Of a DNA stretch of 64,000 nt, positions 1-64,000 are shown piece after piece; the stretch's first letter is position 1, and each line of letters begins with the position of its first letter. Made by a program: the position numbers and the translations under genes. Origin of the DNA: Desulfosudis oleivorans Hxd3 (GTDB taxonomy: Bacteria > Desulfobacterota > Desulfobacteria > Desulfobacterales > Desulfosudaceae); the NCBI RefSeq assembly GCF_000018405.1, contig NC_009943.1, positions 509,255-573,254 of the forward strand, given 5' to 3'. The notes beneath the pieces were generated by a model. It was not told where the DNA came from. It saw only the letters and a list, made by a program, of their open reading frames with translations, and ran no database searches.

Positions 1-1
1 T

Positions 2-766
2 CCCCAGAGGCCCCCCAACCTGTGCGCGGGCTGCTCCCACCGGGCCACCTTTTACGCGGTAAAAAAAGCCGCGGAAGGGTATGACACGATCTTTCCCACG
101 GACATCGGGTGCTACACCCTGGGGTTTCTGCCGCCGCTCTCCATGGGCGATTTTCTGATCTGCATGGGATCTTCCGTGGGCACGGCCTGCGGGTTTTCCC
201 GGGCATCGAACCAGAAGGTGGTGGCCTTTATCGGGGATTCCACCTTTTTCCATTCCGGCATTCCGGCCCTGATCAACGGGGTGTTCAACAACCACGACTT
301 TACCCTGGTGATCCTGGACAACGGCACCACCGCCATGACCGGGCACCAGCCACACCCCGGCGTGGACATGGACGAGCTCAATTTTTCCGGTTTTCAGCGG
401 GTCTCCATCGAGGCACTGGTCAAAGGCGCCGGCGTTCAGCACGTGTCAGTGATCCGGCCCTACAACCTGAAAAAAAGTATTGAGGCGATTCGGGAGGCCA
501 TTGAATTCAAGGGCGTTTCCGTGGTCATTGCACGGGAAGAGTGCGTGCTCAAGGCCAAAAGCCTCAAGCGGGGAAGCGCCCGGGTTTTTTACGTGAGCGA
601 CCGGTGCAAAAACCACCGGGACTGCATCAACACCCTGGCCTGCCCGGCTTTTTACGTGGCGGACGGCCGGGTGCAAATCAACCCCAATCTGTGCGCCGGG
701 TGCGCGGTGTGCGTTCAGGTGTGCCCGGAGAAGGCCATTGTGCCGGTAAAACAGGATCAGAAGTAA
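2..766 (+). CDS. iorA: Indolepyruvate ferredoxin oxidoreductase, alpha subunit (C-terminal part)
   Basis: The open frame enters from the left edge, so only the last 254 residues are visible. They match the C-terminal half of IorA, which oxidatively decarboxylates indolepyruvate and other aryl pyruvates to aryl-CoA with reduction of ferredoxin in the cytoplasm. Seen: a CAGCSHR motif near the visible start, a thiamine-diphosphate-binding segment beginning GDSTFFHSG and continuing to an ILDN motif, and a C-terminal ferredoxin motif CAGCAVCVQVCPEKA. It lies 55 bp upstream of iorB on the same strand, the usual operon order. The ATG at 143 is internal, because homology continues upstream of it without a stop. 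Confidence 0.93.
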   Translation, partial: PQRPPNLCAGCSHRATFYAVKKAAEGYDTIFPTDIGCYTLGFLPPLSMGDFLICMGSSVGTACGFSRASNQKVVAFIGDSTFFHSGIPALINGVFNNHDFTLVILDNGTTAMTGHQPHPGVDMDELNFSGFQRVSIEALVKGAGVQHVSVIRPYNLKKSIEAIREAIEFKGVSVVIAREECVLKAKSLKRGSARVFYVSDRCKNHRDCINTLACPAFYVADGRVQINPNLCAGCAVCVQVCPEKAIVPVKQDQK

Positions 767-821
767 GGGTTCAAACGGATTTTAAGAAGACCGGAATATA
801 TAACACGCAAGGCGGATGAAT

Positions 822-1421
822 ATGCAAGATTCCAAACGACTGATACTGGTGGCGGTGGGGGGCCAGGGCAACCTGCTGGCCTCCAAGGTGTTGACCGAAG
901 CGTGCCTGCTGTCCGGCGTGCCGGTGCGCATGAGCGAGGTGCACGGCATGGCCCAGCGGGGCGGAGTGGTGGAGTCGGCCCTGGTGTTCGGCGATGCCGA
1001 AAGCACGATCATTTCCGACGGATGCGCCGACGTGCTGGTGGGGTTTGAACCCTCCGAGGCCCTGCGGGCCCTGGGCCGGTGCAACGCGAACACCGTGGCC
1101 ATCATCAATACCGCGCCCATGCCGCCCTTTACCGTGGCCATCGGCAAAGGGGTTTACCCGGAGGTGGACACCATCAAATCCCTGCTGGCCGCCAAAACAT
1201 CACGGCTGGTGGCCCTGGACGCCAATGCCCTTGCCGCCGAGGCCGGCAGTTCCCTGGCAGTGAACATGGTGCTGCTGGGCGCCCTGATTCAGGCCGGCAT
1301 CCTGCCCCTGTCCGCCGAAACCGTGAAACAGGCCATTGCCGCCACCGTCAAAAAGGCGTTTGTGGAGATCAACTGCAAGGCTTTTGATATGGGCTACGAA
1401 GCCGCCTCAATGGCTGCGTAA
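822..1421 (+). CDS. iorB: Indolepyruvate oxidoreductase, beta subunit
   Basis: About 199 residues of the pyruvate ferredoxin oxidoreductase gamma-type fold, starting with the glycine-rich VAVGGQGNLLASKVL segment and followed by SEVHGMAQRGG, both typical of IorB. It forms the IorAB heterodimer for aromatic amino-acid fermentation or arylacetate activation. An in-frame ATG lies at 816, but the AAGGCGG at 809-815 abuts it. The ATG at 822 has a normal 6-nt spacing and is preferred. The stop codon overlaps the left arm of a palindromic element starting at 1419. Confidence 0.92.
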   Translation: MQDSKRLILVAVGGQGNLLASKVLTEACLLSGVPVRMSEVHGMAQRGGVVESALVFGDAESTIISDGCADVLVGFEPSEALRALGRCNANTVAIINTAPMPPFTVAIGKGVYPEVDTIKSLLAAKTSRLVALDANALAAEAGSSLAVNMVLLGALIQAGILPLSAETVKQAIAATVKKAFVEINCKAFDMGYEAASMAA

Positions 1422-1523
1422 AACGCCCAATCTCTGCGTTGCGCTGCGCCTCTCGTCATGTCACGTACTATCAGTACGCTCCATTCCTCGAGACTTGCGC
1501 GCCTTGCCCTTTAGCGTTTTAGA
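1419..1523. repeat. Palindromic intergenic element, copy 1
   Basis: Outer arms TAAAACGC and GCGTTTTAG bracket a central hairpin CGTACTATCAGTACG. The interior contains AATCTCTGCGT, which recurs in the element at 58602-58743. The left arm overlaps the iorB stop, so the element may also help end the iorAB transcript. No protein-coding signal is seen in it. Confidence 0.6.
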
Positions 1524-1550
1524 AAGTCATCCCCGACCATATTCCTTCGG

Positions 1551-1592
1551 CCTGTTTGTAGTGACGCCGTAAGGCGTTCTACCGCCGGCCGC
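1551..1592 (+). repeat. 42-bp direct repeat, copy 1 (upstream of hicAB)
   Basis: This stretch recurs at 2439-2480 with one mismatch (C at 1583 versus A). It contains a small palindrome ACGCCGTAAGGCGT. The two copies lie upstream of the hicAB and mazEF-like operons respectively. The surrounding gene-less stretch 1524-1755 shows nothing else recognisable. Confidence 0.85.
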
Positions 1593-1755
1593 ACAAGATG
1601 CCCTTACGGGCACACTACAAACCCATCCCACCCAGGGCGTCCAGTTTGTAAATCTCATACAGAAGTAAGAGGTGGTAACAAATTGTAACCACCTTAACAA
1701 TTTAAAAGTTTTCCCGGTCAACCCAAATGCCTTCGCAAAACAGGCCGCCCCCCGC

Positions 1756-1784
1756 TTGACAGCATGGTACCAGAGTAGTATCAT
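1756..1784 (+). promoter_or_regulatory. Predicted hicAB promoter with overlapping operator
   Basis: TTGACA at 1756-1761 and TATCAT at 1779-1784 are separated by 17 bp. An imperfect inverted repeat, ATGGTAC/GTATCAT (1764-1770 and 1778-1784), overlaps the spacer and -10. It is a plausible autoregulatory site for HicB. Only five bases separate the -10 from the hicA ATG, so the message may be leaderless. Confidence 0.6.
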
Positions 1785-1789
1785 GCAAC

Positions 1790-1984
1790 ATGCCAAGAAA
1801 AATACGCCAACTAATCAAAGACCTTGAAAATGCCGGATTTGTTAATCGGGGCGGAAAGGGCAGCCATCGGAATTTCTTACATGAAAAGGGAATTGCCGTC
1901 ACAATCTCAGGTCAACCTGGCGATGATGTAAAACCCTATCAGGAGAAAATTGTTAAGCAGAAGATTGAGGAGGCTAAATCATGA
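1790..1984 (+). CDS. hicA: HicA-family mRNA interferase toxin
   Basis: A 64-residue protein with the HicA double-stranded-RNA-binding-like fold. The conserved GGKGSHRNF segment holds the catalytic His, and a TISGQPGDD stretch follows. HicA toxins cleave mRNA and are neutralised by HicB. The stop overlaps the hicB start by four bases (ATGA), indicating translational coupling. There is no recognisable ribosome binding site upstream and the -10 element ends five bases before the ATG, suggesting a leaderless start. Confidence 0.88.
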   Translation: MPRKIRQLIKDLENAGFVNRGGKGSHRNFLHEKGIAVTISGQPGDDVKPYQEKIVKQKIEEAKS

Positions 1985-2337
1985 AAGATAGAGACCGTTA
2001 TTTAAAAATTGTCGAGTGGTCAGATGAAGATAAATGCTATGTCGGTTCCGTGCCAGGATGGATCGGGAAGTGTTGCCACGGAGACAACGAAGAAAAAGTG
2101 TATCGTCAACTCTGCCGTATCGTTGATGAATGGATTGACATATATAAAAAAGACGGCCAGCCTTTGCCTCCATCTATAAGTGATAAACAGTATTCCGGCA
2201 AGTTTCAATTGCGTACGGGGTGTGAGCTTCACAAGGCTTTAGCAATAAAAGCCCTACAGACCGGTAACAGCCTTAATAATTATTGTATTAATGTTTTGCG
2301 AAAAGAAGTAGCGCCGTCTGAAAAAACCATGGACTGA
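1981..2337 (+). CDS. hicB: HicB-family antitoxin
   Basis: 118 residues. The N-terminal half shows the HicB partial RNase-H fold pattern (YVGSVPGWIGKCCHGDN followed by a helix). The C-terminal half contains a segment ALAIKALQTGNSLNNYC typical of the ribbon-helix-helix or Arc-like DNA-binding domain of HicB proteins. It should bind HicA and repress its own promoter. The last 16 codons lie in a 50-bp repeat that recurs after the mazF-like gene (3178-3227), so the present C-terminus may have been set by recombination. Confidence 0.88.
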   Translation: MKDRDRYLKIVEWSDEDKCYVGSVPGWIGKCCHGDNEEKVYRQLCRIVDEWIDIYKKDGQPLPPSISDKQYSGKFQLRTGCELHKALAIKALQTGNSLNNYCINVLRKEVAPSEKTMD

Positions 2338-2338
2338 C
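2289..2338 (+). repeat. 50-bp direct repeat, copy 1 (3' end of hicB)
   Basis: Identical to 3178-3227 except for one base (A versus C). Here it encodes the C-terminal residues of HicB and the stop. At the second copy it begins with the stop codon of the mazF-like gene. Confidence 0.9.
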
Positions 2339-2340
2339 CA

Positions 2341-2418
2341 CGCTTTGCGGGATTCAGGCAGCATGCCCGCTTTTTGCCGGAAAAACCGCTTGCGCTCGGC
2401 TGCGCCGCAAAGGGCGGG
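2341..2418 (+). repeat. Partial copy of dispersed GC-rich hairpin element
   Basis: This stretch aligns with 57022-57098, sharing the block TTGCGCTCGGCTGCGC and flanking TGCCCGCTTTT and GGGCGGG. The rest of the gene-less gap between hicB and the next antitoxin (2481-2594) shows no further feature I recognise. Confidence 0.65.
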
Positions 2419-2438
2419 ATCGTTATTATGGCGGCAGA

Positions 2439-2480
2439 CCTGTTTGTAGTGACGCCGTAAGGCGTTCTACAGCCGGCCGC
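2439..2480 (+). repeat. 42-bp direct repeat, copy 2 (upstream of mazEF-like pair)
   Basis: Second copy of the 1551-1592 repeat, same orientation, one mismatch. It lies 115 bp upstream of the -35 element of the next toxin-antitoxin operon. Confidence 0.85.
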
Positions 2481-2594
2481 GCACCCCCGGGAGCGCCGCA
2501 CCCCAGTGCGGCAAATCAAACGGCCGGTTGCCACGGGCTGACCACTACCGTATCCCTCATTACCCTGCTTGCCTGTCGGGCCGCATAAAATTGC

Positions 2595-2622
2595 TTGACA
2601 TCATAAGTATAAAACATAATGT
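2595..2622 (+). promoter_or_regulatory. Predicted promoter of mazEF-like operon
   Basis: TTGACA at 2595-2600 and TAATGT at 2617-2622, spacer 16 bp. The antitoxin ATG begins seven bases after the -10, at the expected transcription start, so this mRNA too is predicted to be leaderless. Confidence 0.6.
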
Positions 2623-2628
2623 GCAGTT

Positions 2629-2847
2629 ATGAGAATTACATTATCCATACCAGATGAAGTGGCCCACCGATTCCAGGCGGCAATACCTGCCCGTCAGCGA
2701 TCTGGCCTTGTTACACGTTTATTGGAGCAGGAATTAAAGAAACGTGATAACTCGCTGGCAGCTGCTTGCCGGGCAGCCAATCGTGACAAAGCCTTGGAGC
2801 AAGAGATAGACGAGTGGCAGGCATTTGATGGCGGAATCGAGGAATGA
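2629..2847 (+). CDS. MazE-like ribbon-helix-helix antitoxin
   Basis: 72 residues. The N-terminus MRITLSIPDEVAHRF is the beta-strand and first helix of a ribbon-helix-helix DNA-binding domain. The acidic C-terminus (EQEIDEWQAFDGGIEE) resembles the toxin-binding tail of MazE-type antitoxins. Its 3' end overlaps the start of a MazF-like toxin gene. The predicted role is to neutralise the toxin and repress the operon. The toxin appears frameshifted, so the antitoxin may now be an orphan. Confidence 0.8.
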   Translation: MRITLSIPDEVAHRFQAAIPARQRSGLVTRLLEQELKKRDNSLAAACRAANRDKALEQEIDEWQAFDGGIEE

Positions 2848-3180
2848 CCGAGCCCACTATCATGAGGGGAGACTCTGGTGGGTGAGTCTGGACCCGACGC
2901 AGGGTTCCGGGATTAAAAAAACGCGTCCCTGTGTTGTCCTTTCACACAACACCATAAACCGATTTCGCCGGACGGTTGTTGTGGTTCCTCTTTCCACCGC
3001 TGCAAAATCACATCCACCCATCACGGTTCCGGTGAATTGTCAGGGGGAGCTGCCGTGGCCGTGGTGGATCAGATTCGGGCGGTTGCAAAACACAGGCTCA
3101 AAAAGAAAATTGAGTCGCTATCTCTGGCAGAGCTTGACGAGATCTGCCAGGCAGTCGCTACAATCCTTGAGATCAGATAA
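2828..3180 (+). pseudogene. MazF/PemK-family endoribonuclease toxin, frameshifted
   Basis: The N-terminal part reads as a MazF toxin: RLWWVSLDPTQGSGIKKTRP, then VVLS and VVVPLST. After PVNCQGELP (about 3053) the frame changes. In the +1-shifted frame the expected MazF C-terminus follows immediately (VAVVDQIRAVAKHRLKKK ... ATILEIR) and ends at TAA 3178-3180. One missing base near 3053 explains this. Without it translation runs in a foreign frame to 3226 and yields an unrelated tail. The start is ATG 2828, with an adjacent TTG at 2825. It could be a true loss of function or a sequencing error. Confidence 0.85.
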
Positions 3181-3227
3181 TGTTTTGCGAAAAGAAGTAG
3201 CGCCGTCTGAAACAACCATGGACTGAC
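3178..3227 (+). repeat. 50-bp direct repeat, copy 2 (after mazF-like gene)
   Basis: Second copy of 2289-2338, same orientation, 49 of 50 bases identical. It starts exactly at the ancestral mazF stop codon. Confidence 0.9.
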
Positions 3228-3300
3228 TCAGCAGTTTCACGAATCACCTTGACCGCAGATGCAAGGCCGCGCTCCCGAAGGGTGGAGTACGCCTCCTCTC

Positions 3301-3346
3301 CAAATCGATATCGCTATCGGGATCGGGATCGGGATCGAAATCGACT
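3301..3346 (+). repeat. Hexamer array of the ATCGNN family, copy A
   Basis: A six-base period with units ATCGAT, ATCGCT, ATCGGG and ATCGAA runs through this stretch. It begins CCAAATCGATATCG. Related arrays lie at 27186, 54968 and 56829. The apparent Arg/Tyr/Asp-rich reading frame across it is a by-product of the period, not a gene. Confidence 0.8.
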
Positions 3347-3859
3347 CCGGCTGATCTCTTTCCCATGGCTCAACTTTCATGGGTCATTTTTTTTCCCGCC
3401 CCCCTCTCTAAAATACGTTATCATGCCAATAACTATTTGGTATTAATTAATTTTTACGATCTAACCCCGAAAGATCGTCCCCGAAGATCCCCCCCGGAAA
3501 GATCCATAGGTATATTTTTCCCTGAAAAAAACGAGAAGCGGTATAATCTTCCAATAGGCACAAAATCCCGCAACGAATCAAAGCCCATACAGGCATGATC
3601 AGCCAATCAACGAATTGCAATTATTATAATTATTGACATTCGGCCGGCTGGTTCAGTGTTCTTGTCAAAGTTTTCTCCTCAAAATTGTATAAACTGCTTG
3701 TCATCTAAATGTTAATACCCTTATTTTATTTAACTTTTAATATATTGACAACCAACTTTCAATTGTATTAAATGCTTCAGGGGATATTTTTTCGGTCGGA
3801 AAACAAGAATCACAATAATATTAATGTTAGGTTTATTAAATGATTGATCTATTCCAATC
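3347..3859. other. Gene-less A+T-rich stretch leading into the cassette array
   Basis: No convincing coding sequence is seen. A possible promoter, TTGACA (3745-3750) with TTAAAT (3768-3773) at 17 bp, points toward the first cassette gene. A GTTAGGT at 3826-3832 fits the integron core-site consensus GTTRRRY and would mark the left boundary of cassette 1. No integron integrase or attI site is recognisable. Confidence 0.45.
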
Positions 3860-4327
3860 ATGAAAAAAAGCCTTGTAATAATATGTGTAATTATATTGTC
3901 TTGGGCGTTTATCCCAATAGCCATCGATCACTATAAGATGGGACAATGGAAAAAAGAGTCACTTGAATATACAGACCAGTTCATTGAACTGCTTGCAAAA
4001 GAAAAATATGATGAATTGAGAACACTATATAATATTTCAGGTGACAAGTTAGAAGATTTCAAAATCAAATTTGGAAAGATATCAGATTATAAATATGGCT
4101 TTACAAATTCATCTAAATCTGGAGTTTCTGGCCAGTTTACCGGGTATTTTATGCATTATATTATTCAATTTCATTCCGAAGAATCTTATCAAGGAACATT
4201 TAGCATAAGCATTGATAATAATGGTAATAAGCCCATACCAGGAGAGATTAATTGTTTTACAGTTCGAGGAAGGGACCAAAGCAGAGAAAAAATTTTTCAT
4301 ATATATATGAAAGAAAACAGAAGCTAA
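3860..4327 (+). CDS. Small membrane-anchored or exported protein (cassette 1)
   Basis: 155 residues, no family recognised with certainty. Residues 1-24 form a hydrophobic N-terminal segment after MKKS and could be a signal anchor. The rest is a compact alpha+beta domain with a helix rich in charged residues (ELLAKEKYDELRTLYN) followed by beta-strand-like stretches, resembling small NTF2-like or DUF4019-type extracytoplasmic domains (inference). It is strongly A+T-rich compared with the flanking core genes, and ends directly at an attC-like site. The protein encoded at 5224-5727 has the same layout. Confidence 0.65.
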   Translation: MKKSLVIICVIILSWAFIPIAIDHYKMGQWKKESLEYTDQFIELLAKEKYDELRTLYNISGDKLEDFKIKFGKISDYKYGFTNSSKSGVSGQFTGYFMHYIIQFHSEESYQGTFSISIDNNGNKPIPGEINCFTVRGRDQSREKIFHIYMKENRS

Positions 4328-4445
4328 CAACGCCACTCACCCGGACTCGCAGGGGCGGGCCGCCTTGGTTTTGGCATAGTTTGTTGTTGAACTCACTTTA
4401 GCGAAGTCCGTAAACCCAACTCGCCGGTGGTGGCGGACGTTAGCT
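4322..4445 (+). other. attC-like integron recombination site 1
   Basis: The ends are complementary: AGCTAAC at 4322-4328 pairs with GTTAGCT at 4439-4445. The flanking AACGCCAC and GTGGCGGACGTT and the inner CGGACTCGC and GCGAAGTCCG also pair, giving the bulged hairpin of an attC (59-base element). The length of 124 bp is within the known attC range. It sits immediately after the cassette 1 stop codon, as expected. Confidence 0.8.
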
Positions 4446-4464
4446 CCCATACTAAAATGAACTT

Positions 4465-5046
4465 ATGAATAAATATTTGACATCAAGTGCAATCATTGAC
4501 TGGGATAATCCTAAAGTCATGACGAAAGCAAAGGATCTTGCTCAAGGTGTTGATAGTTCGTTGGAAATTGCAAAAAAATGTTTTATCTATGTCCGTGATG
4601 AAATACAGCATAGCAACGATTACCAACTAAATCCTGTTACATGCAAAGCTTCAGATGTACTCGAACACAAAACAGGATTTTGCTACGCCAAAAGCCATCT
4701 ATTGGCCGCTTTGCTCAGAGCGAATGGAATCCCAGCAGGACTCTGTTATCAGCGGCTTGCCGTTGAGAATGATAAGCCACCATTCTGCTTACATGGCCTT
4801 AATGCTGTATATTTACCAGATTTCGGATGGTATCGCATTGATGCAAGAGGCAATAAAGAAGGCGTCTTTACAGAATTCATACCCCCCGTAGAAAAACTTG
4901 CTTTTCAAATTGTTAATGAGGGTGAGGCAGATTTTCAAGAAATATGGTCAGACCCACTACCTGAAATCAAGAAAGTTCTGGAATCATCAAACTCCTTTCA
5001 GGAAGTAGCTGACAATTTACCTGATATTGAAATTATTAAGAGTTAA
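4465..5046 (+). CDS. Transglutaminase-like cysteine protease-fold protein (cassette 2)
   Basis: 193 residues with the transglutaminase-core pattern: catalytic Cys in KTGFCYAKSHLLAALLR (about residue 73), His in FCLHGLNAVYLP (about 112) and Asp in WYRIDARGNK (about 127). Such proteins are peptidases, amidases or transferases; the substrate is unknown. No signal peptide is seen, so it is probably cytoplasmic. The gene is A+T-rich, on the same strand as the neighbouring cassettes, and followed within its stop codon region by the second attC-like site. Confidence 0.85.
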   Translation: MNKYLTSSAIIDWDNPKVMTKAKDLAQGVDSSLEIAKKCFIYVRDEIQHSNDYQLNPVTCKASDVLEHKTGFCYAKSHLLAALLRANGIPAGLCYQRLAVENDKPPFCLHGLNAVYLPDFGWYRIDARGNKEGVFTEFIPPVEKLAFQIVNEGEADFQEIWSDPLPEIKKVLESSNSFQEVADNLPDIEIIKS

Positions 5047-5168
5047 CAACGAAGCTCAAGGGGACAGTCAGGGCATTCGGGTTTTGAATAATCGGGGGAA
5101 ATTGAACAACCAAAATCTTTAACCAAGTCGGTGGAAGCCCTGGCTGCCATTGGCTTCGGACGTTCCGG
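5041..5168 (+). other. attC-like integron recombination site 2
   Basis: It begins AGTTAAC (5041-5047). GAAGC and CAGTCAGGGC on the left pair with GCCCTGGCTG and GGCTTCGGACGTT on the right. The right core box reads GTTCCGG rather than GTTRRRY. The 3' half is clearly homologous to the third site (shared AGTCGGTG, TGGCTGC and CGG elements at the same spacing). Confidence 0.72.
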
Positions 5169-5194
5169 CGGCGCTGGGCGCCGCCGGAACGTCC
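5158..5194. repeat. Perfect 17-bp inverted repeat at attC junction
   Basis: GGACGTTCCGGCGGCGC at 5158-5174 and its exact reverse complement at 5178-5194 are separated by only three bases. The left arm includes the attC crossover triplet GTT at 5162-5164. There is no T-tract, so a terminator is unlikely. Confidence 0.85.
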
Positions 5195-5223
5195 GAGATG
5201 AGAGAATAAGGAGATATCTAAAA

Positions 5224-5727
5224 ATGAAACTATCACAAGCCCTAATCATTATCCTTCTGGTCGCTAATTTAATAGCAACAATCTGGTTTGGTATTAACAA
5301 AGAGCCCGGTGGAGAGGTTAGCCAAATCGCAAAAGCTGCTCATCATGAACTTCCACCCGTTGTGTCATCGGAAGTCCGGAATGAAATATTTGAAACTTTT
5401 TTTCAATATTTTAATGCTGCCGATTATGACTCCCTTTACAATATGTTTGGGCCGGTTGCTAAAGCTGAGGTGCTGAAAGAGGCGAGTGTAAAAGAGTTTA
5501 AAAGGATGGTTGATTATTTTCACTCAATAGAAAGTGGTGTTTATATCTATTCTGAACTTCTAGGATCGCGGGGGAATACCAATATTTATACGATGTATTA
5601 TTCAGTTAATTTGTCTGAAAAAAGTGAATTCGGCACAAAAGGTACGCTAAAGGTAACCATAGCCGTACAAGGAAACGAATACCAGATATATGGTATTCGT
5701 TTAAATGCAGAGAGCGCCGCTCAATAA
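5224..5727 (+). CDS. Small membrane-anchored or exported protein (cassette 3)
   Basis: 167 residues. The start at 5224 is chosen because AAGGAG precedes it by about ten bases and a hydrophobic segment follows at once (residues 7-22). The upstream in-frame ATG at 5131 lies inside the attC-like site. The mature part holds a helix pair with FFQYFNAADYDSLYNMFG and a beta-rich half (YTMYYSVNLSEKSEFGTKG), again like NTF2/DUF4019-type domains. Function unknown. It shares architecture with the protein at 3860-4327, and its composition is A+T-rich. Confidence 0.65.
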   Translation: MKLSQALIIILLVANLIATIWFGINKEPGGEVSQIAKAAHHELPPVVSSEVRNEIFETFFQYFNAADYDSLYNMFGPVAKAEVLKEASVKEFKRMVDYFHSIESGVYIYSELLGSRGNTNIYTMYYSVNLSEKSEFGTKGTLKVTIAVQGNEYQIYGIRLNAESAAQ

Positions 5728-5846
5728 GTCAGCCCAAAAGGATAGCTAGGACACTCGTTTCTGAACCTTCGAAGGAAACTGAATAATAAGCATTTTTAAG
5801 CGAGTCGGTGACAGTCTTGGCTGCTTTTGGTTGCGGGCGGTCAGAG
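5723..5846 (+). other. attC-like site 3 (degenerate)
   Basis: It aligns with site 2 over its length: GCCCAAAAGGATAGC on the left pairs imperfectly with GCTTTTGGTTGCGGGC on the right, and AGTCGGTGACAGTCTTGGCTG recurs with a few changes. The core boxes are altered (right end GGTCAGAG), so it may no longer be recombinogenic. It marks the right end of the cassette array; the exoribonuclease gene starts downstream. Confidence 0.6.
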
Positions 5847-5862
5847 TATTTCCGCAGCCCAA

Positions 5863-7863
5863 TCAATTACAGAAAACCGAAATGACCCCGTTTCTGGCGT
5901 TGACGTGCTGAATGGTGACCTGGATGGTGTCTTTGGGTTTCAGGAGCGCTGAGGGGGGCATGGGAAGCCGGCACTCGGTCAGGTAGTCGGGCAGCAGGAT
6001 GGAATACTCGTTTTTAAACCGGTCCAGCACAATGGCGTTCACGCGCTGTCCTGTTTTTGTCTCCAGGTGTTTGAATACCCAGTAGCGGTGGCGGGCCTGC
6101 TGAATTTTGCCCACGTAGGAGAGGGGCTGCTGCAGCATCTGCATCAGGTGCTGCAACTGGTCTTCGGTGTAAGGTGTTTCAAGGCCCAGGGCCGCCCGCA
6201 CCTGGCGCTGGGTAATCAGGTCCGCGTATTTCCGGATCGGGGAGGTGGCCGAGGTGTAAAGGTCCACGCCCAGGCCGCAGTGGCGCTCCGGCTTTGTGTC
6301 GACCACCACCCGGGCCACCATTTTCCGCTGCACCCAGTTCTGAAACAGGGTCTCGCCGGTGGTCCCTTTTTTAAAAAGCCGGGTTTTGGGCTCGGGCTGA
6401 GACCGGAAGATGGCGGGCAGGCCGTGCTCCTTTAAAAACCGGGCCATAACGGTGTTGGCCAGAATCATCATCTCTTCTATCAGGATGCGGGAGGGGCTCT
6501 CCCGGTCGCCCTTTGCCAGCACCACCGCCCGGTTGTCGTCAAACTGAACGTAGAGTTCGGGAATCTCGATGAGCAGGGCCCCGTCGCGGACCCTTTTTTC
6601 ACGCAACCTCACGGCGATCCGGGAAAGCCGGCCCAGCCGTTCATCTTTGTCCAGGGAAAGGTTTACCTGGCTGTAGGTCAGGTGGTTCTCCACCCGGATC
6701 ACAGAGGCAACCACCCGGCACTCCATGACCTCGGCCGAAGAGGAGAGGGTGATCAGCATGGAGATGGCCGGCCGGGGCTTGCCCGCTACCAGGCTGCAAA
6801 GGCCTTCGGAGATTTCGGCAGGCAGCATGGGAATTTTTTTGTCCGCCGTGTAGATGGAACTGCCGCGCTTTAAGGCCTCGGCATCCAGGGGGTCTTCCTT
6901 TTTTATATAGTGGCCCACGTCGCTGATGTGAATGCCCAGGCGGCAGGCCCCGTTTTCCATGGGTTCCAGGCTGAGCGCGTCGTCAAAATCCAGGGTCTGG
7001 CTGCCGTCGATGGTAAACAGGGAAAGCCCGGTCAGGTCGACCCGGTCCGGCCCGGCAGAGGGGATGCCGGCAGTGGCTACCAGCTTTTCGGATGCCTTTG
7101 TGACGTCGTCGGGCCAGGACACCGGCACCCGGTGCCGAAGCAGGTCGATGTTTTCGTGCTCGTCCCATACCCCCAGCCTGACCAGAAGGGAAAAGAGCGT
7201 GTCCGGCGAAAGATTGCCCGCCCCGCCAAGAATCTCCCTGGCAAGGGCCGGTTCTTTGGCCTCTTTTTCAAACACGTAGTAGTCGGCCAGCACATCCACC
7301 ACGGCCCGGGCCGTTTCATCCATGGGCGGCGGGGTGCCGGCGCCGGCTTTTTTGAGCCATTCCGCGCCTTCATGGATCATTGCCCGCTGCCGGGCCTCTT
7401 TGTCCCGCCGCACGCAAATGGCGTGAATCTGTTCTTCCGTGTGGGGGTAGAACCGGTTGTGGTCGAACTTGAAGTAGAGCCGGTCATCAAAAATCGCCCG
7501 CACCACCGCGGCTTCATGGTCCGGTGTGACCGGGCCGGAAAAACAGAGCCCGGTCATGGAAGCAAGATCAATCCACTGATCCTCGTCTTTGAGCAGGTCC
7601 CAGACCTCTTTAATATCGACGCGTTCCGCCAGCTCACTCCGTTTGTGGGCCGTGGCCTTTAGCTGGTCCACCAGGGCCTGCCGGCCGACCGACGGGTTGA
7701 GCCGTCCCCCGGCGTACGAGGCCCGGCGCAAGGGCAGCTTTACTTCGCGGCCGTTTTCCGTGAGCAGGCGAAGGTGGCTGGTCCCGGTCCCGGAGGTTTC
7801 CGTGGCCACGGCGCAGATCATTTTCTGGCTGTCGATAAAGTCGATGATGGTGCCTTTTTCCAT
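5863..7863 (-). CDS. RNase II/RNase R-family 3'-5' exoribonuclease
   Basis: 666 residues. The catalytic RNB domain spans roughly residues 280-590, with the signature TIDGSQTLDFDDALSLE holding the metal-binding aspartates, followed by HISDVGHYI and TSPIRKYADLITQRQ. A short S1-like tail ends the protein. Such enzymes processively degrade single-stranded RNA to mononucleotides. The N-terminal 250 residues carry a small beta-barrel-like start and a helical linker rather than the two clear cold-shock domains of E. coli RNase R, so assignment between RNase II and R is left open. It is a single gene convergent with the cassette array. Confidence 0.9.
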   Translation of the reverse strand: MEKGTIIDFIDSQKMICAVATETSGTGTSHLRLLTENGREVKLPLRRASYAGGRLNPSVGRQALVDQLKATAHKRSELAERVDIKEVWDLLKDEDQWIDLASMTGLCFSGPVTPDHEAAVVRAIFDDRLYFKFDHNRFYPHTEEQIHAICVRRDKEARQRAMIHEGAEWLKKAGAGTPPPMDETARAVVDVLADYYVFEKEAKEPALAREILGGAGNLSPDTLFSLLVRLGVWDEHENIDLLRHRVPVSWPDDVTKASEKLVATAGIPSAGPDRVDLTGLSLFTIDGSQTLDFDDALSLEPMENGACRLGIHISDVGHYIKKEDPLDAEALKRGSSIYTADKKIPMLPAEISEGLCSLVAGKPRPAISMLITLSSSAEVMECRVVASVIRVENHLTYSQVNLSLDKDERLGRLSRIAVRLREKRVRDGALLIEIPELYVQFDDNRAVVLAKGDRESPSRILIEEMMILANTVMARFLKEHGLPAIFRSQPEPKTRLFKKGTTGETLFQNWVQRKMVARVVVDTKPERHCGLGVDLYTSATSPIRKYADLITQRQVRAALGLETPYTEDQLQHLMQMLQQPLSYVGKIQQARHRYWVFKHLETKTGQRVNAIVLDRFKNEYSILLPDYLTECRLPMPPSALLKPKDTIQVTIQHVNARNGVISVFCN

Positions 7864-7946
7864 AACCGTGCAAGTTAACAGTGTGCCGGTATAAAGTCAA
7901 TGGCGACGGGGCCTTAAAACCCCGAATAACCGCCGATTCAGGGAAA

Positions 7947-7975
7947 CGGGAGGCCGGTTCAGGACCGGCCTCCCG
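7947..7975. repeat. Strong intergenic hairpin
   Basis: CGGGAGGCCGGT and its exact reverse complement (7947-7958 and 7964-7975) flank a 5-nt loop. It stands between the divergent exoribonuclease gene and the dsr operon promoter, with a modest T-rich stretch to its right. No plus-strand gene lies upstream to need a terminator. Confidence 0.75.
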
Positions 7976-7988
7976 CATGTTATTTTTC

Positions 7989-8017
7989 TTGACAGATGGC
8001 GGCCGTTTGGCTATACA
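7989..8017 (+). promoter_or_regulatory. Predicted sigma-70 promoter of the dsrMKJOP operon
   Basis: TTGACA (7989-7994) and TATACA (8012-8017) with a 17-bp spacer, about 40 bp upstream of the first gene of the operon. Confidence 0.65.
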
Positions 8018-8057
8018 ACTCGTTTAAACTAAATTTTAAAGGGAGTTATGCACGCCC

Positions 8058-8579
8058 ATGACCGGTCTTGACAAACGGATTGCCGGCAAGAAAAAAGAGA
8101 TTCTGGGTGCCTGGTTTGAGCGGGTTTCCGAAACCTACCAGGACCAGACCCGGTCGTTCTTAAACAAGGGGGGGGACCGGTTTGCCAATCCCGTGGCCGG
8201 TATTGTGTCGGAAAGCCTTGAAAAGACACTGGAGGGCCTTCTGAGCGGCGCTGGTATTGAGGTTTTGTCCCAGTGCATGGACCCGCTGATCCGGGTTCGG
8301 GCCGTACAGGGGTTGTCTCCTTCAGCCAGTCTCGCGTTTGTCTTTTCGCTGAAATCGATTTTGCGGGACCTGTTGCATATTCAGGGGCCGGAAGCGGATC
8401 AGATGGCCCTGATGGATAAACGAATAGACGGGCTGGCCCTGATCTGCTTTGACAAGTTTATGGAGTGCCGGGAAAAGATTTATGAGCTGAAGGCCTGCGA
8501 AGTGCGCAACAGGACCTTCAAGGCCTTTGAGCGGGCCGGGCTGATTGTGGACCCTGAAGCAGCGGAACCCCGGGCCTGA
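8058..8579 (+). CDS. RsbRD N-terminal-domain-like protein, first gene of dsr operon
   Basis: 173 residues, all predicted helical. It starts with DKRIAGKKKEILGAWFERV and contains a repeated four-helix-like arrangement as in the RsbRD N-terminal (non-haem globin-like) domain family. In Bacillus RsbR-type proteins that domain serves as a sensor; here no STAS domain follows. The gene lies 60 bp upstream of dsrM behind the only visible promoter, so it is probably co-transcribed with dsrMKJOP. A sensory or assembly role for the complex is inference. Confidence 0.75.
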   Translation: MTGLDKRIAGKKKEILGAWFERVSETYQDQTRSFLNKGGDRFANPVAGIVSESLEKTLEGLLSGAGIEVLSQCMDPLIRVRAVQGLSPSASLAFVFSLKSILRDLLHIQGPEADQMALMDKRIDGLALICFDKFMECREKIYELKACEVRNRTFKAFERAGLIVDPEAAEPRA

Positions 8580-8639
8580 AACGTGCTGGAAAAATATTCT
8601 GTAAAGATATTAATGTCATCACACAGAGAGGTAGGGTAG

Positions 8640-9668
8640 ATGAATGTAAGTTACCTGTTTGCATTTGTGGCGGTTGTCGTGCTGATCCTGCTTGCATGGG
8701 CCGGTGTGGGCGCATGGGGAATGACCGGCGTGTTCGGCATTCTCGTCCCTTATGCGGCCATGCTCCTGTTTGTCGTGGGATTTGCCAGAAAGATTCTGGA
8801 CTGGAGCAACTCCTATGTGCCTTTCCGCATTCCCACCACCTGCGGCCAGCAGAAGTCTCTGCCCTGGATCCGGCAGAACAAAATCGACAACCCGAACACC
8901 ACCGGCGGGGTGATTGTTCGCATGCTGCTGGAAATTTTACTGTTCCGGTCCCTTTTTCGGAACACCAGGGCCAAGTTCAAAGACAATAACCGGCTCTCCT
9001 ACCGGTGGGAAATCGTTCTGTGGGTGGCGGCCCTGGCCTTTCACTATGCGTTTGCCGTAACCCTGCTGCGCCACATGCGCTTCTTCTTCGAGCCCGTGCC
9101 CATGGTGATTCAACTGCTGGAAAGCGCGGACGCCTTTTTCCGGGTGGAGTTTTTCTCCCCCTACTTTGTCATCGGCCTTCCCGGCGTCTATGCCTCGGGC
9201 CTGGTGCTGCTGGGCGCCCTTCTTTTACTGCTGGGCCGCCGGATTTTTCTTTCCCAGGTGCGTTATGTCTCCCTGGCCGCGGACTTTTTCCCGCTGTTCC
9301 TGATCATCGGTATTGCCGCTTCCGGCATCCTGATGCGCTACTTTGCCAAGGTGGATATCTCCGCCATCAAAACCTTTGCCATGGGACTGGCAACGTTTAA
9401 ACCGGTACCGCCGGACGGGGTGAGCGCGCTGTTTTATGTCCACCTGTTTCTGGTCAGCGTGCTGGCGGCCTATTTCCCCTTCAGCAAGCTGATGCACGCC
9501 GGCGGGGTCTTTCTGTCCCCCACGCGGAACATGGCCAATAACAACCGTGCGGTTCGGCATGTAAACCCATGGAACTATTCCGTTCATACCCATACCTATG
9601 ACGAATACGAAGATGAGTTCAGAGAAAAGATGATAGAAGCTGGATTACCAGTGGAAAAGGAGCAATAG
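8640..9668 (+). CDS. dsrM: DsrM, membrane cytochrome b subunit of DsrMKJOP
   Basis: 342 residues with about six hydrophobic segments, including two near the N-terminus, WEIVLWVAALAFHYAFAVTLL and several after residue 160. It is of the nitrate-reductase-gamma (NarI-like) family that binds two b haems and menaquinol. The PTTCGQQKSLPW motif after the first helices is characteristic of DsrM. It passes electrons between the quinone pool and DsrK. The stop abuts the dsrK start with no gap, and the C-terminal tail is cytoplasmic and acidic. Confidence 0.96.
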   Translation: MNVSYLFAFVAVVVLILLAWAGVGAWGMTGVFGILVPYAAMLLFVVGFARKILDWSNSYVPFRIPTTCGQQKSLPWIRQNKIDNPNTTGGVIVRMLLEILLFRSLFRNTRAKFKDNNRLSYRWEIVLWVAALAFHYAFAVTLLRHMRFFFEPVPMVIQLLESADAFFRVEFFSPYFVIGLPGVYASGLVLLGALLLLLGRRIFLSQVRYVSLAADFFPLFLIIGIAASGILMRYFAKVDISAIKTFAMGLATFKPVPPDGVSALFYVHLFLVSVLAAYFPFSKLMHAGGVFLSPTRNMANNNRAVRHVNPWNYSVHTHTYDEYEDEFREKMIEAGLPVEKEQ

Positions 9669-11318
9669 ATGGGAAACGATATCAAACCGGAAGAGCTGTT
9701 GGAAAGAACAGATTTCGGCGTACCGGTAACCGGGTGGATGGACACTCCCGTTGAGATACGGGAAGGTATGTACTGCTACGCGTCGAACCCGAAGAGCGTC
9801 GAATACGTGGAACTTCCCAACCCCCGGAAGTGGGACCCCCTGGAGGAAGACTGGCACCTTCCGGACAACTGGCAGCAGATTCTGCACGAAGGCATCAAGC
9901 AGCGGCTGGAGCGGTTTCGGACTTTTAAAGTTTTCATGGACATCTGTGTCCGTTGCGGGGCCTGCGCCGACAAGTGCCATTTCTACCTGGGCACCGGTGA
10001 CCCCAAGAACATGCCGGTGCTGCGGGCCGAGCTGCTGCGGTCAGTGTATCGAAACGATTTCACCTCCGCCGGCAAGATCATCAAAAAGGTGTTCGGCAGA
10101 AACATCTCCGGCGCACGGGACCTGACCCTGGATGTGTTAAAGGAGTGGTGGTACTACTTCTTCCAGTGCACAGAGTGCCGCCGCTGTTCGGTCTTCTGCC
10201 CCTACGGCATCGATACCGCGGAAATCACGATCATGGGCCGGGAGCTGCTCAACCTGCTGGGCCTGAATATCGACTGGATCGCCACACCGGTGGCCAACTG
10301 CTACCGCACCGGCAACCACCTGGGTATTCAGCCCCATGCCTTCAAGGACATGATCGATTTTTTTGTCGACGACATTGAGGAGTTCACCGGCATCGCCCTG
10401 GATCCGCCCCCGATGAACAAAAAGGGTGCCGACATCCTTTTTATCACGCCGTCGGGCGATGTGTTTGCCGATCCGGGCACCTACACCGCCATGGGCTACC
10501 TGATGCTGTTCGACTACCTGAAAAAGGTGTACGGCCTGGATGTCACCTGGAGCACCTACGCTTCCGAGGGCGGCAACTTCGGGTTTTTTACCTCCCACGA
10601 GACCATGAAGCGGCTGAACGCGAAAATGTATGCCGAGGCCCGGCGCCTGGGCGTCAAGTGGATTCTCGGCGGCGAGTGCGGTCACATGTGGCGGGTGATT
10701 CACCAGTACATGGGAACCATGAACGGACCGGCCGACTTTCTGGAGGAACCGGTTAATCCCATCACCGGCACCGTGTTTGAAAATGCCCGGTCCACCAAGA
10801 TGGTCCACATCGCCGAGTTTACGGCGGACCTGATCAAGCACGGTAAGCTGAACCTCGACAAGTCGCGCAACGACCACCTGAAGGTCACCTACCACGACTC
10901 CTGCAACCCCGCCCGGGGCATGGGGCTGCTCGACGAACCCCGGTATGTCATTCAGAATGTGTGTAACCATTTTCACGAGATGCCGGCCAACACCATTCGG
11001 GAGCAGACCTTCTGCTGCGGCAGCGGCGCCGGTCTGAACGCCGGTGAGAATATGGAGCTGCGCATGTCGGGCGGTCTGCCCAGGGCCAACGCGGTCAAGT
11101 ATGTACACGAGACCTTTGGTGTCAATATGCTGTCCTGTATCTGCGCCATCGACCGGGCGGTGTTTCCCGCGCTGATGGAGTACTGGGTGCCTGAAGTGGG
11201 CGTCACCGGGCTGCACGAACTGGTGGCCAATGCCCTGGTCTTTCCTGGAGAGCCCAGACGAACCATGGATTTACGCGGAGAACCGCTTTTAGGCATGGAG
11301 GATGCTGATGAAGAATAA
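9669..11318 (+). CDS. dsrK: DsrK, HdrD-like catalytic Fe-S subunit
   Basis: 549 residues. Two ferredoxin motifs (CVRCGACADKC at residues 93-103 and CTECRRCSVFCPYG near 167) are followed by CCG-type cysteine motifs, including GGECGHMW and the SCNPARG ... FCCGSGAG pair near the C-terminus. These hold the noncubane [4Fe-4S] centre thought to reduce the DsrC trisulfide or disulfide. It is cytoplasmic and membrane-associated through DsrM. It overlaps dsrJ by a few codons. Confidence 0.96.
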   Translation: MGNDIKPEELLERTDFGVPVTGWMDTPVEIREGMYCYASNPKSVEYVELPNPRKWDPLEEDWHLPDNWQQILHEGIKQRLERFRTFKVFMDICVRCGACADKCHFYLGTGDPKNMPVLRAELLRSVYRNDFTSAGKIIKKVFGRNISGARDLTLDVLKEWWYYFFQCTECRRCSVFCPYGIDTAEITIMGRELLNLLGLNIDWIATPVANCYRTGNHLGIQPHAFKDMIDFFVDDIEEFTGIALDPPPMNKKGADILFITPSGDVFADPGTYTAMGYLMLFDYLKKVYGLDVTWSTYASEGGNFGFFTSHETMKRLNAKMYAEARRLGVKWILGGECGHMWRVIHQYMGTMNGPADFLEEPVNPITGTVFENARSTKMVHIAEFTADLIKHGKLNLDKSRNDHLKVTYHDSCNPARGMGLLDEPRYVIQNVCNHFHEMPANTIREQTFCCGSGAGLNAGENMELRMSGGLPRANAVKYVHETFGVNMLSCICAIDRAVFPALMEYWVPEVGVTGLHELVANALVFPGEPRRTMDLRGEPLLGMEDADEE

Positions 11319-11697
11319 AGGGTTGATTATTACGGGACTGATTGTCTTTTTTGTGATCGCCACCATCCCGTTCTGGTATAACGTATTTTCCGGCACCAAG
11401 GCCAAGACGCCCGAACTGGTGTATACCGACAAGGCCAAGGAGGCCAAGGTTTGCGTTGAATCCACGGACTACATGAAGACCGAACACATGCAGCTTCTGG
11501 ACCTGTGGCGGGACGCGGTGGTTCGCAAGGCTGAGCGGGCCTACGTGAACAGCAGCGGCAAGACGTTCGACATGAGCCTGACCAACACCTGTCTGGACTG
11601 CCACGCCAACAAGGCTGAATTCTGTGACAGATGTCACAATTATTCATCGGTAAGGCCTTACTGCTGGGATTGCCATAACACCAAGGAGAACAACTGA
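11308..11697 (+). CDS. dsrJ: DsrJ, periplasmic trihaem cytochrome c
   Basis: 129 residues from ATG 11308, chosen because GGAG at 11297-11300 is correctly spaced; an ATG at 11302 is too close. One N-terminal transmembrane anchor (GLIITGLIVFFVIATIPFW) is followed by a soluble domain with three CXXCH haem motifs: CLDCH, CDRCH and CWDCH, all in the last 40 residues. This is the haem count known for DsrJ. It overlaps both neighbours (dsrK end, dsrO start). Confidence 0.96.
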   Translation: MKNKGLIITGLIVFFVIATIPFWYNVFSGTKAKTPELVYTDKAKEAKVCVESTDYMKTEHMQLLDLWRDAVVRKAERAYVNSSGKTFDMSLTNTCLDCHANKAEFCDRCHNYSSVRPYCWDCHNTKENN

Positions 11698-12530
11698 TGG
11701 AAAGCAACAGAAGAGCATTTCTGAAAATAGCCGGTATCACGGCGGCGGGGATCACCGTGGCTCCGGTCCTGACCCGGTTCACCGCGTCGGCCGAGGACAC
11801 GGCCCAGAAAGGCGGGGCGCCCTCCGGAAAGACCATGAGCGGCACCGAGGCCCTGACCGCCAGGCACTGGGGCATGGTCATTGATACGCGCCAGTTTACC
11901 TCCGCGGCCGACCTGGACCCCCTCATTGAGGCCTGCCACAAGGTCCACAATGTGCCGACCTTTGAAACCGACCTGGAGACCCCGTTTTTTTCAGCGGACA
12001 AGAACCGGCACGAGATCAAGTGGCTCTGGGAAGACGAGTTCAAGCACGTGTTTCCGGACGCGGAAAACAAGTACCTGGCCCAGCGCCTGGCGGAGCTGCC
12101 TTTTCTGGCCCTGTGCAATCACTGCGAAAATCCGCCCTGTGTTCGGGCATGCCCCACCAAGGCCACTTTTCAACGGGAAGACGGCATCGTGATGATGGAT
12201 TTTCATCGGTGTATCGGCTGCCGGTTCTGCATGGCCGCCTGCCCCTACGGTTCCCGGAGCTTCAACTTCCGGGATCCCCGGGAGGGGCTGAAGGAAACCA
12301 ACATCGCTTTTCCCACGCGCATGAAGGGTGTTGTGGAAAAATGCAATTTCTGCGCCGAGCGGCTGGCAAAGGGTCAGCTGCCCGCCTGCGTGGAGGCCTC
12401 CAACGGCGCCATCCTGTTCGGTGACCTGGACGATCCCGCCTCCGAGGTGCGACGGGCACTGGAAGAAAACTTCACCATCCGGCGCAAGCCGTCCCTGGGG
12501 ACAGAGCCTTCCGTTTACTACATCGTTTAA
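11697..12530 (+). CDS. dsrO: DsrO, periplasmic ferredoxin-like subunit
   Basis: 277 residues. A twin-arginine signal NRRAFLK at residues 4-10 is followed by a hydrophobic stretch, so export by Tat in folded form is expected. Cysteine clusters CNHCENPPCVRACPTK, CIGCRFCMAACPYG and CNFC match the several [4Fe-4S] clusters of the DmsB/NrfC family. It probably links DsrP and DsrJ on the periplasmic side. It starts on the last base of the dsrJ stop codon region. Confidence 0.96.
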   Translation: MESNRRAFLKIAGITAAGITVAPVLTRFTASAEDTAQKGGAPSGKTMSGTEALTARHWGMVIDTRQFTSAADLDPLIEACHKVHNVPTFETDLETPFFSADKNRHEIKWLWEDEFKHVFPDAENKYLAQRLAELPFLALCNHCENPPCVRACPTKATFQREDGIVMMDFHRCIGCRFCMAACPYGSRSFNFRDPREGLKETNIAFPTRMKGVVEKCNFCAERLAKGQLPACVEASNGAILFGDLDDPASEVRRALEENFTIRRKPSLGTEPSVYYIV

Positions 12531-12545
12531 CAGATATCGAATGAG

Positions 12546-13721
12546 GTGATCATGCTTGATACAGCGTTAAAAGGAAACAGACAATACTGGGCACTGATCG
12601 GGGTGCTGGCCGGTATCACCGGTGTGGGATTTCTGGTCTACCTGCTCCAGTTCAAGTACGGCCTGGGCATCACCGGCATGAGCCGGGACGTGTCCTGGGG
12701 CTTTTACATCGCCCAGTTCACCTTTCTGGTGGGTGTGGCCGCCGGGGGCGTGATGCTGGTGCTGCCCTACTACCTGCACAACTACAAGGTGTTCGGCAAG
12801 ATAACCATTCTGGGCGAGTTTCTGGCCATATCCGCGGTGTCCATGTGCCTGATGTTTATCATCGCCGACCTTGGTCAGCCCATGCGGGCCTTTAACGTTC
12901 TGCTTTATCCCACGCCCAACTCCATGCTCTTCTGGGACATGATCGTGCTCAACGGCTACCTGTTTTTAAACGTGGTGGTGGGGTGGAGCGTTCTGGAAGC
13001 GGACCGCAACGGCGTGGCCCCGCCCAAATGGGTCAAACCCCTGATCTACCTTTCGGTGCCCTGGGCCTTTGGTATTCATACCGTCACCGCCTACCTGTAC
13101 TGCGGCCTGCCGGGCCGCCACTTCTGGCTCACCGCCATTCTGGCCCCCCGGTTTCTGGCCTCGGCTTTTGCCGCCGGACCGGCCCTGATCATCCTGCTGG
13201 CCATGGTCATGCGCAAGTTCACCAGGTTTGACGCCGGCAAAGAGGCGATTCAGGGAATCGCCCGCATCGTGACTTACGCCCTGATCGCCAACGTGTTTTT
13301 CTTTGCCTGCGAGGTGTTTGTGGCCTTCTACAGCAACATTCCCGGCCACATGGACCATATCAAGTACCTGTTCGTGGGGCTTCACGGCCATGGGGTGCTG
13401 GTCCCCTGGATGTGGACCTCCCTGGGCCTGATGCTGCTGGCCATTGTGCTGCTGGTGATTCCCAAAACACGGGCCAACGAGACCTTCCTGGCCTTTTCCT
13501 GCATCATCCTGTTTATCGGTATCTGGATCGACAAGGGCCTGGGCATGATCTCCGGCGGGTTTGTTCCCTCGCCCATGCACCATGTCACTGAGTACATTCC
13601 CACGGTGCCCGAAATCATCATCACCATCGGCATCTATGGCGCGGGCGCGCTGATTCTTGTGGTGCTTTACAAGATCGCCCTGACCGTCAAGGCCGAAACC
13701 GGGGATGCGGCCCATCATTAA
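12546..13721 (+). CDS. dsrP: DsrP, NrfD-family integral membrane subunit
   Basis: 391 residues with about ten hydrophobic helices and the NrfD/PsrC family layout, including GFYIAQFTFLVGVAAGGVML and a conserved HTVTAYLYCGLPGRHFW segment. It is expected to interact with menaquinone and DsrO. It is the last gene of dsrMKJOP and is followed by a strong terminator at 13746-13778. Confidence 0.96.
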   Translation: MIMLDTALKGNRQYWALIGVLAGITGVGFLVYLLQFKYGLGITGMSRDVSWGFYIAQFTFLVGVAAGGVMLVLPYYLHNYKVFGKITILGEFLAISAVSMCLMFIIADLGQPMRAFNVLLYPTPNSMLFWDMIVLNGYLFLNVVVGWSVLEADRNGVAPPKWVKPLIYLSVPWAFGIHTVTAYLYCGLPGRHFWLTAILAPRFLASAFAAGPALIILLAMVMRKFTRFDAGKEAIQGIARIVTYALIANVFFFACEVFVAFYSNIPGHMDHIKYLFVGLHGHGVLVPWMWTSLGLMLLAIVLLVIPKTRANETFLAFSCIILFIGIWIDKGLGMISGGFVPSPMHHVTEYIPTVPEIIITIGIYGAGALILVVLYKIALTVKAETGDAAHH

Positions 13722-13745
13722 AATCAGCCGGTAGCAACCAAAACA

Positions 13746-13778
13746 AAAAGGGCGCCGATATTCGGCGCCCTTTTTTTG
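13746..13778 (+). terminator. Rho-independent terminator of the dsr operon
   Basis: Stem GGGCGCCGA/TCGGCGCCC with a three-base loop and a run of seven T. The same stem is reused at 16558-16590 on the other strand. Confidence 0.9.
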
Positions 13779-13835
13779 TTTTATCTCTTTTAAAGATCAT
13801 TGCGCCGCAGCGAAGCAATCTTCAGCGTAACGGCA

Positions 13836-14630
13836 TCAAATACCGGTCTGTAGTTTTACAAAAACAAATCCAAGATCGTAACAGCTCTTTTTTCTAAGAT
13901 GACCGTTGTGCTTTTCCCAGTCGCCATTTTCCAACTCCCGCTTCAGCAGGTTAAGTCCCTCTTTTATCTCGGATTCATCAGACACTGCAAAGCCGGACAT
14001 GCCCCTGCGAACCTCAGGATCAAAATAAATTTCCGGTTTGTTCCATCCTGCATGCATGTTGAGATCGGCAAGATCGAAGGGCAGGGGAAAATCGTGGATA
14101 CTGGCGGTGGCTCCATGGTCCCCGGTAAAGATGGATATGAGCTCCTCAACAGGAGGGAATACATCAAATATTCGGTTGTAGATACCCGGAAAATAGTCCT
14201 TGAACCAGAACGATGCGCCTCTTCTGGGATCAATCGTGAATAAGACCATGGGGCCATTGCCGCATACACGCCACATCTCAAGTGAGGCAGCGTCTATATC
14301 AGGGAAATGATGAATCGCAAGAGTGGAAACAAGGCCGTCCACAGAGCCGTCTGCCAAGGGAATAGACTCGGCGGACCCAGTAACCCATTCAACATGCGGA
14401 TGTGGAATGGACTGTTCCCGCATAACCGGTGACGGTTCGACCGCCTTCATTTTATAACCCAAGGACGCAAGCGCATTCGTGTAGTTTCCAGTACCGGCCC
14501 CGACATCAACAATGCTCGACCCCTTCTGCAATCCAAGCAAGTCTTTCAGAGCGGCAGTGATTCGGGTATCCGCATTCCGGTACGCGTTGTATTTTGTTCC
14601 GATGGTGTCGTATGCAGAAACCTTTTTCAT
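13836..14630 (-). CDS. Class I SAM-dependent methyltransferase
   Basis: 264 residues with the Rossmann-fold methyltransferase motif I SSIVDVGAGTGNYTNALA (about residues 38-55), an acidic end of strand 2 (AVEPSP) and LVSTLAIHHFPD as post-motif region. It belongs to the Methyltransf_11-like small-molecule or ubiquinone/menaquinone methyltransferase superfamily; the substrate cannot be read from sequence. It stands alone on the minus strand after the dsr operon. Confidence 0.85.
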   Translation of the reverse strand: MKKVSAYDTIGTKYNAYRNADTRITAALKDLLGLQKGSSIVDVGAGTGNYTNALASLGYKMKAVEPSPVMREQSIPHPHVEWVTGSAESIPLADGSVDGLVSTLAIHHFPDIDAASLEMWRVCGNGPMVLFTIDPRRGASFWFKDYFPGIYNRIFDVFPPVEELISIFTGDHGATASIHDFPLPFDLADLNMHAGWNKPEIYFDPEVRRGMSGFAVSDESEIKEGLNLLKRELENGDWEKHNGHLRKKSCYDLGFVFVKLQTGI

Positions 14631-14739
14631 CCTGGCCCGAATATTTCATGCGTTGGTTTGGTCGCAGATGCTGCCAGGGCGACTTGCTTCGCGCAATGTC
14701 TTTTACCCGGATTTATCGGAGGGTCTTATCAAAAAGCCA

Positions 14740-15825
14740 CTAGTGTTTGGGCGGTGGCACAAACACCTCCCGTTGACCGGTCCGCTCCAGGGCCAGGGCG
14801 TCAGCCGGGCAGTGATAGGCGCACACGCCGCACCCGATGCAACGGGAGTCCGAGACATGGGCGATGTCGTCTTTCATTTCAATGGCCTCCATGGGACAGA
14901 TGTCGGCGCAGGCCTCGCACCCGGTGCAGGTATCGGCATCCACCCGTGCGACATAGGCGGCGTAGGTGATGGTGGGCGAACTGCCCCGGTAGTAGGACTG
15001 GAAGGTCTCACAGCAGCACTTGCAGCAGTTGCAGATGGCCATTTCGTTTCTGCCGGTGTCGTACTTTTCATGAAACGCCTTGTGTACCAGGCCGTCTGCC
15101 TCGGCCTTTTCCAGGATCTGTTTGGCCTGGTCCTGAGTGATGGGCTCGGCAAATCCGTAGGTGATGAAAAACTCGGCGGTCTTGCCGAAGAAAAGGCAGT
15201 TTTTCCTTTCGTCGGTCACCTTGCACGGCCGGTCGAGAAGGTCCTTCTGGTGGCGGCAGTAGCAGGTGGCCACACCAATGGTATCAAAGCGGTCCACCAG
15301 TTTTTTGACGTCCTCGCAGGGCATCACCGTGTCAAAAGCCCTGTCAATGTGCTTTTCCACCGGGACAATGCGGGTCATGGGCGGCATGGCTTTAAACGCC
15401 GGCACAATCGCATCGTAGTTGGCCTGGACCATGCCGGCAAGCTCTTCAAACAGGTTTTCAAAGAGCCGGGCCAGGGTTTTCTGCTTTTCCCCGGTCTCCC
15501 CCCGCATCATGGTGGTTTCAAAGATACCGGGAATGGGCGGCATGGCCCGGTAGACCATCAGGCCCGAGCCCCGGCTGGCCGTCCCTGAAATCACACCGCT
15601 TTTCATCAGGCTGTTGAGCATCTGGTCCAGGTCCGCGTCCGCCATGCCCGATTTTTTCTTGATCTCTTCCCGGTTTAACGGCCGGTCGAGCAGTTGAACA
15701 AACCCGGCCTGTTCCGGGGTCATGATGTTTTTCAGAATTTCAAGCAGGGTGTCGTTGACCGGAAAGGGAATGGCTCCGGCCGCGATAACGGCTGATGCCG
15801 CGGTTCGGTAGGTCTGGTCGCTCAT
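14740..15825 (-). CDS. Cysteine-rich ferredoxin-domain protein with helix-turn-helix-like N-terminus
   Basis: 361 residues. The first 100 residues resemble a winged-helix domain (LLDRPLNREEIKKKSG ... LMKSGVISG). The middle contains CYCRHQKDLLDRPC and the cysteine string CNCCKCCCETF. The C-terminus has two classical [4Fe-4S] motifs, CTGCEACADICP and CIGCGVCAYHCP. A redox or electron-transfer role is likely; the partner is unknown. It is 17 bp downstream of a TetR gene on the same strand and is probably its co-transcribed target. Confidence 0.8.
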   Translation of the reverse strand: MSDQTYRTAASAVIAAGAIPFPVNDTLLEILKNIMTPEQAGFVQLLDRPLNREEIKKKSGMADADLDQMLNSLMKSGVISGTASRGSGLMVYRAMPPIPGIFETTMMRGETGEKQKTLARLFENLFEELAGMVQANYDAIVPAFKAMPPMTRIVPVEKHIDRAFDTVMPCEDVKKLVDRFDTIGVATCYCRHQKDLLDRPCKVTDERKNCLFFGKTAEFFITYGFAEPITQDQAKQILEKAEADGLVHKAFHEKYDTGRNEMAICNCCKCCCETFQSYYRGSSPTITYAAYVARVDADTCTGCEACADICPMEAIEMKDDIAHVSDSRCIGCGVCAYHCPADALALERTGQREVFVPPPKH

Positions 15826-15842
15826 CGTGGATTCCTCCGCAG

Positions 15843-16463
15843 TTATGAAGGGTTGATGGTAAAATTGCCCAGGCTGGCCCAGGCGGCTGCCGCAAGATGC
15901 CGGGCCGCCTCGGTTACATCGGTTTTGGCATATCCTGTCACATGCATTCTGGCAAACTCCTGGCAGGGTCCCAGCAGCAGGGCGGAAAAAACATCCCTGG
16001 GCAGGGGCCGGATCGCACCGGATTCCATATGTTTTGCAAACCAGGCGGACATCTGTTTCACAAATTCAGCGTTGAGCTGTTTCATCCGGTCTTCGGTGTC
16101 ATCCATATATTCGGCATGCCGTTTCTGGAAGAGAAACCGGGCCCACTCCGGATGGGTCTTCACCCATGTCAGATGGTACTGGACAATGGCAAAAATGCCG
16201 CCTTTGGCGGTTGTCTCTTTTGAGAGGGCGTCTATCATACCGGCCTGGTAGTCGCGGACCCCCTCCAGGTAGATGGCCGCCGCCAGCCTGCCCTTGCTTT
16301 TGAAGTGGTGATACACGCTGCCGGTGCTGGCCCCTGCTTTTTTGCAGATATCGGCGATGCTGGTGGCGGGAAACCCTTTTTCCGTAAAGCAGGCCAGGGC
16401 CGCTTCAATGATCTGGCGCTGCCGCCCACAAGAGGCGGCGTGGATGGTGTTGGGCTTTTTCAT
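15843..16463 (-). CDS. TetR/AcrR-family transcriptional regulator
   Basis: 206 residues. The N-terminal helix-turn-helix ALACFTEKGFPATSIADICK followed by GASTGSVYHHFKSKG is the TetR DNA-binding domain. The C-terminal ligand domain is of the YcdC/BetI-like helical type. A palindrome begins at its start codon (16463-16498), so it very likely represses itself and the downstream ferredoxin-like gene. The ligand is unknown. Confidence 0.92.
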   Translation of the reverse strand: MKKPNTIHAASCGRQRQIIEAALACFTEKGFPATSIADICKKAGASTGSVYHHFKSKGRLAAAIYLEGVRDYQAGMIDALSKETTAKGGIFAIVQYHLTWVKTHPEWARFLFQKRHAEYMDDTEDRMKQLNAEFVKQMSAWFAKHMESGAIRPLPRDVFSALLLGPCQEFARMHVTGYAKTDVTEAARHLAAAAWASLGNFTINPS

Positions 16464-16498
16464 GACTAGAATTATATTTTAGAATTTGATTCTAGTCA
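16463..16498 (-). promoter_or_regulatory. Palindromic operator for the TetR regulator
   Basis: TGACTAGAAT (16463-16472) and ATTCTAGTCA (16489-16498) are exact inverted halves with a 16-bp A+T-rich spacer. The palindrome touches the regulator start codon and covers the likely promoter. Confidence 0.8.
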
Positions 16499-16557
16499 AG
16501 TTTTTTTCGGGACATAAAAACCGGGCCGGGTGAAAATTTTTTGGCGGTCTTTACCAC

Positions 16558-16590
16558 AAAAAAAGGGCGCCGATGTTCGGCGCCCTTTTT
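16558..16590 (-). terminator. Rho-independent terminator of the metF operon
   Basis: On the minus strand the stem GGGCGCCGA/TCGGCGCCC is followed by seven T, 30 bp after the metF stop. Confidence 0.88.
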
Positions 16591-16620
16591 GTTTTTATCT
16601 GTTTTTATTCCGGTGTGCGG

Positions 16621-17586
16621 CTATTCGGCGTCGCCCTTTTTTGCTTCCGGCGCGGGGTCGTCTTCCACCACGGGCCGGGGCAGCATGCCTGCTTTCTCAG
16701 CTATTTCCGGAACTTTATGCTCCCACTCAATGGCCATAAGGTGGACGCCGGCCACGCCCTTGGTCTCTTTTAATTCCTGAATCTGCTCGCAGGCGATCTT
16801 GATACCCTCGTTGGCCACCTCTTTTTTGTCCACGCCCTGAAGCCGCTTGATAATGGCCTCGGGAACGTCCATGCCCGGCACCTTTTTCTGCATGTACCGC
16901 GCCATACCGATGCTCTTCATGGGGGTGATGCCGCCAAGGATGTAGATCTTTTCGGTGAGGCCCATGTCGTTGGCCTGGCGGATCCATTCCCGGAACCGTT
17001 CCATGTTGAAGATACACTGGGTCTGAACAAAGTCGGCGCCGGCATCGATTTTTTTGGCCAGCCGGTGAACGCGCCATTCATAGGGCTCGGCAAAGGGGTT
17101 GGCGGCCGCGCCGATGAACATCTTGGGCGGATGGGAGATGTCGGCACCGCCCTGGAATTTGCCCTCGTCCCGCATGTTCTTGATCATATTGACCAGCTGA
17201 ATGGAGTCGAGGTCATACACCCCTTTGGCAAACGGGTGGTCACCGAACTGCTGGTGGTCTCCGGAAAGGGCCAGGATGTTGCGGATTCCCAGGGCATAGG
17301 CTCCCAGGATATCGGCCTGCATGGCAAGGCGGTTGCGGTCCCGGCACACCATCTGGTAGTTGGGCTCCACTCCCTCTTCCATGACCACAAGGGACGTGGC
17401 CCAGGAAGACATGCGCACCACCGCGGTCTGGTTGTCCGTGATGTTGGCCATGTCCACGTTTCCCTTGAGGAACCGGGCCTTTTCCTTGACCTCTTCAACG
17501 TCGGTGCCGCGCGGTGGGCCGATTTCACCGGTGAACGCAAAGTGACCGGCACGAAGAATTTTTTCAAGATGACTGCCAGCTTTCAT
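16621..17586 (-). CDS. metF: Methylenetetrahydrofolate reductase, MetF
   Basis: 321 residues, flavin TIM-barrel family. The catalytic Glu lies in FTGEIGPPRG, and the FAD region includes NILALSGDH and the substrate loop FVQTQCIFN. It interconverts methylene- and methyl-H4folate. ATG 17586 is chosen because GGGAG precedes it by nine bases; a TTG three codons upstream is less likely. The last gene of an operon with metV, a cytochrome b, a ferredoxin and a cytochrome c. No NADH-binding addition is evident; the last 20 residues are an acidic tail. Confidence 0.94.
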   Translation of the reverse strand: MKAGSHLEKILRAGHFAFTGEIGPPRGTDVEEVKEKARFLKGNVDMANITDNQTAVVRMSSWATSLVVMEEGVEPNYQMVCRDRNRLAMQADILGAYALGIRNILALSGDHQQFGDHPFAKGVYDLDSIQLVNMIKNMRDEGKFQGGADISHPPKMFIGAAANPFAEPYEWRVHRLAKKIDAGADFVQTQCIFNMERFREWIRQANDMGLTEKIYILGGITPMKSIGMARYMQKKVPGMDVPEAIIKRLQGVDKKEVANEGIKIACEQIQELKETKGVAGVHLMAIEWEHKVPEIAEKAGMLPRPVVEDDPAPEAKKGDAE

Positions 17587-17632
17587 GGTTTTCAACTCCC
17601 GTTGGTATATGGATTCTATGTATTAGCCCGGG

Positions 17633-18016
17633 TTACGCTTCCGTGTCATATGTGTGATACACTCCCTGGCTGCGGCAGATGCGGCGGGTCAGCCGGATCA
17701 TGTAGGGGATGTCGATGCCCATGGGGCAGTAACAGCGGGTGCACAGCACACACCGTTTCCACACGGTCTCCCGCATCTCCTCCAGGGTCTGCCGGTCCAC
17801 CTTTCCCTTTTTCTTGTAAATCACGCCCAGGGTGGACAAAAACTTGTAGGACGGCATGTATTTGGGGTCCTGGTTCCTGGCCTGAAACAGAAAGCAGCTC
17901 TCCGCGCACATACTGCAGTGGGCGCAGGCCTTAAGGGAAAAGGCAATCTTGGCTTTATCCTTTTCAATAATATCCTGAATGGCTTTCGGATTTACGCCTT
18001 TTGTGTTTGCTTTCAT
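17633..18016 (-). CDS. Two-cluster ferredoxin-like protein (HdrC/DsrK N-terminal type)
   Basis: 127 residues with two four-Cys motifs, CAHCSMCAESC and CVLCTRCYCPMGIDIPY. They are arranged as in HdrC and the N-terminal ferredoxin domain of DsrK and TmcB, with the same inter-cluster length and the CP-GID feature, but no CCG domain follows. Probably cytoplasmic, carrying electrons between the neighbouring cytochrome b (18062-18730) and MetV/MetF. Gene order on the minus strand: cytochrome b, this gene, metF. Confidence 0.85.
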   Translation of the reverse strand: MKANTKGVNPKAIQDIIEKDKAKIAFSLKACAHCSMCAESCFLFQARNQDPKYMPSYKFLSTLGVIYKKKGKVDRQTLEEMRETVWKRCVLCTRCYCPMGIDIPYMIRLTRRICRSQGVYHTYDTEA

Positions 18017-18061
18017 CGAATTCTATCTTTCACAAAATTATTAATACCGGCTTTGGGTTGC

Positions 18062-18730
18062 CTACCAGGTCCGTCGCCCGTTGCCGAGGCTGTACTCACT
18101 TGCCACGGCAAACCGGAAAACAGGAAAAAAGAGCATGTGCGCGAACTTGGTAAAGGGAATGGCGATCAGCATGAGTTCGCCCAGCAGCATGTGGGCCGTG
18201 ATCATCAGTTTGTAGTCGAAAATCTGGTGGTAGGCCAGGGCGCCGGTGATAAAGGGCCCGGCCGCCAGTGCCAGAAACAGGTAATCCCATGGCGTGGAGA
18301 TAAGGCGGACCCGTTCGTAAAAAATCCGGCGCACCAGGAAATATCCGGCGCAGGCAACCACCACCAGTGTGAGAAAGTCGGAAAAGCCCTCTGGAAAAGA
18401 GAAGAGGCTGGCGCCCCATGCGTTGTCGACCAGAATGTTGTGGCCCAAGACAAACAGGGGCGTGATCACCAGGCAGAGGTGAAAAACAGTCGTGACCACC
18501 ACGGTTACCGGACTGGTGCCGGCCACCGAAAGACGCAGGCGAACCCCCAGGGGCAGTTTTTTTCTTTCAACAGGCTTCAGGGACCGGGGCAGGTTTTCCA
18601 CGGGCCGTGCAGCCGATGTCAGTGACCACATCCGGTATACCTGGACAACGGCACCGACAAGAAACACGACAACCGCCACCCACACCAGCGGGCCGCGTGC
18701 CAGGTCATAGACGAGATTCAATGGATCCAT
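18062..18730 (-). CDS. DsrM/TmcC-like membrane cytochrome b
   Basis: 222 residues with about five hydrophobic helices: one at residues 9-30, then helices beginning SPVTVVVTTVFHLCLVITPLF, LTLVVVACAGYFLV, a fourth around WDYLFLALAAGPFITGA and a last one with MITAHMLLGELMLIAIPF. Conserved His in helices 2, 4 and 5 fit haem b ligands of the NarI-like gamma family. ATG 18730 has GTGGAG upstream. Its place between metV and a ferredoxin gene suggests it anchors the MetFV complex to the membrane and exchanges electrons with quinone or the periplasmic cytochrome. Confidence 0.87.
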   Translation of the reverse strand: MDPLNLVYDLARGPLVWVAVVVFLVGAVVQVYRMWSLTSAARPVENLPRSLKPVERKKLPLGVRLRLSVAGTSPVTVVVTTVFHLCLVITPLFVLGHNILVDNAWGASLFSFPEGFSDFLTLVVVACAGYFLVRRIFYERVRLISTPWDYLFLALAAGPFITGALAYHQIFDYKLMITAHMLLGELMLIAIPFTKFAHMLFFPVFRFAVASEYSLGNGRRTW

Positions 18731-18750
18731 GATTACTCCACGGGTAAAGG

Positions 18751-19431
18751 TTACGCTTCTTCCTTGGCATATCTGTGTTCATACCCGGTCTGCACAAAGG
18801 TGCGAGGGGTTGTGTTCTGCCACTCCATGGCCGCCTGAATCCGGAGGATGTCGTTTAACCGGTTCTGCTGTTTGAGCCGGTTATAGATGTCGTTCCAGGC
18901 GCAGGAGACGTCGTTGCTGATCTCGCACTTGCCGTTGTTGGTACCGCCGCAGGGGCCGTTGAACAGGCCTTTTGAACAGCGGGTTACCGGGCAGATGCCG
19001 CCGGTGTAGGCCAGCACGCAGAAACCGCAGGCCCGGCACCTTTCTTCGTAGATGCCCATCTCCCGGTCCACACCGATGGCAATGGTGTTCTGGGCCGGAA
19101 AAACCGGTTTGGAAGGGTAGCGCTCTGCCAGCATCTGGACACCGGCGCCGCAGGCCATGGAGACCAGACAGTCATACCGGACCACCAGGTCGTCCAGCTC
19201 TTCCAGGAGGGCCGCGTTGCACTGCCGCTCAACGGTATACCCGTCGATACGGGAGGTGATTTCTTTTTCCTGGAAAAGAAGGGTCAGCTCAGCATTGGTG
19301 GTGTTGACCTCGCGCTGGCCGCCGGCCATGCATACCGATACGCAGCCGCCGCACCCTATGTTCAGGATCTTGGTGTACCCCTTGACACAATCGGCTATTT
19401 CTTCCAGTGGTTTACGTTTTGCTTTGACCAA
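18751..19431 (-). CDS. metV: MetV-like methylenetetrahydrofolate reductase C-terminal/zinc-Fe-S partner
   Basis: 226 residues matching the MTHFR C-terminal-domain family (MetV) found with MetF in acetogens and sulfate reducers. Seen: an N-terminal NIGCGGCVSVCMAGGQ cluster, a CGAGVQ segment, CRACGFC and CPVTRCSKGLFNGPCGG with many cysteines for [4Fe-4S] or zinc. It mediates electron entry to or exit from MetF flavin. The start codon is TTG at 19431 with GGAGG six bases upstream. It is preceded by the cytochrome c gene and followed by cytochrome b. Confidence 0.92.
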   Translation of the reverse strand: MVKAKRKPLEEIADCVKGYTKILNIGCGGCVSVCMAGGQREVNTTNAELTLLFQEKEITSRIDGYTVERQCNAALLEELDDLVVRYDCLVSMACGAGVQMLAERYPSKPVFPAQNTIAIGVDREMGIYEERCRACGFCVLAYTGGICPVTRCSKGLFNGPCGGTNNGKCEISNDVSCAWNDIYNRLKQQNRLNDILRIQAAMEWQNTTPRTFVQTGYEHRYAKEEA

Positions 19432-19461
19432 TTGGGGCCTCCATATTTATGGATTTATTCT

Positions 19462-19869
19462 TTATTCTTTGACGTGACACTCACCACAGAGCACCGGGCC
19501 GGTGGGCCGCTTTTTAAAGGTGAACTGTTCATGGCATCCCATGCACTGAAGGTGGAACGCTTCCCGGGGTTCGATGGTGGTTTTTCCGGTGTGGCACGCG
19601 CCGCACAGGATATCCGGATTGCCCTCTTCCAGGGCGTAATCGTCCAAAATGTTGTTGCCGTCTTCGTCATAATCGTGGTGGCAGTCGAAACAGTCGAAGC
19701 CGCCCATATGCAGATCATGGGGAAAAATTACCGGGGGCCGGGTGACGTCATCCGTCATTTTCAGTTCAAGGTCCTGGGCAAGGACACAATTGCCCGATAA
19801 AACAAAAAAAAGAGAAAAAAAAGCACTGACCAGCACCGTCGCCTTTTTGCGACCCACCCGTTGTCTCAT
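19462..19869 (-). CDS. Periplasmic tetrahaem cytochrome c3-type protein
   Basis: 135 residues from ATG 19869, which has AGGAG nine bases upstream; the longer reading from 19899 lacks this. A Sec signal peptide ends near VLAQ. Four CXXCH haem motifs are present (CFDCH, CGACH, CMGCH, CGECH), with additional His in FPHDLH for sixth ligands. The pattern is of class III cytochrome c, similar to TmcA (type II c3). It is first in the metV/metF operon and thus a likely periplasmic partner of the membrane cytochrome b. Confidence 0.88.
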   Translation of the reverse strand: MRQRVGRKKATVLVSAFFSLFFVLSGNCVLAQDLELKMTDDVTRPPVIFPHDLHMGGFDCFDCHHDYDEDGNNILDDYALEEGNPDILCGACHTGKTTIEPREAFHLQCMGCHEQFTFKKRPTGPVLCGECHVKE

Positions 19870-19950
19870 GAACCCGTGCTCCTTCCAGGTAAATGCCACA
19901 GCCGCAGACAGGCACTGTGCGCCGAATCAAATTAAAAACAAAAAGAGAGT

Positions 19951-19979
19951 ATATTATGCAACAGGAGCGGGTGTGTCAA
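19951..19979 (-). promoter_or_regulatory. Near-consensus sigma-70 promoter of cytochrome-metVF operon
   Basis: On the minus strand TTGACA (19979-19974) and TAATAT (19956-19951) are separated by exactly 17 bp, leaving a leader of about 75 nt before the cytochrome c ATG at 19869. It is back to back with the dsrC promoter about 190 bp away. Confidence 0.8.
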
Positions 19980-20167
19980 GTTTTTCTTTGCTCTGTGCGT
20001 TTCTTTTGCGGCAGCAGAAAACATCATGTTGGGGAACAGGCGTTACACCCTTGACTGTCAGCCCGTGACGGCTTATTCCGGTTGTTTTCGGTCATGGCGG
20101 CATTCCCGCCGGCTGGGCGGAACAGTTGGCCGCCGGAAATATTTTTTTGTAAAAAAAGATAAAGTAG

Positions 20168-20197
20168 TTGACAAACATAAAGCATAGACGCTAGTAT
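20168..20197 (+). promoter_or_regulatory. Predicted dsrC promoter
   Basis: TTGACA (20168-20173) and TAGTAT (20192-20197), spacer 18 bp, with an 80-nt leader ending in a strong AAAGGAGG ribosome site. The stretch 19980-20167 between this and the opposite promoter shows no gene. Confidence 0.65.
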
Positions 20198-20278
20198 CGA
20201 CAATTTAAAATAACCGAAAAAAATGATTTTAAAGAAGTTCAAACCGTTAATTTGACAACAATAAAGGAGGTTGTGTAA

Positions 20279-20596
20279 ATGGCTACAATCGAATTCCAGG
20301 GCAAATCATTCAATGTTGATGAAGACGGCTTCATCGAGTCTTATTCTGAGTTCAGCGAAGAGTGGGTACAGTGGGTCAAGAAGGAAGAGGGCATTGATGA
20401 GCTGACCGACGAGCATCGCCAGGTCATCAAGGTCCTTCAGGACTACTACGAAAAGAACGGCATCGCTCCCATGGTTCGGATTCTGTCCAAGCTGACCGGG
20501 TTCAAACTGAAGCACATCTACGAGCTGTTTCCCTCAGGACCTGGCAAGGGAGCCTGTAAGATGGCCGGTCTTCCCAAGCCGACGGGCTGTGTATAG
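20279..20596 (+). CDS. dsrC: DsrC sulfur-carrier protein
   Basis: 105 residues with the full DsrC C-terminal arm: FPSGPGKGACKMAGLPKPTG followed by CV-stop, giving both functional cysteines, CysB in GAC and CysA as the penultimate residue. It accepts sulfite-derived sulfur from DsrAB as a trisulfide that DsrMKJOP reduces. The gene stands alone with its own promoter and terminator, as is common for dsrC, and dsrAB is not in this window. Strong ribosome site AAGGAGG. Confidence 0.97.
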   Translation: MATIEFQGKSFNVDEDGFIESYSEFSEEWVQWVKKEEGIDELTDEHRQVIKVLQDYYEKNGIAPMVRILSKLTGFKLKHIYELFPSGPGKGACKMAGLPKPTGCV

Positions 20597-20625
20597 TCTT
20601 TAAACGTATACGGCATGACCAGAAA

Positions 20626-20659
20626 GGGTCTTGGAAAGACTTTCCAAGACCCTTTTTTT
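20626..20659 (+). terminator. Rho-independent terminator of dsrC
   Basis: Stem GGGTCTTGGA/TCCAAGACCC (20626-20635 and 20643-20652) followed by seven T. Confidence 0.92.
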
Positions 20660-20729
20660 CATGGCGGCGTTTTTAACCTCCGCCTCAGGACGGCGCACAG
20701 GCGCGCCGGCCTTTTCAGGGGAAACAGGC

Positions 20730-21182
20730 ATGCACCTGGATGACACGGACAGGGCGATACTCAACGCGGTACAGTCCGACTTTCCGCTGGCGCCACGGCC
20801 CTTTTCAGCAATCGGAGAGCAACTGGGGCTGGATGAGGACGAGGTGGTCCGGCGGATGGCCCGTTTAAAGCGGGAGGGCATTATCCGGCGCATCGGCGGA
20901 AATTTTGTTCCGGAAAAGCTGGGTTATGTAAGCACCCTGTGCGCGGCCAGTGTGCCCGAGGACCGTATTGAGACCTTTGCCCTGGCGGTTAATGAATATC
21001 CCGGGGTTACCCATAACTATATACGGGACAATACCTACAACGTCTGGTTCACATTTATTGCCCCCTCCCGCGACGCCATTGAAGAGAGCCTGGCCGAAAT
21101 TGCGAAGAAAACAGGGGTCACACGAATCATCAATCTTCCCGCCACCCGGGTGTTCAAGATTCGGGCGGCCTTCAACCTGTAA
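20730..21182 (+). CDS. AsnC/Lrp-like siroheme decarboxylase subunit (AhbA/AhbB type)
   Basis: 150 residues from ATG 20730; the longer frame starts in the dsrC terminator. The N-terminal helix-turn-helix (DDTDRAILNAVQSDFPLAP and EDEVVRRMARLKREGIIRRI) and C-terminal RAM-like domain with GVTHNYIRDNTYNVWFTFIA match the AhbA/AhbB/NirDL family. This family removes acetate side chains of siroheme to give didecarbosiroheme in the alternative haem pathway of sulfate reducers. Which of the two subunits it is cannot be settled here, and the partner is not adjacent. Confidence 0.82.
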   Translation: MHLDDTDRAILNAVQSDFPLAPRPFSAIGEQLGLDEDEVVRRMARLKREGIIRRIGGNFVPEKLGYVSTLCAASVPEDRIETFALAVNEYPGVTHNYIRDNTYNVWFTFIAPSRDAIEESLAEIAKKTGVTRIINLPATRVFKIRAAFNL

Positions 21183-21215
21183 CCGGAAGCCACGTCCAGC
21201 ACCGAGGAACAGGCC

Positions 21216-22034
21216 ATGCAAGAGATTCGAATTGCCGCTGTCACCTGCGCCTGTCCTGCCGGTCAGGTGGACCGAAATCTTGAAACCACGGCCCGGTGGG
21301 TGGGAAAAGCCGCGGCCCGGGGCGCCGGCATCGTCTGCTTTCCGGAGCTCAATGTGTCCGGATACTGCCTGGATGCCGCCTTATACAGGGAGGCTGCCGG
21401 GCGGTACAACGATGTGGTGGGCGCCCTCTCCCGCATGGCCACGGCCTTTGACATCGTCATTCTCGCCGGTACCGTTGCCGAAGCGGCCGGGGGCCGGGTG
21501 ACCGCGTGCCATCTGGTGATATCCCCCAACGGTTCGGCAGGGGGCTACACCAAACTTCACATTGCGCCACCGGAAAAACAGCTGTTTGTGCCGGGCCGCA
21601 AAGTCCCTCTGTTTGAGGCAAAAGGCGCGGTGTTCGGGGTGCAGCTCTGTTATGACGCCCATTTTCCCGAATTATCCACCGCCATGGCGCTCAAGGGCGC
21701 TGATATTCTTTTTGTGCCCCACGCCTCGCCCAGGAACACGCCTGAAGAAAAGCTGGCCTCATGGATGCGGCACCTGCCGGCCAGGGCCTACGACAACGGG
21801 GTGTTTGTGGCGGCCTGCAACCAGGCCGGGGAAAACGGCGCCGGCCAGGGGTTTCCCGGCGTGGCCGTGGCACTGGATCCGTCCGGCAAGGTGATGGCGC
21901 AAACCACATCGCCGGACAGCATGATCGTTGCCGACTGTTCTCCGTCAACGCTGAATACCGTCCGCAATCATCCTATGCGCTATTTTCTGCCCGGCCGGCG
22001 CCCGGAACTTTACGGATCCGGCGACGGTTCGTAA
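21216..22034 (+). CDS. Carbon-nitrogen hydrolase (nitrilase superfamily)
   Basis: 272 residues with the Glu-Lys-Cys triad of the family: Glu in CFPELNVSGY (about residue 48), Lys in YTKLHI (about 113) and Cys in QLCYDAHFPE (about 147). It hydrolyses a non-peptide amide; the substrate is not predictable, but omega-amidase/N-carbamoyl-type members have this length. It lies 33 bp after the siroheme-decarboxylase-like gene and is probably co-transcribed. Its 3' end overlaps the truA 3' end tail to tail by 25 bp. Confidence 0.85.
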   Translation: MQEIRIAAVTCACPAGQVDRNLETTARWVGKAAARGAGIVCFPELNVSGYCLDAALYREAAGRYNDVVGALSRMATAFDIVILAGTVAEAAGGRVTACHLVISPNGSAGGYTKLHIAPPEKQLFVPGRKVPLFEAKGAVFGVQLCYDAHFPELSTAMALKGADILFVPHASPRNTPEEKLASWMRHLPARAYDNGVFVAACNQAGENGAGQGFPGVAVALDPSGKVMAQTTSPDSMIVADCSPSTLNTVRNHPMRYFLPGRRPELYGSGDGS

Positions 22035-22768
22035 TTCACGCGCACCAGGAACAGGCCGTGGCCCGGCGCCGTGGCCCCTGCCCGGGACCGGTCTTTTGCC
22101 GCCAGAATGTCGGCCACCGCTTCCGGTGTTTTTTTCCCCAGCCCCACCTCCACCAGAGTGCCCACGATATTGCGCACCATGTGTTTGAGAAATCCGTCGG
22201 CGGTGATCTCAAAGGCAAGATACCCATCTTCTGCCATGTTGAACGTCGCTGCCGTCACATGCCGCACAGATGAGGCCTTGGGGCTGCCCGTCCCTTCAAA
22301 GGAGGAAAAGTCGTGCCGGCCGAGAATATGGGGCAGGGCCGCCGTCATGGCCCCAAGATCAAGGGGCTTTTTGATGTGCCACGCGTATCCGCGATACAGG
22401 GCCGCCGGCAGGTTCCGGTTTAATATCCGGTAACGGTAGGTCTTGCTTTTTGCGCTATACCGGGCATGAAAGTTCAGGGAAACCTCCCGGCAGTCGTGAA
22501 TCACGATGTCTTTGGCCAGAATGCCGTTGAGGGCCTTTTGAAGAGTGCCGGGCTCCAGGCGGGTATCGCAGATGAAGCTGGCCACCTGGGCCATGGCGTG
22601 GACCCCGGCGTCGGTGCGGCCCGAACCGATCACGGAGACGGCCTGGCCGGTGATAGACGCCAGCGCGCCGGTGATCTCTCCCTGGACGGTACGCAGATCT
22701 TTTTGAATCTGCCAGCCGTGAAAACAGGCGCCGTCATATTCGATGATAAGCCGAAAATTTTTTTTCAT
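22010..22768 (-). CDS. truA: tRNA pseudouridine synthase A
   Basis: 252 residues. Conserved TruA features: RLIIEYDGACFHGWQ, the catalytic-Asp motif GSGRTDAGVHA, and FLKHMVRNIVGTL. It makes pseudouridine at positions 38-40 of tRNA anticodon stems. ATG 22768 is chosen because the apparent extension upstream would translate through the tRNA-Arg gene. Located 71 bp downstream of that tRNA. Confidence 0.95.
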   Translation of the reverse strand: MKKNFRLIIEYDGACFHGWQIQKDLRTVQGEITGALASITGQAVSVIGSGRTDAGVHAMAQVASFICDTRLEPGTLQKALNGILAKDIVIHDCREVSLNFHARYSAKSKTYRYRILNRNLPAALYRGYAWHIKKPLDLGAMTAALPHILGRHDFSSFEGTGSPKASSVRHVTAATFNMAEDGYLAFEITADGFLKHMVRNIVGTLVEVGLGKKTPEAVADILAAKDRSRAGATAPGHGLFLVRVNYEPSPDP

Positions 22769-22839
22769 TGCGAATCGCTGTGGTGTGACGGGGTGAGCCG
22801 GAAGCGGATCAGAGCGGTGGCAGTGCGTATTGGAAACGG

Positions 22840-22915
22840 TGGCGCGCCCGGCAGGATTCGAACCTGCGATCTTCAACTCCGGAGGCTGACGCCCTATCCC
22901 CTGGGCCACGGGCGC
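22840..22915 (-). tRNA. tRNA-Arg(CCG)
   Basis: Cloverleaf on the minus strand: acceptor GCGCCCG paired with CGGGCGC, anticodon loop CTCCGGA with anticodon CCG, T-arm GGTTCGAATCC, and an encoded 3' CCA at 22842-22840. It decodes CGG. 76 nt including CCA. Immediately upstream of truA on the same strand. Confidence 0.95.
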
Positions 22916-22976
22916 GCATGCCGATTTCCAGTTTTTGCCACACCATACTTAGTCGCTTGCGCGGCGTATGTCAACA

Positions 22977-24281
22977 TCAAATCGCCGGCTGCATCTCGCC
23001 CTGTTTCTTTATGGCGTGCCGGGCCTCGCCGGCCACGTAAAGGGAACCGGCCACGCAGACGGCGCCGGATTTTTTTGGCGTGTGGGCCAGGGCAAAGGCC
23101 AGGGCCTTGTCCACCCGGTCGACGACATGGGTGCGGGTTGCGCCCAGATTACGGGCCTCCCGTTCAAGAATTTCCGGGGCAATGGCCCGGCCGATCTGCG
23201 CCCGGGTCAGGATCACCCGGTCGCACAGGGGTACCAGTGCCCGGAGCATGGCCCGATAGGGCTTGTCGTCCAGAATGCCCGCCACAAGGGTGATTTTCCG
23301 GCCCGCCATCTGCTCGGACAGAAAGGCCGCCAGGTTTTTCGCGGCCTGAAGGTTGTGGGCCCCGTCGATCAGGATGGTCGGTGAATCAGAGACTATTTCC
23401 AGGCGGGCCGGCCACCGGGTGGATGCCAGTCCTTTGCGAACAGTGGCCTCGGAAAGGGGTTTGCCCGATGCCATCAGCAGTTCGCAGCCCGCCAGGGCCA
23501 GGGCCGCGTTATCCATCTGAAAACCGCCGGCCAGAACGGTGCGCAGCCGGTCCCACCGGTGGGAGATTCCGTGGTACGAAAAGGTGCCGTCACCATGGCG
23601 CCGGACCCGGAACTCTCCGCCGAGCCGGTACAGCGGGGCCGCCTGTTTTTTTGCAACTTTTTTGATCACGTCCAGGACCGGCTTTTGCCGGGCCCCGGTG
23701 ACCACCGGCACGCCGGGTTTGATGATGCCGGCCTTTTCCCCGGCGATCTCTCCAAGGGTGTTGCCCAGGTACATGCGGTGCTCCACCGAGATATTGGAGA
23801 TCACCGACAGGCAGGGAGTAATAATGTTGGTGGCGTCAAACCGGCCCCCCATGCCGGTTTCAATCACCGCGATATCGACCCCCAGTTCGGCAAACAGGTA
23901 AAAGGCCATGGCCGTGGTGTATTCGAAGAAGGTGGGTTCCCGGCCGTCGCCGGAAAGCCCCCGGACCGCCTTGCAGGCGCGGACCACCGCGGCGTTGCTC
24001 ACCGGCCGGTTGTTGATCTGAATCCGCTCGTTGAACGTGACCAGGTGGGGGGAGGTGTAGAGTCCCGTCCTGTAACCGGCCGCGTGCAGGATCGTGGCAA
24101 GCGTGGTTGCAATGGATCCCTTGCCGTTGGTGCCGGCGATGTGAATCGTTTCATACCGGGTGTGGGGCCGGCCCAGGGCGTCGAGCATGCGCTGCATGGT
24201 GGTCAGCTCAAGCTTGATCCCGAACCGTCTCAGGTTGTACATCTCATGGATCAGTCGCTGGTACTCGCTCTGTCGTGCCAT
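22977..24281 (-). CDS. folC: Bifunctional folylpolyglutamate/dihydrofolate synthase
   Basis: 434 residues of the Mur-ligase-like family: ATP-binding P-loop IAGTNGKGSIATTL, then GLYTSPHLVTFNERI, ETGMGGRFDATN and ILIDGAHNLQAAKNL, all typical of FolC. It adds glutamate to folates, which fits the folate-dependent C1 metabolism elsewhere in this window. ATG 24281 precedes MARQSEYQRL; the longer TTG start at 24329 would run through the rpsU terminator. Confidence 0.94.
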   Translation of the reverse strand: MARQSEYQRLIHEMYNLRRFGIKLELTTMQRMLDALGRPHTRYETIHIAGTNGKGSIATTLATILHAAGYRTGLYTSPHLVTFNERIQINNRPVSNAAVVRACKAVRGLSGDGREPTFFEYTTAMAFYLFAELGVDIAVIETGMGGRFDATNIITPCLSVISNISVEHRMYLGNTLGEIAGEKAGIIKPGVPVVTGARQKPVLDVIKKVAKKQAAPLYRLGGEFRVRRHGDGTFSYHGISHRWDRLRTVLAGGFQMDNAALALAGCELLMASGKPLSEATVRKGLASTRWPARLEIVSDSPTILIDGAHNLQAAKNLAAFLSEQMAGRKITLVAGILDDKPYRAMLRALVPLCDRVILTRAQIGRAIAPEILEREARNLGATRTHVVDRVDKALAFALAHTPKKSGAVCVAGSLYVAGEARHAIKKQGEMQPAI

Positions 24282-24288
24282 GGGCCGT

Positions 24289-24320
24289 AAAAAAACCCGG
24301 CCAACCGTGTTGACCGGGTT
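24289..24320 (-). terminator. Rho-independent terminator of rpsU
   Basis: On the minus strand an 11-of-12 paired stem (AACCCGGTCAAC with GTTGGCCGGGTT) is followed by seven T. It lies between rpsU and folC. Confidence 0.85.
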
Positions 24321-24353
24321 CTCCTTCAAAATTAAGGATGCAAACGAAAGCGG

Positions 24354-24560
24354 TTATCTGAACCGGCGCCGCTTGATTTCGGCTATTCGCAACCGTCTCT
24401 GGGCTTCCCGCTCTTTCCTGCGTTTGAACTCGCTGGGTTTTTCATAGGTTTTTCTGAGCCGGAGCCGTTTGAAAAGCCCGTCGTTCTGAATTTTTTTCTT
24501 CAGAATCCGCATGGCCTTTTCAAGGTCATTATCAATGACGCGAACCTCGATTTCCTTCAA
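24354..24560 (-). CDS. rpsU: 30S ribosomal protein S21
   Basis: About 68 residues, highly basic, with EIEVRVIDNDLEKAMRILKK and the Arg-rich C-terminus EKPSEFKRRKEREAQ typical of bS21. The start is taken as TTG 24560, eight bases after AAAGGG; a GTG at 24569 is an alternative adding three residues. S21 sits near the anti-Shine-Dalgarno region of 16S rRNA and helps initiation. Confidence 0.94.
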   Translation of the reverse strand: MKEIEVRVIDNDLEKAMRILKKKIQNDGLFKRLRLRKTYEKPSEFKRRKEREAQRRLRIAEIKRRRFR

Positions 24561-24788
24561 TGCTATCACCCTTTCTTTGCCGTTTGAAAGGTTTGTTGTT
24601 TCAAACGGTTATTTTATCTCTTCAACCGGATGGGGTTGAACGGGAACCGATCCTATAAGAAAAAAAGGGGCTTGGCAAGGAAAAAGTGAGGCAGAAAAAA
24701 ATCATGCCCGGCGCCTGACGGAACCGGGCATGATCAGATGTGGGGTGTCTTCCCGCCTGCTTCATAAAGACGGGTGTGGTTCAATATG

Positions 24789-25463
24789 CTACAGCTTGGA
24801 AACCAGCTCCGCGGCAACCTCTTTGACGCCGGGGGCGCCGTCGAGGGTGATGTACTTGAGGGAGCCGCCCTTTGCCGCCAGGTCACGGAAGTAGTAGGCA
24901 GCAGCCAGGGTACCGGTTTCGGTGTCGTAGTAGATGTTGTGGCGCTTGTCAATAGCCGCCTCGTCCTGGTCATCGCTGCGGGTTTTCAGTTCCCCGCCGC
25001 AGACCCGGCACTTGTCGCCGTCGGGTTTGATGGCGTCGATAAAAATATTGTTGGGATGGTTGTTGTCGTTGACGCAGAGCCGCCTGCCCATGATCCGGTT
25101 CTTGGCGATCTCGCGGTCCAGCTCGATTTCCACCACGATGTCCAGCGCCATGTTGGCTTTTTTCAGGGTCGCGTCCAGGGTTTCGGCCTGGACCTTGTTT
25201 CTGGGAAACCCGTCCAGAAGCCATCCCTTTTTGCAGTCATCCTGCTGCAGCCGATCCAGAATCATGGGAATGGTGATGTCGTCGGGGACCAGGTCGCCGC
25301 GGTCAATATATTCTTTTGCCTTTGCGCCCAGCTCGGTTCCCTTGGAGATGTTTTCCCGGAAGATGGCGCCTGACTCGATATGGGGCAGGCTGTACTTTTC
25401 CTTCAGAATGGCGCCCTGTGTGCCCTTGCCGCTGCCATTGGGGCCGAAAAACAGAATGTTCAT
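24789..25463 (-). CDS. adk: Adenylate kinase
   Basis: 224 residues. P-loop FFGPNGSGKGTQ, AMP-binding LLDGFPRN and the LID-domain segment are present. It balances AMP, ADP and ATP, and in sulfate reducers also handles AMP from sulfate activation. ATG 25463 follows AAGGAGA. The LID is atypical: the first zinc-type pair reads CVND and is 22 residues from a normal CRVC pair, with a longer insertion in between, instead of two CxxC pairs. Confidence 0.93.
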   Translation of the reverse strand: MNILFFGPNGSGKGTQGAILKEKYSLPHIESGAIFRENISKGTELGAKAKEYIDRGDLVPDDITIPMILDRLQQDDCKKGWLLDGFPRNKVQAETLDATLKKANMALDIVVEIELDREIAKNRIMGRRLCVNDNNHPNNIFIDAIKPDGDKCRVCGGELKTRSDDQDEAAIDKRHNIYYDTETGTLAAAYYFRDLAAKGGSLKYITLDGAPGVKEVAAELVSKL

Positions 25464-25635
25464 GCGATTTTCTCCTTTTTCATGTTTTTGTTTTGTCCGG
25501 TTATATTCAAAAGATGCGTTTCTTTGGAAAAACAATAGCCCTTGGTATAAGAAAGCCGCAGGTTTGTCAAGCCATGGCGGGCTAAAAAACAGTATGCCGG
25601 CAGCGGACTTTTAATTTACGGGTGACGAAAAGTGC

Positions 25636-25666
25636 TTGACAAGGCTTGGAATTAATGGTGTATATG
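25636..25666 (+). promoter_or_regulatory. Probable rho promoter and long leader
   Basis: TTGACA (25636-25641) with a TATATG at 25661-25666, spacer 19 bp. The downstream leader of about 210 nt before rho has no gene but contains several small G+C-rich hairpins (for example around 25805-25830). Long leaders allowing Rho autoregulation are known in other bacteria; that is inference here. Confidence 0.45.
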
Positions 25667-25883
25667 ATGAAACTGATTGCCCGCCTTTTGAATAAGTGTA
25701 ACCTGCTAGTCAGTATGCCTTCATATTTTTCATTAGCACACTCAAAGGTTTGGTCTGAATAAGGTGGTTTTGACAGAAAGTATCTTAACGGCCGCATGCG
25801 TCTTTTTACGGCGCCGGCGGTGTGACGCCAACGCATAAACCCAAGTGGCCCAATCCACAGCCACGTTTTTGGAAAGGTGATGG

Positions 25884-27131
25884 ATGATGGATATATCCGA
25901 GCTGAAAAAAAAGAAGATGGATGAGTTAAAGGAGATTGCCGCCGGTTACGAGGTCGACAGCGCCGGCATGAAAAAGCAGGAACTGATTTTTTCGATTCTG
26001 CAGGCCGAGGCGGAAAACAACGGGTATATCTTCGGTGAAAGCACGCTGGAGGTCCTTTCCGACGGGTTCGGTTTTTTACGGTCCCCGGACAGCAGCTATC
26101 TGCCGGGGCTGGATGATATTTACGTGTCGCCTTCCCAGATTCGGCGGTTCAACCTCCGTACCGGCGACATCGTGTCGGGTCAGATCCGTCAGCCCAAGGA
26201 GAATGAGCGCTATTTCGCGCTGCTGAAGGTGGAGGCCATCAACCACGAAGACCCGGAGATCGCGCGGCACAAAACCCCTTTTGACAACCTCACCCCTCTG
26301 TTCCCCAATGAAAAGATCAAGCTGGAGCGCGAGTCGGACAACTACTCCATGCGGATCATGGACCTGCTGACCCCCATCGGTTTCGGCCAGCGGGGGCTGA
26401 TCGTGTCGCCGCCCCGGGCCGGCAAGACCATGCTGCTGCAGAACATTGCCAACAGCATCATTGCCAGCCACAAGAAGGTGGTGCCCTTTGTGCTGCTCAT
26501 CGATGAACGGCCTGAGGAAGTGACCGACATGAAGCGTTCCGTTAACGCTGAAGTGATCAGCTCCACGTTTGACGAGCCGGCCGACCGCCATGTGCAGGTG
26601 GCGGAAATGGTCATTGAAAAGGCACGGCGCCTGGTGGAGCATAAAAAGGATGTGGTGATCCTGCTTGACAGCATCACCCGCCTGGCCCGGGCTTACAACT
26701 CGGTGGTGCCCTCCAGCGGCAAGGTGCTGTCCGGCGGCGTGGATTCCAACGCCCTGCACCGGCCCAAGCGGTTTTTCGGCGCGGCCCGCAATATTGAGGA
26801 GGGCGGCAGCCTCACCATCATGGCCACGGCCCTGATCGACACCGGCAGCCGCATGGATGATGTGATTTTTGAGGAGTTCAAGGGCACCGGCAACATGGAG
26901 CTTCATCTGGACCGGAAGCTGGCCGATCGGCGCGTCTACCCGGCCATCGATATCAACCGGTCCGGCACCCGTAAAGAGGAACTGCTGGTGGAAAAGGATG
27001 TGCTCAACCGGGTATGGGTGCTGCGCAAGCTGCTGGCGACCCTGAACTCCGTGGACGGCATGGAATTTCTGCTCGACAAGATGAGCAGCACCAAAAGCAA
27101 TAAGGATTTTATGGATGCCATGAATTCATAG
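25884..27131 (+). CDS. rho: Transcription termination factor Rho
   Basis: 415 residues. An N-terminal Rho_N helix domain ([17 protein letters not shown]), a cold-shock RNA-binding domain with [15 protein letters not shown], and the ATPase core with P-loop [11 protein letters not shown], Walker [17 protein letters not shown] and Q/R-loop regions [20 protein letters not shown]. It is a hexameric RNA helicase that ends untranslated transcripts. It is followed by a hexamer-repeat array and rpmE. An ATG one codon downstream is an equal start. Confidence 0.97.
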
Positions 27132-27185
27132 GTCGGGGCCTTATTTAGACCATAGCCTTATTTGGAATAGACCCGCACAGGTTTT

Positions 27186-27232
27186 TCGATCCCGATAGCG
27201 ATTCCGATTCCGATCCCGATTTGGATTTGGAT
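27186..27232 (-). repeat. Hexamer array of the ATCGNN family, copy B
   Basis: It reads on the minus strand CCAAATCCAAATCGGGATCG and continues in the same six-base period (ATCGGA, ATCGCT, ATCGGG). Located between rho and rpmE. Confidence 0.8.
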
Positions 27233-27364
27233 AAAGAGGTCTTTTTCAGGATTATAGAATTATATTGAATCGTGTTGACTTTTTGCCGGAGGAAACGTAT
27301 ATACCCCCCGGCAGGTATTATTAGGATTTTTAAAAGGTATTGATTTATAACAGGAGGCAGTAGC

Positions 27365-27586
27365 GTGAAACAAGAGATTCATCCCGAATATCATCAGGCA
27401 ACGGCCCGGTGCGCGTGCGGGAACGAGTTTACCGTGGGCTCGACAAAGGAGAGCATCAAGGTGGAAATATGCTCCCAGTGCCATCCGTTTTTCACCGGCA
27501 AGCAGAAACTGGTGGACACCGCCGGCCGGATCGAACGGTTCCGTCGCAAGTACGCCAAGTTCGAGCAGCAGAAGAGCGGCAAATAA
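27365..27586 (+). CDS. rpmE: 50S ribosomal protein L31, zinc-binding type
   Basis: 73 residues. It has [17 protein letters not shown] and the [13 protein letters not shown] motif. The four metal ligands mark the zinc-containing (C+) form of bL31, so no zinc-starvation paralogue is implied. GTG start at 27365 with AGGAGG seven bases upstream. It precedes prfA, a common gene order. Confidence 0.95.
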
Positions 27587-27637
27587 AAATTCCGGCCCAA
27601 AGCAAGGCCCGGTCTATGGCCGACGGCGGCGAATGTT

Positions 27638-28708
27638 ATGTTTGACAGACTTCAAGATGTGGAGCGGCGCTTTGGCGAGCTGGAGGGGCTCATGGCCGAT
27701 CCCTCCATCGTCAACGACCGGGAAGCCTACCAGAAGCACAGCCGGGAGCACGCCGAACTTGCCGACATCGTTGATGCTTACCGGCGGTACAAGGCGGTCA
27801 GCGACGAGATCGAAAAGAGCCGGGACCTCCTGGAAGACCGGGACCCGGAGATCCGGGAACTTGCCAAAGAAGAGATTTCCCGCCTGAAAGACGAACGGGA
27901 GCGGCTTGACGGCGAGTTGCAGAACCTGCTTACCCCCAAGGACCCCAACGACAACAAGAACGTGCTGGTGGAAATCCGGGCCGGAACCGGCGGGGAAGAG
28001 GCATCTCTGTTTGCCCACGATCTGTTCCGCATGTACTGGCGGTACGCCGAAACCATGGGCTGGAAGACCGAGATCATGAGCAGCAGCGTGACCGGCTCCG
28101 GCGGGTTCAAGGAAGTCATCTTCATGGTCTACGGCAAGGGGGCTTACAGCCATCTCAAGTTTGAAAGCGGTATTCACCGGGTGCAGCGGGTACCCGAGAC
28201 CGAGGCACAGGGCCGGATTCATACCTCGGCGGTTACCGTGGCGGTGCTGGCCGAAGCCGAAGAGGTGGAGCTGCACATCGACCCGTCTGAGATCAAGACC
28301 GACGTGTTTCGTTCCAGCGGACCGGGTGGACAGTCGGTCAATACCACCGACTCGGCGGTGCGCCTCACGCATCTGCCCACCGGCGTGGTGGTTATCTGCC
28401 AGGATGAAAAGTCCCAGTTGAAAAACAAAAACAAGGCCATGAAAGTGCTGCGGGCCCGTCTTCTGGACCGGATGATTCAGGACCAGAACGAAAAGATCGC
28501 CCAGAACCGCAAAGACCAGGTGGGCAGCGGCGACCGGTCCGGCCGCATTCGTACCTACAATTTTCCCCAGGGCCGGGTGACCGACCACCGGGCCGGCATT
28601 ACCCTTTATAAACTGGAGAGCGTTCTTCAGGGAGATCTCTCCGAACTGGTTAACGGCCTCGCCACCTATTTTCAGGCCGAGCGGCTCAAGCAGGCCGATG
28701 CCTCCTGA
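27638..28708 (+). CDS. prfA: Peptide chain release factor 1
   Basis: 356 residues. It contains the GGQ catalytic motif in [17 protein letters not shown] and [15 protein letters not shown], with the class-specific domain 2. It recognises UAA and UAG and triggers peptide release. The 3' end overlaps prmC, whose product methylates the GGQ glutamine. Confidence 0.97.
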
Positions 28709-29591
28709 TACCCGGGTCTGGACCATTCTGGATGTGCTTTCGTGGACCGCCACCTTCTTTTCCGATCACCGGGTGGAAGCCCCCCGTGTCTCTGCTGAAC
28801 TTCTGCTGGCCCATGTACTGGGCATCAAGCGGCTGGATCTTTACCTTCGGTATGATCAGCCCCTGACCCCTGATGAACTGGCCGCCTTCCGTTCCCTGAT
28901 TTCCCGGCGCAAGGCCGGGGAGCCGGTGGCTTACATCCTGGGAGAGAAGGCCTTCTGGTCCATGGACCTGGTCGTCACCCCGGATGTGCTCATTCCCAGG
29001 CCCGACACCGAGTGCCTGGTGGAAACGGCCCTGTCGTTTTTGGCCGGACCCGGATCCGATACCCCGGCCGAAAGATGGGTGCTGGAGCCGGCCACCGGCT
29101 CCGGCGCCGTGGTGCTGGCCCTGGCAAAGAGCCATCCCGGCTGCCGGTTTTTCGCCTTTGACCGGTCCACGGCGGCCCTGGCCGTGGCCCGGAAAAATGC
29201 CGTTCGATACGATCCGGCCCATCGCGTGGTATTTTTTGCGTCTGACTGGTTTTCCGCCCTGGGAAACTCCGCCAGCGGCCGGTTTGACATGATCGTGGCC
29301 AATCCCCCTTATGTCGCCTCCGGCGATATCGACCACCTGGCCCCGGAGATCGGGTTTGAGCCCCGCATGGCGTTAGACGGCGGCGCCGACGGGCTGGACC
29401 CTGTCCGCCATATTCTTCAGGCGGCGGGCCGGTTTTTAAAACCCGGTGGCCGCCTGCTGATCGAAATCGGATGGGACCAGAAGGAGCGGGTGGCCCAGGT
29501 CACCGAACAGGCCGGCCTGTATACGGCCGTGGGGTTTGCAAAAGACCTCGCCGGTCACCACCGGGTGGTCCACATGCAACGGGCCGGATGA
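28698..29591 (+). CDS. prmC: Release-factor glutamine methyltransferase
   Basis: 297 residues. An N-terminal helical domain and a Rossmann methyltransferase domain with the diagnostic NPPYV motif ([13 protein letters not shown]) and [10 protein letters not shown]. It methylates Gln in the GGQ motif of RF1/RF2. It overlaps prfA by 11 bases and is translationally coupled to it. Confidence 0.96.
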
Positions 29592-29649
29592 TAGACCGGC
29601 CCGGCTTGTCAAAAGAGGGGGAAACTTTTCGCGCCATATAAAAAAAGAG

Positions 29650-29678
29650 TTGTTTTTATATTGTAATTTCTGTTAAAT
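29650..29678 (+). promoter_or_regulatory. Possible promoter for the rpsB-tsf operon
   Basis: TTGTTT (29650-29655) and TTAAAT (29673-29678), spacer 17 bp, in an A+T-rich patch with about 130 nt of leader before rpsB. Confidence 0.45.
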
Positions 29679-29807
29679 TAGGTCGTTTAACGTAGGGATG
29701 AAACCATCACACACGTCCCCGGACATGGCCGCCGGTGCTTTTTCAATAAAGTCGCGGGCATGGAAGAAAGGGGCGGAGGAATCAAACAACCAGTAAAGGA
29801 GATGGGT

Positions 29808-30722
29808 ATGAGTTACATCACAATGAAGGAGCTGCTGGAGTCAGGCGTCCATTTCGGTCATCAGACCCGGCGGTGGAACCCCAAGATGAAGCCCTATATT
29901 TTCGGGGCGCGAAACGGCATCTACATCATTGATCTGCAGAAGACCGTGCGCATGTTCAAGGATGCCTATGACTTTATCGGCCATGTCGCGGAAAAGGGCG
30001 GTTCCGTGCTTTTTGTCGGCACCAAGAAGCAGGCCCGTGAATCGATTTACGAAGAGGCCAACCGGGCCGAGATGTTTTATGTGCACAACCGGTGGCTGGG
30101 CGGCATGCTGACCAATTTTCAGACCATCAAGAAAAGCATCGACCAGCTGCACTACTTGAATGAGCTGGTCAACGACGGCTCCATCGAGCGTTATCCCAAA
30201 AAAGAGCAGGCCGGACTGATGCGGCAGCGGGAGAAACTGGACAGCGTGCTGGGCGGGATTCAGAGCATGACCCGGCTGCCGGCGGCCCTGTTTGTCATTG
30301 ATGTCCGTAAAGAGGCTATTGCCGTGGGCGAGGCCCGGCGGCTGGGTATTCCGGTGGTGGCGGTGGTGGACACGAACTGCGACCCGGACAACATCGACTA
30401 TGTGATTCCCGGCAACGACGACGCCATTCGGGCTATTCGCCTGATGTCTTCCCGCGTCGCGGATGCCTGCATCGACGGCAGAAAGCGGTTTGAAGAGAAG
30501 AAGCAGGCATTTGAAGACAAGGCCGAAGCCGAGACCGAGGAAAAGCCCCGGCCAGCACCGGCTGCAGCGGCGGCTGCCGAGGACCAAAAGCCCGTGGAAC
30601 GGGAGGTGATCTCCGACGGCACCGACGGCCCCATTGTGGAACGGATTCGAAAGACGTTCACCTCGGCGGCGGACTATCAGGAGCCGGAAGAAGACGCCGA
30701 TGAAGAAAACAGCGAGGCATAA
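29808..30722 (+). CDS. rpsB: 30S ribosomal protein S2
   Basis: 304 residues; the first 235 are canonical uS2 ([49 protein letters not shown]). The last 65 residues form an Ala/Glu/Pro-rich charged extension not present in E. coli S2. ATG 29808 follows AAAGGAG; the upstream in-frame starts are rejected. First gene of the rpsB-tsf-pyrH-frr run. Confidence 0.96.
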
Positions 30723-30757
30723 TAAGGCGGCATGACAATATAAAGGAGTTTGTGGTT

Positions 30758-31354
30758 ATGGGTACAATCAGCGCGAGTCTGGTAAAAGAGCTTCGGGAAA
30801 AAACCGGAGCCGGTATGATGGATTGCAAGGAGGCCCTTACGGCCTGTGACGGCGATATCGAAAAGGCGGTGGATTTTCTGCGGCAGAAGGGCCTGGCAAA
30901 GGCGGCCAAGCGCTCCGGCCGGGAGACCTCCGAGGGAATTGTCGAGTCTTACATTCATATGGGCGGCAAGATCGGCGTGATGGTGGAGGTGAACTGCGAG
31001 TCCGATTTCGTGGCAAAGACCGATGACTTCAAGGAGTTTGCCCGCAACGTGGCCATGCAGATCGCGGCCACCAACCCGGCGGGCATCGCCCCCGAGGATG
31101 TGCCGGCCGACCTGCTTGAGCGCGAGCGGCAGGTCTATCGGGCCCAGGTGCTGGAGATGGGAAAGCCCGAGAATATGGTGGACAAGATCGTGGACGGCAA
31201 GATCAAGAAGTTCTTCAAGGAATCCTGCCTGATAGAGCAGCAGTACGTGAAGAACCCGGACATCACCATCGGGGACTACTTAAACGAAACGGTGGCAAAA
31301 ATCGGCGAAAGCATCCGTATCAAGCGGTTTGCCCGCTTTGCCCTGGGAGAATAG
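30758..31354 (+). CDS. tsf: Elongation factor Ts
   Basis: 198 residues, the short EF-Ts form. N-terminal [20 protein letters not shown], then a core with [15 protein letters not shown]. It recycles EF-Tu by nucleotide exchange. ATG 30758 with AAGGAG nine bases upstream; a GTG two codons earlier is less likely. Co-directional between rpsB and pyrH. Confidence 0.96.
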
Positions 31355-31357
31355 CCT

Positions 31358-32095
31358 GTGACACCTCGGTATAAACGCGTACTGCTGAAACTCAGCGGCG
31401 AGGCCCTGATGGGAGACCAGACCATGGGCATCAGCCCCGACGTGCTTCAGTACGTGGCCGAGGAGATCGAGTCCATCTGCCGAATGGGGGTCCAGCTGGC
31501 CGTTGTGGTGGGGGGCGGCAACATCTTTCGGGGTGTGGCCGCCAGCTCCTACGGCATGGACCGTACCTCCGCCGATCATATGGGCATGCTGGCCACGGTG
31601 ATCAACAGCATCGCCCTGCAGGACGCCATTGAAAAACGGGGCATCGCCACCCGGGTGCAGTCCGCCATCGAGGTGCATGCCGTGGCTGAACCGTATATCC
31701 TGCGCAAGGCCCTGCGTCACCTGGAAAAGGGCCGGGTGGTGATTTTTGCCGCCGGCACCGGCAATCCCTATTTCACCACCGACACCGCCGCCGTGCTGCG
31801 GGCCGAGGAGATTCACGCGGAACTGCTGCTCAAGGCCACCAAGGTCAACGGGCTGTATGATTCGGATCCGGTGAAAAACAGCGGCGCCCGGTTTATCAAA
31901 CAGATTACCTACATGGATGTGATCAAGCGGCAGCTGGCGGTGATGGATGCCACGGCCATCACCCTGGCCATGGACAACCATCTGCCCCTGGTGGTGTTTT
32001 CCATGCGGGATAAGGGAAATGCCCGGCGTATCATCTGCGGCGAAGACCTGGGCACCTACATCGGCGACGAAGCTTCAGCGGACCAATCAATCTGA
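31358..32095 (+). CDS. pyrH: UMP kinase
   Basis: 245 residues of the amino-acid-kinase family: [39 protein letters not shown] and [16 protein letters not shown]. It makes UDP from UMP. GTG start at 31358, three bases after the tsf stop. Confidence 0.96.
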
Positions 32096-32136
32096 ACAGA
32101 CGGCGGCCCGGCTGCCGCCGCGGTGAGGAAAAGGCC

Positions 32137-32694
32137 ATGTTGGAACTGGTTTACGAAGAGATCGAAGAAAAGATGGGCAAGACCCTGGAGGTGTTCAAAA
32201 ACGACCTGAAAAAGGTTCGCACCGGCCGTGCCTCCCTGGCTCTTCTGGACGGCATCGTGGTGGATTACTACGGCACTCCCACCCCCTTGAATCAGCTGGC
32301 TTCCCTGTCGGTGCCCGAAAGCCGGCTCATCGTGATTCAGCCATGGGACGCGACCGCTATCAAGGATGTGGAAAAGGCGATTCTTCAGGCCAATATCGAC
32401 CTGACCCCCAGCAATGACGGCAAGGTGATCCGTCTCTCCATTCCGCCGTTGACCGAGGACCGGCGAAAAGAGATCGCCAAGCGGGTCAACCAGATGGCCG
32501 AAGAGCACAAGGTGGCCATGCGCAACATTCGGCGGGACGCCAATGAGACCTTAAAGCAGATGAAAAAGGACGGCGATATCTCCGAGGACGAATCCTTTGC
32601 CGGCAAGGATAAGGTTCAGAAGGTCACCGACGGCTATATTGAACGGATCGACGAGGTTTTTAAAGCCAAAGAGAAGGAAATCCTTGAACTCTGA
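32137..32694 (+). CDS. frr: Ribosome recycling factor
   Basis: 185 residues. VRTGRASLALLDGIVVDYYG and RKEIAKRVNQMAEEHKVAMR are diagnostic. It splits post-termination ribosomes with EF-G. Its 3' end overlaps the uppS start. Confidence 0.97.
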   Translation: MLELVYEEIEEKMGKTLEVFKNDLKKVRTGRASLALLDGIVVDYYGTPTPLNQLASLSVPESRLIVIQPWDATAIKDVEKAILQANIDLTPSNDGKVIRLSIPPLTEDRRKEIAKRVNQMAEEHKVAMRNIRRDANETLKQMKKDGDISEDESFAGKDKVQKVTDGYIERIDEVFKAKEKEILEL

Positions 32695-33427
32695 TGCCCC
32701 GCTGCCCGACCTTGCGGTACTTGATCCCGCCAGGCTGCCCCGGCATATTGCCATCATCATGGACGGCAACGGCCGGTGGGCCAAACAGCGTTCCCTTGAG
32801 CGGCTGGAAGGCCACCGCCGGGGTGTTCAGGTCATTGAGGCCATTGTCACCGCCTGCACCGAGATCGGTGTTTCCTGCCTGACGCTGTACGCTTTTTCTA
32901 CTGAAAACTGGCAGCGGCCCGCGCCCGAGGTAGAGGGCATCATGGCCCTGCTGGAGATGTTTCTGGCCGCCAAGCAGCAGGAGTTGAAAGACAACGGGGT
33001 CCGGCTGAACGTGGTGGGCGAGGTCGATATGCTGCCCGCCAGCGTGCGCGCGGCCCTGGACCGGGCCATCGAACACACGAAAAGCGGCAACACCCTGGTG
33101 CTGACCCTGGCCTTAAGCTACGGGGGCCGCTCCGAAATCACCGCCGCGACCCGGCGCATCGCCGCTGATGTGGTGGCCGGACGGATCGATGTAAAGGATG
33201 TTGACGAAGCCCTTGTTTCCAGATACCTGTATACCCATGACATGCCCGATCCGGACCTGATGATTCGCACCAGCGGTGAGATGCGCATCAGCAATTTTCT
33301 CTTGTGGCAGCTGGCCTATGCCGAGCTGTATGTCACGCCGACCCTGTGGCCCGATTTTGACAAGGCCGAGCTGATTCGGATCATCGCCGATTTTCAATCC
33401 CGGGATCGCCGGTTCGGTAAAGTATAG
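32684..33427 (+). CDS. uppS: Isoprenyl transferase (undecaprenyl-diphosphate synthase type)
   Basis: 247 residues from a TTG at 32684, five bases after AAGGA and overlapping frr by 11 bases. The family motifs are IIMDGNGRWAKQR with the catalytic Asp, TLYAFSTENWQRP, and the DPDLMIRTSGEMRISNFLLW C-terminal signature. It makes the C55 lipid carrier for cell-wall synthesis. Confidence 0.94.
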   Translation: MNSDAPLPDLAVLDPARLPRHIAIIMDGNGRWAKQRSLERLEGHRRGVQVIEAIVTACTEIGVSCLTLYAFSTENWQRPAPEVEGIMALLEMFLAAKQQELKDNGVRLNVVGEVDMLPASVRAALDRAIEHTKSGNTLVLTLALSYGGRSEITAATRRIAADVVAGRIDVKDVDEALVSRYLYTHDMPDPDLMIRTSGEMRISNFLLWQLAYAELYVTPTLWPDFDKAELIRIIADFQSRDRRFGKV

Positions 33428-33447
33428 ACCCATCGGAACAAAGACTT

Positions 33448-34287
33448 ATGCATTTAAAACGATGGCTCACGGCAGCCGTGGCAATGCCTATTTTGATAGC
33501 GGTGGTTTTTGGCGCCCCGGCATGGTTTTTTGCCCTGTTTATATGTGTTGCCGCTGTCCTTGCGCTGTTTGAATATTATCAGATCGTCTTTTCCGGGAAT
33601 ACCGATTCCCCGCTTTCCATCACCCGGCTGTCAGGCTATGGGTCAGCAGCCATTATCAGCGGCGCGGCCCTGTCCGGAAGGTTTGACGTGATCTGCCTGG
33701 CCGCGTCCGGCCTGCTGATTTTTTCCGGCGCCTGTTCCCTGGTCGAGTACCGGGCCGGCAACCCGGTTTTTGAGCGGGTGCTCAGGCAGGTGCTGGGCCT
33801 TATCTATATTCCCCTGGCCCTCTCTTTTCTGGTGGTTATCCGTCAGGGCGCTCACGGTCCGCTGTGGATCATGTTTCTGGTGTTTCTGGTGTTTCTGGGA
33901 GATACCGGGGCCTTCTACGGAGGCCGGTTTTTCGGAAAGCACAAGCTGCTGCCCGCTGTCAGCCCCGGAAAAACCATTGAGGGCGCCGTGGGCGGTATGT
34001 TGGCCACCGTGGGTGTGGGGGCCACGATCAATATTTTTTTTCCGGTGCTTCCCTGGGGCCTGGCCATGGCCCGCCTTCCCTGGACAACGGCACTGATTTT
34101 TTTCGTGGTGGTCAGCATTGTCGGCCAGGCCGGGGACCTGTTTGAATCGACCATGAAAAGAGATGCCGGAATAAAGGATTCAGGCGCTCTTTTTCCCGGC
34201 CACGGCGGCATTCTGGATCGTATCGACGCGTTGATTTTTGCCATCCCGGTGGCCTACCTGTTCAAAGCATACGTGTTTTTTCTATGA
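33448..34287 (+). CDS. cdsA: Phosphatidate cytidylyltransferase
   Basis: 279 residues with about seven membrane segments. The CdsA signature is near the C-terminus: STMKRDAGIKDSGALFPGHG followed by GILDRIDAL. It makes CDP-diacylglycerol for phospholipid synthesis. It overlaps dxr by four bases (ATGA). Confidence 0.95.
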   Translation: MHLKRWLTAAVAMPILIAVVFGAPAWFFALFICVAAVLALFEYYQIVFSGNTDSPLSITRLSGYGSAAIISGAALSGRFDVICLAASGLLIFSGACSLVEYRAGNPVFERVLRQVLGLIYIPLALSFLVVIRQGAHGPLWIMFLVFLVFLGDTGAFYGGRFFGKHKLLPAVSPGKTIEGAVGGMLATVGVGATINIFFPVLPWGLAMARLPWTTALIFFVVVSIVGQAGDLFESTMKRDAGIKDSGALFPGHGGILDRIDALIFAIPVAYLFKAYVFFL

Positions 34288-35435
34288 AGCGTTTAACCTT
34301 ACTGGGATCCACCGGCTCCATCGGGGTCAACACCCTGAAGGTGGTGTCGCGGTTTTGCGACCGTTTTTCCGTGGAGGCCCTGTGCGCCCGGGGCAGCGTG
34401 GATACCCTGGCCGAACAGGTTCAGCGGTTTTCCCCGTCCCTGGCCGTTGTGATCGACGCGCCCACGGCTCAGGCGCTTAAGGAACGGCTGCCGGCCGGGT
34501 CGCGCACCGAGGTGCTTTTTGGTGAAGCCGGCTACTGCCATGCCGTCTCCCTGCCGGGTGTGGACATGGTGGTGTCGGCCATGGTAGGGGCCGCCGGCCT
34601 GGGGCCAACGATTGCCGCCATAAAGGCGGGAAAGGCCGTGGCCCTGGCCAACAAGGAGGTGCTGGTCATGGCCGGTGAAACCGTCATGGCCCTGGCCGCC
34701 CAAAAGGGCGTTCCCCTGCTGCCCATCGACAGTGAGCACAGCGCCATCTTTCAGTGCCTTCAGGGAAACGATAAAACGTTTTTATCAAAGATTCATCTCA
34801 CCGCTTCGGGCGGGCCGTTTTTAAACAAGACCCGGCAGGAGATAGAGACTGCCACGCCGGAACAGGCCCTTGCCCACCCCACCTGGACCATGGGTAAAAA
34901 AATCTCCATTGATTCGGCTACGCTGATGAACAAGGGGCTGGAGGTGATCGAGGCCCGGTTTCTGTTTGACGTGCCGGCGGATTGCATCGAGGTGGTGGTC
35001 CATCCCCAGAGCATTATCCACTCCATGGTCTCCTATATTGACGGCTCCATGATGGCCCAGCTCTCGGTGCCGGATATGAAAGGCGCCATTGCCTACGCCC
35101 TTTCATATCCGGAGCGGCTGGATTTAAACCAGCCGGCCCCGGACCTGGCGGCCCTGGAACAGCTCACCTTTTTTTCCCCGGACCTGGACCGGTTTCCCTG
35201 CCTGGGGCTGGCCTTTGAGGCCTGCCGCCGGAAAAAGACCTTTCCGGCGGTGCTCAACGCGGCCAACGAGGTGGCGGTGGATGCTTTTTTGCGCGAGGCC
35301 ATCCCTTTTGGCCGGATTCCCCGCGTCATTGAGCAGGTGCTGGCCGAGCACACAGGGGTGACAGACCCGTCGTTATCTGATATTAAGGATGCGGACGCGT
35401 GGGCCAGGCAAAGGGCCGGCGCCCTTTTACCTTAA
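34284..35435 (+). CDS. dxr: 1-Deoxy-D-xylulose 5-phosphate reductoisomerase
   Basis: 383 residues. NADPH-binding LLGSTGSIGVNTL, GKAVALANKEVLVMAGE, metal-binding IDSEHSAIFQCLQG, and KISIDSATLMNKGLEVIEA. Second step of the MEP isoprenoid pathway, consistent with neighbouring uppS and no mevalonate genes in view. Confidence 0.97.
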   Translation: MKRLTLLGSTGSIGVNTLKVVSRFCDRFSVEALCARGSVDTLAEQVQRFSPSLAVVIDAPTAQALKERLPAGSRTEVLFGEAGYCHAVSLPGVDMVVSAMVGAAGLGPTIAAIKAGKAVALANKEVLVMAGETVMALAAQKGVPLLPIDSEHSAIFQCLQGNDKTFLSKIHLTASGGPFLNKTRQEIETATPEQALAHPTWTMGKKISIDSATLMNKGLEVIEARFLFDVPADCIEVVVHPQSIIHSMVSYIDGSMMAQLSVPDMKGAIAYALSYPERLDLNQPAPDLAALEQLTFFSPDLDRFPCLGLAFEACRRKKTFPAVLNAANEVAVDAFLREAIPFGRIPRVIEQVLAEHTGVTDPSLSDIKDADAWARQRAGALLP

Positions 35436-35539
35436 GCGTATTGTGCCGGCAGACATCGAGTGAACACCATTTTACAGCGACAGGGGACCTTTTTTGCGTC
35501 TTTGCGGTGAATCCTAATTTTTAGAGAGTCTCTATACCG

Positions 35540-36607
35540 ATGACAACGCTTTTTGCTCTGATTATTGTTCTGGGAGTTCTGATTTTTTTTCACGAATTGG
35601 GCCATTTTCTTGTGGCCCGGCTGTTCGGCGTGGGCGTGGAAAAGTTCTCCCTGGGGTTCGGCCCCCGGCTCTTCGGCTTTAAGTCCGGCATCACCGACTA
35701 CCAGGTCTCGGCCATCCCCCTGGGCGGGTATGTGAAGATGGTGGGCGAGGACCCGGACGACGAAGCGGATCTCAGCGAGGCGGAACAGGCCATCTCTTTT
35801 ACCCACAAACCGGTGGGCAAACGGTTTCTTATCGTGGCGGCCGGGCCGGTGTTTAACATGCTGCTGGCCGTGCTGATCTTTTACGGCCTGTTTCAGGTCT
35901 ATGGCAAGGCCTACCTGCTGCCGGTGATCGGCGAGGTGATGCCGGAAAGCCCGGCCGCGGCGGCCGGTATGCTGGCCGGGGACCGGGTGGTGGCCGTGGA
36001 TGACACGGGCGTAACCACCTGGGATGAGATGGCCCTGATGATTCAGAACAGCGGGGGGCGGGCGTTGCGGCTCACCGTGCAGCGGGAAGGCGGCCTGTTG
36101 AGGGTGGATGTGCAGCCCGATCCCACTGATGGGGAAACCATTTTCGGCGAGCCCCGCACCGACTACAAGATCGGGGTGGCCGCCGCCGGCGAGGTGGTGC
36201 GCGAACGGCTCAACCCGGTTGAGGCCATGGGCAGAAGCGTGGACCAGACCTGGGAGGTGATCCGGCTGACCGCCATCGGCGTGGGCAAGATGGTTTCCGG
36301 CACGGTCTCCGCCAAGAACCTGGGCGGCCCCATTCTGATCGCCCAGATGGCCGGGGAGCAGGCCCGGCAGGGCAGCGCCAGCCTGCTGGCCTTTATTGCC
36401 TTTATCAGCATCAACCTGGCCATTTTGAACATTCTGCCCATTCCCGTTCTGGACGGGGGGCATCTGCTTTTTTTCGCCATTGAGGCGGTGCGTGGCAGAC
36501 CGGTATCTGCCAGGACCCGGGAGACGGCCCAGCAGTTCGGCATGTTCTTGATTCTGATGCTGATGGTTCTGGTCATGTACAACGATATTTCCCGTTTTTT
36601 TGAATAA
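35540..36607 (+). CDS. rseP: RIP metalloprotease RseP
   Basis: 355 residues. Zinc motif FHELGHFL in the first membrane segment, FGFGPRLFGFKSGITDY-type loop, a PDZ domain around residues 120-200 (GMLAGDRVVAVDDTGVTTWD) and the second zinc ligand in ILPIPVLDGGHLLFFAIE. An intramembrane site-2 protease that cuts anti-sigma factors and signal peptides. The gap of 104 bp before it shows no feature beyond a weak A+T-rich patch. Confidence 0.95.
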   Translation: MTTLFALIIVLGVLIFFHELGHFLVARLFGVGVEKFSLGFGPRLFGFKSGITDYQVSAIPLGGYVKMVGEDPDDEADLSEAEQAISFTHKPVGKRFLIVAAGPVFNMLLAVLIFYGLFQVYGKAYLLPVIGEVMPESPAAAAGMLAGDRVVAVDDTGVTTWDEMALMIQNSGGRALRLTVQREGGLLRVDVQPDPTDGETIFGEPRTDYKIGVAAAGEVVRERLNPVEAMGRSVDQTWEVIRLTAIGVGKMVSGTVSAKNLGGPILIAQMAGEQARQGSASLLAFIAFISINLAILNILPIPVLDGGHLLFFAIEAVRGRPVSARTRETAQQFGMFLILMLMVLVMYNDISRFFE

Positions 36608-36616
36608 GGAGGAAGG

Positions 36617-39613
36617 ATGGCCCACCGGCTTGAAATTGCCTTAAAGCCCGGTTTAACCGATGCCCAGGGACAGAAAGTCAAAAAAAGGGCCGCGGACTAC
36701 CTGTCCATCTCTCTGTCCGACGTGCGGGTGGTCCATGTGATCACCCTTGACGCGGCGCTGTCCGAGCCCCAGCAGTGGGCCGTGCAGGAGATATTCACCA
36801 ACCCGGTGACCCAGGTCTCTTCCTTTGGTCCCCTGGCCGTGGCCTTTGACTGGATCATTTGGGTGGGGCTGCGGCCCGGCGTCAAGGACAATGCCGGCGA
36901 CACCGCAAAAGAGGCCATCTCCGACAGCCTGGGCCGCACGTTTACCGATGACGAGGGGGTCTACACTTCCAGGCGGTACTGCCTGACAGGCGACGGTCTT
37001 TCCCGGGAGCAGGTGGAGACCATTGCAAGAGAGCTGCTGGCCAACGACACCATTGAGCAGTGGCGCCTGTTTTCAAAAGAGGAGTGGGACGATACCTCCG
37101 GCATCGGCCTGATCATTCCCAGAGTGCGGCTGGCCCACAGCCCGACAGTGACCCTGATCCCGGTGGAAAGCGACGCCGCCCTGATGAAGGTGAGCGACGA
37201 GCGCAACCTGGCCTTGAACCCCAACGACGTGCCCGTGATCCGTGAATATTTTGTGCGAAAAGAGGTCCGGGAGCGGCGCCGGGCCGTGGGCCTCTCCGAC
37301 CCCACCGACATCGAGGTGGAGTATATCTCCCAGGCCCGCAGCGACCACTGCAACCACAACACCTTTGGCGGCCGGTTCTATTATAAAGACCTGATCACCG
37401 GGGAAACCCTGAAGATTGACAGCCTGTTTGCCACCTGTATCCGGCAGCCCACCCTGGACCTGCAAAAAGAAAAACCGTGGGTCGTGTCCGTGCTGTGGGA
37501 CAATGCCGGCATGGCCCGGTTCGACGAGGACCACTGCTACGTGATCACCGGCGAGACCCACAACTCCCCCTCCAACATGGAGGCCTACGGCGGCGCCATG
37601 ACCGGTATTGTGGGCGTCTACCGGGACCCCATGGGCACGGGCAAAGGCGCCCGGCTGGTCATGGGGGGCTACGGGTTCTGCACGGGAAGGCGCGACTATG
37701 ACGGGGACCTTAAGCCCAGGCTGTCTCCCCGCCGCCTGCTGGACGGGGTGATCGAGGGGGTCAAGGACGGCGGTAACAAGAGCGGCATTCCCACCACCTT
37801 TGGCCAGCTCTATTTTGACGACGGTTACATGGGCAAGTGCCTGGTCTTTGTCACGGCCATCGGTATTCTGCCCGCCTATATTAATGGTGAGCCCTCGGAC
37901 AAAAAGACCACGCGGCCCGACGACCTGATCGTGATGTGCGGGGGCCGGGTGGGCAAGGACGGCATTCACGGCGTGACCGCGTCTTCCGAGGTTTACTCCG
38001 AGCACACGCCGGCGGGCCATGTGCAGATCGGCGACCCCTACACCCAGAAGAAGATGCACGATTTTCTGCTGTGCGCCAGGGACGCGGGGCTGATCCAGTT
38101 TATCACCGACAACGGCGGCGGCGGGCTCTCCTCGTCTGTGGGCGAGTCGGCCCTCTATTCAGGCGGGTGCGAGGTGTGGCTGGAAAAGGTGCCGTTGAAA
38201 TACGCGGGCCTGGACCAGTGGGAGATCTGGGTCTCCGAGTCCCAGGAGCGCATGACCGTGGCCGTGGCCCCGGAAAACATCGACCGTTTTTTAGCCCTGT
38301 CCGCCGACCATGCCGTGGAGTCCACGGTAATCGGCAAATACACCGATTCGGGCATGCTCCATATTCTTTACGATGGCGCCACCTGCGCCTATATCGACCT
38401 GGATTTCATGGCCTCCGATTTCCCCCAGTGGGAGTTTGAGGCCCACTGGACCCCGCCGGAAGCCCGGGGCCTGTGTGAGCCGGTGCTGGGCGGCAGCCCG
38501 GATTTTAACACCCTGCTGTCCGACATGCTGGCCCGGCCCAATATCTGCTCCAGGGAGTGGGTGGCCCGGCAGTACGATCACGAGGTTCAGGGCGGCAGTG
38601 CGGTCAAGCCCCTGGTGGGCGCGGACCGGGACATTGCCTCGGACGCGGCCGTGACCCGGCCGGTGCTTGCTTCTGAAAAAGGCATTGCCTTTGCCCAGGC
38701 CCTGCTGCCGGCCTATTCGAAGATCGACGCCTACCACATGACCACCGCGGTCATTGACGAGGCGGTACGGCGGCTGGTGGCTGTGGGCGCTGACCCGGCC
38801 GGCATCGGCGGGGTGGACAACTTCTGCTGGCCCAACATCGCCTACAATCCGGCATCCAACCCGGACGGCCGGTTCAAGGCGGCCCAGCTGGTGCGCTCCT
38901 GCCTGGCCCTGCGCGACGCGTGCAACGCCTTTGGTATCCCCCTTCTTTCCGGTAAGGACAGCATGTACGTGGACGGCCACCTGGCCGGCCGGTACGGCGA
39001 GACCCGCAAGGTTTCGGCCCTGCCCACCATGCAGTTTTCCGCCACGGCAGTGGTTGACGACGTCACGGCCTGCACCACTCTGGAGGCCAAGGCCGAAGGG
39101 GATCTGGTCTATGTGGCGGGCATCACCCGGAACGAACTGGGGGCATCCGAGTATTATGAGCTTCTGGGATTTACCGGACTTACCATCCCCCGGGTTCGGT
39201 TTGACGAAAGCAGTGCCGTGTGCCGGGCCGTGGCAACCGCCATTGGCCGGGGTCTGTGCGCCTCGGTACACGGCGTCTACCGCGGCGGGCTGGGGGTCCA
39301 CCTGGCCTTTGTGGCCATGGGCGGCAACCTGGGCATGACCGTTGACCTGTCAAAGATCGTTCAGGAGCCGGGTCTTTCCGATCATGCCCTGCTTTTTTCA
39401 GAAAGCCCGGCCCGGTTTGTTATCACCGTGGCCCCGGAAAACCGGGCCGCCTTTGAAGCTTTATGGCAGGACGCGCCCTGCGCCTGTATCGGCACGGTGA
39501 CCGGTAAAAACGGGCGCCTGACCCTGTCCGGGCAAAACGGCAAACCGCTGGTGGACCGGGAGGGGGCTACGCTCAAACAAACCTGGAAACAACCATTCGG
39601 GAACCTGATATGA
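36617..39613 (+). CDS. purL: Phosphoribosylformylglycinamidine synthase, fused PurS-PurL
   Basis: 998 residues. The first 80 residues are PurS-like (RLEIALKPGLTDAQGQKVKK), followed by the linker and two AIR-synthase-like halves, with ETHNSPSNMEAYGGAMTG holding catalytic and metal residues and GGSAVKPLVG later on. No glutaminase domain is attached; that is supplied by the next gene. Fourth step of purine synthesis. It overlaps purQ by four bases (ATGA). AAGGAGG precedes the start. Confidence 0.94.
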   Translation: MAHRLEIALKPGLTDAQGQKVKKRAADYLSISLSDVRVVHVITLDAALSEPQQWAVQEIFTNPVTQVSSFGPLAVAFDWIIWVGLRPGVKDNAGDTAKEAISDSLGRTFTDDEGVYTSRRYCLTGDGLSREQVETIARELLANDTIEQWRLFSKEEWDDTSGIGLIIPRVRLAHSPTVTLIPVESDAALMKVSDERNLALNPNDVPVIREYFVRKEVRERRRAVGLSDPTDIEVEYISQARSDHCNHNTFGGRFYYKDLITGETLKIDSLFATCIRQPTLDLQKEKPWVVSVLWDNAGMARFDEDHCYVITGETHNSPSNMEAYGGAMTGIVGVYRDPMGTGKGARLVMGGYGFCTGRRDYDGDLKPRLSPRRLLDGVIEGVKDGGNKSGIPTTFGQLYFDDGYMGKCLVFVTAIGILPAYINGEPSDKKTTRPDDLIVMCGGRVGKDGIHGVTASSEVYSEHTPAGHVQIGDPYTQKKMHDFLLCARDAGLIQFITDNGGGGLSSSVGESALYSGGCEVWLEKVPLKYAGLDQWEIWVSESQERMTVAVAPENIDRFLALSADHAVESTVIGKYTDSGMLHILYDGATCAYIDLDFMASDFPQWEFEAHWTPPEARGLCEPVLGGSPDFNTLLSDMLARPNICSREWVARQYDHEVQGGSAVKPLVGADRDIASDAAVTRPVLASEKGIAFAQALLPAYSKIDAYHMTTAVIDEAVRRLVAVGADPAGIGGVDNFCWPNIAYNPASNPDGRFKAAQLVRSCLALRDACNAFGIPLLSGKDSMYVDGHLAGRYGETRKVSALPTMQFSATAVVDDVTACTTLEAKAEGDLVYVAGITRNELGASEYYELLGFTGLTIPRVRFDESSAVCRAVATAIGRGLCASVHGVYRGGLGVHLAFVAMGGNLGMTVDLSKIVQEPGLSDHALLFSESPARFVITVAPENRAAFEALWQDAPCACIGTVTGKNGRLTLSGQNGKPLVDREGATLKQTWKQPFGNLI

Positions 39614-40440
39614 AACACTCCGTCAATGCCTTGATATTATCCGGGTACGGACTCAACTGCGATAATGAAACCGCCTTTGCTTTTGAACAGGCCGGTGCCC
39701 GGGCCGAGCGGGTCCACATCAACGCCCTGATCTCAGGGCAAAAGACCCTGGAGGATTTTCACATTCTGGCGTTTGTGGGCGGTTTTTCCTGGGGCGACGA
39801 CCACGGGGCCGGCGTGATTCAGGCCCACCGCATGAAAACCCGCCTGGGCAAAGACATGGTGGCCTTTGTGGAGCGCGGGGGGCTGGTGATCGGTATCTGC
39901 AACGGGTTTCAGACCCTGGTCAACCTGGGGCTGCTGCCCGGCATAGACGGTGATTATGCCACCCGGTCCGTGGCCTTGATCGCCAACGACTGCGGCAATT
40001 TCCGGGACGACTGGGTGACCCTGGCCGTGAACACGGCTTCGCCCTGCGTGTTTACAAAGGGCATCGCGTCTCTGGATCTGCCCATTCGCCATGGTGAGGG
40101 AAAGTTCTTCTGCGAGCCCGATATCCTGGCTGCCCTGGCGGCCAATTCCCAGGTCGTGATGCGGTATGCCGATGAATCCGGCGCGCCTGCAAAGGGACGG
40201 TTTCCGCAAAATCCCAACGGGTCCGTGGACGATATCGCCGGCATCTGCGACACCACGGGACGGGTCTTCGGCCTGATGCCCCATCCCGAGGCGTACAACC
40301 ACCCCACCAACCATCCCCACTGGCCCCTGCAAAAGGAAAAGGCCGTCCGGTCCGGGCAAAGCCCGGTTTTTGCTTTTCCCACCGACGGCATCCGCCTGTT
40401 TTTAAACGGGGTGGATTTTGTAAAAACAGAGGTGTCGTAG
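39610..40440 (+). CDS. purQ: Phosphoribosylformylglycinamidine synthase, glutaminase subunit
   Basis: 276 residues, a class I glutamine amidotransferase. The nucleophile Cys is in GLVIGICNGFQTLVNLG and the His-Glu pair in FGLMPHPEAYNHP. It supplies ammonia to PurL. It is translationally coupled to purL; the lipoprotein gene follows within about 50 bp. Confidence 0.94.
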   Translation: MKHSVNALILSGYGLNCDNETAFAFEQAGARAERVHINALISGQKTLEDFHILAFVGGFSWGDDHGAGVIQAHRMKTRLGKDMVAFVERGGLVIGICNGFQTLVNLGLLPGIDGDYATRSVALIANDCGNFRDDWVTLAVNTASPCVFTKGIASLDLPIRHGEGKFFCEPDILAALAANSQVVMRYADESGAPAKGRFPQNPNGSVDDIAGICDTTGRVFGLMPHPEAYNHPTNHPHWPLQKEKAVRSGQSPVFAFPTDGIRLFLNGVDFVKTEVS

Positions 40441-40491
40441 TCCGGCCGGAGCATGGCTGTCTTTAAAGAAAAACGACCCGGGAAGCGGTTT

Positions 40492-41712
40492 ATGGAACTC
40501 AGACGTAAAATCTTCTGGCCGGTTATCCTTCTTTTTCTTTTGTGTTGTGTCGCGGCCTGCAACCGGCCGGACGCCACTGAAAAGGACGGGCATGAACCGG
40601 TCCGGCAGGCTGTAACCATGGCCGCGAACCACCTGGCGGACCAGGTGACAAAAAACGGCCAGTTCGTGTACCAGAACAACCTGAACCCAAAGGTTCGTGT
40701 GGCGCCGGGGTACAACATTCTGCGTCATGCCGGCACCATCTACGCCATGGCCATGTATGACGCTGCATGGCCCGACAAAAGGGTGCGGGCCGCCATGGTA
40801 AAGGCCGGCCGTTACCTGCAAAAAGAAGCGGTCTCCCCGGTGCCGGGAAAGAAGAACATGTCGGCTGTCTGGTCCCTTCCCGAGGTAAACAAAACCGGGG
40901 CTCCGGTGCAGGCCAAGCTGGGCGGCACCGGCCTGGGCCTGGTGGCCCTGCTGTCCATCGAAGCTGTTTCTCCCGGCTTTACCCCCATGGCGCGGCTTGG
41001 CGACCTGGGCCGGTTTATCCTTTACATGCAGAAGCCGGAAGGAAATTTTTATTCCAAATACATTCCGGGATCCGGCGGGCCGGATGATTCCTGGACCTCT
41101 CTTTATTATCCCGGTGAGGCGGCCTTTGGCCTGGTGATGCTGTATGAAAAGGACCCGGACCCGGCATGGCTGGACGGCGCTGTCCGGGCACTGACTTTTC
41201 TGGCCGACAGCCGCCGGGGCGCTGTTTCTGTGCCGGAAGACCACTGGGCCCTGATCGCCACGGAGCGGCTGCTGGCCCTTTCAGAACCGGCGGCGGTGCC
41301 TGAGGGAACAAAGGATCTGCTCACATCCCATGCCATCCAGATCTGTACCCGCATGGTGGACCGCTACGAAAACAGCCGCAAACCCGGCCGAAAATTTGCA
41401 AGCGCTCTCAGCACCACCCAGGTCGCCTGCACCCTGGAGGGACTTCAGGCCGCCCTGGCCCTACTGCCCCCTGATCATCTGCTGCGGCCCCGCATGAGGA
41501 CTGTGATAGAGGAAGGGATCACGTTCCTGATAGACGCCCAGGTTGCCGATGGTCCTCACCGGGGCGCCATTCCCCGCATGGCCGGTGGCAGTGGCGCTCC
41601 TTTAACCGGTGCCGGCGGTCCCAAGGCCACGGAAATCCGTATCGACTATACCCAGCACGCCCTGAGCGCCCTGGTGCGCTACGCGCAACGGGAAGTTGCC
41701 GGGACACAATAA
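40492..41712 (+). CDS. Lipoprotein with alpha-helical toroid-like domain, function unknown
   Basis: 406 residues from ATG 40492, chosen to give a short lipoprotein signal with lipobox VAAC. The mature protein contains repeated helical hairpins with motifs such as SWTSLYYPGEAAFGLVMLYE and DYTQHALSALVRYAQ, as in (alpha/alpha)-barrel proteins of the glycosidase/terpenoid-cyclase type. No catalytic signature is recognised. Located downstream of purQ on the same strand, but with its own hydrophobic export signal, so the link is probably only transcriptional. Confidence 0.7.
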   Translation: MELRRKIFWPVILLFLLCCVAACNRPDATEKDGHEPVRQAVTMAANHLADQVTKNGQFVYQNNLNPKVRVAPGYNILRHAGTIYAMAMYDAAWPDKRVRAAMVKAGRYLQKEAVSPVPGKKNMSAVWSLPEVNKTGAPVQAKLGGTGLGLVALLSIEAVSPGFTPMARLGDLGRFILYMQKPEGNFYSKYIPGSGGPDDSWTSLYYPGEAAFGLVMLYEKDPDPAWLDGAVRALTFLADSRRGAVSVPEDHWALIATERLLALSEPAAVPEGTKDLLTSHAIQICTRMVDRYENSRKPGRKFASALSTTQVACTLEGLQAALALLPPDHLLRPRMRTVIEEGITFLIDAQVADGPHRGAIPRMAGGSGAPLTGAGGPKATEIRIDYTQHALSALVRYAQREVAGTQ

Positions 41713-41741
41713 GGTCCTCTTCGAATTCAGTTGGTCTGGAG

Positions 41742-41782
41742 GGTTCAAGGATTCAAGGGGTCGAGGGTCCAAGGGGTGAACC
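41742..41782 (-). repeat. CCCCTTGAATCC-family repeat, copy 1
   Basis: On the minus strand it reads CCCCTTGAATCCTTGAACC at 41760-41742, an exact match to 57314-57332 on the plus strand, followed by degenerate units of 8-9 bases. Confidence 0.75.
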
Positions 41783-41785
41783 GAC

Positions 41786-41819
41786 AATAAAAACCCGGAC
41801 GCTTCAGAAAGCATCCGGG
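41786..41819 (-). terminator. Rho-independent terminator of the DUF4124 gene
   Basis: Minus strand: CCCGGATGCTT and its near-complement AAGCGTCCGGG form the stem, followed by TTTTTATT. Confidence 0.8.
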
Positions 41820-41845
41820 CGGCAAGGGCGGGGCAACAGCGCTTG

Positions 41846-42472
41846 TCAGGGGGTTTCTTCAGGGGGTGGCGAGGCTGCCGGTTGAGAAGGGCTTTTTTCC
41901 ATCTTTTCCAGTGTGGCTTCCAGTGTTTTTTTCAATTCGGCCTGGTAGGCCTCAACCTCTTTTTGAAACAGCTCTTTTTCTTGCTGATAAGCGTTTTTCT
42001 GCGCCTGGTAGGCAGCGGTCCGTTGATTGTACTGCTCTACTTCCGCATTGTATCGTTCAATCTCCGCCCTTGTATTGGCAGTGCGGCGAAGTGTTTCCAG
42101 CCGGGTGTTTTCCGCCTGGAGGGCCTGGCGTTCCTCATTCAGGGCCTGTTGCCGTTTTACCAGGGCATTTTTTCGTTCGGTGTGCAGGTGGTTTCGCTGC
42201 TGACTTATCCGGGTCAGGGGGGTATCGGTCTCTTGCGGCGCGCCCTCTTCTGGTGCCATCTCCTGCGGTTGCGCCGGGTCCGGAGATCGGCTTTCCACCT
42301 CCTGGTCGACAACAACCGTCTCATGGGCGGCCTTTGGAATGGAGTCGGGGTTGTTGGTGTAGTGAACCCGGCCGCTTTCATCCACATACTTATAGATATC
42401 GGCTGACGCAGTGCCGGGTGCCAGACACCAGACGGCAATAAAAAACATTGTGGTCCATATCCGGTATTTCAT
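41846..42472 (-). CDS. DUF4124-domain periplasmic coiled-coil protein
   Basis: 208 residues. Signal peptide to about residue 25 (ASA), then a DUF4124-type segment IYKYVDESGRVHYTNNPDSI. A long Gln/Glu-rich coiled coil spans about residues 85-185, and a Pro-rich tail follows. DUF4124 proteins are exported and of unknown function. It is divergent from the minor-pilin cluster, and the 200-bp gap between them holds their promoters. Confidence 0.85.
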   Translation of the reverse strand: MKYRIWTTMFFIAVWCLAPGTASADIYKYVDESGRVHYTNNPDSIPKAAHETVVVDQEVESRSPDPAQPQEMAPEEGAPQETDTPLTRISQQRNHLHTERKNALVKRQQALNEERQALQAENTRLETLRRTANTRAEIERYNAEVEQYNQRTAAYQAQKNAYQQEKELFQKEVEAYQAELKKTLEATLEKMEKSPSQPAASPPPEETP

Positions 42473-42806
42473 TTGCGCTCCTTAATAATAAAGGATAAGA
42501 GGCGAACAGAAATAGATTATTCTATGCAGGTTGGCTGGATTCTGTCAAGACAGGCAGACGTTCTTTAAATTCGAACGCACCGGGTTGAGTGTCAAATAAC
42601 TTTAAGGCCTATTAAAAATTTTTATAAAAATGTAAAAAACGCTCTGTCCAGCGGTATCATCAAACCCCATGAATGAAGTTTCTGTCACAATTTTATTTAG
42701 TTATTTTAGAATATTATATTCATCAATCAGGTTTGAGCGGCCAGGGCATGGGATGCGGTATGGTTCTTGTATAACAAAAGAGGGACGACAACCAGGAGCG
42801 TATTTT

Positions 42807-43310
42807 ATGAACAGGGAAATGAAAAAAGGGTTTACACTGATGGAGCTGATGGTGGTGGTTGCCATTACCGCCGTGATCATGGCCATTGCCATACCCAACG
42901 TGGTGTCCTGGCGGAACAACCAGCAGCTTTCCAGGGCGGCCCGGCAGGTCTTTGTGGATATTCAGGCCACAAGAATGTCGGCCGTCAAATACAATCAGTT
43001 TGCCTTTATTCAGTTTGATACCGGCAACGGAACATACGTGGCCTGGCGGGATTCGCCGGACGGTGCGGCCAGCGGTGTGCTGGACCCCGGGGATGACAAC
43101 GTTATTCTGCGGGGCAATATGCCGCCGGGGGTAGAGATGTCGGCGGCGGCTTTTTCCGCTCCAAACGGCGATACGGCCGGCTTTTCACCCATGGGTCTCT
43201 GCCGGTGGCCAAGTGGTGCCTTCAGGAGCGGGAGTGTGACCGTGACCAACGGGGTCCGGGACAGCAGGATTATCCTTAACGAGTCCGGCAGGATAAGAAC
43301 AGAATCGTGA
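42807..43310 (+). CDS. Type IV minor pilin, FimT/GspH type
   Basis: 167 residues. A short leader MNREMKKG followed by the class III signal FTLMELMVVVAITAVIMAIA (cleavage after Gly, Glu at +5). The C-terminal domain is GspH/FimT-like. It should prime or decorate the pilus. ATG 42807 has CAGGAG upstream; the upstream open stretch is not coding. First gene of a five-gene minor-pilin cluster. Confidence 0.9.
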   Translation: MNREMKKGFTLMELMVVVAITAVIMAIAIPNVVSWRNNQQLSRAARQVFVDIQATRMSAVKYNQFAFIQFDTGNGTYVAWRDSPDGAASGVLDPGDDNVILRGNMPPGVEMSAAAFSAPNGDTAGFSPMGLCRWPSGAFRSGSVTVTNGVRDSRIILNESGRIRTES

Positions 43311-43320
43311 GGACAGCACA

Positions 43321-44100
43321 ATGCACAGCCAGAAACACCTGTTAAGATCGGCATATGGTTTTACGCTGGCGGAATTGCTGGTGGCCATGGCGGCAGCATC
43401 TTTGATCATGGCGCTGGTGGTCGCCACCTATTTCGGCCAGACCACCACCAACAGCTCCCAGGGCCAGGTGGTGGCCATGCAGCAGAATCTGCGGGTGGCC
43501 CTTCAGGTCATGGAGCGGGAGATCATGATGGCGGGCTACAAGCCCAGACCGGGCACGTCCGTGCCCGCCGCTTTCGGCATTATCACCGCTGACGCTGACG
43601 AACTGGTTATCTCCATGGTGGAGCCGGTAACCGATCTGGACAGGATTGATAACGACAGCGACGGAACGGTGGATGAGTCCGGCGAAAAAGACGGGCGGGA
43701 CAATGACGATGGTGGAGCCGGTGAGGTGGATGAGGCGGGAGAGATCATCACCATTCGTTACCAGCTTTATGATTCACTGGGTGATGGGGATCAGGACCTG
43801 GGAAGGGAAGAACTCAACTCTAACGTGTCTGTCTCCGCCATTGCCGAGAATATAGAGGCTCTCGAGTTTGTGTATACGCTGGCCGACGGCACCCAGCCGA
43901 CCCCCCCTGTATCGGCGGCCGACCTGCCGGATATTCGGGCTATTGGCATCTCTATTCTGGCCAGAACGGAAGAGCCGTCGGTCTCCGGGTATGTGGACCG
44001 GATTATTTACAAAACGCTGTCCGGCACTGACTGGGGAGCCTATAATGATGCGTACCGGCGACAGCTTTCCGTTGTCACGGTGAATCGCAGAAATTTTTAA
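43321..44100 (+). CDS. pilW: Type IV minor pilin, PilW-like
   Basis: 259 residues. Prepilin motif GFTLAELLVAMAAASLIMAL after a 12-residue leader. An Asp-rich loop (DRIDNDSDGTVDESGEKDG) resembles a calcium-binding site. PilW-family proteins help assembly of the pilus tip complex with PilX, PilV and PilY1. Ten bases separate it from the preceding gene. Confidence 0.88.
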   Translation: MHSQKHLLRSAYGFTLAELLVAMAAASLIMALVVATYFGQTTTNSSQGQVVAMQQNLRVALQVMEREIMMAGYKPRPGTSVPAAFGIITADADELVISMVEPVTDLDRIDNDSDGTVDESGEKDGRDNDDGGAGEVDEAGEIITIRYQLYDSLGDGDQDLGREELNSNVSVSAIAENIEALEFVYTLADGTQPTPPVSAADLPDIRAIGISILARTEEPSVSGYVDRIIYKTLSGTDWGAYNDAYRRQLSVVTVNRRNF

Positions 44101-44122
44101 CCGCACAAAAGGCGCAAGAATA

Positions 44123-44608
44123 ATGAACGCAAAAAACAGCTTGGCGAAAAGAAGGGCGAACCGGTCTTGCAGCATCGGCCGAAACGGTTTTACCCTTATC
44201 GAGGTGCTGATGGCTGTGGCCATCTTTTCCATCGGGGTGCTGGGGGCCGCTTCCATGCAGACCAGCGCGGTGAGTACCACCACGCGGCTTCGCAAGGCCA
44301 CCATGGGCGTGGCCTGTGCCTCGGATGTGATGGAGCGGCTGTTTTCCCTGGATTTTTCCCATCCCTACCTGAGTGCCGGCACCCACGCGCCGGGGGACGG
44401 CGAGGACGAGGACGGCGATGGCGAGGATGACATGCCGGTAATCCCGGAATACAACAGCGTTTTTGAGTCCATCACGTGGAGGGTGGACAATCAGGATCTG
44501 GATGTTTCAACCGCCGGTATTGACGCCAAGGTGATCACTGTAACCGTGCTCTGGGGCGGCGGTTCCAGAAATATCACCCTGACAAGCGCAAGAACGTTCA
44601 AGGCATGA
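44123..44608 (+). CDS. pilV: Type IV minor pilin, PilV-like
   Basis: 161 residues. Prepilin motif GFTLIEVLMAVAIFSIGVLG after a leader of about 23 residues, as in PilV. An acidic Asp/Glu-rich stretch (DGEDEDGDGEDD) follows. It lies in the cluster between pilW and pilX and overlaps the next frame start. Confidence 0.88.
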   Translation: MNAKNSLAKRRANRSCSIGRNGFTLIEVLMAVAIFSIGVLGAASMQTSAVSTTTRLRKATMGVACASDVMERLFSLDFSHPYLSAGTHAPGDGEDEDGDGEDDMPVIPEYNSVFESITWRVDNQDLDVSTAGIDAKVITVTVLWGGGSRNITLTSARTFKA

Positions 44609-44628
44609 TCATCAGAAAGGAGGCTGTG

Positions 44629-45126
44629 GTGAAAACCGCATTTGATAATCTGAAAAACCAGAACGGGTCCGTGCTGGCGCTGGTGCTGATGGTGATGGTG
44701 ACCATTCTGATCATCGGCATTACCGCAATACACGACACGGCGATCGAGGGGAAGATATCCCGCAACAGCACCATTCGGAGCATCAGTTTCTACCGGGCCG
44801 AAGCCGCGGCCCGGGAGGCCATTCAGCTGCTGGAAAATTCGAACACCCCTCTGACGGACCTGATACCCGGCAGCGGCAGCGCCTTTGCCTGGATTCAGGA
44901 CGTGGGATTTGACGTACAGGCCGATGCCGGGGCCTCGGCGATCAACAGCGGTCTTGTGTCCAATGCGCAGTACCTGGTGGTGTATGACGGTTTTGCCGAA
45001 GAGGGAGAAATGGGTATGGAAGAGGATACCCATCTGTACGAATATATTATTTACGGCCGGGGGTTTTATGATGTTCGTGACCAAAGCGACTGCACCCTTC
45101 AGATGGCCTATCGCCGCCGGTTTTAG
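44629..45126 (+). CDS. pilX: PilX-like minor pilin assembly protein
   Basis: 165 residues from a GTG at 44629 that follows AAAGGAGG by five bases; an ATG at 44605 overlaps pilV and is less likely. N-terminal GSVLALVLMVMVTILIIGIT is a hydrophobic helix with the PilX_N pattern, lacking the typical G-F prepilin cleavage site but with SFYRAEAAAREAIQ following. Part of the PilVWXY1 tip complex. Confidence 0.85.
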   Translation: MKTAFDNLKNQNGSVLALVLMVMVTILIIGITAIHDTAIEGKISRNSTIRSISFYRAEAAAREAIQLLENSNTPLTDLIPGSGSAFAWIQDVGFDVQADAGASAINSGLVSNAQYLVVYDGFAEEGEMGMEEDTHLYEYIIYGRGFYDVRDQSDCTLQMAYRRRF

Positions 45127-45183
45127 AGATTTTCAGGCGGCCGGGTTTCGGCCGCTATTCAGCATCACCAGAAAGGGAGGTGT

Positions 45184-48100
45184 ATGATGAACCGCAATAT
45201 AATCAAATGTGATGGCAAAACAGGACCGGGCCGTGCCGTTCGGACGGTCGTCTGTCTTTTTGTTCTCCTGCTGGTCATGTCTTTTTCCGCTGTCGGCGCC
45301 TGGGCCGGTGATTTTGGAAGAAATCAGGACGCTGGCGACACGGCGGACCGTGCCAGACGTTATTCTCTTGATTTTTCAGGGTCTGGCCAGAACGACGAGT
45401 GGGACTGGGACTATGACTGGATTAAATTTAGCCTGGATCAGACTGCGGAGGTGACGTTTACCCTCACCAATGACAGCCGGTACTCATATCTGAGAGTTAC
45501 CAACGGTGCCACCGACCTCCTCGGCGACTGGGTTGCGGCAAACACCACTCAGGTTCTCACCCTGTCGCCGGGTCTCTATTATGTGTGTGTGGCTGCCTAT
45601 CCCAACGGCATTTTTACCAGAACACGATATACCCTGTCCATTAGCGCGGTGTATGGCACCGCCTGCTACCTGGACGCGGACGGTGACGGTTACGGCGATC
45701 CGACGGATGTGATTTATAACGCTTCCTGCCCTGCCGGACGGGTGGCCAACGACGACGACTGCGATGACACCGACCCGGCCAAATGGTCCGGTGCCCTGGA
45801 TATCTGCGACGGCATTGATAACGACTGCGACGGTGATGTTGATGAAGATTGTGCCACCTACTATCGGGACACGGACGGTGACGGGTACGGGGATCCGGGC
45901 CATACCGCCAGTGCCCCGGCCGCCGGGTTTGTCACGCTTTCCGGTGACTGTGATGACACGAATTCGGCCATAAACCCCGGCGCCACAGAGGTGTGCGACG
46001 GCATCGACAACAACTGCGACGGCGCTGTCGACGATATCAATCTCTGGTACTACCTGGATGAAGACGGGGACGGTTACGGCGACCCTGCCGGTGAGTTAAA
46101 GCCGTGCAGCCTTACCGGGTATGAGGGGTATGTGGACAACGGCCTGGATTGTGATGATTTTGACGCCGCCATCCATCCCGGCGCCACAGAGATCTGCAAC
46201 AACCTGGATGACAACTGCGACGGTGCTATCGACGAAGGGCTGCCGGTGGTGACCTACTATTATGACCAGGACGGTGACGGGTGGGGCATTCCCACCAACA
46301 GCCAGTCCGGCTGCACTCCGCCGTCCGGTAATTATGTAGAGGCCGATGACGCGGACGGTGACGGCACCGATGACTTTGACTGCAATGACGAAAATCCCCG
46401 CATTCATCCCGGAGCTTTTGATCCCTGCAACACAACCATTGATGAAAACTGCGCCAATGGCATGGACGACTGCGAAGAATCGCCAGCCGGCTGCGCCAAC
46501 CTGGCCGATTATCCCCTGGAAACCCGGGCGATTTCGGCAAACCCCATGGTGGAGTTTCTGTTTGACGACTCCGGCAGTATGGCATGGGAGGTGATGCATA
46601 AGGGCACGTATAATGGCAAGTTTTACTATCAGTATTATTACAGGGGGGTGCGCTCCGCCAGTGTGTCGGATGTGTTTAATACCACTTCGTCCACGGACCG
46701 GTCTTTTTATCAGACCCAGTGTGCCGATGAAAACAGTCTGTACTACAACCCGGAATACAGTTACGTGCCCTGGCCGGGCCACACTCCGGCCGATCCGGAC
46801 AGACCCAAGAAGTCGCCTGACAGCAGCGACACCATAACCATGAATGATAATTTTTCCTCCATCGGCATCAGCAATGCCCACTATTTTGTAAAGGACGGGG
46901 GCAATGTCTATCTGGTGGATCTGGATTCCTCCGGCGTCCGATATTATACGGTGAGTTACGAAACCGGATCTTACTACTACGGTCGGGTCAACAGTGTCTC
47001 GTTGATAGGGAGCGCGCCCACCGGTGTCAATATTGGGTCCCTGGCCGAGGCGCGCCAGAACTTTGCAAACTGGTTCCAGTTCTACCGGACCCGGCAGAAC
47101 ACGGCAAAGGCATCGATCCTGCAGGTGGTAAACAGCCTCAGCGGGGTAAAGATCGGTGTGCACACCATTAACGGCAACAACAGCATCACCATTCCCAATA
47201 CGGGCATGCTTTCCGTGGATGACAACAAGGCCACCATCCTTGGCTATATAGAGGACGTCGGCGCATACAGCGGCACCCCATTGCGACTGGGACTCAAGGC
47301 GGTGGGCAACTTTTTCGCGGGCGACTACAGCGGCGTTGATTCGCCCTATTCTACTGTGGCGGCTGGCGGCGAGTGCCAGGCGGCATTTGCCATTGTGATG
47401 ACCGACGGTTACTACAATGGATCGAATCCCGGTATCGGCAATGCGGATGCCGATGATGCCAACAATGATTTTGACGGCCCGCCGTTTGCCGACAGTTACA
47501 GCGATACCCTGGCTGACGTGGCCATGTATTTTTACAAAAACGACCTGCGTGATGATCTGGCAGACGCCGTACCCACCAACGAATATGACCAGGCCACGCA
47601 TCAGCACCTGGTAACCTACGGCGTCTGCTTCGGCCTGGTGGGGACCGAAGACCCCGCCGACTACCCCAACTGCCCTGCCGGCGGCACCGGTGCCTGCCCC
47701 GATCCCTGGCCCAGCCCGGGGACCGATGAGGGACCGGGACGGATCGACAATCTCTACCATGCCGCGATAAACGGCCGGGGAAAGTTTATCTCGGCGTCCA
47801 ACCCATTGCAGCTGGTAGAGGCCATTAGAGCCATTATGGACGATGTGGTGGCGCGGAGAGGGTCCGGCGCGTCAGTGGCGGTGAGCACCCAGTCGCTGAA
47901 GGAAGACACCCTGCTTTTCCAGGGGTCCTATGATTCGGCCGGGTGGAAGGGCGACCTGCGGGCCTACTCCATCAGCATGATGACCGGGTTGATCAATCCG
48001 AACCATGTCTGGTCGGCGGCCGCCGGTCTGGACGCGCTGACCGACACAGAGGCCAAGGCCAGAAACATCTTTACATATGACGGCTCCACCGGTGTTGCCT

Positions 48101-49824
48101 TTTCCTATGACAACCTCTCCGAAGACCAGCAAAGCAGCTTGGGTGAAACCGAGACCGATCAGCGGCTGGTGGTCGATTTTATTAAAGGGGACCGGTCAAA
48201 GGAGCAGAATAATGAGAACGGGCTGTTCAGAATCCGGCGAAGCCGCATGGGAGATATTGTCCACTCTGCGCCGGTTCACGTGGGCGACACAATTTACGTG
48301 GGCGGCAACGACGGCATGCTGTATGCCTTCAACGCCCTGACCGGCGCCGAACGGTTTGCCTATATTCCGGAGCATCTGTATCCTTACTCCAAGCTTTATA
48401 AGCTGGCCGACCCCAACTACATTCACAAGTTCTACGTGGATAACACGACTTTTGTTCGTAATGACCTGCTGGTCTGCGGACTGGGCAGGGGGGCGAAGGG
48501 GTATTTCGCCCTGGACGTGTCAAACCCGTCGGGCTTTACTGCTTCAGACGTACTGTGGGAGTATCCAGCCGTGACCTATGACGGCACTGAGTCCGACCCG
48601 GACATGGGTTACACCTTTTCCCGGCCGGCTGTGGTGCCGTGCGGAGCCTACGGCGATGTACTGATATTCGGAAACGGATACAGCAGCACCAACCAGGAGG
48701 CCGTACTCTATGTGATTGACATCGATGACACGGACGGTTCTTTTGAGGAAAGCGATGTGAAAAAGATTTATACCGGCGTGGGCAGCACAGGCACAGGGGT
48801 GTGCAACGGCCTGTCCACCCCCACCCTGATCGATACCGACCAGGACGGGGACCTGGACATCGTCTATGCCGGAGACCTGCAGGGCAATCTGTGGAAATTT
48901 GATCTGTCCGGCACAAAAGATACATGGGCGGTGGCCTGCAAGGATTCAAGCGGAAACCCCAAACCACTGTTTCAGGCAAAAGATGAGAGCGGTAATGTTC
49001 AGCCCATCACCACCAAGCCGGCTGTGACCAAGCACTGTGCCGGTCTTGGCTACATGGTGGCCTTTGGTACGGGCCAGTTTATGGCTGAGGGCGATTTTGC
49101 CGATATGTCCACTCAGGCCCTTTACGGCATATGGGACTGGGAAAATGCCTGGGCCGCGGCGGATGATGAACTCTCTGCCGACCAGCTGGACAGAATGCAT
49201 TATGGGTACCTGCGGGCCCCCAGCAGCGGTGTTCGCCTGTTCTCGGAGATTGAGGCCAGCGGCATGTTTGCCTCCCCCAATCCGGAGGTCTCGCTGACAC
49301 TGGTGAAACAGAGCCAGGTGTCTCTGTCTTCCAGCGAGCGGGTCACCAGTGAAAACGATGTCAACTGGTTTTCGCCGGACAAGTGGGTGGCCCAGCGGGA
49401 AGCGGGAGAGACGCCTTACTCCGGGGGCCAGCATGTGGGATGGTACCTGGAGTTTCCGTCCGGCGGCGGCGAACGGGTCATTTCCGACCCCCAGATTCGA
49501 AGCTCCAAAACAGGCAACCTGCTGATCTTCATGTCCCTGGTGCCCTCCATAGAGGTGTGCCGGGCCGGCGGATACTCTATCTTCAACGTGCTGGATGCGT
49601 GTACCGGGAAATGGGAAAAAGGCGTCGTGCTGGATGATATCTACTATAAGCCGCCGATTATTGACCCGCCGGAACCGCCGCCGCCGTTGGATGACGACGA
49701 TGATAATGATGATGGCTATATCGGTGATCCGGACAGTTCTCTTGTCCCCTATGACCCCGGCAACCCGCCGGAGACCATTGAAGGGGAAAAGAAGGGCATG
49801 GTGTTCTGGCGGTTTATCATGTAG
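45184..49824 (+). CDS. pilY1: PilY1-type pilus tip protein with MopE-like repeats
   Basis: 1546 residues. A signal peptide (about 1-42), then a PPC-like domain (about 55-160). MopE-like acidic Cys repeats follow (about 160-445; CDGIDNDCDGDVDEDC and variants such as CDGIDNNCDGAVDD). A von Willebrand A domain has the MIDAS motif DDSGSM at residues 461-466. The PilY1 beta-propeller lies at about 1020-1340, with a DTDQDGDLD calcium loop near 1220, and a Pro/Asp-rich tail ends the protein. It is expected to cap the pilus and mediate adhesion or calcium-regulated retraction. ATG 45187 is an equally good start. Confidence 0.92.
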   Translation: MMNRNIIKCDGKTGPGRAVRTVVCLFVLLLVMSFSAVGAWAGDFGRNQDAGDTADRARRYSLDFSGSGQNDEWDWDYDWIKFSLDQTAEVTFTLTNDSRYSYLRVTNGATDLLGDWVAANTTQVLTLSPGLYYVCVAAYPNGIFTRTRYTLSISAVYGTACYLDADGDGYGDPTDVIYNASCPAGRVANDDDCDDTDPAKWSGALDICDGIDNDCDGDVDEDCATYYRDTDGDGYGDPGHTASAPAAGFVTLSGDCDDTNSAINPGATEVCDGIDNNCDGAVDDINLWYYLDEDGDGYGDPAGELKPCSLTGYEGYVDNGLDCDDFDAAIHPGATEICNNLDDNCDGAIDEGLPVVTYYYDQDGDGWGIPTNSQSGCTPPSGNYVEADDADGDGTDDFDCNDENPRIHPGAFDPCNTTIDENCANGMDDCEESPAGCANLADYPLETRAISANPMVEFLFDDSGSMAWEVMHKGTYNGKFYYQYYYRGVRSASVSDVFNTTSSTDRSFYQTQCADENSLYYNPEYSYVPWPGHTPADPDRPKKSPDSSDTITMNDNFSSIGISNAHYFVKDGGNVYLVDLDSSGVRYYTVSYETGSYYYGRVNSVSLIGSAPTGVNIGSLAEARQNFANWFQFYRTRQNTAKASILQVVNSLSGVKIGVHTINGNNSITIPNTGMLSVDDNKATILGYIEDVGAYSGTPLRLGLKAVGNFFAGDYSGVDSPYSTVAAGGECQAAFAIVMTDGYYNGSNPGIGNADADDANNDFDGPPFADSYSDTLADVAMYFYKNDLRDDLADAVPTNEYDQATHQHLVTYGVCFGLVGTEDPADYPNCPAGGTGACPDPWPSPGTDEGPGRIDNLYHAAINGRGKFISASNPLQLVEAIRAIMDDVVARRGSGASVAVSTQSLKEDTLLFQGSYDSAGWKGDLRAYSISMMTGLINPNHVWSAAAGLDALTDTEAKARNIFTYDGSTGVAFSYDNLSEDQQSSLGETETDQRLVVDFIKGDRSKEQNNENGLFRIRRSRMGDIVHSAPVHVGDTIYVGGNDGMLYAFNALTGAERFAYIPEHLYPYSKLYKLADPNYIHKFYVDNTTFVRNDLLVCGLGRGAKGYFALDVSNPSGFTASDVLWEYPAVTYDGTESDPDMGYTFSRPAVVPCGAYGDVLIFGNGYSSTNQEAVLYVIDIDDTDGSFEESDVKKIYTGVGSTGTGVCNGLSTPTLIDTDQDGDLDIVYAGDLQGNLWKFDLSGTKDTWAVACKDSSGNPKPLFQAKDESGNVQPITTKPAVTKHCAGLGYMVAFGTGQFMAEGDFADMSTQALYGIWDWENAWAAADDELSADQLDRMHYGYLRAPSSGVRLFSEIEASGMFASPNPEVSLTLVKQSQVSLSSSERVTSENDVNWFSPDKWVAQREAGETPYSGGQHVGWYLEFPSGGGERVISDPQIRSSKTGNLLIFMSLVPSIEVCRAGGYSIFNVLDACTGKWEKGVVLDDIYYKPPIIDPPEPPPPLDDDDDNDDGYIGDPDSSLVPYDPGNPPETIEGEKKGMVFWRFIM

Positions 49825-49841
49825 GCGGGTTGTGTGCACAT

Positions 49842-49875
49842 GCGGGAAGCCCTGAAGACAGGGCTTCCCGCTTTT
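49842..49875 (+). terminator. Hairpin terminator after pilY1
   Basis: Perfect 13-bp stem GCGGGAAGCCCTG/CAGGGCTTCCCGC with loop AAGA, followed by TTTT. Confidence 0.8.
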
Positions 49876-49894
49876 AAAAAAAGGAGGGCTTGCA

Positions 49895-50230
49895 ATGAAA
49901 ACAAATTGGCGTGTTTTTGGCATCGCGCTGGCCTGTCTGGTCGTCCTGGTCCTGGTTTCCGGTTTGCCGGGCAGCGCCGGCCAGAACGATCTTGCCGCTG
50001 AAGACGTTCAGGAAATCGTGGCCCAGGAAACAGGCAATCAGGGCAGGATTCTGTCTGTGGGAGACGGGTCGGTCAATATTGATGACGTGGAGTATTTTTT
50101 TTCCGGTAATACCCGGTTTTACTCGGCCACAGGGAAAACGCTTTCTCCTTCAAGCTTTCGGACGGGAAGTCTGGTGCGATTTCTGCTGGACACGCCGTCC
50201 ACGATAGGCGTGATGATCAAGCTTAAATAA
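49895..50230 (+). CDS. Small secreted protein downstream of pilY1, function unknown
   Basis: 111 residues. A signal peptide ends about residue 28 (SAG), followed by an acidic helix and a short beta-rich domain (NIDDVEYFFSGNTRFYS ... GSLVRFLLDTP), an SH3/OB-like small barrel (inference). No family recognised. A good ribosome site AAAGGAGG precedes it. It sits between two terminators directly after pilY1, so a link to the pilus is possible. Confidence 0.7.
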   Translation: MKTNWRVFGIALACLVVLVLVSGLPGSAGQNDLAAEDVQEIVAQETGNQGRILSVGDGSVNIDDVEYFFSGNTRFYSATGKTLSPSSFRTGSLVRFLLDTPSTIGVMIKLK

Positions 50231-50249
50231 GGGTATTGGAGTTTAAACG

Positions 50250-50304
50250 AAAGCGGCTCCGGTTGTCTCTTTTTACAGGGTGACAACCGGGGTCGCTTTT
50301 TTAT
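50250..50304 (+). terminator. Terminator between secreted protein and HAD gene
   Basis: Long stem, 16 of 18 paired (50250-50267 with 50282-50299), followed by T6. It may work for both convergent genes, since it touches the HAD stop at 50301. Confidence 0.85.
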
Positions 50305-51146
50305 AATGCATCGGCCAGTTGGGCAAGGTCGGTGATCACCATGTCCGGATAAAAGTTTTTGCAGCAGGGGTCGGATGCGTGAAGGCGCAGGGACCGGGCA
50401 TCGCCGGCAAACAGCACGGTCTGAAAACCGACGGCCCTGGCCGGGGCCATGTCTTTTTTCATGTCATTTCCCACAAACAGGGTCTGGTGGGGCAAAATTC
50501 CCCGCTTTTCAAGGGCACGCGCCGCCAGGTCAAAGAGGTGGGGCGAGGGTTTGGCCACGCCGTGGCGATACGAGTAAAACACCAGGTCCGGCAGCGCCCA
50601 TGATGCTTCGGGGGCGCAGCCGGAAAAGTATTCAAACAGCAGGGGCGTGTAAAACTGGGCGTTGGAGACAATACCGGCGGCCAGTTTTTTTTGTTCTATT
50701 TTTTCTGTCAGTTTCTCAAGGCCGGGCATGGGCCAGACCGGGTTGGTGGTCATTTCATGGGCAAAGGCCGCGTTGCGGGCCGCCTGAAGATCATCGGTGT
50801 TTAGAACTTTCTGCCACAGCCGGTCGATTTCAATTTCCGGAAAATCGATGCCGTCTGCTTTTTTTTGCGCGTGCGCGTTCTGAATTTCCCGGGCCAGGGC
50901 CAGGCTGACAGCAGCGGGAAAGTGAAGGTTGGCGTCTTTCAGCACTTCCTGCAGCAGCGGCCCGGTCCGTGGGTGTTGCGTCTGCTGGCCGGTATCGCCC
51001 GCGGCGCTGATAAACAGGGTGCCGTAGATGTCAAACAGCACGGCCAAAACCGGGTGCGCTGGGCCTCCTCTGGGCGCCATTGGCGTGGGAACCGGGACCA
51101 TGGGGGCCAGCAGCCGGTCGGCGCATATTTTATAGAACCGGTTCAT
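50301..51146 (-). CDS. HAD-superfamily hydrolase
   Basis: 281 residues from ATG 51146, which overlaps the stop of the upstream glycosyltransferase gene (ATGA). Motif I is VLFDIYGTLF (Asp nucleophile), with GIVSNAQFYTPLLFE as motif II region and TLFVGNDMKKDMAPARAVGF as motif III/IV. A small-molecule phosphatase; the substrate is not known. The tight coupling suggests it dephosphorylates the product of the glycosyltransferase. Confidence 0.85.
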   Translation of the reverse strand: MNRFYKICADRLLAPMVPVPTPMAPRGGPAHPVLAVLFDIYGTLFISAAGDTGQQTQHPRTGPLLQEVLKDANLHFPAAVSLALAREIQNAHAQKKADGIDFPEIEIDRLWQKVLNTDDLQAARNAAFAHEMTTNPVWPMPGLEKLTEKIEQKKLAAGIVSNAQFYTPLLFEYFSGCAPEASWALPDLVFYSYRHGVAKPSPHLFDLAARALEKRGILPHQTLFVGNDMKKDMAPARAVGFQTVLFAGDARSLRLHASDPCCKNFYPDMVITDLAQLADAL

Positions 51147-52543
51147 GGGGCACCCCATTTTAAAAGAGAAAAGGTTTCCGGGCAGAAGAATCGGTCTACC
51201 AGGGCCGCCTTGTCGATGTTGTGGGCCACTTCCACACTCATCGCGGCCCGGTAGGCGGAAAGCAGGCGGCCGGCGCACACCGCGCTGTTAAATCCGGCCT
51301 GCACGGCGTTGCGGTTCTGTTCGATGTGGGATTCATCCACCCGGGTGCCCATGCTGTTGAGCCAGGGGTTTACCGCGCTGACCGTTTCTTTTGCCGCATT
51401 TGATGCCATCAGGCGGGCCAGCACCTGCTGCTGCATGGCCTCGTCCAGCCGGCCGAAATCAATAAAGGCGGCATCGGCCAGGGTCGTAAAATGATCCAGC
51501 CGTGTTGCCGGGGCAAGGCCAAAGGCAAGGCAGCTTTTTTTTACCGCCTGTTTGATTTTTTCTGCCAGCACCGCTTTGCCGATCCATTCCACCGGAATGT
51601 TGACCGCTGCATACAGGTGTCCCAGGTCCAGGCCGGCACCTTCAAAGTCGGCGCAGATATCGGGCAGTTTTCTGCCCCACAGCGTCTTGCCGGCAGTCCA
51701 GGGTTCTAAAAAGGAGAAACCGAATCCTTCGGTGATGCTGGTGGTGATGATAAAGGCCGACCCAGCCACCAGGCCCGCAAAGTCCTGTCCGACGGACGCC
51801 TCGAACCGCACTTTAAGGCCGTTGTCACGGGCAAACGTTTTCCATTGGTTATAAGGCGCGATGTCCGACGGGCTGTTGGGCCCCAGGGTAATGGCCACTG
51901 TCTCCCGGCCCGGAAAAAACAGGGAAAGCAGCAATGCTTCGCCGATGTTTTTTCTGCGAAGGGCCCGCACCGGGTAGAGGGCCATGTTTTCAACAAAGGC
52001 GGGTGCCGGGGCTGCCGGCAGCGGGGTGACCATGTTGGGCGTCAGGTGGACCCCGGCGGCATCGGCCCCGGCCTGGATCAGAATGCTTTTGTCCCTGGAG
52101 TTGATGACGCAGAAGTGGCTTTTTTTCGGATAGGGATCGTCGGCAAACCAGGCGCCGGGCCGGCCGTCTTCGGCAAAATCGTGAACATGGAGCAGAAGCC
52201 TTGCCCCCCGTTCCTCCAGGGCGGCAAGAATCCTGAGAAAGTGGCGGTTTTTGGCCAGCAGCGGGTTGTGCACATGAATCAGGTCGCACCCGTTGGGCCA
52301 GTGGCGCCGAATGGCGGCCAGGATTCGGTCGGCCCCGGCCGCCGGGTCGGTGCAGGCCGGTGTGTCGGGCCTGTCATAACCGATGTCGGCCACCACCTCG
52401 GTTTTTACCGCCAGAGGCCGGTCCGGGGCCTGGCCGGAGATCACCAGAAAATCCAGATCGTTTTTCAGCGCCGCCACCTGCCGGTCAATCACCGTGGTGA
52501 CCCCGCCGGGCTTGAGATGGTAGTGAAGCACCGCGATTTTCAT
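51143..52543 (-). CDS. Glycosyltransferase, GT-B fold (GT4-like)
   Basis: 466 residues. N-terminal LHYHLKPGGVTTVIDRQV with the glycine-rich loop of GT-B enzymes, DLIHVHNPLLAKNR, and a C-terminal donor-site segment SITEGFGFSFLEPWTAG with the conserved Glu pair. Possible cytoplasmic synthesis of a sugar-phosphate or glycoside. It is unusually rich in Ala and His and has a longer C-terminal helical region than GT4 norms. Forms an operon with the HAD phosphatase. Confidence 0.82.
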   Translation of the reverse strand: MKIAVLHYHLKPGGVTTVIDRQVAALKNDLDFLVISGQAPDRPLAVKTEVVADIGYDRPDTPACTDPAAGADRILAAIRRHWPNGCDLIHVHNPLLAKNRHFLRILAALEERGARLLLHVHDFAEDGRPGAWFADDPYPKKSHFCVINSRDKSILIQAGADAAGVHLTPNMVTPLPAAPAPAFVENMALYPVRALRRKNIGEALLLSLFFPGRETVAITLGPNSPSDIAPYNQWKTFARDNGLKVRFEASVGQDFAGLVAGSAFIITTSITEGFGFSFLEPWTAGKTLWGRKLPDICADFEGAGLDLGHLYAAVNIPVEWIGKAVLAEKIKQAVKKSCLAFGLAPATRLDHFTTLADAAFIDFGRLDEAMQQQVLARLMASNAAKETVSAVNPWLNSMGTRVDESHIEQNRNAVQAGFNSAVCAGRLLSAYRAAMSVEVAHNIDKAALVDRFFCPETFSLLKWGAP

Positions 52544-52783
52544 GGTTTTGGATAGATTAATAATCTGAATATTATTGAAAATCTAAAACATGCCGTCTGC
52601 GGCCAGAAGTCGAACCAGGGTTATGATGGCACACCTGAAAATAAAGCTCAAGCCTGTATGGTTTACAAACGATGTGGGCCGGGGTGGGATAAAAAAGAAA
52701 AAAGGAATCAAGCTCCCCCGGCCGGGCCGCCGTTTTTTCGGCGGCTGAGGGCACGGGGGAAACTTGAAGGGAGACAAAGGATG

Positions 52784-53380
52784 TCAGGCCGGCAGCGACA
52801 TTCTGGCAATATCGGCCCGGCTGGTATGAAACAGGGACCGGGCCAGGGAGGCGATGTTGTCGGTGATGCCGTCCCGGGTGTCGGTATTGTAAAAATCGAT
52901 GGTGTCAACCAGTTCGTCTGCCATGTTCTTTCCGGCAAAGGCCTCGTTGAGCCGGCTGTCCGCGCAGAGCGAGCGCCGGGTAAGCACCAGCCATGGCTTG
53001 TCCGGCTTGGCCTGATCAATTACCAGCAGGGATTTGGCAAAGGGGGTGTAGCGGGATTCGCGCACGACTTTCACTTCAGCGTCGCCGAAACGGAAAAGCG
53101 CCCCGGTTTTTGCCACTTTTCCGCTGGTTTTCTCTTGGGCCTCAAGAAACCAGACTGAGGCGCCGGTGACGCCGGCCAGCTCGACGGCCCCGCTTTTCCT
53201 GGCCTCAAACCCGGCGGTTTCAATAATATCGGTAATCTGCATACCGAACTGCGCCGCCGTGTCCATGTATTCCTCGATATCCTTTTTCGGGTTGACCACG
53301 CACGCCTTGCGCGCCTTGGGGCAGCCGATAAAATAAGAGAGGGCCCCTGACCCGTCCAGAATAATCTGTTTGAAAAACAT
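52784..53380 (-). CDS. MBL-fold protein lacking metal ligands (persulfide dioxygenase-like)
   Basis: 198 residues from ATG 53380, preceded by GAGGAGG. N-terminal SYFIGCPKARKACVVNPKKD matches the start of ETHE1/persulfide-dioxygenase-like metallo-beta-lactamase proteins. At the position of the HxHxDH metal motif it reads ETAGFEARKSGA. The later ligand regions are SRYTPFAKSLLVID (normally GHTP) and VLTRRSLCADSR (normally TGD-x-L). It is probably a non-enzymatic homologue. Isolated gene. Confidence 0.75.
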   Translation of the reverse strand: MFFKQIILDGSGALSYFIGCPKARKACVVNPKKDIEEYMDTAAQFGMQITDIIETAGFEARKSGAVELAGVTGASVWFLEAQEKTSGKVAKTGALFRFGDAEVKVVRESRYTPFAKSLLVIDQAKPDKPWLVLTRRSLCADSRLNEAFAGKNMADELVDTIDFYNTDTRDGITDNIASLARSLFHTSRADIARMSLPA

Positions 53381-53658
53381 GGCACACCTCCTCTTAAAAA
53401 GGTTTAAGGAGCATTGACGCACATATCCGTTGCATTACAGAAATATAAAACAAGAAATGTGCCAACAATTTTGTTCCGGCGAAAAAATATTGAGGGTGGC
53501 CGGCCTTGTGGTTAAGTATTTAAAATATATTTTTTTATTAAAAGCCCGCAGCCGTAGCACAAAAAAAACGCGGCCTGGATTTTTTTAATTCAGGCGCGTA
53601 AAAGAAAAATTCGTCCTGTCATACAGGAGCAATCCTGTTTTATGATACAGTCTGTGGC

Positions 53659-53693
53659 CTCGAATCGGACAGTCGGCCCCTTGAATCCTTAAA
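53659..53693 (+). repeat. CCCCTTGAATCC-family repeat, copy 2
   Basis: Contains CCCCTTGAATCCTTAAA at 53677-53693 and a degenerate CCTCGAATC upstream. It lies in the gap before the M48 protease gene; the A+T-rich remainder of that gap (53423-53658) has no gene. Confidence 0.6.
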
Positions 53694-53712
53694 TATTAAA
53701 AGGAGTAACTTT

Positions 53713-54954
53713 ATGACCGGAATCGGCTGGATAATTCTTGTGTTGCTGTGTGTGCATTACGGGGTGGAGCGGCTGGCCGATCTTCTCAACCTCAGGGCCC
53801 TCTCCCGGAAAGTGCCGCCATCTTTTGCCGGATGGTATGACCCGGACCGTCATGCAAAATCCCGGGCCTACCTGAAAAACACCACCGGCCTGGCCATGGT
53901 GGAAGCATCCGTGGATCTGGCAATCCTGCTGGCCTTCTGGTCCGCCCGGGGTTTTAGCTTTCTGGACCGGTGGGTGTCCGGCCTCGGCTTTTCACCAATT
54001 GTTTCCGGGCTGGTGTTTATCGGGGTTCTGGTCAGCGCCCGGGCAGTTTTTTCTCTTCCTTTTTCCATCTATTCAACCTTTGTGATAGAGGAGCGGTTCG
54101 GGTTCAACCGCACCACCTGGCCACTTTTCCTTAGCGACCGGATCAAGAGCCTGTTTCTGGCCCTTCTGCTGGGCGCGCCCCTGCTGACCGGCCTGCTGTG
54201 GTTTTTTGAAAACCTTGGGAAAACGGCCTGGCTCTGGTGCTGGATCGGGTTCTGCCTGGTGGTGCTGGTGCTACAGGTGGTGGTGCCGGCATGGATTCTG
54301 CCGCTGTTTAACCGGTTTACCCCCCTTGAACCCGGGGACCTGAAAAACGCCGTGCTGGCCTGTGCCCGGGCCGCGGGCTTTCCCGTTCAAACCGTTTTTG
54401 TGATGGATGGATCAAAACGGAGCGCAAAATCCAACGCTTTTTTTGCCGGCCTGGGCCGGCACCGGCGTCTGGTGCTGTTTGACACGCTGATTGACAACCA
54501 TCCTGTTTTCGAAGTCGTGGCGGTTGTGGCCCATGAAATCGGCCACTACAAAAAGAGACACCTGCAGTGGCAAACCCTTGCGGCCATGGGCCAGGCCGGG
54601 GTGATGTTTTTTCTGCTGTCGGTGGCGGTCTCGTGGCCGGATCTTTTTACCGCCTTTTATGTCTCCAATGTGTCGGTGTATGGAGGGCTGGTCTTTTTTT
54701 CCATTCTCTATGGTCCGGTAGCCTGGGCCCTGGGCCTGCCGGTCCAGGCGCTGTCCCGGCACCACGAGTACCAGGCCGACGCCTTTGCCGTGAACCTTAC
54801 CGGTAACGGCCCGGCCCTGGCCGATGCCCTGAAGCGGCTCTCCGCGGACAACATGGCAAACCTCACCCCCCATCCTTTTTACGTGCTGCTGCACTACTCC
54901 CATCCACCGGTAATCGATAGAGTACAGGCGATTGAGAAACACGAGGGCCACTAA
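53713..54954 (+). CDS. M48-family membrane metalloprotease (CAAX-protease/Ste24 type)
   Basis: 413 residues with about seven membrane segments. Zinc motif VAHEIGHYKKRHL (about residue 274) and third ligand in HEYQADAFAV. N-terminal FEERFGFNR-like segment (EERFGFNRTTWPLFLSDR) is typical of the Ste24 family. It degrades misfolded or anchored membrane proteins. A monocistronic gene flanked by repeats. Confidence 0.92.
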   Translation: MTGIGWIILVLLCVHYGVERLADLLNLRALSRKVPPSFAGWYDPDRHAKSRAYLKNTTGLAMVEASVDLAILLAFWSARGFSFLDRWVSGLGFSPIVSGLVFIGVLVSARAVFSLPFSIYSTFVIEERFGFNRTTWPLFLSDRIKSLFLALLLGAPLLTGLLWFFENLGKTAWLWCWIGFCLVVLVLQVVVPAWILPLFNRFTPLEPGDLKNAVLACARAAGFPVQTVFVMDGSKRSAKSNAFFAGLGRHRRLVLFDTLIDNHPVFEVVAVVAHEIGHYKKRHLQWQTLAAMGQAGVMFFLLSVAVSWPDLFTAFYVSNVSVYGGLVFFSILYGPVAWALGLPVQALSRHHEYQADAFAVNLTGNGPALADALKRLSADNMANLTPHPFYVLLHYSHPPVIDRVQAIEKHEGH

Positions 54955-54967
54955 GCCGGGGCAGTAT

Positions 54968-55060
54968 CCAAATCGAAATCGGGACCGCTATCGGGATCGA
55001 TACGGTCTGTGGCATATTAAAATTCGATTTCGATCCCGATCCCGATAGCGATTTCGATGA
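54968..55060. repeat. Inverted pair of ATCGNN hexamer arrays, copy C
   Basis: Left arm 54968-55003 begins CCAAATCGAAATCGGG. Right arm 55021-55060 is the reverse orientation of the same units, so the two can pair into a long imperfect hairpin. Confidence 0.8.
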
Positions 55061-55153
55061 TAAGGAAAAGGTATTGCGGGTCAATTTTATGCTGGATTGC
55101 CCAATCAAGTTGGGCAATGACGGGTGGTGGCGTCATTGAAGAACAACACTGGG

Positions 55154-55182
55154 CCCCTCGAATCCTCGAACCCTAGAACCCT
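55154..55182 (+). repeat. CCCCTTGAATCC-family repeat, copy 3
   Basis: CCCCTCGAATCCTCGAACCC at 55154-55173, then CTAGAACCC. Just before it a 9-bp hairpin (ATTGCCCAA/TTGGGCAAT, 55097-55119) is present. Confidence 0.65.
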
Positions 55183-55189
55183 TTTCGTT

Positions 55190-55876
55190 CTATACATACC
55201 GGGTGGGATCCGGCAGACCGGCGTCAACAAACCCTTTTTTTCGAATGCGGCAGCTGTCGCACAACCCGCAGGCCAGCCCCTCCGGCGACGGGTCGTAACA
55301 ACTTGAGGTAATGGAATAGTCAACACCAAGGGCCGCGCCGGTGCGGATAATCTCGGCCTTGGTCATGTGGATCAGGGGGGTGTGAACGGCAAATGTTATT
55401 CGTCCTTCCACCCCGGCCTTTGACCCGAGATTGGCCACCCGGGCAAAGGCTTCGATATATTCAGGCCGGCAGTCGGGATAGCCGCTGTAATCCACGGCGT
55501 TGACCCCGATAAAGATGTCCGCCGCGTCCAGGGTTTCGGCCCATGCCAGTGCATAGGCCAGAAAGATGGTGTTCCGGGCCGGCACATAGGTAACGGGAAT
55601 GGTGTTTTCAACCGGTCCGGTACCGGGCACCGGAATGTCGGCGGTAAGGGCCGACCCCCCGATTTTTCGAAAGTCGGTTTCAAGGACCAGGTGTTTTTCG
55701 GCGTTCAGGTGGCGGGCCACGGCCCGGGCAGCGGAAAGTTCATGCCGGTGGCGCTGGCCGTAGTCAAAGGTCAGGCTGAAAACGCTAAACCCCTGGGATA
55801 CGGCCATGGCCATGGCCGTTGTGGAGTCAATGCCGCCGGAAGAGAGCACCACCGCTCTTCTGCTGTCTGCCGTCAT
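55190..55876 (-). CDS. queC: 7-Cyano-7-deazaguanine synthase
   Basis: 228 residues. PP-loop motif [17 protein letters not shown], and a C-terminal zinc site [14 protein letters not shown]. It makes preQ0 from 7-carboxy-7-deazaguanine in queuosine synthesis. The start overlaps the queE stop by four bases. Confidence 0.96.
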
Positions 55877-56511
55877 TTTCCCCGCGCCTCCCCCCAGAGA
55901 ATTTTATGAAGCTGCAGGTGAAGCCGCACCGGCAGACCGTCTGCCAGCATCCAATGGGCAAGCTGCGCCGGATCCAAAACGCCGTGGACCGTTGAAAACA
56001 GAATGTGGCCCGGAGCAACCGCGGTGATCCGGCCGGCGGTTTTTTTGGCAAAAAGATAATCGGTCCGGTCTGATATGACAAATTTGACCTGGTCATGGGC
56101 GGCCAGCCGGTCCAGGTTGCGGGCGTCGTTCTTTTCACTTTCGCCGCTGGACGGGCATTTTACGTCAACGATGCGAATGCAGGATTTATCCACCAGGCCA
56201 ATGTTCTGGGTGCCGTTGGTTTCCAGCAGAACCCGGTAGCCGACGGACAGCAGGCGCTGAATCAGGAGGGGCGTCTCCTTCTGCAGCAGGGGCTCGCCGC
56301 CGGTGATCTCCACCAGGGAGCAGCCGAACCGGGCAACACGGTCCAGGATTTCCGGTATTTCCATGGGGGTGCCGCCCTGGCGGGCGTAGGCGGTATCGCA
56401 GTAGGCGCAGCAAAGGTTGCATCCGGCCAGCCGCACAAAGGCGCAGGCAAGTCCGGCATCCAGGGATTCCCCCTGAATACTGAAAAAGAGTTCGCTGACG
56501 TGCAGGCTCAT
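55873..56511 (-). CDS. queE: 7-Carboxy-7-deazaguanine synthase
   Basis: 212 residues from ATG 56511. Radical-SAM motif [16 protein letters not shown] and ITGGEPLLQ. It converts 6-carboxytetrahydropterin to 7-carboxy-7-deazaguanine. It overlaps both neighbours by ATGA, so the three-gene unit is a translationally coupled operon. Confidence 0.95.
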
Positions 56512-56705
56512 CCGGCATTGGCCTTTTTGGAAGCAAACAGCAGGCACGGCCCGTTAGCGGTGCGGAACACCACCTCCGCGGGGGGCCGCCGTCCTTTAAA
56601 GATCATGGCCCGGCACCGGTACGGCAGGGGCGCTTCCGGGGTCACCTGGTAGTGCCGGCACCGGTCACACCGAATCGGCAGCCATGTTTCAAGAGAAAGG
56701 GTCAT
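56508..56705 (-). CDS. Small four-Cys protein co-transcribed with queEC
   Basis: 65 residues from ATG 56705. Pattern: CDRCRHYQ, then PYRCRAMIFKGRRPP, and GPCLLF, i.e. four conserved cysteines as in a small zinc-ribbon family of unknown function. It overlaps queE by four bases, the strongest hint that it is a real gene; its role in queuosine or an unrelated process is unknown. Confidence 0.75.
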   Translation of the reverse strand: MTLSLETWLPIRCDRCRHYQVTPEAPLPYRCRAMIFKGRRPPAEVVFRTANGPCLLFASKKANAG

Positions 56706-56828
56706 TGTCGTGCTCCTTTGATACCGGGAAAAAGATACCATGCCTGCCTCGGTGTTTCAATCCCGGCCCGGTATCATTATTGTCCAAAAACGATTTTAGT
56801 CACGGCAGGACAGCTTCCAGTTGTTTAT

Positions 56829-56863
56829 CCAAATCGAAATCGCTATCGGTATCGAAATCGAAT
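56829..56863 (+). repeat. Hexamer array of the ATCGNN family, copy D
   Basis: CCAAATCGAAATCGCTATCG, followed by GTATCGAAATCGAA. The same orientation and opening as copies A and C-left. Confidence 0.8.
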
Positions 56864-56915
56864 TGTATTTACGGCGATACTCTCAAAGAGTATCTCCCTT
56901 ATCCTGCCTATCCGT

Positions 56916-57100
56916 GTACTTTTCTTGGCGGCAAGAAAAGTACCAAAAGAACCGGCCCGTGCAGCTTGGCCTTCGGCTTCCCTTGCGCAAACGCTTTTTT
57001 CGGCGCGGGCAGGAACTCGCCCGCTTCGCGGTGCTCAAACAGCCTGCCCGCTTTTCCCGAAAAAAGCATTTGCGCTCGGCTGCGCTGCAATGGGCGGGGC
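56916..57100. repeat. Dispersed hairpin element with two inverted repeats
   Basis: A 12-bp stem GTACTTTTCTTG/CAAGAAAAGTAC (56916-56943) is followed by a larger imperfect stem, GCGCAAACGCTTTTTTCGG (56985-57003) with its complement at 57057-57075 (18 of 19 paired). The 3' part is shared with 2341-2418. Apparent reading frames through it are artefacts. The surrounding gap 56706-57380 holds only this and other repeats. Confidence 0.7.
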
Positions 57101-57296
57101 CAGCCATTAATGCCCCGACGGGGTGTATAAAAAATATTGTTTCCCCAGCAACAAGCTGGTTTTAAATCTTATTTCCGGAATTTGTAAATTCAGATGGTTG
57201 TAAGGCCTAAAAGTCCTTTTGGGAGCTATTTGGGACACCAATGGCCCGGTATATCAAAAAGGCTCATCAGAGTAGTAATAACAACAGGTGCAGACA

Positions 57297-57332
57297 GCCC
57301 CTTGGACCCTCGGCCCCTTGAATCCTTGAACC
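57297..57332 (+). repeat. CCCCTTGAATCC-family repeat, copy 4
   Basis: CCCCTTGGACCCTCGG followed by CCCCTTGAATCCTTGAACC at 57314-57332, exact complement of 41742-41760. Confidence 0.75.
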
Positions 57333-57336
57333 TTAT

Positions 57337-57367
57337 AAAAAAAGGGGACGCGACAGGTCGCGTCCCC
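57337..57367 (-). terminator. Terminator downstream of tRNA-Leu
   Basis: Minus strand GGGGACGCGAC/GTCGCGTCCCC stem followed by seven T, just after the tRNA-Leu 3' end. Confidence 0.88.
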
Positions 57368-57380
57368 GAATGGGAAAAAA

Positions 57381-57466
57381 TGGTGCCGAAGGCCGGACTT
57401 GAACCGGCACGGGTCTCCCCACTACCCCCTCAAGATAGCGTGTCTACCTAATTCCACCACTTCGGC
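57381..57466 (-). tRNA. tRNA-Leu(GAG)
   Basis: Long-variable-arm cloverleaf on the minus strand: acceptor GCCGAAG/CTTCGGC, anticodon loop TTGAGGG with anticodon GAG, variable arm, T-arm GGTTCAAGTCC, discriminator A and encoded CCA. It decodes CUC/CUU. It lies just upstream of its terminator and 6 bp from the secG stop, so it may be co-transcribed with secG. Confidence 0.93.
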
Positions 57467-57471
57467 AATGT

Positions 57472-57807
57472 TTAATCCGCCGCCGGTTCACCGGCCGGTG
57501 CATCCGGTGGCAACGTCTGTTCCGGTGCCGGCTGGGTCGCCGGAATCTTTTCCCCCTCCATGATGGAGGCCGGTTGCCTGTGCGTTGATACATAGGCCAG
57601 GCTGAGGCAGGTCACCATGAATACAACGGCCGCGCCGGTGGTGGCCTTGCTCAAAAAGGTACTGCCCCCGGTGCTGCCGAACAGGGTCTGGCTGCCGCCG
57701 CCGCCGAAGGTGGCGCCCATGCCGGCGCCTTTGCCTGTCTGCAGCAGCACGATCAGGATCAACGCAAAACAGACAATCACGTGAATGATTGTAATCAGTA
57801 TGGTCAT
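57472..57807 (-). CDS. secG: SecG, protein-export membrane protein
   Basis: 111 residues. Two membrane helices with the conserved LLQTGKGAGMGATFGGGGSQ and TLFGSTGGSTFLSK motifs between them, and a Pro/Ala-rich C-terminal tail. Accessory subunit of SecYEG. It follows tpiA on the same strand (22 bp), a frequent arrangement. Confidence 0.94.
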   Translation of the reverse strand: MTILITIIHVIVCFALILIVLLQTGKGAGMGATFGGGGSQTLFGSTGGSTFLSKATTGAAVVFMVTCLSLAYVSTHRQPASIMEGEKIPATQPAPEQTLPPDAPAGEPAAD

Positions 57808-57829
57808 TGGTTCGCCTTTACTTCAAAAT

Positions 57830-58588
57830 TTAGTACGTTACAATGTCGGCGAAGGTGGCCGCCTCCAGGCTGGCGCCGCCTACCAGTGCGCCGTCAATGT
57901 CGTCCATGGCCATCAGGTCCGCGATGTTGGACGGCTTGACGCTGCCGCCGTACAGGATGCGCATGGCCGCCGCTGCCGGGCCGCCGAACAGCTTTTCTAC
58001 CACCGAACGGATAAACGCGTGGGCTTCCTGGGCCTGTTCCCGACTCGCGGTTTTGCCGGTGCCGATGGCCCAGACCGGCTCGTAGGCAAGCACCAGGTCG
58101 CTTATATCCTGTAAAGCAAACCCTTGTAACCCGTTTCGAATCTGTTTGTCAAGTACAGAAAAGGTCTGCTCTGCTTCTCTCTGGGCTTCGGTCTCGCCGA
58201 TGCACATCACCGGCACCAGGTTTGCCGCCCGGGCCGCCTGAATTTTTTTGTTCACCGTTTCATCGGTTTCTCCGAAAAACTGGCGGCGTTCTGAATGGCC
58301 GATAATCACATGGGTGCAGCCCGCGGCCGTCAGCATGGGGCCGGAAATTTCACCGGTAAAGGCCCCACTGGACTCCCAGTGGAGGTTCTGGCCGCCCAGG
58401 CCGATAATACTGCCGGCAATGGCGATTTTTACAGCGGCCAGGGCCGTAAAGGGCGGGGCGATCATTACCTCCCGCCCGGTAACACCGGCAATGCGCCGGG
58501 CCAGGTCCGCGGCCGTATCCCCGGCCTCGTCGCCGGTCTTGTGCATCTTCCAGTTTCCCGCGATCAGCGGTGTTCGAGCGGTCATCAT
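57830..58588 (-). CDS. tpiA: Triosephosphate isomerase
   Basis: 252 residues from ATG 58588 (an ATG one codon later has better spacing to GGAG). Signatures: AGNWKMHKTG, catalytic His in IIGHSERRQFF, Glu in LAYEPVWAIGTG, and ILYGGSVKPSN. Glycolysis/gluconeogenesis; it pairs with gapA upstream. Confidence 0.95.
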   Translation of the reverse strand: MMTARTPLIAGNWKMHKTGDEAGDTAADLARRIAGVTGREVMIAPPFTALAAVKIAIAGSIIGLGGQNLHWESSGAFTGEISGPMLTAAGCTHVIIGHSERRQFFGETDETVNKKIQAARAANLVPVMCIGETEAQREAEQTFSVLDKQIRNGLQGFALQDISDLVLAYEPVWAIGTGKTASREQAQEAHAFIRSVVEKLFGGPAAAAMRILYGGSVKPSNIADLMAMDDIDGALVGGASLEAATFADIVTY

Positions 58589-58601
58589 TGTCTCCTGTCT
58601 A

Positions 58602-58743
58602 GTTTCCATCCAGAAATGGCCTTTTTCCGCAATCTCTGCGTCAAACCGCGGGCTTCCTTGTGCGGCGTACAACAGTACGCCTCCGCGTCACCCCTTGTTT
58701 CCCTTGACCTTACAAAAAAATTCTCATTTCTGGATTGGAAACC
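58602..58743. repeat. Palindromic intergenic element, copy 2
   Basis: Outer arms GTTTCCATCCAGAAATG (58602-58618) and the near-exact complement (58726-58743). Central hairpin GGCGTACAACAGTACGCC (58664-58681). The interior shares AATCTCTGCGT with the element at 1419. It separates gapA from tpiA; the stretch 58744-58850 shows no other feature. Confidence 0.75.
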
Positions 58744-58850
58744 ATTTTCGTGTCCTCACAATTTTACTTGCCCCCTTTCAAAACCATCGACTACACTTAG
58801 AGGCACGTTGTTTACTGCCACAAATCCCGACTATTTCATGGCATATCCGG

Positions 58851-59855
58851 CTACAGGCTTTCACCGATCATGGCCGCGAGATCCACCATGCGGGTGGAAT
58901 AGCCGGTCTCGTTGTCGTACCAGGAGAGCACCTTCACCATGTTGCCCATCACGTCGGTGGTGAGCGCGTCCACGATGGAGGAGAGGGCCGAGCCGTTGAA
59001 GTCAGATGACACCAGGGGCAGGTCGCTGTAACCCAGAATGCCGGCAAGCTCGTTTTCCGACGCGGCTTTCAGGGCCGCGTTGACGTCCGATGCCGTGACC
59101 CCGGAGGCGTTGACGGTGGCCACAAAGTCAACGATGGAGACGTTGGGCGTGGGCACCCGAATGGCCAGGCCGGTCATTTTTCCCGCCAGTTCCGGCAGCA
59201 CCAGGGCCACGGCCTTGGCCGCGCCGGTGGTGGTGGGAATCATGGAAAGGGCCGCGGCCCGGGCTCGGCGCAGGTCCTTGTGGGGAAAGTCCAGCAGCCG
59301 CTGGTCCCCGGTGTAGGAGTGAATGGTGGTCATCAGCCCGGCCTGAATGCCGAACTTTTCATGGATCACCTTGGCCACCGGCGCCAGGCAGTTGGTGGTG
59401 CAGGAGGCGTTTGAGATAATATGGTGCTTTCTGGGGTCGTAGCTGGTTGAATTGACCCCCATGACGATGGTGATGTCCGGCTCCTTGGCCGGCGCCGAGA
59501 TGATCACCTTGCGGGCCCCGGCTTCCAGGTGCTTGGACGCGCCATCCCGGTCCCGGAAAATGCCGGTGCACTCGGCCACGATGCCGGCATTGACGTCCCG
59601 CCAGCCCAGCTTGGCCGGGTCCTTGACCGCGAAAACCGGAATGGTCTCCCCGTCCACGATGATGCTGTTTTCCCCGGCTTTGACGGTGTGGCCGAACCGG
59701 CCGTGCACCGAGTCAAAGGCCAGCAGGTGGGCGATGGTCTCGGCGTCGCTCAGGTCGTTGATGGCCACCACCTTGACCTGGGGGTGGTTCATGGCCGCCC
59801 GGAACACCATGCGTCCGATTCTTCCAAATCCGTTGATTCCCAGCCGTATGGTCAT
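58851..59855 (-). CDS. gap: Glyceraldehyde-3-phosphate dehydrogenase, type I
   Basis: 334 residues. NAD-binding GINGFGRIGRMVFRA with Asp in AINDL (NAD rather than NADP preference), and active-site ISNASCTTNCLAPV with the catalytic Cys. C-terminal SWYDNETGYSTRMVDL. Glycolysis/gluconeogenesis. It lies just downstream of rimI on the same strand. Confidence 0.96.
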   Translation of the reverse strand: MTIRLGINGFGRIGRMVFRAAMNHPQVKVVAINDLSDAETIAHLLAFDSVHGRFGHTVKAGENSIIVDGETIPVFAVKDPAKLGWRDVNAGIVAECTGIFRDRDGASKHLEAGARKVIISAPAKEPDITIVMGVNSTSYDPRKHHIISNASCTTNCLAPVAKVIHEKFGIQAGLMTTIHSYTGDQRLLDFPHKDLRRARAAALSMIPTTTGAAKAVALVLPELAGKMTGLAIRVPTPNVSIVDFVATVNASGVTASDVNAALKAASENELAGILGYSDLPLVSSDFNGSALSSIVDALTTDVMGNMVKVLSWYDNETGYSTRMVDLAAMIGESL

Positions 59856-59856
59856 T

Positions 59857-60327
59857 TCATGCCTCCTTTAAATTGTGAATCATCATGATTGCGTCATCGT
59901 TGTCGTCATAATAGTAACCGGGCCGACGGCCGGCCACGGTAAATCCCGTTTTTTCATAGAGTTTTATCGCGGCAATGTTGGACGCCCGCACCTCCAGAAA
60001 CACCTGGCGCAGGCCCATTTTGCGCGCCCGCCGGATCGCCTCGTCCATCAACAGCCACGCGCCGTGGCGGCGCTGCCAGGGCCGGGCCGTGGCCACCTTG
60101 AGGATGTGCATCTCGTCAAGGACCCGGCGAAAAAAAATATACGCGGCAATGTGGTGGGTGGCGGCGCAACGGGCCGTCATTCCGCCGGCGTGGGACGCCG
60201 ATAACTCCAGGGCCACAGCGGCCATACTCCATGGATCCTTGAAACAGTCGGTTTCGATTGCGGTGATGGCGGGAATATCGGCCGGTGTGATACCGCTGGT
60301 ATAGAACAGCGGAAGATCATTCGCCAC
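59857..60327 (-). CDS. rimI: Ribosomal-protein-alanine N-acetyltransferase (RimI-type GNAT)
   Basis: 156 residues, GNAT fold. The acetyl-CoA loop region is RPWQRRHGAWLLMDEAIRRA, and LEVRASNIAAIKLYEKTGF is the RimI signature. Acetylates the N-terminus of ribosomal protein S18. GTG start at 60327, overlapping the upstream PTS gene. The stop is one base before the gap start. Confidence 0.88.
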   Translation of the reverse strand: MANDLPLFYTSGITPADIPAITAIETDCFKDPWSMAAVALELSASHAGGMTARCAATHHIAAYIFFRRVLDEMHILKVATARPWQRRHGAWLLMDEAIRRARKMGLRQVFLEVRASNIAAIKLYEKTGFTVAGRRPGYYYDDNDDAIMMIHNLKEA

Positions 60328-60733
60328 GCTTGTTGCCTTTTAAAATGCTGCTGGCAATGGAGATGCTTTTCTTGCCGAACGCTTCCACCGTAAGGATCAG
60401 GTCGGCCAGCGGCATGTCCTGCCGAATCCGTATCGCCTTGATGAGAATTGGCAGATTCACGCCGGACAGCACCTCCACCTGCCCCTCTTCAAGAAAGGAG
60501 TAACTCAGGTTTGACGGGGATCCTCCGAACATGTCGGTAAGAATCAGCACACCGTTTTCCCCTTTGACCGTTTTTATACCGTCGGCGATTTTTTTGCGAA
60601 GCTTGTCCGCGTTTTCGTTCAGGTCGATGGAGACCGCCGCGAGTTTTTCGGGCTTTGAGCCGAGAATAAACTGGGCCGCTTCGATCAATGCGTCGCCGAG
60701 CTTTTCATGGGTGACTATCAGTATGCCGATCAT
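60317..60733 (-). CDS. PTS mannose-type EIIA domain protein
   Basis: 138 residues from ATG 60733. IGILIVTHEKLGDALIEA places the phosphorylatable His near residue 9, and ILTDMFGGSPSNLSYSF is typical of EIIA-Man. No EIIB/C sugar permease genes adjoin it, so it is likely regulatory, as in other PTS-Ntr clusters with rapZ and ptsN. It overlaps rapZ by four bases. Confidence 0.88.
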   Translation of the reverse strand: MIGILIVTHEKLGDALIEAAQFILGSKPEKLAAVSIDLNENADKLRKKIADGIKTVKGENGVLILTDMFGGSPSNLSYSFLEEGQVEVLSGVNLPILIKAIRIRQDMPLADLILTVEAFGKKSISIASSILKGNKRGE

Positions 60734-61611
60734 GTGGTCTGGCCCGCCTCTTTGAGGTCTCTGTGTGATATTTCCACGTGGCGCTCCTCCCGTTTTTTCA
60801 TGTGGTTGAACACAGCGGTCGCCACTGCCACGCTTCGGTGGCATCCGCCGGTGCAGCCCACGGCCACGGTCAGGTATGCTTTGGGCTCATTCTTGTATAA
60901 AGGCAGAAGGAAGTCAATCAAGTTTAAGAACTTTTCCAAAAAAGCGCTGCCGGTGGAGTGATTCAGCACATGGGCGGCCACGTCGGCATCCGTGCCGTTT
61001 TTATGCTTCAGGGGATCCACGAAATAGGGGTTGGGCAGAAACCGCACATCCATGATGATGTCCGCGTCATGGGGTATACCGTACTTGTAGCCGAAGGACA
61101 TGACGTGAATCCGCATGGGCATGTGGTCGGCGCTTTTGCGGATTCTGGCCAGCAGGCGGATTTTCAGCTCGTGAATGGTCAGCGTGGAGGTGTCGATGAC
61201 GGTGTCCGACGACGCGCGCAGCTCCTCCAAAAGTTCCCGTTCCCGCCGAATACCGGAAACCAGCCCCTTGTCCCCGGCCAGGGGATGGTGCCGCCGGGTC
61301 TGACTGTAACGCTGGATCAGGACATTTTCCCCGGCTTCAAAAAAGAGAACGGTCAGCCGGTATCCCTGGGCCTTGAGGTCGTTGAAAACAGAAGGGTAGG
61401 TGGCAAGAAAATCGGGCTCCCGCAGGTCCATGACAAAGGCCAGCCCCGATATGCCGGATGCGGTGTTTACCGGGATTTCCAGAAATTTCGGCAGCAGGGC
61501 CACCGGCATGTTGTCAACGCAGTAAAACCCGGCGTCTTCAAAAACATCCAGGGCCGTGCTTTTGCCGGAACCGGACAGGCCGGTGAGAATGTGAATGATG
61601 AAGTTGCGCAT
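60730..61611 (-). CDS. rapZ: RapZ/YvcJ-type nucleotide-binding protein
   Basis: 293 residues. P-loop LTGLSGSGKSTALDVFEDAG, CVDNMPVALLPKF, and C-terminal YLTVAVGCTGGCHRSVAVAT. In E. coli RapZ guides RNase E to GlmZ sRNA; elsewhere it binds GTP and UDP-GlcNAc. Located between ptsN and the EIIA-Man gene as usual. Confidence 0.95.
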   Translation of the reverse strand: MRNFIIHILTGLSGSGKSTALDVFEDAGFYCVDNMPVALLPKFLEIPVNTASGISGLAFVMDLREPDFLATYPSVFNDLKAQGYRLTVLFFEAGENVLIQRYSQTRRHHPLAGDKGLVSGIRRERELLEELRASSDTVIDTSTLTIHELKIRLLARIRKSADHMPMRIHVMSFGYKYGIPHDADIIMDVRFLPNPYFVDPLKHKNGTDADVAAHVLNHSTGSAFLEKFLNLIDFLLPLYKNEPKAYLTVAVGCTGGCHRSVAVATAVFNHMKKREERHVEISHRDLKEAGQTT

Positions 61612-61617
61612 AGCGGA

Positions 61618-62076
61618 TCACGGCTCTTCGTCATACTCCTCGATGATCTCCAGCACGGTATCCGCGTCCTGGGCGTCGGCCAGCCGCTGCCTGAAAATAT
61701 CGTTTTTCAGCAGCTTGGAGATGCGGGAGAGCAGCATGAGGTGCAGCTCGGTGGAACCCTCCGGCGTAAAGAGCAGAAAAAAGATGTGGACCGGCCGGCC
61801 GTCCATTGCGTCAAAGTCCACGCCTTTGCGGCTCAGGCCGGCGCACAGGATCACGGTTCCCAGCTCCTTGAGCTTGCCGTGGGGAATGCCGATGCCACCG
61901 CCGATGCCGGTGGTGCCCAGACGCTCCCGTTCCATGAGCATGCGCACCAGCTTGCTGTGCTCAATGCCTGAAATTTTTGCCGCCGGAACGGTCAACTCCT
62001 CCAAGACCCCTTTTTTGTCCCGGGCCTCCAGGTTGACAAGAACCGCCTCCTTACGCAGTACATCCAGAAGTTTCAT
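61618..62076 (-). CDS. ptsN: EIIA-Ntr, nitrogen PTS regulatory protein
   Basis: 152 residues, PTS EIIA type 2 fold. Phosphorylation His in GGIGIPHGKLKELG. Regulates potassium, nitrogen and stress responses by phosphorylation state. Six bases upstream of rapZ on the minus strand. Confidence 0.92.
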   Translation of the reverse strand: MKLLDVLRKEAVLVNLEARDKKGVLEELTVPAAKISGIEHSKLVRMLMERERLGTTGIGGGIGIPHGKLKELGTVILCAGLSRKGVDFDAMDGRPVHIFFLLFTPEGSTELHLMLLSRISKLLKNDIFRQRLADAQDADTVLEIIEEYDEEP

Positions 62077-62255
62077 GTTTACTACCTTTATAAAACAGCC
62101 GCCGGTTTCCCAGGTTGATATGCCAGAGTGGAAAAATACGTCACTTGGCCGGCGATGTCAACCCGGGGCAGGAGACCGCGCAAGACGGGGAAGGAGATGC
62201 TTTTTCCCGGTGCAGTCCGTTTTCCCGGTGCCAAAAGTCCGAAAGGAGTGCCCCT

Positions 62256-62591
62256 TTACGGCAGGTCCGTGTCCTCCCGCTTGGCGGCTTTTCGGGTGGC
62301 CGGCCGGTGCTGCTTGATCTTCTGTTTGTTTTTCTTGATCTGTTTTTCGATTTTGTCCATGACCAGGTCGATGGCCGCATACATGTCCTCTGTTTCTTCC
62401 TTGCCGATGATATTGAGCTTGTCCCCGGTCAGGTTGATCTCCGCGATGTTGCGAAATTTTTCCACCGAGAGCAACACCTCAGCTTTGGCAGGGGAGTCGA
62501 AGAGCCGGTCGAACTTGTTGAGTTTTTCCGACACAAACTGTTTCAGGTGCTCCGATGCCTCCAGGTTCTTGAATGTGACTGTTACCTGCAT
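62256..62591 (-). CDS. hpf: Ribosome hibernation-promoting factor, short form
   Basis: 111 residues from ATG 62591, seven bases after AAGGAG. MQVTVTFKNLEASEHLKQFV and the basic AAIDLVMDKIEKQIKKNKQK helix mark the S30AE/HPF fold. No long-form C-terminal domain, so it should act like short HPF with RMF-like help or alone. Classic position between rpoN and ptsN; the 180-bp gap before ptsN has no gene. Confidence 0.94.
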   Translation of the reverse strand: MQVTVTFKNLEASEHLKQFVSEKLNKFDRLFDSPAKAEVLLSVEKFRNIAEINLTGDKLNIIGKEETEDMYAAIDLVMDKIEKQIKKNKQKIKQHRPATRKAAKREDTDLP

Positions 62592-62602
62592 GACCATTCT
62601 CC

Positions 62603-64000
62603 TTAAAATTGTTTGCGCTTGGTGGATGACAGGATGCCCATGGCTTCCCGGTATTTTGTCACCGTGCGCCGTGCGATGTTGATGTTGGCCGCTTTGAGTA
62701 TGTCAGCGATCTTGTCGTCGCTGAAGGGCTTTTTGGGGTTTTCGTTTTTTATGATCTGCCGAATTTTGTCCTGTACGCTGACCGACGCCATGCTGTCGGC
62801 GCCGGTCCGGTTGATGGCGCTGTTGAAAAAGTATTTCAATTCAAAGATGCCCTGGGGTGTGTGGGCGTATTTGTTGGTGGTGACCCGGCTGATGGTGGAT
62901 TCGTGCATGCCGATGTCTTCGGCCACATCCCGCAGGATCATGGGCCTGAGGTGGGCCACCCCCTTTTCAAAAAAATCACGCTGAAACTTGAGGATGCTGT
63001 TCATGACCGCGTAGATGGTCTTCTGCCGCTGCTGAATGCTTTTGATCAGCCAGGTGGCGGACCGGATTTTTTCCTGCAGGTACTCTTTGGCCTCTTTTGA
63101 TCCGGCGGCCCGGCCCCGCATCGCCTGCCGGTAGTAGGGGCTGATGTGCAGTCGCGGCAGGTCGTCGTCGTTTAAAACAATGACAAAATCGTTTTCGAAT
63201 TTGTGAACATAAATATCGGGAATGATGTACCCGGCGTCCTCCTGCTTGAAGCTTCTGCCGGGCCGGGGCTCTAAGGTCCGGATCAGGTTGACCGCGGCCA
63301 CGATCTCTTCCGTGTCGGTTTTCAGTGCCCTGGCAATGACCTTGTAATTTTTGGACTCCAGATGCTTCATGTGGTTGTTCAGGATGCCGGCGATCACCGG
63401 GGTGTCGATTCCCAGCTGGCGGGCCTGGATCAACAGGCATTCCGCAAGGGTCCGGGCGCATACGCCGGGCGGGTCAAAATTCTGGAGCATGGCCAGAATG
63501 GTTTCCACCTGCTCTATGGGCGCGTTGGCCGTGGCCGCGATCTCCGCCACATCGGCCTTGAGATAACCATCGTCATCCACGTTGCCGACGATCAGGCTGG
63601 CAATGGCCTCTTCCTGGCCGGTGGGCAGGGTCATGAGAAACTGCCACAGCAGGTGGTCCTTTAAGGACTTGTGGGAGGCGACAAAGGATTCATACTGGGG
63701 CTGCTCCCTGGCCTCGCTTTCAAACTGGACCCCGCCGTAGGAGTTGTATTCATTGAGGTAGTTTTCCCACTCCACCTGGTCGGAGATCTTTTCTTCAATA
63801 GAGACCTCCTTTTCCGCTTCAACCCTTTCGGGAAGGGCCTCCGCTTCCCTGTCATCGGTTGAGAGCTCGTCTTCGGGCGCTGTTTCCGGGGCCTCTTCCA
63901 GTGCCGGATTTTCGGACAGTTCCTGCTGGATCATGTCCACCATCTCCAGCCGGTTGAGCTGCAGCAGCCGAATGGCCATCTGCAGCTGGGGGGTCATGAC
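62603..64000 (-). CDS. rpoN: RNA polymerase sigma-54 factor (N-terminus cut by window edge)
   Basis: 465 visible codons. The visible start VMTPQLQMAIRLLQLNRLEM is the region I enhancer-responsive part. The core-binding domain follows and the C-terminal RpoN box ARRTVTKYREAMGI binds the -24 element. The true start lies beyond 64000, since the Leu-rich N-terminal 15-20 residues are missing. It directs transcription from -12/-24 promoters. Confidence 0.96.
   Translation of the reverse strand, partial: VMTPQLQMAIRLLQLNRLEMVDMIQQELSENPALEEAPETAPEDELSTDDREAEALPERVEAEKEVSIEEKISDQVEWENYLNEYNSYGGVQFESEAREQPQYESFVASHKSLKDHLLWQFLMTLPTGQEEAIASLIVGNVDDDGYLKADVAEIAATANAPIEQVETILAMLQNFDPPGVCARTLAECLLIQARQLGIDTPVIAGILNNHMKHLESKNYKVIARALKTDTEEIVAAVNLIRTLEPRPGRSFKQEDAGYIIPDIYVHKFENDFVIVLNDDDLPRLHISPYYRQAMRGRAAGSKEAKEYLQEKIRSATWLIKSIQQRQKTIYAVMNSILKFQRDFFEKGVAHLRPMILRDVAEDIGMHESTISRVTTNKYAHTPQGIFELKYFFNSAINRTGADSMASVSVQDKIRQIIKNENPKKPFSDDKIADILKAANINIARRTVTKYREAMGILSSTKRKQF

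Follow-up and report, generated by a model that had tools for sequence, protein, structure and literature searches.

How electrons from methyl-tetrahydrofolate oxidation could enter a membrane is the question raised by a five-gene locus in Desulfosudis (Desulfococcus) oleivorans Hxd3. At -200 mV, this oxidation is the difficult step in oxidizing substrates completely via the reverse Wood-Ljungdahl pathway, the potentials of NAD+ and ferredoxin being too low for either to accept the electrons. Suspicion of a membrane-linked reductase dates back to 1977, and to our knowledge, the published membrane-linked cases have no identified membrane protein. In Sporomusa ovata, for instance, a question mark stands for the Q-cycle partner (PMC9430772).

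Gene Organization in Hxd3

The window, i.e., the whole 64,000-nucleotide stretch of DNA analyzed here, carries at positions 16621–19869 of its minus strand five ORFs with no unrelated ORF interposed, encoding a tetrahaem c-cytochrome, MetV, a TmcC/HmcE-type dihaem cytochrome b, a short two-cluster ferredoxin, and MetF (Table 1; hereafter, the module). An earlier note on this DNA had described five co-directional genes behind a TTGACA-N17-TAATAT sequence; all five ORFs were found where it placed them, and the promoter-like sequence is present, as a consensus match only. Searching by consensus returned 8 promoter-like sites in all, versus 2.3 expected. The tetrahaem cytochrome is assigned an ATG start at 19869, although a GTG at 19899 is a possible alternative. 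The dsrC and dsrMKJOP genes are neighbours in the Hxd3 genome.

Table 1. Features of the module and its flanks, in window coordinates.
Feature	Position	Strand	Evidence and remarks
Terminator-like hairpin, 14 pairs, T-run	16560..16590	-	Behind metF; T-rich on both sides; consensus match only
MetF, FAD subunit of methylene-tetrahydrofolate reductase, 324 aa, TTG start	16621..17595	-	PF02219 E=1.5e-45
Short ferredoxin, two [4Fe-4S] motifs, 127 aa	17633..18016	-	Equals HdrC-like N-terminal domain of TmcB/HmcF; CCG domains missing
Dihaem cytochrome b membrane subunit, TmcC/HmcE type, 222 aa	18062..18730	-	TmcC E=1.1e-54
MetV, iron-sulfur/zinc subunit of methylene-tetrahydrofolate reductase, 226 aa, TTG start	18751..19431	-	PF12225 E=2.1e-35
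TmcA-like periplasmic tetrahaem cytochrome c3, 135 aa	19462..19869	-	TmcA E=4e-19, Cytochrom_CIII 1e-11; four CxxCH, eight His
Promoter-like site TTGACA-N17-TAATAT	19951..19979	-	Upstream of the five genes; 10/12 consensus bases; consensus match only

Subunits of the Module

A MetVF-type enzyme is defined by a MetF (PF02219) adjoining a MetV (PF12225), and Hxd3 meets this definition with both matches far over the cut-off. By family, the gene pair is a MetVF-type methylene-tetrahydrofolate reductase, its catalytic activity being inferred; two further MetF genes are present in Hxd3. In a MetV tree, the module MetVs form one group (support 99), neighbouring the HdrABC-linked MetVs.

The short ferredoxin aligns with residues 39–152 of HmcF (of 457) and residues 22–137 of TmcB (of 430), i.e., roughly their N-terminal quarter only, and the CCG domains, which serve DsrC, are absent, in agreement with the earlier description of a two-cluster ferredoxin lacking them. 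Module ferredoxins carry a private motif, CxxCxxCxCP, and the second motif in Hxd3 reads CxxCxxCYCP. The tetrahaem cytochrome begins with a hydrophobic export signal, judged by eye.

The cytochrome b matches TmcC best, followed by HmcE (E=3e-38) and, far behind, DsrM (only 0.005); its former label, “DsrM/TmcC-like”, is therefore correct for TmcC and not for DsrM. Histidines 84, 97, 180, and 198 are invariant and match the positions in HmcE, fulfilling the definition of the TmcC/HmcE superfamily, i.e., four haem-ligand histidines in an all-helical membrane protein. We asked whether it groups with an unrelated complex; it does not, as a branch with SH-aLRT 99 splits MetV-linked from CCG-linked sequences, and the tree places the module cytochrome b as a MetV-linked sister group of TmcC/HmcE. 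Its AlphaFold model is all-helical and of modest quality (mean pLDDT 70), and the best Foldseek matches are all NarI, weak (E=0.03 or worse) and no more than consistent with the assignment. Likewise, a profile search of the PDB with the cytochrome b found only NarI (E=0.01), and PDB sequence searches with single MetV, ferredoxin, or cytochrome b sequences gave no match.

Conservation and Distribution

Retrieval by cytochrome-b similarity alone yielded 51 clade members, and MetV adjoins the cytochrome b in every one of these loci, with the short ferredoxin in 50 (the remaining locus is cut by a contig end). A second retrieval used the ferredoxin alone on 291 Desulfobacterales species genomes, 57 of which have short frames and scores on the upper side of a clear gap. 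Among the 54 of these newly fetched for neighbourhood counts, cytochrome b is found in 54/54 and MetV in 53/54, the sole exception being truncated at a contig end. Six loci immediately under the gap encode CCG-type long or split proteins, with MetV in 0/6. The adjacency of MetV, cytochrome b, and ferredoxin is beyond chance because 51/51 and 53/54 loci, fetched independently, show it, and the three were never found apart within the clade. A search for natural fusions joining them found none; the only fusions seen join MetF to MetV and are of another, divergent type.

Restriction of the adjacency to Hxd3 would have counted against the earlier note, and it is not so restricted: besides the 57 Desulfobacterales species genomes, the module is found in Syntrophales, Desulfohalobiaceae, and MAGs labelled Myxococcota and Spirochaetes. 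Its cultivated bearers include the sulfate reducers Hxd3, D. multivorans, D. toluolica, and Desulfosarcina widdelii, from groups with a prominent part in carbon oxidation in marine sediments.

The constant core consists of MetV, ferredoxin, and cytochrome b, and MetF may sit elsewhere in the genome. metF is not adjacent in 19 of the 51 loci, some of which are explained by short contigs, and in 23 genomes without an adjacent metF, one lies elsewhere, 73–80% identical (21 full length, one a fragment, and one only 59%). The periplasmic cytochrome is a frequent part of the module, not a universal one, with a tetrahaem or multihaem protein near the module in 42/51 loci and missing nearby in 9/51; in variant loci L098 and L100, HmcA-HmcB-HmcC take the place of the tetrahaem cytochrome. 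In several genomes, the module lies within an acsB-acsC-acsE operon, and acetyl-CoA synthase is encoded in 52/57 module genomes versus 176/234 others (Fisher p=0.007), a statistically modest association, given that the enzyme is common and shared ancestry was not removed.

In D. multivorans, the published ‘tmcA2B2C2 at 2.38 Mbp’ (PMC5109826) coincides with the module. Most constituents of both Tmc clusters were reported in the membrane fraction under all 17 conditions (PMC5109826), which favours our reading. TmcB2, however, was given as 50 kDa and reported as not detected (PMC5109826); both the missing detection and a size that does not match a module ferredoxin of 127 aa count against it.

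Proposed Electron Path and Alternatives

We consider it probable that the module encodes a membrane-anchored MetVF reductase passing electrons from methyl-tetrahydrofolate to menaquinone and/or periplasmic cytochromes. On this reading, the MetF flavin would oxidize methyl-tetrahydrofolate, a reaction of the methyl branch when the Wood-Ljungdahl pathway runs in reverse. The iron-sulfur clusters of MetV would receive the electrons and relay them to the short ferredoxin, whose two clusters would in turn reduce the pair of b haems in the TmcC/HmcE-type membrane subunit; menaquinone and/or the periplasmic tetrahaem cytochrome would be the final acceptors. The machine would amount to a Tmc/Hmc-type transmembrane unit stripped of its CCG (DsrC/heterodisulfide-type) catalytic part and fitted with MetVF. 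Conserved adjacency and the cytochrome b grouping support the chimeric complex proposed in the earlier note; the physical complex, the electron path, its oxidative direction, and the acceptor are inferred, with no biochemical data on the complex. With potentials of -200 mV for the methyl step and -74 mV for menaquinone (PMC9430772, PMC8578096), electron transfer to menaquinone is exergonic by ~24 kJ/mol, whereas transfer to NAD+ would cost ~23 kJ/mol. Against membrane anchoring, the MetVF enzymes studied to date are mostly soluble or loosely bound (PMC9430772, PMC8578096). The loci without an adjacent metF or without a tetrahaem or multihaem cytochrome nearby also weigh against the proposal.

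The genes could instead be co-regulated without forming one complex, a diffusible carrier linking soluble MetVF to a separate ferredoxin-cytochrome b unit, as may be suggested by the purification of S. ovata MetVF without its Hdr partners (PMC9430772) and by unlinked MetF. We hold this to be unlikely, given that the three core genes are not seen apart in the clade, that MetV and cytochrome b each have a single-clade history, and that the ferredoxin bears a dedicated motif.

Less plausible still is a single complex working mainly in the reductive direction, in which methylene-tetrahydrofolate would be reduced, for biosynthesis or autotrophy, with electrons from menaquinol or periplasmic cytochromes. 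Such a direction has been proposed for S. ovata with HdrABC, and S. ovata membranes reduce methylene-tetrahydrofolate with H2 (PMC9430772). The acs operons in which the module is found can run either way, but both Hxd3 and D. multivorans appear as non-autotrophs in PMC5109826, an acceptor at -200 mV is poorly served by menaquinol (-74 mV) as donor, and the two further Hxd3 MetF genes could cover biosynthesis.

An ordinary second Tmc complex carrying periplasmic electrons to cytoplasmic DsrC beside metVF by chance, as annotated in D. multivorans, is very hard to sustain: three subunits do match TmcA, TmcB/HmcF (N-terminal part), and TmcC best, dsrC and dsrMKJOP are close by, and a true TmcBC locus shows the family at work in Hxd3, but that genuine Tmc is encoded elsewhere (locus L005), the module ferredoxin lacks the DsrC-serving domains, MetV is adjacent in 51/51 and 53/54 loci, and the subunit scores fall under the Tmc equivalog cut-offs.

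Physiological Implications

If the membrane-anchored MetVF reductase is real, many sulfate-reducing and related bacteria could respire directly on the methyl-oxidizing step of a central carbon pathway, and annotations would change, at least one module locus having been read as a spare Tmc complex. The membrane parts now have names, in cultivated sulfate reducers, making direct testing possible.

The module might also bear on a published puzzle, i.e., the identity of the reductant for the abundant Qrc of strains that lack periplasmic hydrogenases (PMC5109826, PMC11887813). We raise only tentatively, as less likely than not to be correct, the idea that the module supplies the periplasmic electrons whose source is missing in hydrogenase-poor Desulfobacteraceae. 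MetVF, ferredoxin, and cytochrome b would export electrons taken from methyl-tetrahydrofolate to the tetrahaem cytochrome, and periplasmic cytochrome c3 would carry them on to Qrc and menaquinone. Hxd3 does encode QrcD. Were this so, the puzzle would be answered, and the electrogenic step of Qrc would conserve energy from carbon oxidation.

Comparison with Known Systems

No link between MetVF and Tmc was found in the literature searched, which excluded most subscription papers. The module shares its MetV and MetF core with the type IV MetVF-HdrABC-MvhD enzymes of Moorella thermoacetica and S. ovata (T. phaeum is similar), along with an HdrC-like two-cluster ferredoxin, electrons expected at the membrane or quinone, and neighbouring MetVs in the tree. 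Unlike type IV, it lacks HdrA, HdrB, and MvhD and has in their place a cytochrome b integral to the membrane and, in most cases, a periplasmic cytochrome c; this implies that a flavin bifurcation site is absent and that anchoring to the membrane is direct. No HdrA, HdrB, or MvhD ORF occurs in 13–24 kb of the window, so the type IV definition is not met, and comparison loci L056, L058, and L062 do contain HdrABC/MvhD-sized and HdrB/HdrC-like ORFs. Type III MetVF-RnfC2 (Acetobacterium woodii) and type II plain MetVF (Clostridium ljungdahlii) have the same catalytic core, but are soluble, NADH- or ferredoxin-linked, and without cytochromes; type III is further ruled out by the lack of an RnfC-like ORF among the five genes or their neighbours.

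With TmcABCD of sulfate reducers, the module shares homologues of TmcA, TmcC, and the TmcB N-terminal domain, and differs in having MetVF, in lacking CCG domains and TmcD, and in its separate cytochrome b group. Identity with TmcABCD was rejected: a TmcB with two CCG domains is missing, and all subunits score below their equivalog cut-offs (TmcA, 69 versus 114 bits; TmcB, 94 versus 735; TmcC, 185 versus 240). TmcD is absent beside the five Hxd3 genes, and a 422-aa ORF in the TmcD position adjoins the true tmcBC at L005. As for HmcABCDEF, the definition of which is not met for want of HmcA-HmcB-HmcC partners in the window, the module cytochrome b is HmcE-type with identical histidine positions, and the L098/L100 variant adds HmcA, HmcB, and HmcC homologues, whereas HmcF is shrunk to the short ferredoxin and MetVF is inserted. 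The module is best read as a fifth type of methylene-tetrahydrofolate reductase beside the four published.

Composition of the Gene Set and Its Place in Hxd3

The five co-directional genes from which an earlier note had inferred a membrane-bound MetFV complex are present, with a promoter-like site 5' of them, as that note had also claimed, and a hairpin 3'. In Pfam/NCBIfam comparisons, MetF (PF02219) and MetV (PF12225) are certain assignments; the cytochrome c has four CxxCH motifs and TmcA as its nearest family, as proposed; and the ferredoxin matches only the first quarter of HmcF/TmcB, in agreement with the claimed absence of the C-terminal CCG domains. The cytochrome b, previously described as DsrM/TmcC-like, is of the TmcC/HmcE family, with E values of 1e-54 and 3e-38, while the likeness to DsrM (0.005 only) was not borne out. 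A Tmc or Hmc complex is ruled out, since the set lacks the CCG domains and falls short of the curated scores.

Coordinates and strands of the gene set and its neighbours in the window
Feature	Position	Strand	Remark
dsrMKJOP operon	8640-13721	plus	module neighbour
Tetrahaem cytochrome c, MetV, cytochrome b, ferredoxin, MetF	16621-19869	minus	five-gene set
dsrC	20279-20596	plus	module neighbour

Across the compared loci, the module cytochrome b has four invariant histidines (84, 97, 180, 198), at positions equal to those of HmcE, and a C-terminal motif E-x-x-x-x-x-G-x-R-x-W. The ferredoxin carries CxxCxxCxxxC followed by CxxCxxCxCP (mostly CxxCxxCYCP), the second motif being two residues shorter than in TmcB/HmcF.

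The Hxd3 genome (one contig, 3,944,167 bases) contains true tmcBC genes at another locus, L005, where a 422-aa ORF occupies the TmcD position, and L006 is a locus of Hmc type; the Tmc/Hmc membrane family thus has a third, distinct member in the window genes. Hxd3 also encodes acetyl-CoA synthase, formyl-tetrahydrofolate synthetase, QrcD, and three MetF proteins: one stand-alone (L001), the window copy, and one in a second metVF pair (L003, at 1.37 Mb). After this pair comes a gene of the F420-hydrogenase-beta kind (FrhB/FpoF-like), which might be another electron partner for MetVF; pair and gene together lie at 1477-3071 and 367-1461 of L003. In the window, dsrMKJOP and dsrC flank the module, so that sulfite-reduction electron genes neighbour the MetVF set. 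Window positions 14740-16499 hold a 361-aa protein whose start may be HTH-like (the TrmB match is weak) and which ends in a two-cluster ferredoxin; next to it is a TetR regulator that has a promoter-like site close to perfect (TTGACT-N17-TATAAT on the minus strand).

Conservation and History of the Module

Retrieval by MetV from 297 genomes of the phylum gave a high-scoring set of ~33 genomes versus a large lower set; most high-scoring loci contain the cytochrome b and short ferredoxin, the remainder having mostly HdrABC-MvhD-type neighbours. The best 80 genome-contig loci retrieved by cytochrome b alone divide cleanly. Fifty-one hold a cytochrome b of the window's group, adjoined by MetV in 51/51, with the short ferredoxin in 50 (the remaining locus is interrupted by a contig end), a c-type cytochrome in 42, and a close MetF within 5 kb in 32; the other loci encode TmcB/HmcF proteins with the CCG part. 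Two of the latter, L144 and L156, also encode a MetV-MetF pair of another kind, adjoining a TmcC-like protein and an HdrD/TmcB-like one that is split but keeps the CCG part, possibly an intermediate or an independent association.

When 291 Desulfobacterales genomes were searched by ferredoxin profile alone, 57 scored at least 170 bits, nearly all with short open frames, while matches under the gap (at most 160 bits) were almost all 250-550-aa frames or fragments. Of the loci above the gap, 54 were newly fetched; the cytochrome b is present in all of these and MetV in 53, the exception starting ~1 kb from a contig end; neither was found in the six loci immediately under it. The cytochrome b and ferredoxin retrievals both uphold the adjacency of metV, cytochrome b and ferredoxin. 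Members include D. multivorans and D. toluolica Tol2 (ferredoxin retrieval) and Desulfosarcina widdelii PP31 (cytochrome b search).

In quick trees without bootstrap, a branch with SH-aLRT 99 parts MetV-linked from CCG-linked cytochromes b, the former making up a group of their own; the D. multivorans sequence (L037) sits at this branch point on its own long branch. Module MetVs also group (SH-aLRT 99), beside HdrABC-linked MetVs. The label exceptions within the groups (L125, L066) come from loci whose neighbours are truncated or were missed. On the simplest reading of these trees, partners were exchanged once: one lineage would pair the shared MetVF core with HdrABC-MvhD, the other with ferredoxin-cytochrome b. 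A further arrangement, also common in the phylum (L068-L076), places MetVF beside very long HdrA-like ORFs (~1400-1480 aa, assigned by size only).

Link to the Wood-Ljungdahl Pathway and Periplasmic Variants

In several genomes, the module lies directly 3' of acsB, acsC and the methyltransferase gene acsE, as identified by family search for L083 and by gene sizes and order for L086, L091, L098, L100, L103, L107 and others. Acetyl-CoA synthase occurs in 52/57 module genomes versus 176/234 others in the order (Fisher p = 0.007, ancestry uncorrected); the five module genomes without it are incomplete assemblies. Full-length MetF, 73-80% identical, is encoded elsewhere in 21 of 23 genomes picked for non-adjacent metF. 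A divergent natural MetF-MetV fusion of ~520 aa directly follows the module at L045 (265-1851), L047, L052, L063, L064, L117 and L124, and a normal MetF frequently lies on the module's other side. Syntrophaceae-type loci (L083, 8760-12632; L087, L095, L105-L107, L131) have a second MetF (~35% identical) after metV, followed in L083 by a histidine kinase with a PAS domain and by a ferredoxin with two clusters.

Beside the TmcA-like form, the L098/L100 group has a 16-haem HmcA after metVF, followed in L098 by HmcB and the NrfD-family HmcC. The periplasmic end joined to the one MetVF-ferredoxin-cytochrome b core is thus Tmc-like in some loci and Hmc-like in others.

The D. multivorans module (2,377,074-2,379,377) matches a published second Tmc cluster, 'tmcA2B2C2 at 2.38 Mbp' (PMC5109826), so that module and cluster are very probably identical. 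For each of the 17 substrate conditions, most components of the two Tmc clusters were reported from membrane-enriched fractions; Wood-Ljungdahl enzymes, formate dehydrogenase excepted, were constitutive (PMC5109826). TmcB2 was undetected and given as 50 kDa (PMC5109826), in conflict with the 127-aa module ferredoxin. Because D. multivorans lacks periplasmic hydrogenase and formate dehydrogenase, the role of Tmc and the donor to Qrc remained unexplained (PMC5109826), a Qrc puzzle restated for the whole family (PMC11887813).

Proposed Electron Path and Known Reductase Types

Read from its parts, the module suggests a path in which electrons would pass from MetF to MetV, the ferredoxin and cytochrome b, and thence to menaquinone and/or cytochrome c. 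With potentials of -200 mV for methylene/methyl-tetrahydrofolate and -74 mV for menaquinone (PMC9430772, PMC8578096), methyl-tetrahydrofolate oxidation is computed at ~-24 kJ/mol with menaquinone versus +23 with NAD+. The acceptor has not been measured; since no c-type cytochrome was found nearby in 9/51 window-group loci among the best 80 cytochrome b matches, we infer that menaquinone is the more general acceptor, the periplasmic cytochrome route probably being an added branch.

The literature found, of limited coverage, does not describe the module, consistent with the earlier note, in which no complex of such composition was known to have been characterized. Four methylene-tetrahydrofolate reductase types are recognized in acetogens in literature to 2026, namely MetF, MetVF, MetVF-RnfC2 and MetVF-HdrABC-MvhD (PMC9430772, PMC13040438); none fits the window gene set, which would be a fifth.
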